Positions 1-39,111 of a stretch of DNA of 39,111 nt are shown here, in pieces. The position numbers and the translations under genes were made by a program. Position 1 is the first letter of the stretch, and the number at the start of each line of letters is the position of its first letter. The stretch is from positions 1 through 39,111 of the forward strand of contig NZ_AWGA01000059.1 of assembly GCF_000471645.3 (NCBI RefSeq), written 5' to 3'. The stretch is from Candidatus Schmidhempelia bombi str. Bimp (GTDB lineage Bacteria; Pseudomonadota; Gammaproteobacteria; Enterobacterales; Orbaceae). A model generated the notes under the pieces. That model was not told the origin of the DNA. It saw only the letters and a program-made list of their open reading frames with translations, and made no database searches.

Positions 1-11
1 TAAATGACGAT

Positions 12-88
12 GCATCCGTAGCTCAGCTGGATAGAGTACCCGGCTACGAACCGGGCGGTCAGAGGTTCGAATCCTCTCGGATGCACCA
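12..88 (+). tRNA. tRNA-Arg (anticodon ACG)
   Basis: A complete 77-nt cloverleaf with an encoded CCA end. The acceptor stem is GCATCCG/CGGATGC, and the anticodon loop CTACGAA carries ACG, read as ICG after deamination of A34. The sequence is nearly that of E. coli tRNA-Arg2. It decodes CGU, CGC and CGA. A second, closely similar tRNA-Arg follows 25 bases downstream, so the two are probably processed from one transcript. Confidence 0.97.
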
Positions 89-113
89 CCTTTCTTGAAA
101 GTTGTCAAAGTAC

Positions 114-190
114 GCATCCGTAGCTCAGCTGGATAGAGCACTCGGCTTCGAACCGAGCGGTCAGGGGTTCGAATCCCTTCGGGTGCGCCA
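114..190 (+). tRNA. tRNA-Arg (anticodon UCG)
   Basis: A complete 77-nt tRNA with encoded CCA. The acceptor stem is GCATCCG/CGGGTGC with one T-G wobble. The anticodon stem is CTCGG/CCGAG and the loop CTTCGAA carries TCG. It is very similar to the upstream tRNA-Arg(ACG); in the anticodon loop the only difference is A34 to T. It therefore looks like a local duplicate with a changed anticodon, expected to read CGA and perhaps CGG. E. coli reads CGA with the ICG tRNA and has no UCG isoacceptor. Confidence 0.93.
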
Positions 191-473
191 TTAATCAATT
201 CAAATTCAACAAGTTCTTTTAATGCATTTTGTACTTATCTGTTAGTATTAGGTTTTATGAAGTAAATATAATTCTGTTATGAAATTTCATTCTGAGAATA
301 AATTTAACCAAGCGTATTTCTTATTTTTCCTAACACCCCATTTTTCAAAATAAAAAGTTGTATTCCAAACTCAACGTGACAACTAGCCCAAGTTTATCGC
401 TAATCGTAAAAATGAAAGTTTATTCTTTGGGATAATTTACAACTCTCTATTGAAGGCTCACTTATTGGAACTT
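191..473. other. AT-rich spacer, no gene recognised
   Basis: Between the tRNA-Arg pair and the IS remnant I see no open frame of useful length, no RNA fold I recognise and no repeat of the tRNA 3' end that would mark an attachment site. It is probably decayed sequence at the edge of the accessory region. Confidence 0.5.
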
Positions 474-501
474 CCATACTTTTTAGTACCAAAAAATAAG
501 G

Positions 502-1335
502 CTATAGATTCTTTTTATATTTCATAGATATCTGGTAATTTAAAGAGGAATGAAGCCTATTGTCATTAAACCAATCCAAATAGTGATTAAATTTCAATCT
601 AATCCGTTCAAGTGAATCAAAAATCGTATTTAGCACAAATTCAGTTTTCACCGTTTTAAATCCACTTTAGTAATGGCATTATCGTAGGGACTCCCCTTAT
701 GTCTTAATGAACGCTGAATACCAAATTCGTTTAAACACTCATCGAGTAAATGGTTATCAAACGCTTTTGCTCTATCTCAATGAAATAATTCAACTAAATT
801 TAAGTTAATGAGTATGTGACTGCTAGCATCCATAACAAGTCGAGTATTTTTATGTTTTCAATGACTTCTTCTCATGATTATCCAATTAATCACGTCAACA
901 ATTACACAGAGGTAATGCCAGTGTTGCTTTACTTTCACATAAGTTAAATTAGACACAAACACTTTTTGTTGTTGTCTTACCGTAAAATCACGATTAAGCA
1001 GATTACTAACTATTGATTTGTTGCTTTTCTCTGTATCAGCACGATATTTTATAGGTATATTTTGGTAACAACCTCCTTTTCTTTCATGATACGAGCAATT
1101 CGGCGTCTTGATAAGAGTAGGTCTTGCTTTCTAAGCACTACCTGTAGCCTTCTTGCTCCATAGGCTTGATAGTTGTCGTTAAATATCAGCCTAAGTTTTA
1201 CGCTAAGCGTTTTATCTGTTTTTTGTGGATTAATTGTGGTTGATAATAAAATCGATTTCTTGGTACTTCTAAACATCAACATAATGCACATAGGCTATAT
1301 CGATATTAATTCTCGGTGATTAACTTGATTTTCAT
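502..1335 (-). pseudogene. IS3-family transposase OrfB, degenerate
   Basis: Reads from an ATG at 1335 on the minus strand. The N-terminal HTH_21-type segment (YGARRL, SRRRIARIM) is intact around 1060-1220. The DDE integrase core follows in other frames: NRDFTVRQQQKVFVSNLTYV near 960-1000, a segment with FDNHLLDECLNEFGIQ near 700-760, and the C-terminal NDNRLHSSLNY near 525-560. Several stops and at least two frameshifts separate these parts, so no full-length transposase can be made. A related orfB lies on the opposite strand at 37222-37775. Confidence 0.85.
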
Positions 1336-1622
1336 CCTATTATCAACGCAGTTTGCTTTAGGATGTCATTTTCCATTTACAAACGCTTATTCTCTTTAGG
1401 TAGGGTTATAAGCTCATTTTCTTGAGCGCTCCGATTTGCTTGTGCGGTAAACTCGCCAGAGCTTTGATATTGCTTTATCTATCTATCCAATACGGATTGA
1501 GTTAGGTCATACTCAGCAACAATATCTGCTCGTTTTTTGCTATTTTGATATAGCATCACCATCTGTTTTTTTAATTCGTTAGTAAAACTGCGTTTTTCTA
1601 TTCTTGAGAGGTGATTTGTCAT
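1332..1622 (-). pseudogene. IS3-family OrfA, interrupted by stops
   Basis: A 97-codon frame starting MTNHLSRIEKRSFTNELKKQ, the helix-turn-helix protein that precedes OrfB in IS3-family elements. Two in-frame stops interrupt it, one after SVLDR (TAG where the copy at 2945-3250 has Trp) and one after KENKRL. Its last codon overlaps the orfB ATG, where the family uses programmed frameshifting. It is non-functional as it stands. Confidence 0.85.
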
Positions 1623-1877
1623 TGTTGACCCCTTCTTGCTTTTTTATTTATTATAACAATGACCTTATTAAACAGGTACTCATTAGTGTAGTCTATCCAA
1701 CTCGCGCTGAGATTAGCATTAAAGCTGATGATTTAAATAAATTGGCACTCCTATTGAAGATGAAAAATTTTATCATGTATTAAGCTGTAAATTATGATGA
1801 TGTATATAAATGTTGATTAATTATTTAATATATGATAGTGTAATTATTGTATATTTTTTTAAAAAAAGGCGTAAATA

Positions 1878-2651
1878 TTGAAAATTGAAATACCTAAAGA
1901 ACTATCTCATATATGGATTGGTCCCCGTCCAGCGCCAAAAAAATGGATGAAAACGTGGATCGAAAAACATCCAGAATGGAATTACACATTATATGATAAT
2001 GAATTTTTAGAAAATTATGATTTTAAAAATAGAAAGCTAATAAATGAATACATGAGACGTGGCAAATATGCAGGCGTTGCAGATTTAATGAGGTATGAAA
2101 TTTTATATAAGTTTGGCGGTCTTATGATAGGTGCTGATTCAATTTGCTATCATAACACAGATGAACTATTTACAAAAAAATGTGCATATACTGTTTATGA
2201 AAACGAATTTATAAGAGGTAAATTGGTTTCTCCAATACAGGCTTGTGAACCTGGTAATGATTTTGTCGGATTTCTAATCGAAGAATTATCAAAATTATCT
2301 CCACATGATCTTTATGAGCCATGGATAACAACTGGAAACCTTTTTGTTTCTAAAATGATAGAAAAATATAATCCGGATTTAGTTATTTTTCCATCTCATT
2401 ATTTGATACCTATTCACTATACTGGGATAGTTTACAGTGGGAATGATAAAGTTTATGCAAAACAACTTTTTGGTTCAACTCATAACTCATATAATAACAA
2501 ACCAGTATTAAAAGAAGGCTTTATCAAAAAAATAAAAAATAAAATTAAGAAAAAAACTTTAAAAAAAGAATTAGAGCTATTACATAGAAACTATCAAAAC
2601 GATATAGATAATTTATTTACTTTAGATTTTTCAAATAATCAAAAAAAATAA
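1878..2651 (+). CDS. GT32-like sugar transferase (TTG start)
   Basis: A 257-residue protein resembling the DXD-containing sugar-transferase family (Gly_transf_sug, GT32 type). It has the N-terminal IPKELSHIWIGP motif (5-16), LYDN (38-41) and AGVADLMRYEILYKFGG (65-81). The canonical DXD that should follow is GADS (85-88), so one metal-binding Asp is missing. The lysine-rich C-terminus (about 213-235) may contact membrane. Start: TTG, with a TAA two codons upstream, an AGG about nine bases before and the family motif beginning at once. It lies between two decayed IS3 elements and has a markedly AT-rich sequence, which suggests lateral acquisition. Acceptor and donor sugars are unknown; it may decorate a surface glycan. 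Confidence 0.75.
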   Translation: MKIEIPKELSHIWIGPRPAPKKWMKTWIEKHPEWNYTLYDNEFLENYDFKNRKLINEYMRRGKYAGVADLMRYEILYKFGGLMIGADSICYHNTDELFTKKCAYTVYENEFIRGKLVSPIQACEPGNDFVGFLIEELSKLSPHDLYEPWITTGNLFVSKMIEKYNPDLVIFPSHYLIPIHYTGIVYSGNDKVYAKQLFGSTHNSYNNKPVLKEGFIKKIKNKIKKKTLKKELELLHRNYQNDIDNLFTLDFSNNQKK

Positions 2652-2944
2652 ATTGCCTATTAGGTTTTATATTTTTACACCATACATTGTAAAAAAATAG
2701 AAAGAATTGAGCTTCATTATTGAATTTCCCTTGTTCTGGGAGTGAAAGCAGAAGTAAATACTTGAGAAACGGCAGTACCTATTTAGTTTAATCAAAGAAA
2801 GAGATCTTGGTTGATTTGATTGTACGGACTAGATATGAATCAAGACAAGATTTTTTACAGCTGTATCCTGAAAACCTAACTATTTTCTTGTATAATTTGG
2901 TCAATTTGACATTAACTGCATAGGGATATCGATGTTGAATCTAT

Positions 2945-3318
2945 GCAATTAATTTGATTTTTGTTCTATTATCAATGCGGCTTGTTTTAGGGTCTCATTT
3001 GTCATTAATAAACGTTTATCTGCTTTGCGTAGTACTATAGGCTCATTTGTTTAGTATTTACGATTTTCCTGAGTGGTAAAATCGCCTTTGGTCTGATATT
3101 GCTTTATCCATCTATCTAATACGGAATTAGTGAGGTCGTACTCACTAACAATATCCGTTTATTTTTTGCTATTTTGACACAGCGTCCCCATCTGTTTTTT
3201 AAACGCATTTGTAAAACTGCATTTTACTTTTTTTTGAAATATATTTTGCTATTGTTATTACCCTTTTGTTTATCAATAACAATGATCTTATAAAATGGGC
3301 GTTATTCGTGTAGCCTAT
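2945..3318 (-). mobile_element. IS3-family remnant (copy 2, orfA end only)
   Basis: Minus-strand sequence parallel to copy 1. An OrfA frame holds FKKQM, QNSKK, TDIVSEYDLTNSVLDRWIKQ and TLKQAALII, with stops in it. An element end running CTTAT...GTGTAGCCTAT closes it at about 3280-3318. No orfB follows. The Trp codon mutated to a stop in copy 1 is intact here while other codons are broken, so the two copies decayed independently. Confidence 0.8.
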
Positions 3319-3526
3319 GCGATTTAAACAGAGGAAAAAACATGGTTGAAGTGTGGATTATTTTATTATCATAGGTTTTAAATCAAAATTGAGTCCACTT
3401 ATCTTATCTGTATTAAGTTTAGCAAGTTAATTGGTAAAAATTAGTTCACTTAAAACCTTAACTGTAATATTAGAATTAATACTATTTTTAATTAAATTCA
3501 TCAACTTATGATCGAATTCTTATCAG

Positions 3527-3556
3527 TTACCAAGAGTTTTATACTATTTCTATAAT
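3527..3556 (+). promoter_or_regulatory. Candidate promoter of wza-wzb-wzc
   Basis: TTACCA (3527-3532) and TATAAT (3551-3556) are 18 bases apart, 67 bases before the preferred wza start. I found no JUMPstart/ops element (GGCGGTAG) between here and wza, so RfaH-type control is not indicated. Confidence 0.5.
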
Positions 3557-3622
3557 AGGTATTTCTTCATTTTATTTTGGATGATATTATACGAAAAATT
3601 TTATATAAAAATGGATTGGATA

Positions 3623-4780
3623 ATGATTTTAGCAATAAAAAGAGTAAAAGTAGTTTCAGTGATGCTAAGTACGCTTCTCTTTACTGGTTGTTCTTTAACG
3701 GGGTCAAACTTATCCACTTACGGGAAACGTGTAGCACCACTTACCGATAACCATTATGATATCAATAAATTGGTTGAAATATATCCGATTACACCTAGTT
3801 TGGTTAGTCAATTACACTATTTTCCAACTAGTTCGAAAATTAATCAACATTTAGATAAACAAATTAGTCATTACCAATATGTTATTGGTATTGGTGATGT
3901 ATTAAATGTAACCGTATGGGATCATCCTGAACTAACTATTCCAGCTGGTTCATACCGGAGCGCGAGTGAAGCTGGTAACTGGGTACATGCAGATGGTACT
4001 ATCTATTACCCTTATATAGGAAAAGTAAAAGTTATTGGGAAAACGATTGAGCAAGTACGTAATATCATTTCTGTTCGCTTGGCTACCTATATCGAATCAC
4101 CGCAGGTTGATGTCAGTATTTCAGCGTTTAACTCTCAGAAAATTTATGTTACAGGTGAAGTTGCGCGCTCAGGTAAACAAGCGATAACGAATATTCCATT
4201 AACGATTTTAGATGCCATCAATGCTGCGGGTGGTTTGACGAATAAAGCTGATTGGCATAATGTGGTTTTGACCCATAAGGGTAAAAAAGAGCATATTTCT
4301 CTACAAGGATTAATGCAGTATGGCGATTTAACTCAGAACAGATTATTAACTAAAGGAGATATATTACATATACCTACTAATGATACTCAAAAAGTATTTG
4401 TGATGGGGGAAGTCATCAAGCAATCAACATTAGTCATGGATCGTTCAGGAATGACCTTAGCCGAAGCATTAGGTAATGCACAAGGTCTTAATCAGCTTAC
4501 TAGTGATGCTTCTGGTGTTTTTGTTATTCGATCAATACCTCAGGATGCTTCTAATCAGAAGCGAAGTAACAAAATTGCTAATATTTATCAATTGAATATG
4601 AAAGATGCGACATCATTAGTTTTGGCAACTGATTTTCAGTTACGACCCTATGATGTTGTATATGTAACAACAGCACCTATTGAGCGTTGGAATCGTACAG
4701 TAATGAAACTTATTCCTACCATCAGTGGTACGCATGATTTAACTGAAACGATACGATTTATTCATCGTTGGAGTAATTAG
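3623..4780 (+). CDS. wza: Outer-membrane polysaccharide export lipoprotein Wza
   Basis: Forms the octameric outer-membrane channel for group 1 capsule or colanic-acid-like exopolysaccharide. From ATG 3623 it is 385 residues, close to E. coli Wza (379). The frame opens earlier, at 3581 and 3611. I prefer 3623 because it gives a compact lipoprotein signal (KRVK, a hydrophobic stretch, lipobox FTGC with Cys23). The export domain is clear: [19 protein letters not shown], then the SLBB repeats ([29 protein letters not shown] and VFVMGEV). The C-terminal segment [15 protein letters not shown] matches the part that builds the alpha-helical barrel. First gene of wza-wzb-wzc; wzb follows after 5 bases. 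Confidence 0.95.
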
Positions 4781-4785
4781 TCAGT

Positions 4786-5214
4786 ATGTTTAATTCAATA
4801 TTGGTTGTTTGTGTAGGAAATATTTGTCGCTCACCGATAGGTGAGCGATTATTAAAGGAAATCTACAGTGATAAACGGATTACTTCGGCTGGGTTAGGTG
4901 CACTCGTGGGTCAGCCAGCTGATCCAAAGTCAGTTGAAGTGGCAGAAAAATATGGGATATCTTTGGAAGGTCACAAAGCGCAACAATTGACAAGGGAGTT
5001 ATGTATGAATCATGATTTGATTTTAGTTATGGAAAACAGGCATATTGATGGTGTTTGTCGTATTGCACCCGAGGTCAGAGGAAAAGTAATGTTATTTGGA
5101 CATTGGTTGAATAGACAGGAAATTCCTGACCCCTATCGTCAGGATAAAAAAGCGTTTGAATATGCTTATTCATTGCTACAACAATCATCGCACCTCTGGT
5201 CTAAAAAGCTTTAA
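4786..5214 (+). CDS. wzb: Low-molecular-weight protein-tyrosine phosphatase Wzb
   Basis: A cytoplasmic phosphatase that removes phosphate from the tyrosine cluster of Wzc and so allows cycling of the export kinase. At 142 residues it is family-sized. The P-loop CVGNICRS is at 9-16 (nucleophile Cys9, Arg15), and the general-acid motif DPY is at 115-117. It sits between wza (5-base gap) and wzc (27-base gap), the standard arrangement, and is probably translated from the same mRNA. Confidence 0.96.
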   Translation: MFNSILVVCVGNICRSPIGERLLKEIYSDKRITSAGLGALVGQPADPKSVEVAEKYGISLEGHKAQQLTRELCMNHDLILVMENRHIDGVCRIAPEVRGKVMLFGHWLNRQEIPDPYRQDKKAFEYAYSLLQQSSHLWSKKL

Positions 5215-5241
5215 AAAGATAGTAAATATAAGGTTATTTTG

Positions 5242-7407
5242 ATGTCAACGGAAATAAAAAAAAGTAGTGTCAAATCACATGATGAATTGGATTTAGTCAG
5301 TTTATTTAATACATTACTTCATCATTACAAGTTCATTTTAGGATTTACTATTATCCTAACATTATTTGGCATACTTTATGTTATGTTTGCGACGCCAATA
5401 TATAAAGCTGACGCATTAATACAAGTTGAACAAAAAAGCGGTGGTTCATTACTTAATGATATAACAAGTGTTATCTCTGGCGCTAAATTACAGTCAACCA
5501 CCGAAATAGAAATTATTCGTTCACGCATGATTCTCGGTAAAACTGTTCATGATCTTAATTTAGATAATCATATTGAAGAAGCCTTTTTTCCTATCTTTGG
5601 CAAAGGATGGGCAAGATTAACAAGAAATAATACGGATAGAATTGCTTTAACACGTCTTAGTGTGCCTGAAAAGTGGAAAGATAAACCGTTTATACTTAAA
5701 ATTTTAGATGATACTAGTTATATTCTGACTAAAGATGATCATAAAATTTTAGAAGGAAAAGTAGGTGAGTTTATTTCAGAAAATGGTATTTCCTTGTTAG
5801 TTAGTGATATTGATGCGAAAGCGGGAAGTAAGTTCGAAATTATTAAATTATCTGAATTAAAAATTATTGATGATATAGCTAAAAATCTCTTTGTAGTGGA
5901 TAAAGGAAAAGACAGTGGAATGCTGGAATTAAGTCTAACCGGTGAGGATCCTGTCGCTATACGTCAGATACTTGATCAGATTAGTAAAAATTATTTAGAA
6001 CAGAATGTTGAACGTAAATCGGAAGAAGCCGCAAAAAGTTTAATCTTCTTAAGAGAACAACTGCCTCGAATTCGTCTAGAATTAGATGAGTCTGAAAATA
6101 AGCTAAATAATTATCGACAAGCTAATGATTCTATCGATCTTTCATTAGAAGCTAAATCAATTTTAGACTTATCGGTATCATTAGAAACACAACTTAATCA
6201 ATTAACCTTTAAAGAAGCTGAAGTTTCTAAATTGTATACAAAAGAGCATCCTTCTTATCGTGCGTTATTGGAGAAACGGCAAACCCTTTTAAAAGAAAAA
6301 GAAAAAATTGGGGATAAAATTAGCTTTTTACCTCAAACTCAACAGGAAATTTTACGTTTAACTCGCGATGTACAAGCAAATAATGAAGTTTACATGCAAT
6401 TATTAAATAAGCAACAGGAATTAAGTATTGCACAAGCGAGTACCGTAGGTAATGTTCGTATAATCGATAACGCGGTCACCCAACTTAAACCCGTTAAACC
6501 GGCAAAAACATTATTGGTACTTGCTGCTTTTCTATCAGGTTTATTGGGATCTTCAGGCCTTATCATTGCCAAAACATTGTCCCGACGTACGATCGAACGC
6601 GTAGAGCAGATTGAAGAACTAGGTGTTAATGTTTATGCGAGTATTCCTTTATCAGACTGGCAGGTAAAGCAAGATAGCATATTAAAGCGTAAAATCGGAC
6701 GTCATAATAAGAAAACACTTATACGATCTGAACAATTAGTTTCAGTAAACTGCCCAACTGATTTGTCTGTAGAGGCATTAAGAAGTTTACGTACTAGTTT
6801 ACATTTTGCCATGATGGAGGAAAAAAATAATGTTTTAGCCATTTCTGGGTGTTCACCTGAGATAGGTAAAACATTTATTACTGCTAATTTAGCTATGATT
6901 ATTGCTGATAGCGATAAAAAGGTATTGCTGATTGATGCCGATATGCGCAAAGGCTATTTACATGAATTATTAAAAGTCGATGGTAAAAGTCCTGGCTTAT
7001 CTGGTTATTTATGCGGTCGTAGCCATTTAGATAAAGTAATACATAAAACACCATTAAATAGTAACGTTGACTTTATTCCAAGAGGGAGTAATCCACCTAA
7101 TCCATCAGAACTTTTAATGCATTCACGATTAGCAGAGTTGCTAGAATGGGCTAGTCGTAAATATGACATCGTTTTAGTGGATACCCCACCTGTGTTAGCA
7201 GTGACTGATGCTTGTATTATAGGACGCTATTCGGGAACTATCATGATGGTTGTTGGTTACGGCAAAAATACTGTCAAAGAACTTGAATTTGGTTTACAGC
7301 GATTTGAACAAAATGATATCGAGATTAAAGGTGTCATTTTTAATGGCGTTTTGAAAAAACCAGGAGACTACTATCAATACGGTTATAAATATGGCAGTGA
7401 AAAATAA
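5242..7407 (+). CDS. wzc: Polysaccharide co-polymerase / tyrosine autokinase Wzc
   Basis: An inner-membrane Wzz-type chain-length regulator fused to a BY-kinase, 721 residues from ATG 5242; AAGG lies about eight bases before it, and a TTG one codon earlier is less likely. Transmembrane segments are near residues 32-52 and 420-445, enclosing the periplasmic coiled-coil domain. The kinase has Walker A SPEIGKT (about 537-543), Walker A' VLLIDADMRKG (about 560) and Walker B IVLVDTPP (about 642). The C-terminus carries five tyrosines in DYYQYGYKYG, the autophosphorylation cluster that Wzb dephosphorylates. Last gene of the operon; a terminator follows within 70 bases. Confidence 0.95.
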   Translation: MSTEIKKSSVKSHDELDLVSLFNTLLHHYKFILGFTIILTLFGILYVMFATPIYKADALIQVEQKSGGSLLNDITSVISGAKLQSTTEIEIIRSRMILGKTVHDLNLDNHIEEAFFPIFGKGWARLTRNNTDRIALTRLSVPEKWKDKPFILKILDDTSYILTKDDHKILEGKVGEFISENGISLLVSDIDAKAGSKFEIIKLSELKIIDDIAKNLFVVDKGKDSGMLELSLTGEDPVAIRQILDQISKNYLEQNVERKSEEAAKSLIFLREQLPRIRLELDESENKLNNYRQANDSIDLSLEAKSILDLSVSLETQLNQLTFKEAEVSKLYTKEHPSYRALLEKRQTLLKEKEKIGDKISFLPQTQQEILRLTRDVQANNEVYMQLLNKQQELSIAQASTVGNVRIIDNAVTQLKPVKPAKTLLVLAAFLSGLLGSSGLIIAKTLSRRTIERVEQIEELGVNVYASIPLSDWQVKQDSILKRKIGRHNKKTLIRSEQLVSVNCPTDLSVEALRSLRTSLHFAMMEEKNNVLAISGCSPEIGKTFITANLAMIIADSDKKVLLIDADMRKGYLHELLKVDGKSPGLSGYLCGRSHLDKVIHKTPLNSNVDFIPRGSNPPNPSELLMHSRLAELLEWASRKYDIVLVDTPPVLAVTDACIIGRYSGTIMMVVGYGKNTVKELEFGLQRFEQNDIEIKGVIFNGVLKKPGDYYQYGYKYGSEK

Positions 7408-7475
7408 TTTTAGGTTGATTTACTCTATGGTGATATATTTATAGCGTTAATTTACCTATTTTCAATTTTAATAAT

Positions 7476-7500
7476 GGGCTCATATTGAGCCTGTTTTATT
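7476..7500 (+). terminator. Terminator of wza-wzb-wzc
   Basis: A perfect stem GGCTCA-TAT-TGAGCC (7477-7491) followed by TGTTTTATT, 69 bases after the wzc stop. It closes the operon, so no polysaccharide genes are read from it downstream. Confidence 0.8.
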
Positions 7501-7924
7501 TATTATGAAAATAATTTTAAAAACTAATTAGCTAATTAACTTTACGAAGAAAATAAATAATTATCTAAGTGCAGTTAAGATATCTCAAACCTTGATAAGG
7601 TTATAAAATTTACCAATATATAAATCAAGGATCGTTTCATTGAAAAGTACGACATAAAACTCCTATGCATTTTATTTGTGATTTAATCTTAACTTTATAA
7701 AGAATAAAAAATATCGCCCATTTAATAGGGAGCGTAATTAATTAAAGTTAACGATGACATAATAATGAACATCATTTATATTTTAGGGCATTAATGATTA
7801 TTACTGTAAGCGTATTGAATTAGTTAATTCTTCTAGTGTTAATATTGGTTATCATAAGCCATGATTATATTGAGTCTTTTCTCAAATTCTCATTTAATTA
7901 AAATTCGATAAGATTGTTTCAAAT
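7501..7924. other. AT-rich intergenic region, no gene seen
   Basis: Between the wzc terminator and the gltL terminator there is no open frame with a plausible ribosome binding site and no recognisable RNA or IS sequence. It separates two converging transcription units. Confidence 0.55.
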
Positions 7925-7963
7925 AAAAAATCTCTCACTAAGTCAAAATTAATGAGAGATTTT
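7925..7963 (-). terminator. Terminator after gltL
   Basis: The 11-bp stem AAAATCTCTCA (7927-7937) / TGAGAGATTTT (7953-7963) has a 15-base loop. On the minus strand it ends in a T-rich run after the gltIJKL operon. The A/T-rich arms could also stop transcription coming from wzc. Confidence 0.8.
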
Positions 7964-8007
7964 CAGATCTAATCGATAACTAATAATTTTACTGTGAATT
8001 CATCTAA

Positions 8008-8733
8008 TTAATGAATAATTTTTGCTAGGAAGTCTTTAGCTCGATCTGATTGTGGATTAGTGAAAAATTGTTCTTTTGTGGTATCCTCAATAATAGTGCC
8101 CTCATCCATAAATAGAATACGGTTTGCTACTTTACGAGCAAACCCCATTTCATGAGTAACAACCATCATTGTCATACCTTCATAAGCTAATTCAACCATG
8201 ACATCTAACACTTCATTGACCATTTCTGGATCAAGTGCTGACGTAGGTTCATCAAATAACATTACAACTGGATCCATACAAAGTGCACGAGCTATAGCAA
8301 CTCGCTGTTGTTGACCACCTGATAACTGACCTGGAAATTTTTGTGCATGAGCTAATAAACCCACGCGATCTAATAAAGTAAGTGCTTTTTTTGTTGCTTC
8401 TTCTTCATCACGTTTTAATACTTTCACTTGGGCCAGTGTCAAATTTTTGACAATAGATAAATGGGGAAAAAGTTCAAAATGTTGAAATACCATGCCAACT
8501 TTAGAGCGTAATTTTGCCAAGTTTGTTGCTTTATTCGTCACATTAACATTATCGACAATAATAGTACCTTGTTGGATCGGTTCTAATGCATTCACTGTTT
8601 TAATCAATGTTGATTTACCCGATCCTGATGGACCACAAACAACCACAACTTCACCTTTACCGACGTGGGTGGTACAATCTTTCAATACTTGAAATTCGCC
8701 ATACCATTTTGAAATATTTCTTAAGGAAATCAT
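8008..8733 (-). CDS. gltL: Glutamate/aspartate ABC transporter ATPase GltL
   Basis: The nucleotide-binding subunit that powers uptake of glutamate and aspartate through GltJ-GltK. It is 241 residues, the same as E. coli GltL. Walker [10 protein letters not shown] is at 34-42, Q-loop Gln84, signature LSGGQQQ from 137, Walker B VVMLFDE at 156-162 and the switch His194. Its start follows the gltK stop with no gap, and a terminator closes the operon 45 bases after its stop. Confidence 0.95.
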
Positions 8734-9408
8734 TTAAGCTATCCTACTTTTAATATAATTAACTAAACTTGATGCTGCGAAACAAATAATGAAATAAACA
8801 CACGCAGCAAACAATATCATCTCAACATAAGTACCGTCACGTTTACCTACAATTTCTACGCTTTGGTAGAAGAAATCAAATAGACTTAAAACATAAACTA
8901 ATGTTGTGTCTTGGAATAAAATAATACCTTGTGTTAATAGTAGCGGAGCCATGATTCGGAATGCTTGTGGTAGTACAACTAAGTACATTCCTTGAATCTT
9001 TGTCATTCCCAGCGCTAATGCCGCATTGAGCTGTCCTTTAGAGATACTTTGAATACCCGCGCGCATAATTTCAGAATAATAAGCCGCTTCGAAAAGCGAA
9101 AAGGCAACGATAGCTGATATTAATCGAATATCTGTACTGGCCGGTAAATGAAAGATATTAGACAAAATTTGCGGAACTAATAGATAAAACCACAATAGCA
9201 CCATAACTAATGGGATGGTCCTAAAAGTATTTACATAAGCTTTTGCTAACCAACTAATAATTTTTATGGAAGAAAGACGCATAACTGCCAGCACTGTTCC
9301 CCATATTATGCCAAAAATAACGGCAACAACGGTAATCTGTAGTGTAATCTTCATCCCTTTTAAAATATAAGGTAGATTAGGAATAATTCCACTCCAATCA
9401 AATTCCAT
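8734..9408 (-). CDS. gltK: Glutamate/aspartate ABC transporter permease GltK
   Basis: One of two inner-membrane permease subunits, 224 residues as in E. coli. It has five or so hydrophobic segments and the cytoplasmic EAA-type loop around residues 130-150 ([17 protein letters not shown]) that docks on GltL. The Shine-Dalgarno GGAGG overlaps the end of gltJ, giving translational coupling within gltI-J-K-L. Confidence 0.94.
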
Positions 9409-9409
9409 C

Positions 9410-10147
9410 TTATTTACCTCCTAATGAACCAGGTAAACGGGTTCGTTTTTCAATATATTGCATTGTTTTCATCACACAAATATTGATAATAATATAACCG
9501 ATAGTCACTGCTATAAATGATTCATAAGGTGTACTAGCATGTTCAAGTAATTGGCTTGCTTGTTTAGATAGTTCAACTATACCGATAGTAGAAGCAACCG
9601 CTGAATTTTTTACCATATTAAGCATTTCAGATGTTAATGGCGGTAAAACACGTCGATAAGCATTTGGTAGCAATATATACAGGTATATTTGTCTAAGTGT
9701 AAGCCCTAAAGCTATCCCAGCATTTTTTTGTCCTGCTGGTAACGATTGTATCGCTGTACGCAATTGTTCGCAAATACGTGCACCCGTAAATAATCCTAAG
9801 GCAATCGTTGCCATTAAAAAAATGAAAAACGAAGGCTCAAGATCAAATAACCATTCTTTCATTGATTCTGGTAATATTTCAGGTATAACATACACCCAAA
9901 CAAATAAATGAATGATCAACGGTATATTTCTAAAGATTTCAACATAAGCCGTGCCTATGATAGAAAAAAAACGGTTGGGTAATGTCCGCAAAATACCGAA
10001 GAACGAACCAACAATAAATGCAATAACGCCAGCCGATATTGAAAGAAAAATAGTCATGAGAAATCCTGACCATAACCAGCCTAAATACGTGGTGTCGCCA
10101 AATGGTGCGGGTTGAAAAAAGATACCCCAGTTCCATGCTATATGCAT
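9410..10147 (-). CDS. gltJ: Glutamate/aspartate ABC transporter permease GltJ
   Basis: A 245-residue permease subunit (E. coli GltJ has 246) that pairs with GltK. The start ATG at 10147 has GGAG five bases before it and leads into [16 protein letters not shown], as expected for the family. The EAA loop [20 protein letters not shown] is visible in the second half. A strong hairpin separates it from gltI, which probably lowers its expression relative to the binding protein. Confidence 0.94.
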
Positions 10148-10162
10148 ATGTACTCCATCAAT

Positions 10163-10194
10163 ATAAGCATATTATAGATATATAATATGCTTAT
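10163..10194 (-). promoter_or_regulatory. Intercistronic hairpin between gltI and gltJ
   Basis: A perfect 14-bp inverted repeat with loop GATA: core AAGCATATTATA (10165-10176) / TATAATATGCTT (10181-10192), extended by two A-T pairs. It lacks a T-run on the minus strand, so I read it as an mRNA-stabilising or partial-termination element. In binding-protein transporter operons such elements raise the level of the upstream periplasmic-protein mRNA. Confidence 0.7.
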
Positions 10195-10217
10195 TAACTT
10201 ACTAATTTATTTTTAGC

Positions 10218-11144
10218 TTAATTTAGTGGTTTATCATTTGGTGAAGCAAATAATGCTTTCATTTCAGGTGATAAATCAAAATTTAAATTCAAATTTTTAG
10301 GCGGAATAGGTTGTTTAAACCAGCGATTATAGGATTGTTCAGCTGCGCCTGAGGTTTGCGCCTCAGCAATGGTTTTATCCATTAACGTTTTTAATTGTGG
10401 ATCATCTTTACGTAGCATACAACCATAGGCATCATTAGTAATAGGTGAGCCAACAATGATCCATTGTTCAGGCTTCTTCGCTCGTGAACGTTCACCAGCA
10501 AGTAAGGCATCATCTAAAAGAAATGCCACCGCTCGTCCACTCTCTAACGTTCTAAAGGCATCACCATGATCTTTTGGTGTAATTATACGAATACCTAAAT
10601 TCTTTTCACTGTTTAGTTTGTTAAGGGCAACTTCGGTGATGGTACCTGCAGTCACAACCACATTTTTGCCTTTTACATCATCAATGTCTTTAATACCACT
10701 ATTTTCTTTTACTAATAAACGTGAACTGGTAATAAATATTGTATTAGAAAAAGCAACCTGTTCTTGGCGTGAGGTTAAATTAGTTGTAGAGCCACATTCA
10801 AAGTCATAACTACCATTTTGTAATAAAGGAATACGGTTTTGGGATGTGACAGGTAGATATTTAACTTTTAAATCAGGCATACCAAGTTCATTTTTAATGG
10901 CTTCAATAATGAGATTTGAATAATCTTGTGAATAGCCAATGATATTTTGTTGTTTATCATAATAAGAAAATGGCACCGATGATTCACGATGGCCAACAAC
11001 AACGACTCCATCTCGTTTGATTTTGGCTAAGGTTCCTGTTAATTCAGCTGCAATTACCGAACCATTAAGCAATCCAAACATAGCCGTAGATAAAGCTAGT
11101 TTGCATAGATGTTTATTAAAATATCTCATTTTAGATAGTGTCAT
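10218..11144 (-). CDS. gltI: Periplasmic glutamate/aspartate-binding protein GltI
   Basis: The solute-binding protein that delivers glutamate and aspartate to GltJKL. The frame extends to 11186, but ATG 11144 has a strong AAAGGAG eight bases upstream and begins a proper signal peptide (about 34 residues, cleavage near VIAA/ELTG), giving 308 residues. Family hallmarks are GVVVVGHRESSVPFSYY, SQNRIPLLQNGSYDFECG, DHGDAFRTLESGRA and the C-terminal PIPPKNLNLNF. First gene of the operon; an AT-rich leader with TATACT lies just upstream. Confidence 0.95.
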   Translation of the reverse strand: MTLSKMRYFNKHLCKLALSTAMFGLLNGSVIAAELTGTLAKIKRDGVVVVGHRESSVPFSYYDKQQNIIGYSQDYSNLIIEAIKNELGMPDLKVKYLPVTSQNRIPLLQNGSYDFECGSTTNLTSRQEQVAFSNTIFITSSRLLVKENSGIKDIDDVKGKNVVVTAGTITEVALNKLNSEKNLGIRIITPKDHGDAFRTLESGRAVAFLLDDALLAGERSRAKKPEQWIIVGSPITNDAYGCMLRKDDPQLKTLMDKTIAEAQTSGAAEQSYNRWFKQPIPPKNLNLNFDLSPEMKALFASPNDKPLN

Positions 11145-11300
11145 CTTCAAACTCCTTTTATAGTATAGTTTCTTGCTTTGCACCAAAATAAACCAAAAGC
11201 ACTAAAATAAAGCAATAATGATCTTTTGAATCTATTTTGATGGCATAAGCTATTTAAACAATTAATAGCTTATTAAGATAATGCAAAATACATGCCATTT

Positions 11301-12824
11301 CTAGTATTTTTTGTAATTATATAATGCTATTAACATCAATAACGAAGCAACAATTAACCAGTAAGGGGCATTCCCCCAGACACTGTAAGGCGTTGCGCCT
11401 ATCGTTGGCGAGATATTTATCGTTAAGATTGCTTGTTGAAATTGAGGTAATTTTTTTATGATATTACCATATTGATCAGTGACAGCGGTTATCCCATTAT
11501 TGGTGCTACGTAGTAAAGGGCGTCCTAATTCCCTCGCTCTGGTTTGCGCCATTTGCAAATGTTGCCAAGGACCAATGCTGTTACCAAACCAAGCATCATT
11601 AGAGACCGTTAATAAAAAATCAGTATCTTGGTGAAAATTATCCCAAACTTGTTGGGACTGTGTGATTTCATAGCAGATAGCGGTCGTAAATTTAAAGCCT
11701 TTCATCACTAACGATGGTTGAATATATTCACCTTGTGTCATAGATGACATCGGTATATTAAGTAAATTGGCAATAGGGTTTAGCAGCCAAGCAAGGGGAA
11801 TAAATTCACCAAAGGGTACCAAATGGTGTTTACTATAACGATTTTGGGTTGGATAGAGGTAAGGTTCATTATTTCCTAAGACAACGAGAGAATTGAGTAC
11901 TTGATAGTCTTGTGCAACCAAATGTGCATCAATGATTCCTACCGCAATATTTGATTCTGTTTGCCGTGCGTCGTGATCTAATTTTTGTAGATACGCTTGT
12001 TGATTCATTTCTGCATCAGTTATAGCCGCTTCGGGCCAGATAATGATATTCGCTGTTTTAGTCGCTTGTTGTGTCAGTCGCTGATAATTGGCTAGCGTGT
12101 TGATTAGCTGATTCCGATCCCATTTTAATGATTGTTCAATATTACCTTGGATTAAGGCAATGTTGGCATGACGTGAATCATCCACTTTAACCCAATTAGG
12201 GATAGATAAACACCAAGTTGTAATTGCAAAACTAGCACTACATGCAAGGATAATATAGCGTTGTTTTTTATTTATATTTTTGTACTGATAGTATAGATAA
12301 ACAGCTACTCCACAAATAACAGGAATAAGTAAATTAAGAAAATTCACGCCAAACAAAGGAAGATAAATGTTAAGGGGAGAATTAAATTGACTATAACCTA
12401 ACTGTAACCATGAAAATCCTGTAAAAACCCATCCTCTCAAAAATTCCGTTAATTGCCATATGGCGGGGGCCGCAATCACTAATTGAATAAAGGAGTAAGA
12501 TTGCGTCCACCTTTTGACCAAAAAGGTGAATAGCATGGGATAAATCGATAAATAACTAAATAATAGCACCAAGATAATTATAGCGATTGGAAGAGGTAAT
12601 TCTCCATATTGTTGAATGCTAACGTAAATCCAGTGGGTACCAGCTAAAAAGAAACTAAACGCCCAACAAAAGGTAATAAAGAGCGCTTGTCGCGTCGATA
12701 ATCGGACGATTAAACCTAACAGACCTGCATAACTGACAAAAGCTAATAACCAAATATTAAAAGGGGAGAAAGCAAAAACCGCAATAGCACCGAATAAAAT
12801 AGCCAATATTACTTTGTTTAGCAT
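11301..12824 (-). CDS. lnt: Apolipoprotein N-acyltransferase Lnt
   Basis: Inner-membrane enzyme that adds the third acyl chain to the N-terminal Cys of lipoproteins, as Wza and the YjeI-like protein here would need. At 507 residues it is near the E. coli length (512). The N-terminal half has several membrane segments. The nitrilase-like domain starts near 219 and carries the catalytic triad Glu265 (IIWPEAAI), Lys332 (RYSKHHLVPFGEF) and Cys384 (TAICYEI). The start follows the corC stop after one base. It is the last gene of the rsfS-rlmH-ybeY-corC-lnt run. Confidence 0.95.
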   Translation of the reverse strand: MLNKVILAILFGAIAVFAFSPFNIWLLAFVSYAGLLGLIVRLSTRQALFITFCWAFSFFLAGTHWIYVSIQQYGELPLPIAIIILVLLFSYLSIYPMLFTFLVKRWTQSYSFIQLVIAAPAIWQLTEFLRGWVFTGFSWLQLGYSQFNSPLNIYLPLFGVNFLNLLIPVICGVAVYLYYQYKNINKKQRYIILACSASFAITTWCLSIPNWVKVDDSRHANIALIQGNIEQSLKWDRNQLINTLANYQRLTQQATKTANIIIWPEAAITDAEMNQQAYLQKLDHDARQTESNIAVGIIDAHLVAQDYQVLNSLVVLGNNEPYLYPTQNRYSKHHLVPFGEFIPLAWLLNPIANLLNIPMSSMTQGEYIQPSLVMKGFKFTTAICYEITQSQQVWDNFHQDTDFLLTVSNDAWFGNSIGPWQHLQMAQTRARELGRPLLRSTNNGITAVTDQYGNIIKKLPQFQQAILTINISPTIGATPYSVWGNAPYWLIVASLLMLIALYNYKKY

Positions 12825-12825
12825 A

Positions 12826-13692
12826 TCAATCCATCTCTAAATTAGGTATAGGTACATTATCAGGTGTGGTAACTTGTAGTTGTATAATACGCCTTTTATC
12901 CACAGCAGTAACTTTGAAGTTATAATTATTAATATTAACCATCTCCCCTTTGGTAGGCAATCGCCCAAAGTATTGCATTACTAGTCCACCAATAGTATCC
13001 ACATCATTATCATTTAATTGTGTATTAAAGATGTCATTAAATTCTTCAATTGGCGTTAATGCTCGAATCGTATATGTATTTGTATTTAAATGGCGAATAT
13101 CTTGATCTTCGATCTCGTCATATTCATCTTCAATATCACCGACAATTAGTTCAAGTATATCTTCAATGGTGACTAGGCCCGAAACACCACCAAATTCATC
13201 AATAACAATGGCCATGTGGTAACGTTGAGAACGAAATTCTTTCAACATTTGATCGACACGCTTGCTTTCAGGTACGACCACCGCTTTACGTAACATATCT
13301 TCAATACAAAAAGCTTGTGTATTTTGACGCATATAATTAAGCAGATCTTTTGCTAATAGAATGCCTAAAATATGATCTCTATCTTCGCTAATAACAGGGT
13401 ATCTGGAATGACCATACTGTAAAATAATGTTCAAACATTGATCCAATGTTTGATTTTTATCTAGTGTCACTATTTGTGATCGAGGAACCATAACATCTCG
13501 TACACGTTGTTCAGCGATATCAAGTACCCCATCTAACATATCACGCGTATCTGAATCGATTATTTTTTTCTGTTCAGTCAGATTGATAAATGAGCTTAAA
13601 TCTTCAAGTGTCTCTGGATCTTGTTTAAATAGGTCGCCAATTTTTAACTTAAGCCCTTTCTTTTTTAATCGCCGATGATTGTCATCATTCAT
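12826..13692 (-). CDS. corC: CorC/YbeX family CBS-domain protein
   Basis: A 288-residue cytoplasmic protein with two CBS domains (about 66-185; VMVPRSQIVTLD, and VIDEFGGVSGLVTIEDILE in the second) followed by the CorC_HlyC domain (about 205-285). The family is linked to magnesium efflux together with CorA, and ybeX has been tied to ribosome maturation. Its position between ybeY and lnt is the same as in E. coli (ybeY-ybeX-lnt). Confidence 0.92.
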   Translation of the reverse strand: MNDDNHRRLKKKGLKLKIGDLFKQDPETLEDLSSFINLTEQKKIIDSDTRDMLDGVLDIAEQRVRDVMVPRSQIVTLDKNQTLDQCLNIILQYGHSRYPVISEDRDHILGILLAKDLLNYMRQNTQAFCIEDMLRKAVVVPESKRVDQMLKEFRSQRYHMAIVIDEFGGVSGLVTIEDILELIVGDIEDEYDEIEDQDIRHLNTNTYTIRALTPIEEFNDIFNTQLNDNDVDTIGGLVMQYFGRLPTKGEMVNINNYNFKVTAVDKRRIIQLQVTTPDNVPIPNLEMD

Positions 13693-13733
13693 AATTATTT
13701 ATTTCCTTACTGTATAAATCGAAAGATAATTAT

Positions 13734-14210
13734 TTAAACTCGTTCTTGATAAGGGTTATCAAAACCAAGGTGGTGCATAATCTCAATCTCAATTGATTCC
13801 ATTTCGTTTGCTTCGTTGTCAGTTATATGATCATAGCCTAGTAGATGTAAACATCCATGAACGATCATGTGTGCCCAATGTGATTGTAAGGTTTTTTGTT
13901 GTTCTAATGCTTCTTTTTCAACCACACTTTTGCAAATAACTAAATCACCTAACAAAGGTACATCAATATCAATAGGTGATTCAAAAGGAAATGATAATAC
14001 ATTGGTGGGTTTATTCTTGTGGCGATAAGTATTATTTAAGTATTGACTTTCCTCTGCATCGACAATACGAATAGTTAATTCGGCTTGATCTTGAAACTTT
14101 GATAAAATGACTTTTAACCATTTTTCTAGTTGTTGTTCTGTCGGTAGATTTTGTTGGTCTTTGGTTACAATTTGTAAGTCAAGAATGATATTATCCATGA
14201 CATTGCTCAT
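13734..14210 (-). CDS. ybeY: Endoribonuclease YbeY
   Basis: A zinc-dependent endoribonuclease in 16S rRNA 3'-end maturation and ribosome quality control. It is 158 residues, with the metal motif [11 protein letters not shown] supplying His118, His122 and His128. The ATG at 14210 has AGGG eleven bases before it; an ATG at 14198 is possible. Unlike E. coli, no ybeZ (PhoH-like) gene precedes it: rlmH ends only six bases upstream. Confidence 0.94.
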
Positions 14211-14216
14211 ATTTAA

Positions 14217-14687
14217 TTATTCCCTATGATATGGATGATTGGTGGTGATACTCCAAGCTCGATACAAGCTTTCTGCAACAATCACTCGTACTAATGGATG
14301 CGGAAGTGTTAATGGCGATAGTGACCAACTTTGTTTAGCTGCTTGTTTGCAGCTTGGCGCTAAACCTTCGGGTCCACCAATTAAAAGGCTAATATCTTGA
14401 CCGTTAAGTTTCCAACGTTCAAGTTGAAGAGCTAAATCTTGCGTAGTCCAAGGTTTACCAGGTATATCAAGGGTAACTATATGATTATTTTTACCGCAAT
14501 GCGCTAACATTTGTTCGCCTTCTTTTTCAAGAATTCGAGCAATGTTAGCATTTTTAGTGCGCTTGCCGGCTGGTATTTCAATCAATTCCAGCGAAATATC
14601 TTTAGGAAAACGACTTGAGTAGTCTTGATAAGCTGTTGTTACCCAAGCAGGCATTTTTGTGCCTACAGCAATAATTTGCAGCTTCAT
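14217..14687 (-). CDS. rlmH: 23S rRNA pseudouridine-1915 N3-methyltransferase RlmH
   Basis: A SPOUT methyltransferase acting on helix 69 of assembled 70S ribosomes. At 156 residues (E. coli 155) it has the start [16 protein letters not shown], the cofactor-binding [11 protein letters not shown] and the C-terminal [20 protein letters not shown] with Tyr-Arg near the end, all diagnostic. It is five bases downstream of rsfS, as in E. coli. Confidence 0.96.
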
Positions 14688-14692
14688 GGCCT

Positions 14693-15010
14693 TTAACTCC
14701 AGAGTTTTTCCAATTGATAACGTTCCCTGCTCTCTTGTTGCATTACATGTATCATCACCGAATCACAATCGACAACCACCCAATCTGCATCGGTTTTACC
14801 TTCGTTGCCAAGAACAAGTAGACCAGCTTGTTTCGCTTCTTGGATTAAATGATCAGATAGCGAAATAACATGACGACTTGAGGTAGCTGTGCAAATAATC
14901 ATAAAATCAGTAATGGATGATGTGTTTCGAACATCCAGTTTAACGATGTTTTGTGCTTTTAAGTCTTCTAATTTGTCGATAATAAAATCGACCATTTTAT
15001 TTTCTTGCAA
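14693..15010 (-). CDS. rsfS: Ribosomal silencing factor RsfS (TTG start)
   Basis: Binds ribosomal protein L14 and blocks subunit joining in stationary phase. It is 105 residues, identical in length to E. coli RsfS. Signature segments are [34 protein letters not shown] and the C-terminal YQLEKLWS. I choose the TTG at 15010 over the internal ATG at 14995: it has AGGG eight bases before it and gives the family length and N-terminus. It starts the minus-strand run and is divergent from fabB. Confidence 0.93.
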
Positions 15011-15107
15011 AATCTTAACCCTGTATATCTATATATTAAGCTTACTATATTAATCGTCTATCATAGCATAGTTTGCTAAATAGTTCATTTAACATCTATA
15101 AATTTAG

Positions 15108-15136
15108 TTGTTCAGCGTACAAGTGTACGCTATAAT
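15108..15136 (+). promoter_or_regulatory. fabB promoter with FabR-like operator
   Basis: A perfect palindrome AGCGTACA-AG-TGTACGCT spans 15114-15131. It fills the 17-base spacer between TTGTTC (15108-15113) and TATAAT (15131-15136). The GTACA..TGTAC core and its place at fabB fit my memory of the operator of FabR, the TetR-type repressor of unsaturated fatty acid genes. A bound dimer would block RNA polymerase. The fabR gene is not in this window. Confidence 0.75.
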
Positions 15137-15189
15137 TGAATCAAATTTATTGGCGCTATAATTAATGGCATATATTTTAGGGGTTTTTG

Positions 15190-16398
15190 ATGAAAAGAGT
15201 TGTAATTACGGGACTAGGTATCCTCTCTAGTATAGGTAATAACGCAAAAGAAGTGTTAGAGTCGCTAAAAAAAGGGCACTCAGGTATTACCTTTTCACAA
15301 GAAATGAAAGATGCAGGTATGCGTAGCCAAGTTTGGGGCAATGTTAAATTAGATACGGCTGGTTTGATTGATCGTAAAGTTGCGCGCTTTATGAGCGATG
15401 CGTCAATTTACACTTTTCTCGCTATGCAAGAAGCGATTGCTGATGCGGGGCTATCGTCAGAACAAGTGTCTAACCCTCGTTCTGGATTAGTTGTTGGTTC
15501 TGGTGGCGCCTCCCCACGTAGTCAATACGCTGCGGTAGAAGGTATGAAAAATAAGGGATTACGTGGAGTAGGACCGTATGCGGTGACTAAATCAATGGCA
15601 TCAGGCGTATCTGCATGTTTAGCGACACCTTATCAAATTAAAGGTGTTAACTATTCTATTAGTTCTGCTTGTGCCACATCTGCTCATTGTATTGGTCATG
15701 CAGCAGAACTTATCCAACTAGGTAAACAAGATATTGTTTTTGCTGGCGGTGGTGAAGAATTATGTTGGGAAATGGCATGTGAATTTGATGCGATGGGTGC
15801 CCTATCTACTAAATATAACGATACGCCAGAAAAAGCATCACGTGCCTATGATGCTCATCGTGATGGTTTTGTCATTGCTGGTGGTGCTGGGATAGTGGTG
15901 GTTGAAGAGCTAGAACATGCTTTAGCTCGTGGTGCACATATCTATGCTGAAATTGTTGGTTATGGTGCAACGTCTGATGGTGCGGATATGGTTGCTCCTT
16001 CAGGAGAAGGCGCTGTTCGTTGTATGCAAATGGCAATGCATAATGTTGATACACCAATTGATTATATTAATGTTCATGGAACGTCAACGCCAGTTGGCGA
16101 TGTCAAAGAGCTTGGGGCTATCGCTGAAGTTTTTGCTGATAAAGTACCCGCTATTTCATCAACTAAATCAATGACTGGACATTCTTTAGGGGCGGCAGGT
16201 GTACAAGAGGCTATTTATTCATTATTAATGTTAGAGCATGGCTTTATTGCACCAAGCATTAATGTTGAAGAATTAGATGAAAAAGCCAAAGGAATGAATG
16301 TGGTTACTCAACCAACAGCGCGTGAATTGACGACTGTAATGTCAAATAGCTTTGGTTTTGGTGGCACTAATGCAACGTTGGTAATGCGTAAAATATAA
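15190..16398 (+). CDS. fabB: 3-oxoacyl-[acyl-carrier-protein] synthase I FabB
   Basis: Elongating condensing enzyme of type II fatty acid synthesis, needed for unsaturated fatty acids. It is 402 residues from ATG 15190, with AGGGG six bases upstream; a TTG one codon earlier is disfavoured. The Cys-His-His triad is Cys161 ([10 protein letters not shown]), His296 ([11 protein letters not shown]) and His331 (GHSLGAAG), within two residues of E. coli numbering. The C-terminus has the usual [13 protein letters not shown]. It is a single-gene unit with its own promoter, FabR-like site and terminator. Confidence 0.97.
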
Positions 16399-16420
16399 AT
16401 AAAGTGGCACGTTATTTAAT

Positions 16421-16450
16421 AAAAAAATCCTCCATTTGGGGGATTTTTTA
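16421..16450 (+). terminator. Terminator between fabB and queE
   Basis: The stem AAAATCCTCC / GGGGGATTTTTT around a short loop, 23 bases after the fabB stop, ends in a T-run. The A-run on its other side means it could also work for minus-strand transcripts from queDE. Confidence 0.85.
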
Positions 16451-16580
16451 TGCTTTAAAATGGTGATGATAGATTGTGAACATTTATCTTATCCATGATT
16501 TAGTTCACCATAACTATCACCCAATAATAGCACTGTCGAAATACAGATAACGTTTAATAATATAACAACTATATTAGATT

Positions 16581-17195
16581 TTAATCGATATTAGCAAATT
16601 TATGCGTTTGGAAACTTAATAACCACTTATTATCCGTTCTGCCTTGATTAATTCGCCCCAATATTTGAATAGTAGCAAGTATATTGAATTGACCATCGAG
16701 TTCACATGGCGATAAGTAATAACGTTTGGCATGAAAATGTTTTTCTATAAATAAGCAAAAATCATAAAAATCACTTTTTTCTTCTACGACAATTCTTATT
16801 TCATCGATCTGCGGTTGTTGTATCGTTTGATAACGATTCCAGTAACAAAATTTCGGACTTAATGCGATATAATCAAAATGCGGATCAATTTTACCTAAAC
16901 CATTACTTTCGATAGCAATAAAATAACCGTTCTTTTTTAATTGGCTAAGCAATAACGGTAGATATTTTTGTAATGTTGGTTCACCGCCAGTGATGATAAT
17001 ATTTTTACTCTCAAATAGAGCAATTTTTTCCAGAATCATTTCAAGCGTCATTTTAGTGTATTGTCTAAAATTAGTGTCACACCATTGGCAGTTCAAATTA
17101 CATCCCGCAAAGCGAATGAATATGGCTGGCATACCAGTATTGTAACCTTCACCTTGTAGTGATTCAAAGATCTCTACGATATTAAATTTTGTCAT
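16581..17195 (-). CDS. queE: 7-carboxy-7-deazaguanine synthase QueE
   Basis: A radical-SAM enzyme that turns 6-carboxy-tetrahydropterin (QueD product) into 7-carboxy-7-deazaguanine on the way to preQ1 and queuosine. It is 204 residues with the iron-sulfur motif CNLNCQWC (Cys32, Cys36, Cys39), an early SLQGEG and TGGEPTLQ for SAM binding. Its ATG overlaps the queD stop by four bases, so the two are translationally coupled and both lie behind the preQ1 riboswitch. Confidence 0.94.
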   Translation of the reverse strand: MTKFNIVEIFESLQGEGYNTGMPAIFIRFAGCNLNCQWCDTNFRQYTKMTLEMILEKIALFESKNIIITGGEPTLQKYLPLLLSQLKKNGYFIAIESNGLGKIDPHFDYIALSPKFCYWNRYQTIQQPQIDEIRIVVEEKSDFYDFCLFIEKHFHAKRYYLSPCELDGQFNILATIQILGRINQGRTDNKWLLSFQTHKFANID

Positions 17196-17620
17196 TGATT
17201 TTCTTTTCTATATTCACAATAAGATGTTGGTGTTTCCCATAATCTCACCATGGTAATTGGTAGGTAATGTGATAATTGTTCAAAGATAAATTTACTCATT
17301 CCTTCAGCTGTAGTACGACAAGGAAATGCAAATACTTTACGCTGCATACGTTGTAGTAGAGCGGCAATCTCACATTCATTTTTATTTTCTTGAAAAAATA
17401 AAAAGGCATGATCCAGTGGATCCACAATATGTTGTTTTACAATGTGCTTTAAATCGGCAAAATCCATCACCATATCGCAACTTGAACCCTGCTTAATTAA
17501 ATTTCCGCTTACTTCGATAACTAATTTATAAGTGTGTCCATGTAAATTATGGCATTTCCCTTGATGGCCATCTAACATATGGCAAGCATCAAATTGAAAT
17601 TCTTTGGCTATGATGTACAT
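17192..17620 (-). CDS. queD: 6-carboxy-5,6,7,8-tetrahydropterin synthase QueD
   Basis: Makes 6-carboxy-tetrahydropterin from dihydroneopterin triphosphate, the first dedicated queuosine step. It is 142 residues of the PTPS fold: zinc ligands His14, His27 and His29, and catalytic Cys23 in CHNLHGH. It is followed by queE with a four-base overlap. Its own Shine-Dalgarno sequence is weak (AAGAAC upstream of an A-run), while a 25-codon ORF with a strong one ends 11 bases before its ATG. Translation may therefore depend on coupling to that leader ORF and on the riboswitch. Confidence 0.95.
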   Translation of the reverse strand: MYIIAKEFQFDACHMLDGHQGKCHNLHGHTYKLVIEVSGNLIKQGSSCDMVMDFADLKHIVKQHIVDPLDHAFLFFQENKNECEIAALLQRMQRKVFAFPCRTTAEGMSKFIFEQLSHYLPITMVRLWETPTSYCEYRKENQ

Positions 17621-17631
17621 TTTTTCTGTTC

Positions 17632-17709
17632 TTAATAAAGTTGGGTGATTAGAAAGAGTGATTTGGTATGATTAATGTAGAAAATGGTGTGGTGTAAAAA
17701 AGATAACAT
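17632..17709 (-). CDS. Candidate 25-codon leader peptide between riboswitch and queD
   Basis: An ATG at 17709 opens 25 codons ending TAA, 11 bases before queD. AGGAG (17717-17721) lies seven bases upstream of its ATG and is the 3' end of the preQ1 aptamer. The peptide begins MLSFLHHTIFYINH and ends in Tyr. Six of 25 residues are His (6, 7, 14), Tyr (11, 25) or Asn (13), which are read by tRNAs that carry queuosine. I do not recognise a homologue. Translation is inferred from the ribosome binding site and position only; it could also be a chance frame. Confidence 0.55.
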   Translation of the reverse strand: MLSFLHHTIFYINHTKSLFLITQLY

Positions 17710-17718
17710 ATTAAATCT

Positions 17719-17754
17719 CCTAGTTTTTTTGCGTGGGATGGATTGCGAACCACG
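17719..17754 (-). promoter_or_regulatory. preQ1-I riboswitch upstream of queDE
   Basis: On the minus strand: stem CGTGG/CCACG, loop TTCGCAATCCAT, then the A-rich tail CAAAAAAACTAGG. This is the compact H-type pseudoknot layout of preQ1-I aptamers. The tail GG can pair with the loop CC on ligand binding, and it is part of AGGAG, so the switch should control translation by hiding a Shine-Dalgarno sequence. It precedes queD and queE, whose product pathway makes the ligand. Confidence 0.88.
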
Positions 17755-17772
17755 ATAAAAATTTTAACAAAG

Positions 17773-17788
17773 TCATTATCAATAATGA
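17773..17788 (-). promoter_or_regulatory. Palindrome upstream of the preQ1 riboswitch
   Basis: A perfect inverted repeat TCATTAT-CA-ATAATGA about 20 bases before the aptamer, in the likely promoter region of queDE (TTAAAAT at 17761-17767 as a possible -10). It could be an operator. The factor is unknown and the site does not fit a Fur box well. Confidence 0.35.
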
Positions 17789-17860
17789 TACTAAAATCAT
17801 ATATTAAATAAGGCTTATTTGCAATGATATATAGTGCTTATTAAATTATCTGGCACAATA

Positions 17861-17913
17861 AAAACAATGAACGTTATCTGCTAATATTTTTATATTGGCG
17901 ATAACGTTCACTG
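17861..17913 (-). terminator. Terminator after sppA
   Basis: Long stem TGAACGTTATC (17869-17879) / GATAACGTTCA (17900-17910), with extra pairing AATAT/ATATT inside. On the minus strand it is followed by TTGTTTTTATT. It ends sppA and insulates queDE. Confidence 0.85.
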
Positions 17914-17926
17914 TTTTGTCTATTAT

Positions 17927-19768
17927 TTATAAGCCAACATCTGCACAATTTAAACAATAAACATAACGATATTGTGGATCATTAAATGTATTCAATAAAT
18001 TAATATGCGCTTGGATCGATTTTGATACAGGTAAATGTTGATAAATCATTTCAGCGCTTGATTTAGGTAGGCTAGCACTGATATTAAACAGTAATGAGTC
18101 TAACCAACTTGAATCTGATTCAATCGTTGTAATTTGATAGTCAGTGATATTGGCTAATTCGGCGGCTTTGGCAACCGCATCATCAAAGTCACCAATTTGA
18201 TCAACTAAACCTCTATTTTTTGCTTCTTGGCCAAGCCAAACTTGGCCTTGGGCAATACGATCAACGTTTTCTATTGATAACTGGCGCGCTTCAGCAACAA
18301 GTTTAATAAATGTTTGATAGCCATTTTCAATATTCATCTGCATTAATTGATTAAATTCATTCGATAAATCTTTAGTGAGTGCCGAGTCTGCTAATGGTGA
18401 TGTGCTAACTCCATCAGTATAAACACCAATATGGGCGAGGGATTTTTCAAATGTAGGTATAATACCAAAAATGCCAATCGAACCAGTGATCGTATTTTTT
18501 GAGGCAATAATATAATCTGAGGCGGTAGAAATCCAATAACCTCCAGAGGCAGCCATCCCCCCCATTGAGATAACGACAGGTATATTTTGGTTACGTATCG
18601 CTTGGATCTCATTGCGAATAGCTTCAGAGGCGGTGACACTGCCACCAGGACTATTAACTCGAATAATAACCGCTTTAACGTTATCATTCTTACGTATTGC
18701 GGCTAACTGCTCAGTAATAGAATCACTACCTGCATTGTTATTACTATTCTCGCCTTCAGCAATGGTGCCATTAACGAAAACTAAGGCAATTTCTGGTTTT
18801 GTTGTTTGAGTTTCTTTATTATCTGAAACTAATTGATAGTCATAAATGCTAATACTATCGTCTTCGTTATTAAACGCTTGCTGCATATCTGCTTCAAATT
18901 GATAATAAGGTGCTATTTTATCAACCAAATCATATTGCAATGCATATTCGGTTAAATCACCATTCACACTTTTTACTTGTGATAAAAAGATGTCCGCTTT
19001 TGGTATAAATAAATTAGGTAACTGCTGTCGATTGGTTGCGACATCATTCGCATAATTATCCCACATACCATTCATCCAGCGATAAGTATTTTCACGCGCC
19101 TCTGTCGACATATCATTACGGATAAGAGGTTCAACCGCCGATTTATATGTGCCTACACGAAAAACATGGGTATTAACTTTTAGATTATCAAGTAATGTTT
19201 TAAAATAAAAGTTATTGGTACTTAAGCCATATAAATGAACTACCCCCTGAGGCGGTAAATAAATTTTATTAGCAAAACTGGCTAAATAGTATTGAGATTG
19301 ATTATATTGATTAGAAATGGCATAAATTAATTTATTATTTTGTTTAAAAGCAGTTAGATATTTACCAATATATTCAAGTGCTGGTAAATCTGCGCCCGTG
19401 AAATTATCTAACTTTAAAACAATCCCTTTAATAGTAGGATCATTTTTCGCCTGTTCTAGCTTTTCTGTTATTTCAAATAAGCTGTTTTCTCGTTTTTTAT
19501 TAACGCTATTACCATAAAGTTTTTGTTGTAATGCATAAAAATTTTTATCATGGGAAACATGATCAGTAATCGAACCTTGAACATCAAAGACCAATATGCC
19601 ATTTTTATTGGGTTTATTAACGGTTTTCTGTTCTTTAACTAAGTTCCATCCTCCCCATATAAGCAATATAATTAATAAAAAGGTAAGATTAACAACAATT
19701 TCTCTAACAACATTAATGACTTTCCAACCTTTTTTTATTCCTGAACCGATAACTTTGCAAAAATTCAT
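17927..19768 (-). CDS. sppA: Signal peptide peptidase SppA (protease IV)
   Basis: An inner-membrane, periplasm-facing serine protease that degrades cleaved signal peptides. It is 613 residues from ATG 19768; a TTG two codons earlier is less likely. One membrane anchor lies at about 27-40, followed by two tandem ClpP-like domains. The catalytic dyad is Lys209 (GTYKSAVEP) in the first domain and Ser408 (GGMAASGGYW) in the second, as in E. coli. It is a single gene with its own terminator. Confidence 0.94.
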   Translation of the reverse strand: MNFCKVIGSGIKKGWKVINVVREIVVNLTFLLIILLIWGGWNLVKEQKTVNKPNKNGILVFDVQGSITDHVSHDKNFYALQQKLYGNSVNKKRENSLFEITEKLEQAKNDPTIKGIVLKLDNFTGADLPALEYIGKYLTAFKQNNKLIYAISNQYNQSQYYLASFANKIYLPPQGVVHLYGLSTNNFYFKTLLDNLKVNTHVFRVGTYKSAVEPLIRNDMSTEARENTYRWMNGMWDNYANDVATNRQQLPNLFIPKADIFLSQVKSVNGDLTEYALQYDLVDKIAPYYQFEADMQQAFNNEDDSISIYDYQLVSDNKETQTTKPEIALVFVNGTIAEGENSNNNAGSDSITEQLAAIRKNDNVKAVIIRVNSPGGSVTASEAIRNEIQAIRNQNIPVVISMGGMAASGGYWISTASDYIIASKNTITGSIGIFGIIPTFEKSLAHIGVYTDGVSTSPLADSALTKDLSNEFNQLMQMNIENGYQTFIKLVAEARQLSIENVDRIAQGQVWLGQEAKNRGLVDQIGDFDDAVAKAAELANITDYQITTIESDSSWLDSLLFNISASLPKSSAEMIYQHLPVSKSIQAHINLLNTFNDPQYRYVYCLNCADVGL

Positions 19769-19943
19769 AACCAAGCCTATTGCGAATAAAGAATAGTCTA
19801 TTATATTACATTAAAATTAATCGGAAAAATATATACAATTTAAAAGGATATTATTTAGCTAATAGTGCAAAATGATGTAAATAATTAGTGGCACATTTAC
19901 ACCATAATAATGGTTGAAGAGACGTATTAATGATAATTCACTG

Positions 19944-20759
19944 TTATTTTTTAAGTGATTTTTTTCTAAAATAGTGTTTGTCTTCAAAACGTAAAGCGGT
20001 CAATTTACCGCCCCAACAACACCCCGTATCTAAAGCATAAATTTGATCAGGTGTGCCTTGGCCATTAAGCGCAGCCCAGTGACCAAAAGCAATACTATAT
20101 TCGACAGGAATTTTTCTAGGTAACATAAACCAGGGCTTCAATTTAGCGGGTGCATTTTGTGGATTCTCTTTAAAATTTAGATCTAAACTACCGTCTAAAT
20201 AACAGTAACGCATTCTGGTAAAAACGTTTGAGGTATATCTTAATTTATCGATACCTTGTAAATCTTCTGACCAAAAATTAGGCTCATCGCCATACATAGC
20301 GTTAAGAAAAAATAGATAGCTATCGCTAGATAAAACGGTTTCTAAATTTTTAGCACATTTTTTTGCTGTTTCTAAATCCCATTGTGGACTAATTCCTGCA
20401 TGAACCATAATCAACTTAAGTTGTTCATCTATTTGCATAATAGGTTGATGGCGTAACCAATGCATTAATTCATCGCAATCAGGCGCATTAATAATTGCCT
20501 CTAAATTATCTCTTTTTTTAAGATGACTAATATTGGCGTGGACAGCGAGTAAATGTAAATCATGATTACCCAAGCAAATACGTGCTTTATCGCCTAATGA
20601 TTTTATAAAACGTAATACCTGAAGCGAGTCGGGTCCTCTTGCAACCAGATCACCAGTGAACCAAACGGTATCAAGGTCAATATCGAAATTTGCTTTATCA
20701 AGCAATAAGCGTAATTCTTGATAACAACCGTGTACATCACCAATAAGAAGATTTGCCAT
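19944..20759 (-). CDS. apaH: Bis(5'-nucleosyl)-tetraphosphatase, symmetrical, ApaH
   Basis: Hydrolyses Ap4A to two ADP and also removes Np4 RNA caps. It is 271 residues (E. coli 280). The metallophosphatase motifs GDVHG (7-11), [10 protein letters not shown] and GNHDLHLL are present. AAGG lies 11 bases before the ATG, inside the end of rsmA, 13 bases away. apaG, which lies between rsmA and apaH in E. coli, is absent. Confidence 0.96.
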
Positions 20760-20772
20760 CTTAAAATATACC

Positions 20773-21597
20773 TTATGCTTGTTTATCGATTTGTTGTGGA
20801 GCTTGATAGTGATTTGCTAATAAACAGTATTGTTCCACACTTAGATTTTCTGCACGTAAATTTGGATCAATATTGATGTCCTCAAGCTGGGTAACGGTAA
20901 ATAATTTACCTAAACTATTGCGAATCGTTTTTCTACGCTGATTAAAGGCTTCGGTAGTAATACGGCTTAATATGTTGATATCGTTGACTTGATAAGGAAG
21001 TACTTGATATGGAGTAAGGCGAACTACTGCTGAATCTACTTTTGGTGCCGGTTTAAATGCGGAAGGAGGCACATCTAAAACTGGGATAATTTGACAATAG
21101 TATTGTGCCATGACACTGAGTCGACCATATGCTTTACTATTAGGTGATGCAACTAAACGATTCACGACCTCTTTTTGTAACATAAAATGCATATCACAAA
21201 TCGCTGTGGTATATTCAAATAAATGAAACATCAAAGGGGTAGAAATATTATAAGGTAAATTACCAAAAACACGTAAAGGTTGCCCTAAATGATCAGCAAG
21301 CTGTTTAAAATTAATTGTCATTGCATCTTGTTGAATAACATCAATTTTATCTTTCAAATCAGGATGAGTAATAAGGCGCCCAGCCAGATCTCTATCTATT
21401 TCTATTACCGTCAATTGCTCAACGCGCTTTGCTACAGGCAGCGTGAGTGCGGCAAGTCCAGGTCCTATTTCGACTATTGCTTGTCCTTTTTTGGGTGCGA
21501 TAGCGGCAACTATGTTCTCAATAATATAGTCATCATTTAAAAAGTTTTGCCCGAATCTCTTACGGGCAACGTGTCCTTGGTGTATACGATTATTCAT
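20773..21597 (-). CDS. rsmA: 16S rRNA (A1518/A1519-N6)-dimethyltransferase RsmA (KsgA)
   Basis: Dimethylates two adjacent adenines near the 3' end of 16S rRNA as a late check on 30S assembly. It is 274 residues, with SAM-binding [11 protein letters not shown] (42-52) and catalytic NLPYNIS (113-119). Its ATG overlaps the surA stop by one base (TAATG). In E. coli pdxA lies between the two; here nothing does. Confidence 0.96.
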
Positions 21598-22898
21598 TAC
21601 TTAGTATCATCTATAATGTTAATATAGGCATCTGATCGTAGCTCCTGAATCCAAACTTGAGATTCCTCAGCAAATTTCCGATTAAAAATCATGCGATAAG
21701 CTTGCTCTTTATAAGCAGCCTCGGTTTTATCTTGTTTGCGTGAATCCAATAATTGAATAATATGCCAACCAAATGCCGATTTTACTGGGCGACTAATTTC
21801 ACCTTTTTTAAGTTTTAATAATGCATTACGGAATGATTCATCATATTGTTCTGGCATACTCCAACCTAGCTCACCACCATTATTTTTCGATCCAGGATCT
21901 TCAGAATAGGCTTTTGCTGCAGCCTGAAAAGTGGTGGCATTATTTAAGATATCATGACGAATTTGAGATAACTTTTCTTTAGCCTGATTATCATCAAAAA
22001 TAATGCTAGTTTTTAACAATATATGACGTGCATTCACTTCATTTACCGTAACCGTTTGTTTTGCTTTGGTCCGATTATCATTAACTTTCAATATATGAAA
22101 GCCAACATTCGAACGTACAGGTCCAATTATTTTACCTTTTGGTGCTCTAATTAATTTATCTTCAAATAAAGAAGGTAGCTCATTGATTCTTTTCCAGCCC
22201 AATTTACCACCAGATAATGCAAGATCATCATTAGAATAGCTAGCCGCTAAAAGCGCGAAACTTTCACCAGCATTCAACTTTTTGACAATCATATTTGCTT
22301 TATTTTGAGCTTGAATTAGCTGATCACGGGTAGGTGACTCGGGAGTAGCAATCAAAATATGGCTGATATTGACTTCAATGTTGTCATTTGGTTTTTCAGC
22401 AATAATTTTAGCTAAATTGTCTACTTCTTGAGGAGAGATATTTATACGACGACGAACTTCATTCATTCGAGTTTGTTCAATAATCATTTCGTTACGAATA
22501 CGATTGCGATATTGATCAAAACTAATATTTGAACGGGCTAAATGTGCTTTTAATTCAGATAATGAAATATTATTCTGTTGAGCAATTCGACTAATGGCAT
22601 TGTTAAGGTCTTGTTCAGTGACATTTGTCTGGGCTTTATCCGCTTTCTGTAAAATTAAATTGTCTACAATCAAGCGTTCTAGTACCTGATGACGTAGTGT
22701 GGCATCATTAGGGAGTTCGCTAGGATGGGTACTTGTTTTTAGCGCCATAAACATTTGATTGACACTACTTTCAAGTATGACATCATGATTAACAACAGCA
22801 GCAATACGATCTACCATTTTGGGCGTGGCAGTAATCATTGTTGCAGAACATAATCCAAGAGTTAAAATAAAGAGTTTAAAACTATATCCTATTTTCAT
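21597..22898 (-). CDS. surA: Periplasmic chaperone / prolyl isomerase SurA
   Basis: Escorts outer-membrane proteins, LptD included, to the BAM complex. It is 433 residues (E. coli 428): a Sec signal peptide ending near ITATP, the N-terminal SurA chaperone domain, then two parvulin domains. The parvulin repeats start near [10 protein letters not shown] and [10 protein letters not shown], and each ends with GFHILKV or GWHIIQL. It lies directly downstream of lptD and is coupled to rsmA. Confidence 0.96.
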
Positions 22899-23014
22899 AT
22901 TATACTTTCCATATGCTTTGTAATATTTCTTCCATCGTGTTCATTCGTATTAGACTAACATTTTAAAATTTAGTTCTATTATTTAGTTTATTTATTACAT
23001 CATTGATGATTTTA

Positions 23015-25363
23015 TCATTCTAGTGCTGAACGATAAGGTAATAATCCAAAGTCAAGCATTTTAGCTGTTGTATTACGATTATGCCCAAAGCCTCTTAATT
23101 CTAAATTAAACGATAGCTTGTTTTTATACTCACTATGACCATTTCTTGCTTCCCAATTAACAATTTTACGTCCATATAGAATATTAAAGCCCCAACAACA
23201 ATTATTATATTGTAAGCCAATAAAACTATCTGACGTTTGTTTTAAATCAAGATCATAATAATAAGAGCCGACAGCTGAGAATGAATCGTTAAGTGGTACG
23301 GCTACCATTGCACCTAGTTGCGAAATATTTTGTTTATAAGGTGAACTTGACGCTAAACCAATGGCGTTAATATAATTTTGATTAGCATAGCGATAACTGA
23401 CCTGTAATAATTTATCACTATTAGGTTTATATTCAAAAATGGCATTAGCTAACGCTATTTCATCAATATGAGTGTCATATTGTAAACCAGTGCGAATAAT
23501 CATATCGGGATTAATTCGCATAAAGCTATCCATTGCCCAAGTTAAACTGCCTACATTTTTATTCTGATCTAGAGGCGAATTGAGATCGCCAGTACGAGAT
23601 TGATTGAAATAATAGACTTGGCCAATAGAGACATTGAAACGTTCACTTAAATTTTCATCATATAATCGTGACGTTACCCCAGTCGTTATCTGATTGGCAG
23701 AGGCGATTCGGTCAAGACCACTGTACATCTGATCGCGGAAAAGACCGATATAATCAGATTGCATTAATGAGGAATCATAATTATTTACAGACGATTGATC
23801 TTTATATGGAATATATTGATATTTTATACGTGGCTCAAGAGTTTGTGTATAGCCATTAAATGCTTTAACATTACGCTCTAAAACAAATCGCCCATCAATA
23901 GTAATTTTAGGCAAAACACGAGTAAAATTTTTCTTTAATTGTTCATTATTTGTTGAATCTGATAAGTCTTGATAATAATGGGTTGCATATAGTGTTGCCT
24001 CAGTATCTAAACTAGCACCATGACTCGATAATGTATAACCAACGGTTGGTGCTAAGTGTAAGCGTATTGCATTTGGATTATCTTTACCTGAACTACTAAA
24101 ATTAACTATTTGACCATATGCACTTAACCTTAATGCGTCCTCGGTGTTATTATAATAGTAGAGGTCAAATTGTGGTTCAGTACGATATACATTATCTTTT
24201 AATGCACTACGAAAAACTTGGAAGCTTTTAGCACTTAATGAGGCATCCCAATTTTCATTAGCATAACCAATAAGATAGCTTTGGGTTAGATAACCATCAG
24301 TCACATGTGCATAATCAGAATTGAGGTCGACTAAATACTGTCGATCGCTAACGCGGGTGGCATCTGTTTTTATACGCCAGTTTTCATTGATAGTGCCGTC
24401 ATGATCCCAATGAAATAACCAACGTTGTTTGTTTTCGCCGATATCAGAAAATATTTTTGATTTATTTTCATTATATAAAGAATCATGATCAAGCCAATCT
24501 ACAGCAAGTGTTCCTAAACCTAGATCTGTTAGGTATCGTGTTTCGGTTTGAATTTGCAAACCACGACGCTGAATATAACGGGGCGTGATAGTCGCATCTA
24601 AGTTTGGCGCAATATTCCAATAAAATGGCATTGCGACATTAAATCCATCGATACTATTATAATCAAATGATGGCATTAGTAATCCTGAGCGACGTTTTGT
24701 GCCAGTCGGATATTGCAGATAAGGGGTATAGAAAATAGGAACGGGACCTACTTTAAAGACCGCATTCCATGCCTCAAGTAGCTGTTCTTTATTATCATGA
24801 ATAATGGTTGTACCAGAAATACGCCAACTATTATCACCCGTTGGGCAGCTAGTAAAATTACCATTTTTTAGAATAACATAACGCTCATTTTTAAATGCCA
24901 TTTTATCGGCTGAGCCACGACCAAGCCTATTAACTAAATGATATTGACTATTTGCAACTTCAATATCATTTTTTTCTATGGTCATGATTATCTTATCACT
25001 TTGCATTTTAATAAAGTTATCCAGATAATTAACATGGCCTTGCACGGTTAAGAGATGAGTATGATCACTATTTTGTTCTATCTCTACTAAATCAGCATTT
25101 AATGTGCGATTACCTTGGGTGATTTTAACATTACCTTGATAAGTTACTTTATTGGGAAGGCTACCTTTCAAGCTATCTGTCTCAATTTTAACGGGAATAT
25201 CAGCAATATTTCCTTCAACCACTGGTTCATTATAGGTTGGTACATTAATAAGACATTGCGCATCGGTATTGAAAGAGGCGAATAAATCCTTAGCGTATAC
25301 ATCGTTATGATATAAGGACGACCATACCGCTATTGTTATTATTGAAGGAAAAAATTTTCTCAT
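23015..25363 (-). CDS. lptD: LPS-assembly protein LptD
   Basis: Outer-membrane barrel that, with LptE, inserts lipopolysaccharide in the outer leaflet. It is 782 residues: signal peptide to about residue 24 (VYA/KD), a periplasmic OstA domain (about 50-190) and a C-terminal barrel. The four cysteines for the nested disulfides are kept: Cys37, one in FTSCPTGD, and the pair in YNNCCWGF. A promoter candidate lies 40-68 bases upstream; surA follows after 116 bases. Confidence 0.95.
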   Translation of the reverse strand: MRKFFPSIITIAVWSSLYHNDVYAKDLFASFNTDAQCLINVPTYNEPVVEGNIADIPVKIETDSLKGSLPNKVTYQGNVKITQGNRTLNADLVEIEQNSDHTHLLTVQGHVNYLDNFIKMQSDKIIMTIEKNDIEVANSQYHLVNRLGRGSADKMAFKNERYVILKNGNFTSCPTGDNSWRISGTTIIHDNKEQLLEAWNAVFKVGPVPIFYTPYLQYPTGTKRRSGLLMPSFDYNSIDGFNVAMPFYWNIAPNLDATITPRYIQRRGLQIQTETRYLTDLGLGTLAVDWLDHDSLYNENKSKIFSDIGENKQRWLFHWDHDGTINENWRIKTDATRVSDRQYLVDLNSDYAHVTDGYLTQSYLIGYANENWDASLSAKSFQVFRSALKDNVYRTEPQFDLYYYNNTEDALRLSAYGQIVNFSSSGKDNPNAIRLHLAPTVGYTLSSHGASLDTEATLYATHYYQDLSDSTNNEQLKKNFTRVLPKITIDGRFVLERNVKAFNGYTQTLEPRIKYQYIPYKDQSSVNNYDSSLMQSDYIGLFRDQMYSGLDRIASANQITTGVTSRLYDENLSERFNVSIGQVYYFNQSRTGDLNSPLDQNKNVGSLTWAMDSFMRINPDMIIRTGLQYDTHIDEIALANAIFEYKPNSDKLLQVSYRYANQNYINAIGLASSSPYKQNISQLGAMVAVPLNDSFSAVGSYYYDLDLKQTSDSFIGLQYNNCCWGFNILYGRKIVNWEARNGHSEYKNKLSFNLELRGFGHNRNTTAKMLDFGLLPYRSALE

Positions 25364-25402
25364 ATTCAGCGTATCTGTACCAAATTAATAAAAGATAAGT
25401 CC

Positions 25403-25431
25403 ATTATAACGTTTATTGAGTAAAGTAGTAA
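25403..25431 (-). promoter_or_regulatory. Candidate lptD promoter
   Basis: On the minus strand TTACTA (25426-25431) and TATAAT (25403-25408) are 17 bases apart, 39 bases before the lptD ATG. It lies in the 126-base gap after pcnB. I see no clear SigmaE site. Confidence 0.5.
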
Positions 25432-25489
25432 CGAATAAGATCAAATTATGTTTATCAAATATATCTATCCGCAACTTAAATGTACAAAT

Positions 25490-26902
25490 TTACGCCTTAT
25501 CCACCCCATTTTTTTTGCGATGGTTTCTAACGCTCTTTCTTTTTCGTTGCTTAGGTTTATGTGGTAAATTCTTCACCATAGCGTGCTGAACTTCAGATGT
25601 TGAGTGTTGAAATTCATCCCACCACTTAGCTTGTTCTAGCAATTCGCCTTTTTCAATTGACGCTCGTAACTCAAGTAGGTCATAAGCTGCTCTAAATTTA
25701 TTATGCTCATAAACGGAAAAGGCTCGTTTTCCAAATCGTTTGCTTAAACGGATTTGTAAATGCCATATATCATTAATCACACTAGTAATACGTCTAGGTA
25801 TGGCTATCGTTTTGCATTGCTCATGTAGTATATCACTACAAGCAACAGAAAAAGCGTCATGATAAGTTAAACCGCTTTCCTGCATTAAATTTTGAGTTAA
25901 TTCATTTAAAGGATACCACAGAAACGCTGAGAATAAGAACGCTGGATTGACGCCTTTATTATTTTCAATACGATAATCTGTATTTTTTAATACCTGTTCA
26001 ATGATCCTTTCCATATTCGAACTCGTGCCTTTATTTAACGTAGGCGTAAACAATTTTTCAATAATAGGAAAGAGTTGCCCAAATAGATGATATTCACGCA
26101 ATAATTGATAACACGCGTACCCCTTACCTGTTTGAAATAATTTTAATGATTCGTCAAACAATCGTGCGGCTGGGATATGGCGTAATAATGGCGCTAAATG
26201 CTTAATCGGTTCAGCACTACTTTTTTCTATAACTAGATCAAGTTTAGCGGCAAAGCGGATAGCACGCAGCATTCTAACTGGATCTTCACGGTAACGTGTT
26301 TCTGGATCACCAATAAGACGAACGATACCATTTTGTAAGTCACTAAGCCCATGGCAATAATCGCGAACGGTAAAATCTTTAATGCTATAATATAGACTAT
26401 TAATAGTAAAATCACGGCGTTTTGCATCTTCTTCTATCGTTCCATAGACATTATCGCGAAGTAACATACCATTCTGGGAACGTTTTGAGGTATTTGGATT
26501 CTTTTCATTTTCATGATTGCCTCGAAAAGTAGCAACTTCAATGATTTCTTTACCAAATAGGATATGTGCAAGTTTAAAACGACGTCCGACTAAACGACAG
26601 TTACGGAAAACTTTCTGTATTTGTTCTGGAGTAGCGTTAGTTGTAACATCAAAATCTTTAGGTCTTTTTCCTAGTAATAAATCACGCACACAGCCTCCGA
26701 CTAAATAGGCTTCATAGCCTTGTTTATTCAGTCGATAAAGAACTTTTAAGGCGTTTTCGCTAATAGACTGACGAGAAATACTGTGCTGTTTTCTAGGAAT
26801 AATAGTTAAATTATCTGTAGACGATTCCCTGACTGCGACGTGCTTAGGTTGTAATTGCGATCGAAATAGTTTGCGATAGAAACGCGAAATTTGCTTGAAA
26901 AT
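25490..26902 (-). CDS. pcnB: Poly(A) polymerase I PcnB (ATT start)
   Basis: Adds poly(A) tails that speed RNA decay. It is 470 residues (E. coli 465). The nucleotidyltransferase domain has LVGGCVRD (67-74) and the metal ligands Asp83 and Asp85 in [13 protein letters not shown]; a basic tail [12 protein letters not shown] ends it. No ATG, GTG or TTG exists between the upstream TGA and codon 72, yet conserved sequence ([20 protein letters not shown]) lies well before that. ATT at 26900-26902 follows GAGGTG by four bases and gives [12 protein letters not shown], matching the E. coli N-terminus. E. coli pcnB is known to start at AUU, so this is conserved. Confidence 0.93.
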
Positions 26903-26953
26903 AGGTCACCTCAAAAATTCACTGATTCAAATTCCCTTAATATAACTGGCGCA

Positions 26954-26981
26954 ATTATAACGCAAGTGATTTAATAGTCAA
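26954..26981 (-). promoter_or_regulatory. pcnB promoter
   Basis: TTGACT (26976-26981) and TATAAT (26954-26959) on the minus strand, 16 bases apart. Transcription would start about 45 bases before the ATT start codon. It is the best sigma70-type match I noticed in the window. A strong promoter with a weak start codon suggests expression is held down at translation. Confidence 0.7.
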
Positions 26982-27137
26982 AATAGGAAAATAATAAAAA
27001 TAATTTATGTGGATTGTTACTGTTATATAGTAATAATATGAAAAGCAGTAAATTTTACTTGAACAGAAACTTACTGTTTATCATCATTCTAAAGTAATAA
27101 TTATTTAAACAGATATACTAACTACTGGTACTTACTT

Positions 27138-28232
27138 ATGAAAAAAATATATAACTTTAGTGCAGGTCCGGCAATGTTACCCCATGAAGTATTACAAAAA
27201 GCGCAACATGAGCTGCTTAATTGGCAAAATACAGGCGCATCGGTTATGGAGCTTAGTCATCGGGGGAAAGAGTTCGATCAAACGGCAAAAGAAGCTACAC
27301 AAGATTTACGCCAATTACTAAATGTGCCTAATAATTATAAAATTCTATTTTGCCAAGGTGGGGCAAGAGGGCAATTTGCTGCAGTTCCTATGAATATTTT
27401 AGGGAATCGTGATTCTGCTGATTATATAGATAGTGGTTTCTGGAGTATGAGTGCAGCTAAAGAAGCGACAAAATATGCACAAATCCATCACCATCACATT
27501 AAAAAAGAAGAACAAGGAATAATTAGTTTAAAACCAATGACCGAATGGTCTTTATCTGAGCAATCTGCGTATGTTCATTACTGTCCCAATGAAACCATTG
27601 ATGGTGTAGCTATTTTTGAACAGCCTAATTTTAAAGATAAAGTCGTTGTTGCCGACTTTTCTTCCTCTATTTTATCACAACCGATTGATGTTACTCGCTA
27701 TGGTATCATTTATGCAGGTGCGCAAAAAAATATAGGGCCAGCGGGAATCACAATCGTCATCGTGCGTGACGATCTTATTGGTCATGCTAAACCATTTTTG
27801 CCATCAGTACTGGATTATCAGATATTAGCTGATCATGATTCTATGTATAATACCCCTCCAACGTTTGCTTGGTACTTATCTAGTTTAGTATTTAAATGGA
27901 TAAAAGGATTAGGTGGATTGACCGCTATGTCAGTACGTAATCAGGAAAAAGCTAAAAGATTATATCAATTTATCGACGGTTCAAACTTTTATCATAATAA
28001 TGTGGCAGAACAAAATCGCTCGATAATGAATATTCCTTTTAAAGCACCCACGCCAGAGTTAGATAAACAATTTGTAGAAGAGGCCAGCAAAACAGGTATT
28101 CTTGGAATTAAAGGACATCGCGTAGCGGGGGGCATGCGCGCATCAATTTATAATGCTATGGATTTAAATGGTATTGATTATTTAATTAATTTTATGGATG
28201 ATTTTAAGCAGAAAAATAAAAATCGCCTTTAA
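27138..28232 (+). CDS. serC: Phosphoserine aminotransferase SerC
   Basis: A PLP enzyme of serine synthesis (3-phosphohydroxypyruvate to phosphoserine) that also acts in the DXP-dependent pyridoxal phosphate pathway. It is 364 residues (E. coli 362), with the N-terminus [14 protein letters not shown], the PLP lysine Lys197 in [10 protein letters not shown] and the C-terminal [16 protein letters not shown]. No strong Shine-Dalgarno sequence is visible. It stands alone (no aroA behind it, unlike E. coli) and converges with the YjeI-like gene. Confidence 0.96.
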
Positions 28233-28245
28233 GTTACATGGTCAA

Positions 28246-28267
28246 GAAGCGTATTATCATACGCTTC
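28246..28267 (+). terminator. Hairpin between serC and the yjeI-like gene
   Basis: A nine-bp stem GAAGCGTAT / ATACGCTTC with loop TATC, 14 bases after the serC stop. The T-tail is weak (CTTAATCTT). It is likely the terminator for serC and possibly the converging gene. Confidence 0.6.
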
Positions 28268-28299
28268 CTTAATCTTATAATCCGATATAGCGTAATTTT

Positions 28300-28650
28300 T
28301 TAAGGGCATTTATACACTTCACCAGTCATTGTTACATCAACTGGCACTAAATCAGAAATCACTTTAGGCGATGTATCTTGCGCGTTAAAAATCGTATTAC
28401 CACTCATTGTAGCAGCATTATTGCGTAAATCTTTAGCCGCATCGCGCATTAGTTCGCTATGGGTTTTCGTTCCAGAGAAAAAACTACTACGATGCCCTTC
28501 TGCTTTGCCTAAATATTGGCAATTGCTACTAGGCGGCGTATCAACAAAAGTAACCAGTGAGCCGCCGGATGTCAATTCAGTTGTTGAAGAACTACAAGCC
28601 GAAAGGATTAAAGGTATCCCAGCAACTAAAACATATTTTTTTAAAGACAT
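28300..28650 (-). CDS. YjeI-like DUF4156 lipoprotein
   Basis: A 116-residue predicted lipoprotein: lipobox LSAC with Cys19 after a short hydrophobic signal. The mature part resembles E. coli YjeI (DUF4156), with NCQYLGKAEG, MRDAAKDLRNNAATMSGN and the end GEVYKCP. AAGGAAT precedes the ATG. Function is unknown. It converges on serC and lies next to the tRNA-Ile2 integration site. Confidence 0.85.
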   Translation of the reverse strand: MSLKKYVLVAGIPLILSACSSSTTELTSGGSLVTFVDTPPSSNCQYLGKAEGHRSSFFSGTKTHSELMRDAAKDLRNNAATMSGNTIFNAQDTSPKVISDLVPVDVTMTGEVYKCP

Positions 28651-28850
28651 AATTATTCCTTGTCAACATAAAGTAATGTATATTTATTAAAATAATATAA
28701 TGGCATGTTAACAGGTATGCTATCAAAAAACATAATATATCAAAAATATTTTGTCTGTAAAATAAGCAATTGAACTAAAAAATCATTTTTTTTCGATAAA
28801 CAACTAGATAAATTATTTTAACTTGATTATAATCGCAAACCTATTCACAA

Positions 28851-28927
28851 GGCCCCTTAGCTCAGTTGGTCAGAGCAGTCGACTCATAATCGATTGGTCA
28901 CTGGTTCAAGTCCAGTAGGGGCCACCA
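28851..28927 (+). tRNA. tRNA-Ile2 (anticodon CAU, lysidine-modified)
   Basis: A 77-nt tRNA with encoded CCA. Acceptor stem GGCCCCT/AGGGGCC and anticodon loop CTCATAA carry CAU. The sequence is that of E. coli ileX/ileY rather than tRNA-Met, so C34 should be changed to lysidine by TilS to read AUA. Its 3' half serves as a phage attachment site and is repeated at 36669-36710. Confidence 0.95.
28886..28927 (+). repeat. attL: tRNA-Ile2 3' half
   Basis: A 42-base segment from the anticodon loop to CCA, matched by 36669-36710 in direct orientation with three mismatches (28912, 28922, 28924). It starts ATAATCGATTGGTCACTGG. The tRNA gene is intact at this side, which is usual for phage integration into a tRNA 3' end. 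Confidence 0.9.
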
Positions 28928-28995
28928 CTTAAACCTAGTAAATTCAAATAGTTACCTTAATAAATTCATTAACAAAATTTTATCGATTTACCTTA

Positions 28996-29014
28996 ATGGC
29001 GGTAAAATGGCGGT
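28996..29014 (+). repeat. Tandem ATGGCGGT motif near attL
   Basis: Two copies of ATGGCGGT (28996-29003, 29007-29014) with an 11-base period, about one helix turn, 69 bases inside attL. The spacing fits arm-type binding sites of a tyrosine integrase. The identification is inference. Confidence 0.4.
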
Positions 29015-29160
29015 TTAATTTTATTGTGTAGGTATTTTTGATTTATTCTGATAGAAAAAAGTCCGCATAAGCGACTTAATAAGTTTATGACATCCGTTTA
29101 GAGTTTGGTGATAAATGTATATTAATTTTAGGATCTGGGCAATTGCTTGGTACTATTGTT

Positions 29161-29292
29161 TCAGATATTGATTGCAGTGAATGTATGACCACAATATATA
29201 TTAGAACATTGATAATATTGTTTTCTGGTTAATTCAGATAATGCTTCACTTGAGCGGATAAAGGCTTTATTTTTACAATGTGGACATCTCAT
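29161..29292 (-). CDS. ogr: Ogr/Delta-type zinc-finger late activator
   Basis: A 43-codon gene at the end of the tail block, where P2 has ogr. The protein has CPHC (3-6), IRSSEALSELTRKQYYQC (12-29) and YCGHTF (33-38), so the four zinc cysteines (3, 6, 29, 34) and the family core are present. GGAG is eight bases before the ATG. P2 Ogr has 72 residues, so this is a short form lacking the C-terminal tail. In P2 it activates the late promoters together with host RNA polymerase alpha subunit. Confidence 0.85.
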   Translation of the reverse strand: MRCPHCKNKAFIRSSEALSELTRKQYYQCSNIYCGHTFTAINI

Positions 29293-29369
29293 TAATTAAA
29301 CTCCATATTAACTTTTGATTAATTATATATTAATGAAACTTAATTTAAAGTTAATATTTTAGTGGAAAG

Positions 29370-30392
29370 TTATTCTAATTTTATCTCCAACTCCAAACTT
29401 GTCACAAATCCACCTGTTGCGGTAATTGAATGAGTGCAACGGGTGATTATCCATTCTGATGAGTCGATCTCTTGTTTAAATCCTTGTACGGTTACTGGCA
29501 TTTCGGGGAATAGGTCAGGGCGACCTTGTGCCAAGGTCATACTAAATTGACACGCACCGCGTTGCAGTTTTTTCCATTGGTTGGTTGCTGCTCGGTGGGC
29601 GTTCTGTTTGCTGGCGTAGGTATGGCGTAATATTTTTACGTTGCCTTCCGCACCTATTAATACGCTTTTATTGTCTGAATTTTTGCTCTCACTTGCCGAT
29701 GAACGGATCTCTGCTTTCTTATAATCAAGCCAATAAGCCTTAACACCTGTATAGGCTTTTCTATCAGCAATTGAAAATGAATGAGTGTCGCCTGATGAAC
29801 GTTTAATTATGACGCTAGGTAATGTTTGGCCACTCACTGTTTTGGCGGCTCCCGATAAGAAAATAATTAACATGCCATTTTTAACCGTTGCGATGGCATC
29901 ATAATCACTAAGTAGACGCGTTAAAAATGAGGCGTCTGATTCTTGGGTTTGGTCTGCGTGGTTAATCGTTTGATTTGCGATCTCTGTCGCAATTTTGTAT
30001 TCAAAATTATGACGTTTTGCGATCTGGCTCGTAATTTTTTCAATAGTCATTGAATCATAACTCTGTTCACGCTTTACATTAAGTGATTCACGAAAATTGG
30101 CGCTTTTGCCCCGAATAGTTAACGTGTCAGGTAGTCCATGATGTTCGCATTCATCAACAACAAACTTGTTGTTAAATACCAATCCTTGTGCATCATTCCA
30201 ACCAAATGAAACATTGAGTTCAACACCGCGTTTAGGAAGTGCTAATTTACCGTCACTATCATCGAGTTCAATTAAAAACGTATCCGCTTCAAAACCGCTG
30301 TTATCAATAATTTGTAATGATATTAAACGGTTATCAAAATGACTAGTAATATCTTTATCGTTATATTGGATCTTAAAAATGGCTTTTTTCAT
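29370..30392 (-). CDS. D: Phage tail protein gpD (P2-like)
   Basis: 340 residues resembling P2 gpD, a late tail protein of the baseplate-hub type (phage_GPD family). Visible features are FEADTFLIELDDSDGKLALP near 33-52, NVSFGWNDAQGLVFNNKFVV, and the end WIITRCTHSITATGGFVTSLELE. The frame is intact and starts 14 bases after U. Shorter than P2 D (387). Confidence 0.88.
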   Translation of the reverse strand: MKKAIFKIQYNDKDITSHFDNRLISLQIIDNSGFEADTFLIELDDSDGKLALPKRGVELNVSFGWNDAQGLVFNNKFVVDECEHHGLPDTLTIRGKSANFRESLNVKREQSYDSMTIEKITSQIAKRHNFEYKIATEIANQTINHADQTQESDASFLTRLLSDYDAIATVKNGMLIIFLSGAAKTVSGQTLPSVIIKRSSGDTHSFSIADRKAYTGVKAYWLDYKKAEIRSSASESKNSDNKSVLIGAEGNVKILRHTYASKQNAHRAATNQWKKLQRGACQFSMTLAQGRPDLFPEMPVTVQGFKQEIDSSEWIITRCTHSITATGGFVTSLELEIKLE

Positions 30393-30406
30393 AATAAATG
30401 ACTTGA

Positions 30407-30823
30407 TTATAAAAGTTTAAGAATATCTGCACCTGATATTACGTCAGGTGGATCGACTTTTTTTAAGCTGAAGGTAAACTCAATTTTACGTGGTGTACCA
30501 TCATTAAAGAATTCCTCTCTATCCGTTTGGATTGATTCATTAACATAAAAGCCCAGTAAAATACCACTGCCATTAATAAGTGGCCAAGATATACCTAAAT
30601 CAGCTTGTCGCTTATAAAATTCAAGGCTAACTCGGCCGCCAGTCACTTCCAGATAAAGCACGCCACTTAATGTAATTTTTTCTTCACCAATGCCAATAAA
30701 TTGCGTTGCTGGGCTCTCACCAAATCGATTATTCGACGGATAACGGTAATTGATTGTTTCACTTATCTTTTGAAATGGAATTGTTTTTAGTTCGAATACG
30801 AACATGCCATAAATCATTAACAT
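30407..30823 (-). CDS. U: Phage tail protein gpU (P2-like)
   Basis: A 138-residue P2 gpU homologue, involved in finishing the tail. Typical segments are MFVFELKTIPFQ, the central TLSGVLYLEVTGG, WPLINGSGILLGFYVNES and the end RKIEFTFSLKKVDPPD. Its ATG overlaps the stop of the broken T gene by one base. The frame is intact. Confidence 0.9.
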   Translation of the reverse strand: MLMIYGMFVFELKTIPFQKISETINYRYPSNNRFGESPATQFIGIGEEKITLSGVLYLEVTGGRVSLEFYKRQADLGISWPLINGSGILLGFYVNESIQTDREEFFNDGTPRKIEFTFSLKKVDPPDVISGADILKLL

Positions 30824-33339
30824 TAATCGATATCCCTATAGCTGTTACGGTAGTTATTTTGTTGCCCTCTAAAATATCGGCTGACTTCTTTGCCAACTTT
30901 ATTAGCAAGTTCTTGTTCGTTCATATTTGGTGCAGCATTAATCGTAATGAATATCTGTGGTTGATTTACGGACTCAGCCAAATTAGACGGTGCATTTGGT
31001 AATATGGGTGTTCGGTTATCGACAGTAATATTGGATAACCCTTTTTCACTGATTTGATTTGAAAATTCACTCATAGAGCGTAGTGCTTTATTACTATTAC
31101 GCTCTATGCCCAGTTGAAAGCCTTCAACGGTAAAATCGCCATACTGGGCAAATACTCTTGATGGCGAGTGCATGCCTAATGCTTCTTTAAACCAGCCGGT
31201 TACACCATCAGTTAGATCCGAAATTGTGCTTTTTAGCTCATTCCATTTATTTTTAATACCACCACTTAGCCCATCAACCAGGTTACTACCTAAGTTGGTA
31301 AAGATACTGGTAATGCCACCTTCACCCGTAAATATTTCACCAATTTTTTCAGGCAGAGAAAAAATAAATGTTCAGACGCTTTTAACCAATTCGAAAAGTC
31401 TTGGAATAATTTAATCGGTAGCATGATGGCTTTACCAACCGCTTCACCGAATGCAACACCTGCCGATTTAGTACTGTCGAACTCTTCACTAGTTAGTTTA
31501 ACGGGTTCAAATAAATTACTAAACCAGTTAATCACGCTGCCAATTGCATCACCAATCGTATTAAATATCGGTGCCAGTGGTTCAAATGCCACCTTTACGG
31601 ACGCCATTGCACTACTAAAGCCTTCCCACATGCCGATGAAAAAGGCCTTGATTGGTTCCCAATATTTATAAATGAGTAGTGCGGCTACCGCAATAGCGGT
31701 AATCACTAATCCAATGGGGTTGGTTAAAAATAATCGACCGACAAAGGCAAATGTAGAGCCAAAGAAACGAACTGCGGTTGATAGCGTTGATAAGGGCGAT
31801 GTATCCAAACCGATAGCAGCCGAACCAAAGGAACTAAAAGTTTTACCTAATAACCCATTTTTAATGGCTAAACTGCCAACGGATAGCCCTAAGCGAGATA
31901 AAATAAATTTGGTCATAAGCATTGGACCAAAGATACTCATTAGCATTAAGGCTAAACCACCAAAGGCCGTGGTAAGCGCAGCAAGTCCTATACCAAGTAT
32001 CACAATCCCCTTACTCACTGCAGGATGCCGTTTTAAAAATTCACCCACACTGTGTAAGAAGTGAGTAAAGCCTTGGATGGCTTTACGGAGCCAGGCATTA
32101 TTTTTTTCAAATAACTCAACACTGATATTTTCAAAAGCGGCATTAAGCATCGTCATATCACCTTTGAGATTATCGAATTTTAAGCCTGCAACGCGTGAAG
32201 CTTCACCATCATATTCGCCTTTTTCACCGCGTAACTTTTTAAGTTCGCCGGTGCCACTTTGTGATAATAATATTTCAAATCCGGTTAAGCCGATTTGACC
32301 AGCAATTTTTTTATTAATGGCGGCTCTATCAACGTTCCCCATATGCTGCGTTGCTGCGGAGATTTCAGCGAGAATATCCACCAAATCACGCATATTGCCA
32401 TTTTTATCTTTGGTTTTAACACCAAGTTTAGCAACCGCTTCAGACGTACCAATTCGGGTTAATATTTGTCTTAATGTGGTACCGGCTTGACTCCCTTGAA
32501 TACCGGCATTACCCATCATGGCGGTGGCTGCGGCAACCGTTTCTAAACTTTGACCAAATGCAGCGCCAACACCAGCACTGTATTTGAGTGATTCACCGAG
32601 CATTTGAATATCAACGTTATTACGGGTAAACATTGCTGTCATGACATCAGCAACGTGATCCATTTTTTCTGCCGGTATTCCCATTGCCATTTGAATATTG
32701 GATGCAATATCAGCGGTAGTACCTAAATCAAGATCACCAGCAGAGGCTAAATTAAGCATGCCAGGCATTGCCTTTAAAATTTGGTCAACGTTGTAGCCTG
32801 TTCTGCCTAAAAAGTATTGACCGGCAGCTACTTCACTATCGGTAAATTTTGATTGCAGGGGGAGTGTTCTTGCTTGGTTACGCAAGGCAAGCATACGCGG
32901 ATCATCTTTATCTGCTATACGCGTTACGGCTTGGGTGGCACTCATGCTGGCATCAAATTCGTAGCCTACACCTAACCACGCTGTTTTTGCGTAGCAGATC
33001 GCAAAGTATTAAATGATTCTTTTAATTGTGCCGCTTTTTGTTTGGCCTTTTCAAAATCATCCACCATTTTTTTGTGGATGATGAAGATTGCTTTATTGCT
33101 TGGGATAAGAGATTAACTTTATTACGAGCTTGTTCTAACTCGGTACCGACTTTTTGCGTATTGTTTTTTAACGTGACAAAGCCAGATAGATTTTTTTGTA
33201 TCTGATTAAAGCCTTTTAATTCAGCTTTGGTTTTAAGCAACTGCTCGGCTAAAAGTTTGGTATTTTTAGTTGAATTTTGTAGCGGACGACTCGCATTATC
33301 AACACCGCTAAGAATAATTTTAGCTTCTAGTTTACTCAT
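30823..33339 (-). pseudogene. T: Tail tape-measure protein gpT, frameshifted
   Basis: The P2-like T gene is in three pieces: an N-terminal part from ATG 33339 (MSKLEAKIILSGVDNASRPL), a central part (about 31365-32985, tape-measure core with hydrophobic helices) and a C-terminal part to 30823. Frame changes lie at a T7 run (33067-33073 on the plus strand), near 32975-33000, and at an A6 run (31359-31364). Compared with what I remember of P2 gpT, the middle change also seems to lose tens of residues, which argues for real decay rather than only homopolymer sequencing error. Its start overlaps the E' stop. Confidence 0.85.
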
Positions 33340-33511
33340 CTGTGGCACCGCTACGGATTCGGGCTTGTTCTCGCCAATGCATTAATTCAGAAATGGTCAA
33401 TTTATCAAGCGCATCAAGCGACCAATGAAATATAGTCGCTATATCTGCTTGTGCGTTTTCTACTCGGTCGGGGATCCCTCGGTCACACCGCTTGATTTCG
33501 GTTTCAAAAAA
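33332..33511 (-). CDS. E': gpE' extension reached by -1 frameshift in E
   Basis: After TTTTTTG (33505-33511) the -1 frame is open for 57 codons to TAA 33332-33334, inside the start of T. It includes DIATIFHWSLDALDKLTISELMHWREQA, the P2 GpE'-type motif (FHW, then SELM.WRE). It has no start signal of its own. In P2 the E+E' fusion protein is made this way and works with gpT in tail assembly, as lambda gpG/gpGT do. Confidence 0.85.
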   Translation of the reverse strand, partial: FFETEIKRCDRGIPDRVENAQADIATIFHWSLDALDKLTISELMHWREQARIRSGATDE

Positions 33512-33747
33512 TCACTCATTTCAACCACCACATTAGTTAAGTCCATGTTATAAACATCTTGTTCTGATAAGGTCGGCGTTGAAATACGCGGCAGGACTTT
33601 AGCCAATGAATCAATATCCGCATCAACAAAGTTAAGTAATTTAACGCCACGTAAATCACCGGCTAACGGTTTACGGATGGTGATTTTAGTAATTTCTGTT
33701 TTACCATTAATAATTGAGCTCGATAGTGTAATGTCTTTTTGTGTCAT
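33460..33747 (-). CDS. E: Phage tail assembly chaperone gpE (P2-like)
   Basis: A 95-residue tail assembly protein of the P2 gpE family: KITIRKPLAGDLRGVKLLNF, then a run ending in MSDFLKPKSS. It contains the slippery heptamer T TTT TTG in the zero frame (codons GAT TTT TTG, 79-81). The ATG at 33747 has a GGAGCAAATC leader. It lies between FII and T as in P2. Confidence 0.9.
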   Translation of the reverse strand: MTQKDITLSSSIINGKTEITKITIRKPLAGDLRGVKLLNFVDADIDSLAKVLPRISTPTLSEQDVYNMDLTNVVVEMSDFLKPKSSGVTEGSPTE

Positions 33748-33811
33748 GATTTGCTCCTGATTAACAGCCCATCTTAGTTAATAGGCTGTTATGATTATTT
33801 ATTGTATGAGG

Positions 33812-34324
33812 TTATAAGCCGATTGCCTGGCGTGCTTGCTCTAATAAATCAACACCGTTAACTTTGTAAATCATGTTAATAATATCGATTTCAATCACAT
33901 CTTCACCATCAATGGTTAAACGGTAATAGACACAGGTCATTGAATATTTGGTTTGACTGCTTTCACCTTGTTTAAATTCGCCTAAATCTTGCTCTTTATG
34001 GCGTCCAGTCACATTCACTTCGACTTTGCTATACTCTTCGCTATCATCTTTTTGGAAAGTACCGGCAAAACGTAAGTTACATTGATTTATTGAACCACCT
34101 AAAAGTTTGGCAATATCGGAAGTTAATCCGCCCATGGTATATTCAAGCTCTAAAGCATCATCATCTAAACCTAGATTGACTTTGACCGAACCAGGCATAC
34201 CAGCACCACGATAGCTTTCCAATTTTTGTGTAAGTTTAGGTAATGTGATGGATTTAGCTTCACCAATATAGGAAGCACCATCAATAAACACGTTAAAATA
34301 TTTCAATTTTTTGGGTAATGCCAT
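33812..34324 (-). CDS. FII: Major tail tube protein gpFII (P2-like)
   Basis: A 170-residue inner tail tube subunit (P2 FII has 172). Typical segments are MALPKKLKYFNVFIDG, ITLPKLTQKLESYRGAGMPG and MTCVYYRLTIDGEDVIEIDI. The frame is intact, 13 bases after FI. In a myophage it polymerises inside the FI sheath. Confidence 0.93.
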   Translation of the reverse strand: MALPKKLKYFNVFIDGASYIGEAKSITLPKLTQKLESYRGAGMPGSVKVNLGLDDDALELEYTMGGLTSDIAKLLGGSINQCNLRFAGTFQKDDSEEYSKVEVNVTGRHKEQDLGEFKQGESSQTKYSMTCVYYRLTIDGEDVIEIDIINMIYKVNGVDLLEQARQAIGL

Positions 34325-34337
34325 GAGTTAAACGCTC

Positions 34338-35513
34338 CTAGTTTGCTGCAACTGAATTTGCTAAATCAACTAAATAACTATCAGTAATACGCTGGTTAAA
34401 CATTAAATTTTCAAGAGGTGGAACAGGCGTATAATCGTAATCAATTTTTAGCTTGCCTTCTTTGTGTTGATCCTTGGTGTTGATTGACGCATCAAACCAC
34501 GCTTTACCATCAATGATATAGCCATTTGATTTCAGTTCTCGGAACTTGTTATTTACCGATTCAACAATGTCTTTGATTAATGAGGCGTGCATCGGTTTAT
34601 CAATAAAATCAAACATGGCATCCGCGATTGAGTCCGCCAGAACTTGAGTTGTTCGAGTGTAGTTTTCAAACATAAAAAAGCCATCTTCAGTACAAGTACG
34701 AGAACCCCAAAAACGATATCCACTACGACAAATCAATGTTGTTACTTCATTTTCATTGAGATAACTAGCATCGGTGCTTTCAGCCTGTAAATCCCAGTAA
34801 ACATCTTTACTAATACCCGTTACCCCATTTACCGGCATATTTGATAGGGTTTTGTGCCAACCAATTTGCTGGTCAATTTTAGCGCGTAATCCAACTGCAC
34901 GAGCGGTAGCATAAAAAGTAGTTTCGTTGGATATTGTGATATCAAAACCGATAAAATCAGGCCAAATCACCATAACTTCGCGCGCACCAAAATTTTTACG
35001 GTATAAAACAGCATCTTCCTTGGTTTGTGCACCATAAGCTGATACATAACAAAAAGCACGTAATTGCTGGGCAACGGCGATTAGTGCGATTGCAACGGGT
35101 AAAGAATCTAATCCAGGTACAGCTAAAATACGCGGTTTCACATTTAGTTTTATTTGTGCAGCAAGTAGAGCTTTAATTCCTGTATATTTGCCGTCTACTG
35201 TTGTCGTACCAATAATATTAGATTGTGTTTCTTCAGGTGTTGCTCGTTCGGCAACGCGAACCGCAACAATAACAGGCGAGCATTGATCTGCAATCGCATT
35301 TAGGGTTGAAAGTAATGTACCTTGTTTATCTGCTCTAGCAATGGCGCCATGCACATTAGTAATCAGAACAGGGGTATTAAGTGGAAAGTATTCGTTATTT
35401 GCATCTTCAGCGGTACAGACAATGCCTATAACTGCGGTTGATGTTGTGCGGATCGTTTTACTGCCTTCGTTAATTTCAATAACGCGGACTCCATAATGAT
35501 AATCAGCCGCCAT
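34338..35513 (-). CDS. FI: Contractile tail sheath protein gpFI (P2-like)
   Basis: 391 residues, close to P2 FI (396) and clearly homologous along the full length: YHYGVRVIEINEGSKTI, LNTPVLITNV, NIIGTTTVDGKYTGIKALLA, REVMVIWPDF, GWHKTLSNMPVNGVTGIS, and the C-terminal KIDYDYTPVPPLENL. The frame is intact. It is the first preserved structural gene, and the cargo glycosyltransferase diverges from it across a 140-base gap. Confidence 0.95.
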   Translation of the reverse strand: MAADYHYGVRVIEINEGSKTIRTTSTAVIGIVCTAEDANNEYFPLNTPVLITNVHGAIARADKQGTLLSTLNAIADQCSPVIVAVRVAERATPEETQSNIIGTTTVDGKYTGIKALLAAQIKLNVKPRILAVPGLDSLPVAIALIAVAQQLRAFCYVSAYGAQTKEDAVLYRKNFGAREVMVIWPDFIGFDITISNETTFYATARAVGLRAKIDQQIGWHKTLSNMPVNGVTGISKDVYWDLQAESTDASYLNENEVTTLICRSGYRFWGSRTCTEDGFFMFENYTRTTQVLADSIADAMFDFIDKPMHASLIKDIVESVNNKFRELKSNGYIIDGKAWFDASINTKDQHKEGKLKIDYDYTPVPPLENLMFNQRITDSYLVDLANSVAAN

Positions 35514-35636
35514 TTATAATCTCCAATATTTAAATAGATTGGGGTAAATGGTTGCATAGAATAAATAAAGAATGTAGAGGCTTGGCTTGTAAATTTGTTA
35601 CTTACATACTACAGTATATATCCTAATAAAAATCAT

Positions 35637-35645
35637 GGGGGGGGG
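35637..35645 (+). repeat. Run of nine G before the cargo glycosyltransferase
   Basis: G9 ends eight bases before the ATG at 35654, so it doubles as the Shine-Dalgarno sequence. The in-frame status of the ATG at 35635 does not matter, because all three frames from it meet stops. A length change would alter initiation or promoter spacing rather than reading frame. Such a run is exceptional in this AT-rich window. Confidence 0.8.
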
Positions 35646-35653
35646 ATTATTAA

Positions 35654-36451
35654 ATGAAATTTGATAAAAACAGTGATGTTATAATAGTCTTAACAAGCTG
35701 TGGTAGATTTGATTTATTAAGTAGAACGCTTTCATCATTAAATATATTCAATACTTATCCTATTAAAAAAATAATTATTACAGAAGATTCTAGTAATAGT
35801 GATGTTATTAATTTTATCCCTAAAGATTGGTTACCATACACTGAGATATTAGTGAATAAGCAGAAATTAGGGCAAATAAAATCTATAGATAAAGCTTATC
35901 AACTAGTTGATACAAAATATATTTTTCATTGTGAAGATGATTGGGAGTTTTATCGTTCAGGTTTTATAGAGGAATCTAAATTAATCCTTGAAAATAACGA
36001 TAAAGTTCTTCAAGTATGGCTTCGAGATTACAATGATGATATCAAAATTAATTATCCTTTTCATTATCCAGCCGAAAGACTTATATTAAATGACATGATT
36101 TTTTATAAATTAGGCAGTAATGATGATAAGTGGAAAGGTTTTAGTTTTAATCCAGGTTTAAGAAGAAGATCAGATTACGATAAAATATCATGTTATTTTT
36201 GTGAAAATAAAACATCAGCTGAAACGGAAAGCTATTTAACTAATGTGTATCATGAAAAGGGAATGTATGCTGTCTTTTTGGAAAAAAGCGCAGTTAAACA
36301 CATAGGCTGGGATTCTCATGTATTATCGCCTGAAGAATTACAAGAGAAAGTGTTGATATCTAACAAGAGAAAAAAGAAAAAGCTTAAGAACTCAATTATT
36401 GGTTTTATTATAGGATTCTTATTTGGTTTTCTTTTTACTTATTTAGTATAA
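35654..36451 (+). CDS. GT2-like glycosyltransferase, prophage cargo gene
   Basis: A 265-residue protein with a GT-A-type start, VIIVLTSCGRFDLLSRTLSSL (9-29), a metal-binding EDDW (94-97, in IFHCEDDWEFY) and HIGWDSH near 216-222. It ends in a basic stretch (KRKKKKLK) and a 20-residue hydrophobic tail (246-265), so it should sit at the inner membrane. It is on the strand opposite to the phage tail genes, between FI and the tail-fibre-assembly fragment. P2 carries its Z/fun lysogenic-conversion gene at that place. It has its own upstream region (TATATA at 35615, G9) and a terminator. A role in altering cell-surface glycans is inference. Confidence 0.8.
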   Translation: MKFDKNSDVIIVLTSCGRFDLLSRTLSSLNIFNTYPIKKIIITEDSSNSDVINFIPKDWLPYTEILVNKQKLGQIKSIDKAYQLVDTKYIFHCEDDWEFYRSGFIEESKLILENNDKVLQVWLRDYNDDIKINYPFHYPAERLILNDMIFYKLGSNDDKWKGFSFNPGLRRRSDYDKISCYFCENKTSAETESYLTNVYHEKGMYAVFLEKSAVKHIGWDSHVLSPEELQEKVLISNKRKKKKLKNSIIGFIIGFLFGFLFTYLV

Positions 36452-36481
36452 GTGATAATAGTTATTGAATTTATACAAGTG

Positions 36482-36505
36482 AAAAGCCCATTAATTGGGC
36501 TTTTT
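36482..36505 (+). terminator. Bidirectional terminator after the cargo gene
   Basis: AAAAGCCCA / TGGGCTTTT stem with a short TTAAT loop, A-run on one side and T-run on the other. It can stop both the glycosyltransferase transcript and minus-strand reading from the tail-fibre-assembly fragment. Confidence 0.85.
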
Positions 36506-36670
36506 GAGTAACAGAATTTCTTCTTTAGTTGTATCGATTCGACTTAATAAAACACGATATTTTTTCCACATTTTTAGCTTTTCAACGTCACCATCTTCCG
36601 CTATAGAAAACTCAATAGCATCTTGTAATATAGCTATTTTTTTAGAGGCTTCATCAATTAAAGTATTTAT
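36491..36670 (-). pseudogene. Tail-fibre assembly protein, C-terminal fragment
   Basis: About 60 minus-strand codons ending TAA at 36491. They contain LIDEASKKIAILQDAIEFSI and MWKKYRVLLSRID, the C-terminal hallmark of Caudovirales tail-fibre assembly proteins (P2 gpG/Tfa type). There is no start codon: the frame runs into the second att repeat, where the N-terminus has been lost. It marks where G should be in P2 order. Confidence 0.8.
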
Positions 36671-36710
36671 AATCGATTGGTCACTGGTTCAAGTTCAGTA
36701 GGGGTCGCCA
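36669..36710 (+). repeat. attR: copy of tRNA-Ile2 3' half
   Basis: A direct repeat of 28886-28927 with three mismatches, ending GTCGCCA where the tRNA has GCCACCA. It is not a functional tRNA because the 5' half is absent. It is the distal boundary of the P2-like remnant, and the integrase fragment begins 28 bases beyond it. Confidence 0.9.
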
Positions 36711-36737
36711 ATATAACTATATGAATTATATAGATTT

Positions 36738-37067
36738 TTAACTATTCATTGCTTTACTATTTGTTCTGTTAAAATTGCTTTGTGCCGTAAATGTGACATT
36801 GTTTGCAAACTCTAGCATATGATCTGCATTCAAGTGAGCGTATTTATTCACCATCTCTAACGTTTCCCATCCGCCAAGATTTTTAAGCGTATAGAGTGGT
36901 GTACCTGCTTGAACATGCCAGCTTGCCCACGTGTGACGTAAATCATGAAAGTGAAAATTATCTGTCCCTGATAATTGGCATGCTTGTTTAAAATCTCTTC
37001 TATCAATGTCGTAAACCTTTTTGGGGATTGAGTGAGTAAATACATATTCACAATTTTTTTCTAAATC
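36738..37067 (-). pseudogene. Phage tyrosine integrase, C-terminal fragment
   Basis: About 110 codons ending TAA at 36738. They carry the catalytic box HDLRHTWASWHVQAGTPLY and GGWETLEMVNKYAHL, with the Arg and His residues and the Tyr nucleophile of phage integrases. It is cut at 37067 by a stop, next to IS3-derived sequence. Its stop faces the att repeat, the usual orientation of int in a prophage at a tRNA 3' end. This places it at the edge of an element to the right of 36710, not inside the P2-like block. Confidence 0.85.
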
Positions 37068-37130
37068 TTAATTTGCGTATTAATGTAATAGCATCAGGAT
37101 ATTAGTAATAAAGTGCTGGCTTTTCCCAAT

Positions 37131-37192
37131 TTTGCGTTTTTGTTTATCACAATAATAGCCTTATTAAACTGGTACTAATTAGTGTAGCCTAT
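37131..37192 (-). mobile_element. IS3-family element end (copy 3a)
   Basis: A terminal piece with CCTTATTAAACTGGTACT and AGTGTAGCCTAT, in the same orientation as the ends at about 1696 and 3318. It abuts a transposase fragment of the opposite orientation, so two IS remnants are joined or nested here. Confidence 0.7.
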
Positions 37193-37221
37193 TCAAAAAA
37201 ATGGTCTGGTGTCAAAATATA

Positions 37222-37775
37222 CCTGTAAAAATATCGTATTGATACAGAAAAAAGCAACGAATCATCAGTAAGTAATCAACGTAATCGTCAGTTCACGGTA
37301 GGACAACAACGAAAAGTGTTTGTGACTGATTTAACTTATGTGAGAGTAGAACAACAATGGCATTACTTTTGTGTGATTGTTGATGTGAGCAATCGGTAAA
37401 TCGTGGGACGAGGAGTTGGAAAACATAAAAATACTCAATTGGTTATGGATGCTATCAGCCAAATCCCTATTAACTTAAATTCAGTTGAGTTATTTCATTT
37501 AGATAGAGGAAAAGCGTTTGATAACCATTTAATTGATGAATGTTTAAAGTGATTTGGTATTCAGTGTTCATTAGGTCAAGGGATATCTCTATGACAATGC
37601 AGTTATTGAATTGACATTTAAAGCAGTGAAAACTGAATTTGTGTAAAATATGGTATTTGATTCATTTGAGCAGCTTAAGTTGCAATTTGATCACTATGTA
37701 GATTTGTTTAATGACAATAGGTTTCATTTGGCTTTAAATTACTTATCATCTATTAAATATAAAATAAATCTATGA
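37222..37775 (+). pseudogene. IS3-family OrfB, degenerate (copy 3b)
   Basis: Plus-strand DDE transposase remnant: NRQFTVGQQRKVFVTDLTYV, WHYFCVIVDV, VMDAISQIPINLNSVELFHL, FDNHLIDECLK and the C-terminal NDNRFHLALNYLSS, ending TGA at 37773-37775. Several in-frame stops and one frame change. The N-terminal domain is missing. Close to orfB of copy 1. Confidence 0.85.
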
Positions 37776-38869
37776 TCTTATCTTTTTTGTGCCAATAAGA
37801 TAAACAAAAACATTCCGATAGATCTTTCCTCCTCAATACTTTTAACATTCACAAACTGCCCATTATTATTGATTTTGCTATTTTAATTTAAATTATTACA
37901 GCTTGATTATCTTTAGAGATAAACTCTAATTATTATTGAAATAATAGATTACATTATATAATATTATTGCTGATGTGATTAAAAAGATATTTCTAATGAA
38001 CAGAATTTGTCAACTTAGAGAAAAAGGAAATATCGTGGAAGAAAATTAGATCTATCTCAACATGTAATTTTGTTCTATCAATCTGAGTGGAGAGATATTG
38101 ATTTAAATACTTACCAAAAAAATCACAAATTTTTTAGTAGAAATAGAGTAAAAGTATTAATTGACGTTATTTTGCAACTTAAAAAGATCATACTTAACCT
38201 TTTATAAGAGGTGATTGATGACATATTTAATGATCGCCTTTAGTTATTGAACGTGAACTTGTTGCCTTTATTAATCTAAATATAACAGAGTTAGTCAATG
38301 GCAAGAACAATTTCCATTACTGGCGTGACTTAACTATCAGTAGAGCAAAACACTAATTCGAAGAAAAAAAGAATGCTAATTACAGCTTATTAACACCGAG
38401 ATAAACGTAATAGAACAAAATGGTATTTAATTAATTATTTAAATCTTGATGGTGTAATGAAAAATTCAAATAGTCGAAATGATGAATATAAATGTCATTC
38501 TGTAAAGATAAAAATAATCAAACTGACGAAATGCAAGGGATCAAATTAATTAAACTATTACCAAAGATTACTAAAGATGCTATTGCATATAAATTGCAAA
38601 AACCAAAGTTAGCGAAGCAAATGCATGATGATTTTAAACTAAACTACTATTAAAACTTAACTGATAAATTAACCGCATAGCATATATTACGAACATTAAT
38701 CCAACGCTAAAAATAGTTTGAGCTACAAGGAACAAGGCGTTAGCTACAATAAACTAAGTGACTATCCACCTATTGAGATAGTGCAAAAGTCATCATAAAT
38801 CCAAAAAATAGATAATAACGCAAATAAAATTGAATATAGTCCAAAATAAAAAGAATAAGAGGAGTAACA
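37776..38869. other. Decayed phage-like region, no intact gene
   Basis: About 1.1 kb of AT-rich sequence with only short open stretches. One plus-strand stretch ending TAA near 38206 reads KLDLSQHVILFYQSEW and then about 40 more codons, but has no start codon. Another near 38540-38653 contains LIKLLPKITKDAIAYKLQK. I do not recognise either. Between an integrase fragment and a likely antiterminator gene, this is probably the ruined early region of a prophage. Confidence 0.5.
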
Positions 38870-39111
38870 ATGAGAGAAACAAGAGATATTTTAACAGCAT
38901 GGAAAAATACACGTATTTTAAAGCGCATGGGGATAGAATATCCATTTAAATCAGTGGGTATAAACGGCGCCCCAACCGAATTTGATTATCGCCAATATCT
39001 TACGGAAGATGAAGCGCAGATCGTCGATAAAGCAGTTTTAACCTTAAAAAATGATAATTATTCACAATGGATTGTATTAACAGCGTATTATTTACGTGAA
39101 ATTTCATGCAA
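38870..39111 (+). CDS. Probable phage antitermination protein Q-like (partial)
   Basis: The first 80 codons of a gene cut by the window end, beginning MRETRDILTAWKNTRIL. AGAGGAG lies five bases before the ATG, a strong site in contrast to the decayed DNA before it. The middle LTEDEAQIVDKAVLTLKNDN followed by WIVLTAYYLREIS resembles the sigma-like helix-turn-helix of lambdoid antiterminator Q-family proteins. In such phages Q precedes lysis and structural genes, which would lie beyond the window. Assignment is by pattern only. Confidence 0.5.
   Translation, partial: MRETRDILTAWKNTRILKRMGIEYPFKSVGINGAPTEFDYRQYLTEDEAQIVDKAVLTLKNDNYSQWIVLTAYYLREISC

Follow-up and report, generated by a model that had tools for sequence, protein, structure and literature searches.

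We found that the preQ1-I riboswitch upstream of queD in Candidatus Schmidhempelia bombi str. Bimp presents its Shine-Dalgarno (SD) sequence to a short leader ORF and not to queD. We think it probable that the riboswitch controls queD by way of this leader, which would act as a translated stretch. preQ1-I riboswitches are standard examples of a riboswitch that hides the ribosome site of the gene that it controls. The window is the whole stretch of DNA that was analyzed (39,111 nucleotides), and the features of the locus are listed in Table 1.

Table 1. Features of the queD locus, with positions in the window and the basis for each.
Feature	Position	Strand	Basis
preQ1-I riboswitch aptamer, type I	17714..17759	-	RF00522, 49.6 bits, E 2.7e-7
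AGGAG SD of leader ORF, at 3' edge of aptamer	17717..17721	-	sequence; anti-SD pairing -7.3 kcal/mol
Leader ORF, 25 codons, MLSFLHHTIFYINHTKSLFLITQLY	17632..17709	-	ORF list; same position in 11 related queD loci
G-free stretch inside leader ORF, 75 nt, 28% C, rut-like	17632..17706	-	composition
Gap from leader stop to queD, 11 nt, carries weak queD ribosome site	17621..17631	-	sequence; -1.4 kcal/mol
queD, 6-carboxytetrahydropterin synthase	17192..17620	-	TIGR03367 equivalog, 93.5 bits; PF01242, 110.6 bits
queE, 7-carboxy-7-deazaguanine synthase (radical SAM)	16581..17195	-	QueE models, below cut-offs; PF04055

The aptamer matched the RF00522 covariance model above its gathering score of 39. 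UC precedes the 3' strand of P1 (CAUC/CCACG in the sequence), which is the rule for type I preQ1-I aptamers (PMC11625349). Queuosine genes lie downstream of the aptamer, consistent with its assignment to the preQ1-I class. The QueD match exceeded the TIGR03367 cut-off (89.25 bits). For queE, the top NCBIfam matches were QueE models, all under their cut-offs, and PF04055 was also matched. The start of queE overlaps the stop of queD as ATGA.

The leader ATG (17709) is seven bases after AGGAG (17721-17717), the leader stop ends at 17632, and queD begins at 17620, 97 nt downstream of the AGGAG. The SD of the aptamer is thus that of the short ORF, and queD is without a strong SD of its own. Pairing with the anti-SD was -7.3 kcal/mol for the leader and -1.4 kcal/mol for queD, compared to a median of -4.0 kcal/mol for the longer ORFs of the window. 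The initial annotation of this DNA had read an aptamer at 17719-17754, which the covariance model confirmed. On re-reading the sequence, its AGGAG, 7-base spacing, 25-codon frame, and 11-base gap were exact, and it had correctly given residues 6, 7, 11, 13, 14, and 25 of the peptide as H, H, Y, N, H, and Y. It had also called the queD ribosome site weak, in agreement with the pairing energies, and had assigned the riboswitch SD to the leader ORF and not to queD. The latter was borne out by the same layout upstream of queD in Frischella, Snodgrassella, and ESL0693.

A second preQ1-I switch in the genome is upstream of queF and has no leader. Reading by eye, we noticed a long inverted repeat after sppA, at 17862-17914 (GTGAACGTTATC / GATAACGTTCA), with T's behind it. 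This is likely the sppA terminator, and the que operon is therefore probably a separate transcript.

We found that the leader layout recurs in relatives, in four lineages altogether. Our census covered 123 preQ1-I switches from Neisseriaceae and from Orbaceae, the latter with a single additional representative of the order. In these sets, which were picked by family and whose counts are valid for these families only, 111/123 switches start a gene directly (queF 47, queC 33, queD 26, yhhQ-like 5). These 111 genes each span at least 90 codons, and genes were named by motif. The remaining 12 switches are all upstream of queD, and all 12 open an ORF of 20-36 codons at the aptamer SD, which argues for a relay through the leader. 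These loci are from this genome, two Frischella, eight Snodgrassella, and the Neisseriaceae isolate ESL0693. Direct starts of queD in Orbaceae (24 copies) all come from the genus containing Gilliamella.

Spacing and SD strength were compared among these loci. The leader stops 3-24 nt upstream of queD in 11 of the 12. The exception is Frischella G007, with a gap of 52 nt, which is long for reinitiation and argues against the relay. Pairing of the leader SD was -6.5 to -7.3 kcal/mol at the leader-bearing loci, except in ESL0693 (-4.2), and SD pairing was -4.0 to -4.2 kcal/mol at loci with a direct queD start. In Snodgrassella, the spacing from SD to ATG is long (12 nt after GGA), which also counts against the relay.

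One further leader was found in a wider sample. It has 23 codons (MLTLFLFTFRGDNLLCFFKGDKR), precedes queF, and meets it in an ATGA junction (G410, L251). The genome belongs to another gammaproteobacterial family, and its relatives with a readable switch start genes directly. Elsewhere (L186 in G104), a queF copy after a preQ1-I switch has an early frameshift, and that genome contains another near-equal match to the switch. We found neither QueD nor any PTPS homologue in the Orbaceae genomes G001, G002, G003, G005, G008, and G010. Most of these genomes do contain a preQ1-I/queF unit. With queF kept and QueD/PTPS not found, the start of the pathway seems to have been lost in these Orbaceae. G001 is the sole relative from the genus of the window, and the window leader was therefore compared with leaders from other genera, which we note among the points against the relay.

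The leader might also be fortuitous. The spacer would then be left over from an insertion, and queD would use its own weak site, either constitutively or with an effect of the riboswitch on mRNA stability. We consider this unlikely. We simulated each spacer with an order-1 Markov model and looked for a leader of 20 or more codons, with a usable ATG distance and a stop before queD. Such a leader arose by chance in 0.5% of the simulated window spacers and in up to 4% across lineages. Once the ATG was granted, the figures rose to 16% for the window, which is a point in favor of a fortuitous ORF, and to 10-25% per lineage; because the lineages share ancestry, combining these per-lineage figures into one P-value by multiplication would be invalid. 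A fortuitous leader would also fit with Gilliamella needing none, with an unconserved peptide, and with a queC aptamer (G1027, L319) whose spacer of ~90 nt has no leader ATG. That spacer contains CCCCTCCTCC, an anti-SD-like run. In contrast, an ORF stands behind the aptamer SD in 12/12 queD spacers even though most of the leaders are unalignable with each other, indicating that the open frame was kept through near-total sequence change. Most Snodgrassella keep the stop at one position, whether it is TAA, TAG, or TGA, and queD has a ribosome site that is either weak or hidden (see below). The 12 leader layouts upstream of queD are not due to chance; the layout is real and recurrent.

The leader peptide is hardly conserved between lineages, which we count as a point against the relay. 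The window peptide aligned with two Snodgrassella leaders (P about 0.005) and not with most others. We rejected peptide conservation; the similarity is in the segment that forms the arm pairing with the queD ribosome site in Snodgrassella (the anti-RBS arm). Four close Snodgrassella leaders had an excess of synonymous changes (12/21, P 0.004, in frame only). This was also rejected: P was 0.44 for all seven Snodgrassella leaders of equal length, and the hairpin confounds the test.

We found that access to the queD ribosome site is limited in different ways at different loci. Pairing of the queD SD itself was -1.4 to -3.2 kcal/mol in 7 of the 12 leader loci and -5.9 kcal/mol in the other five, all Snodgrassella. 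In five of the eight Snodgrassella genomes, leader codons 8-11 (AUAUUUCCUC or near) pair with GAGGAAAUAU around the strong queD SD. Masking the leader in the five strong-SD loci raised the accessibility of the queD site from 0.15-0.37 to about 0.98. In two Snodgrassella genomes (G070 and G142), a different pairing register covers the queD SD, which is weaker there, and in ESL0693 the queD site is covered by leader codons 13-16. With the leader masked as by a ribosome, the queD site opened to 0.83-0.98 over the Snodgrassella hairpin loci and ESL0693. Compared to codon-shuffled leaders, the pairing in these loci had P values of 0.007 to 0.13, with sequestration supported for ESL0693 and two Snodgrassella (G144 and G070) at P 0.01-0.03. 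For the Snodgrassella helix, we rejected strict covariation, as the register is shifted in G070 and G142 without same-column compensation.

There was no leader pairing beyond chance in Snodgrassella G139, Frischella, or the window, where the queD SD pairs at -1.4 to -2.5 kcal/mol. In G139 (L196), a hairpin spans the queD start instead. The queD site was not sequestered beyond codon-shuffled leaders in the window and Frischella (P 0.69, 0.75, and 0.76), and this is evidence against the relay. In translational attenuation of the ermC type, stalling on a leader peptide opens a downstream ribosome site. The Snodgrassella and ESL0693 leaders resemble this type in that leader codons pair with the downstream site, which leader occupancy would open. 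They differ in that the signal would act on initiation of the leader, through the aptamer, and not by stalling. For the window, an ermC-type hairpin was rejected (ribosome site 0.59 unpaired, P 0.69 versus codon shuffles). Whether by a hidden strong SD or by a weak SD, queD is expected to need a ribosome from the leader. The initial annotation had proposed that queD is coupled to the leader, and the position of the stop (mostly 3-24 nt before queD) and the weak or hidden queD SD make this plausible.

The window leader has an unusual base composition. G is missing from all 75 nt between the ATG and the end of the stop, and C occurs 21 times (C minus G = 21). When both strands were scanned in windows of 75 nt (about 78,000), only 4 were as skewed for C over G, and two of these were the leader itself. 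The leader had no structure beyond that of shuffles (z 0.31), and we detected no intrinsic terminator or internal promoter beyond chance in the spacer. Rho loading (rut) sites look like C-rich, G-poor, unstructured RNA. The window leader, which is C-rich, G-poor, and unstructured, resembles such a site, and its translation may therefore also protect the message.

In a rival reading, Rho would provide the main output. Bare leader RNA would load Rho and stop transcription before queD, translation would shield the RNA, and initiation coupling would be minor. This reading overlaps with the relay, and the leader is the stretch of the window with the most C over G, unstructured and with no intrinsic terminator inside. 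However, the skew is milder in Frischella, ordinary for the locus in Snodgrassella, and not special in ESL0693, and in the last two the sequestering hairpin occurs instead. We infer that Rho is an addition to coupling, or a rival of it, and not the core, and we regard Rho as the main output as rather unlikely. The strong G-free composition is found in the window only, which in turn argues against the relay.

We found no enrichment of codons read by queuosine-containing tRNAs. The initial annotation had called the leader rich in His, Tyr, and Asn, and had proposed that these codons sense finished queuosine. The leader has 6/24 such codons, compared to 5.1 in shuffles (P 0.41) and 5.3/24 predicted from base composition alone (P 0.44). 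Enrichment was rejected by both comparisons, and the proposed sensing of the product was not supported. Without G, the encodable residues are limited to F, L, I, S, T, P, Y, H, N, Q, and K. Asp codons are absent from the window leader. Leaders of relatives have 2-6 His/Tyr/Asn codons (F. japonica 3/24; three Snodgrassella 2/20), with an excess in none.

A dual sensor would nevertheless be conceivable, in which the aptamer reads preQ1 and decoding of His/Tyr/Asn codons reads tRNA queuosine, for example if slow decoding by unmodified tRNA holds the queD site open. The genome contains tgt, and queuosine is therefore likely made. Codon 5 of the Snodgrassella leader immediately precedes the anti-RBS arm. 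It is CAT, TAT, or AAT in 8/8 genomes, and is the only position that keeps a codon of this type while the amino acid changes. In the window, CAC (codon 6) is at the matching place in the peptide alignment. However, codon 5 represents about three substitutions, and a single-base change of CAT is not unlikely to stay in the set. No leader has an excess of these codons, G-free composition accounts for the count in the window, and a role for queuosine-containing tRNA was argued against in a Listeria preQ1/uORF case by a tgt deletion test (PMC12519234). Dual sensing is thus very unlikely. We likewise give little credence to a narrower version with two inputs, in which preQ1 would gate ribosome entry and speed at the codon beside the anti-RBS arm (Snodgrassella codon 5, window His 6) would report tRNA queuosine, with precursor and product sensed on one mRNA.

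The history of the operon is consistent with an old leader. In a tree of QueD and QueE, Frischella is outermost, followed by ESL0693 (a long branch) and then Snodgrassella, and the window is sister to Gilliamella (96/85). On this topology, the leader would be ancestral to the clade, older than the Frischella split, and lost once in Gilliamella. All leader-bearing loci form one group in a QueD-only tree, but this grouping is absent from the QueD+QueE tree, which is based on more sites. A single loss in Gilliamella would be the simpler history. That Gilliamella lives without a leader is a point against the relay. The clade contains Orbaceae and part of the Neisseriaceae, and other Neisseriaceae QueDs are outside it; the operon has thus probably moved between families by transfer. 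A phage origin was rejected, as no similar phage record was found.

Taken together, the best reading of these sequences is probably a relay from riboswitch to leader ORF upstream of queD. As established for the class, preQ1 bound to the type I aptamer would hide AGGAG and block the leader start. When preQ1 is low, the leader would be translated, and ribosomes terminating 11 nt before queD would pass on to queD. Translation of queE would follow through the ATGA overlap. If the leader is not translated, there would be little initiation at queD, and the bare G-free, C-rich RNA may let Rho halt transcription. The role of the leader would be in being translated, with neither the peptide nor its His/Tyr/Asn codons as the means. 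The relatives suggest that leader translation is what would permit queuosine synthesis.

In the queDE clade of Orbaceae and Neisseriaceae, to which Frischella, Snodgrassella, and Gilliamella belong, switch and gene are separated by a short ORF (lost in Gilliamella). Annotators should be aware that the first ORF after an aptamer SD could serve as a relay, with the regulated gene further downstream. If queD depends on the leader, the loci that kept it and those that lost it (Gilliamella) offer a natural comparison of the cost and gain of a relay.

In a review of the preQ1 family, the modes of action given are SD occlusion and transcription termination, and the text does not mention queD, an upstream ORF, or an open reading frame (PMC11625349). 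Searches of the open-licence literature on preQ1 or queuosine, followed at the level of titles and abstracts, yielded no report of this layout. As far as searched, the layout is new for the preQ1-I class. The initial annotation knew of no described system of this kind; this calls for some qualification, since a B12-uORF relay (PMC11260477) and a Listeria preQ1 uORF (PMC12519234) are published. The type I preQ1-I riboswitches of Haemophilus influenzae and Neisseria gonorrhoeae (PMC11625349) share class, translational mode, and phylum with the one described here. The leader sets it apart from most members of our census, which start a que gene directly at the aptamer SD.

In Listeria, a preQ1-binding 5' UTR upstream of lmo2684 contains a uORF of 21-23 aa, and preQ1 promotes readthrough of its stop codon; the riboswitch-like sequence is said not to act as a typical riboswitch (PMC12519234). 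The likeness is the combination of preQ1 and a short uORF in one 5' UTR; the differences are the readthrough and a downstream gene that is not queD. Similar readthrough could join the leader to queD, since the two are in frame in Snodgrassella (gap 9 or 12), ESL0693 (3), and F. japonica (24). However, they are out of frame in the window and in Frischella G007, and we regard readthrough as extremely improbable.

The closest parallel to the relay that we favor is in Mycobacterium tuberculosis, where a B12 riboswitch acts on ppe2 by way of the uORF uPPE2, with termination-reinitiation as the main mechanism (PMC11260477). In both cases, the target of an OFF riboswitch is a short ORF, and the next gene has no proper SD and depends, or in our case is predicted to depend, on that ORF. 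The mycobacterial system has a B12 aptamer and an AUGA overlap, is in another phylum, and was tested experimentally; ours has a preQ1-I aptamer and an 11-nt gap. If queD depends on its leader as we suggest, riboswitch-uORF relays would be no mycobacterial oddity.
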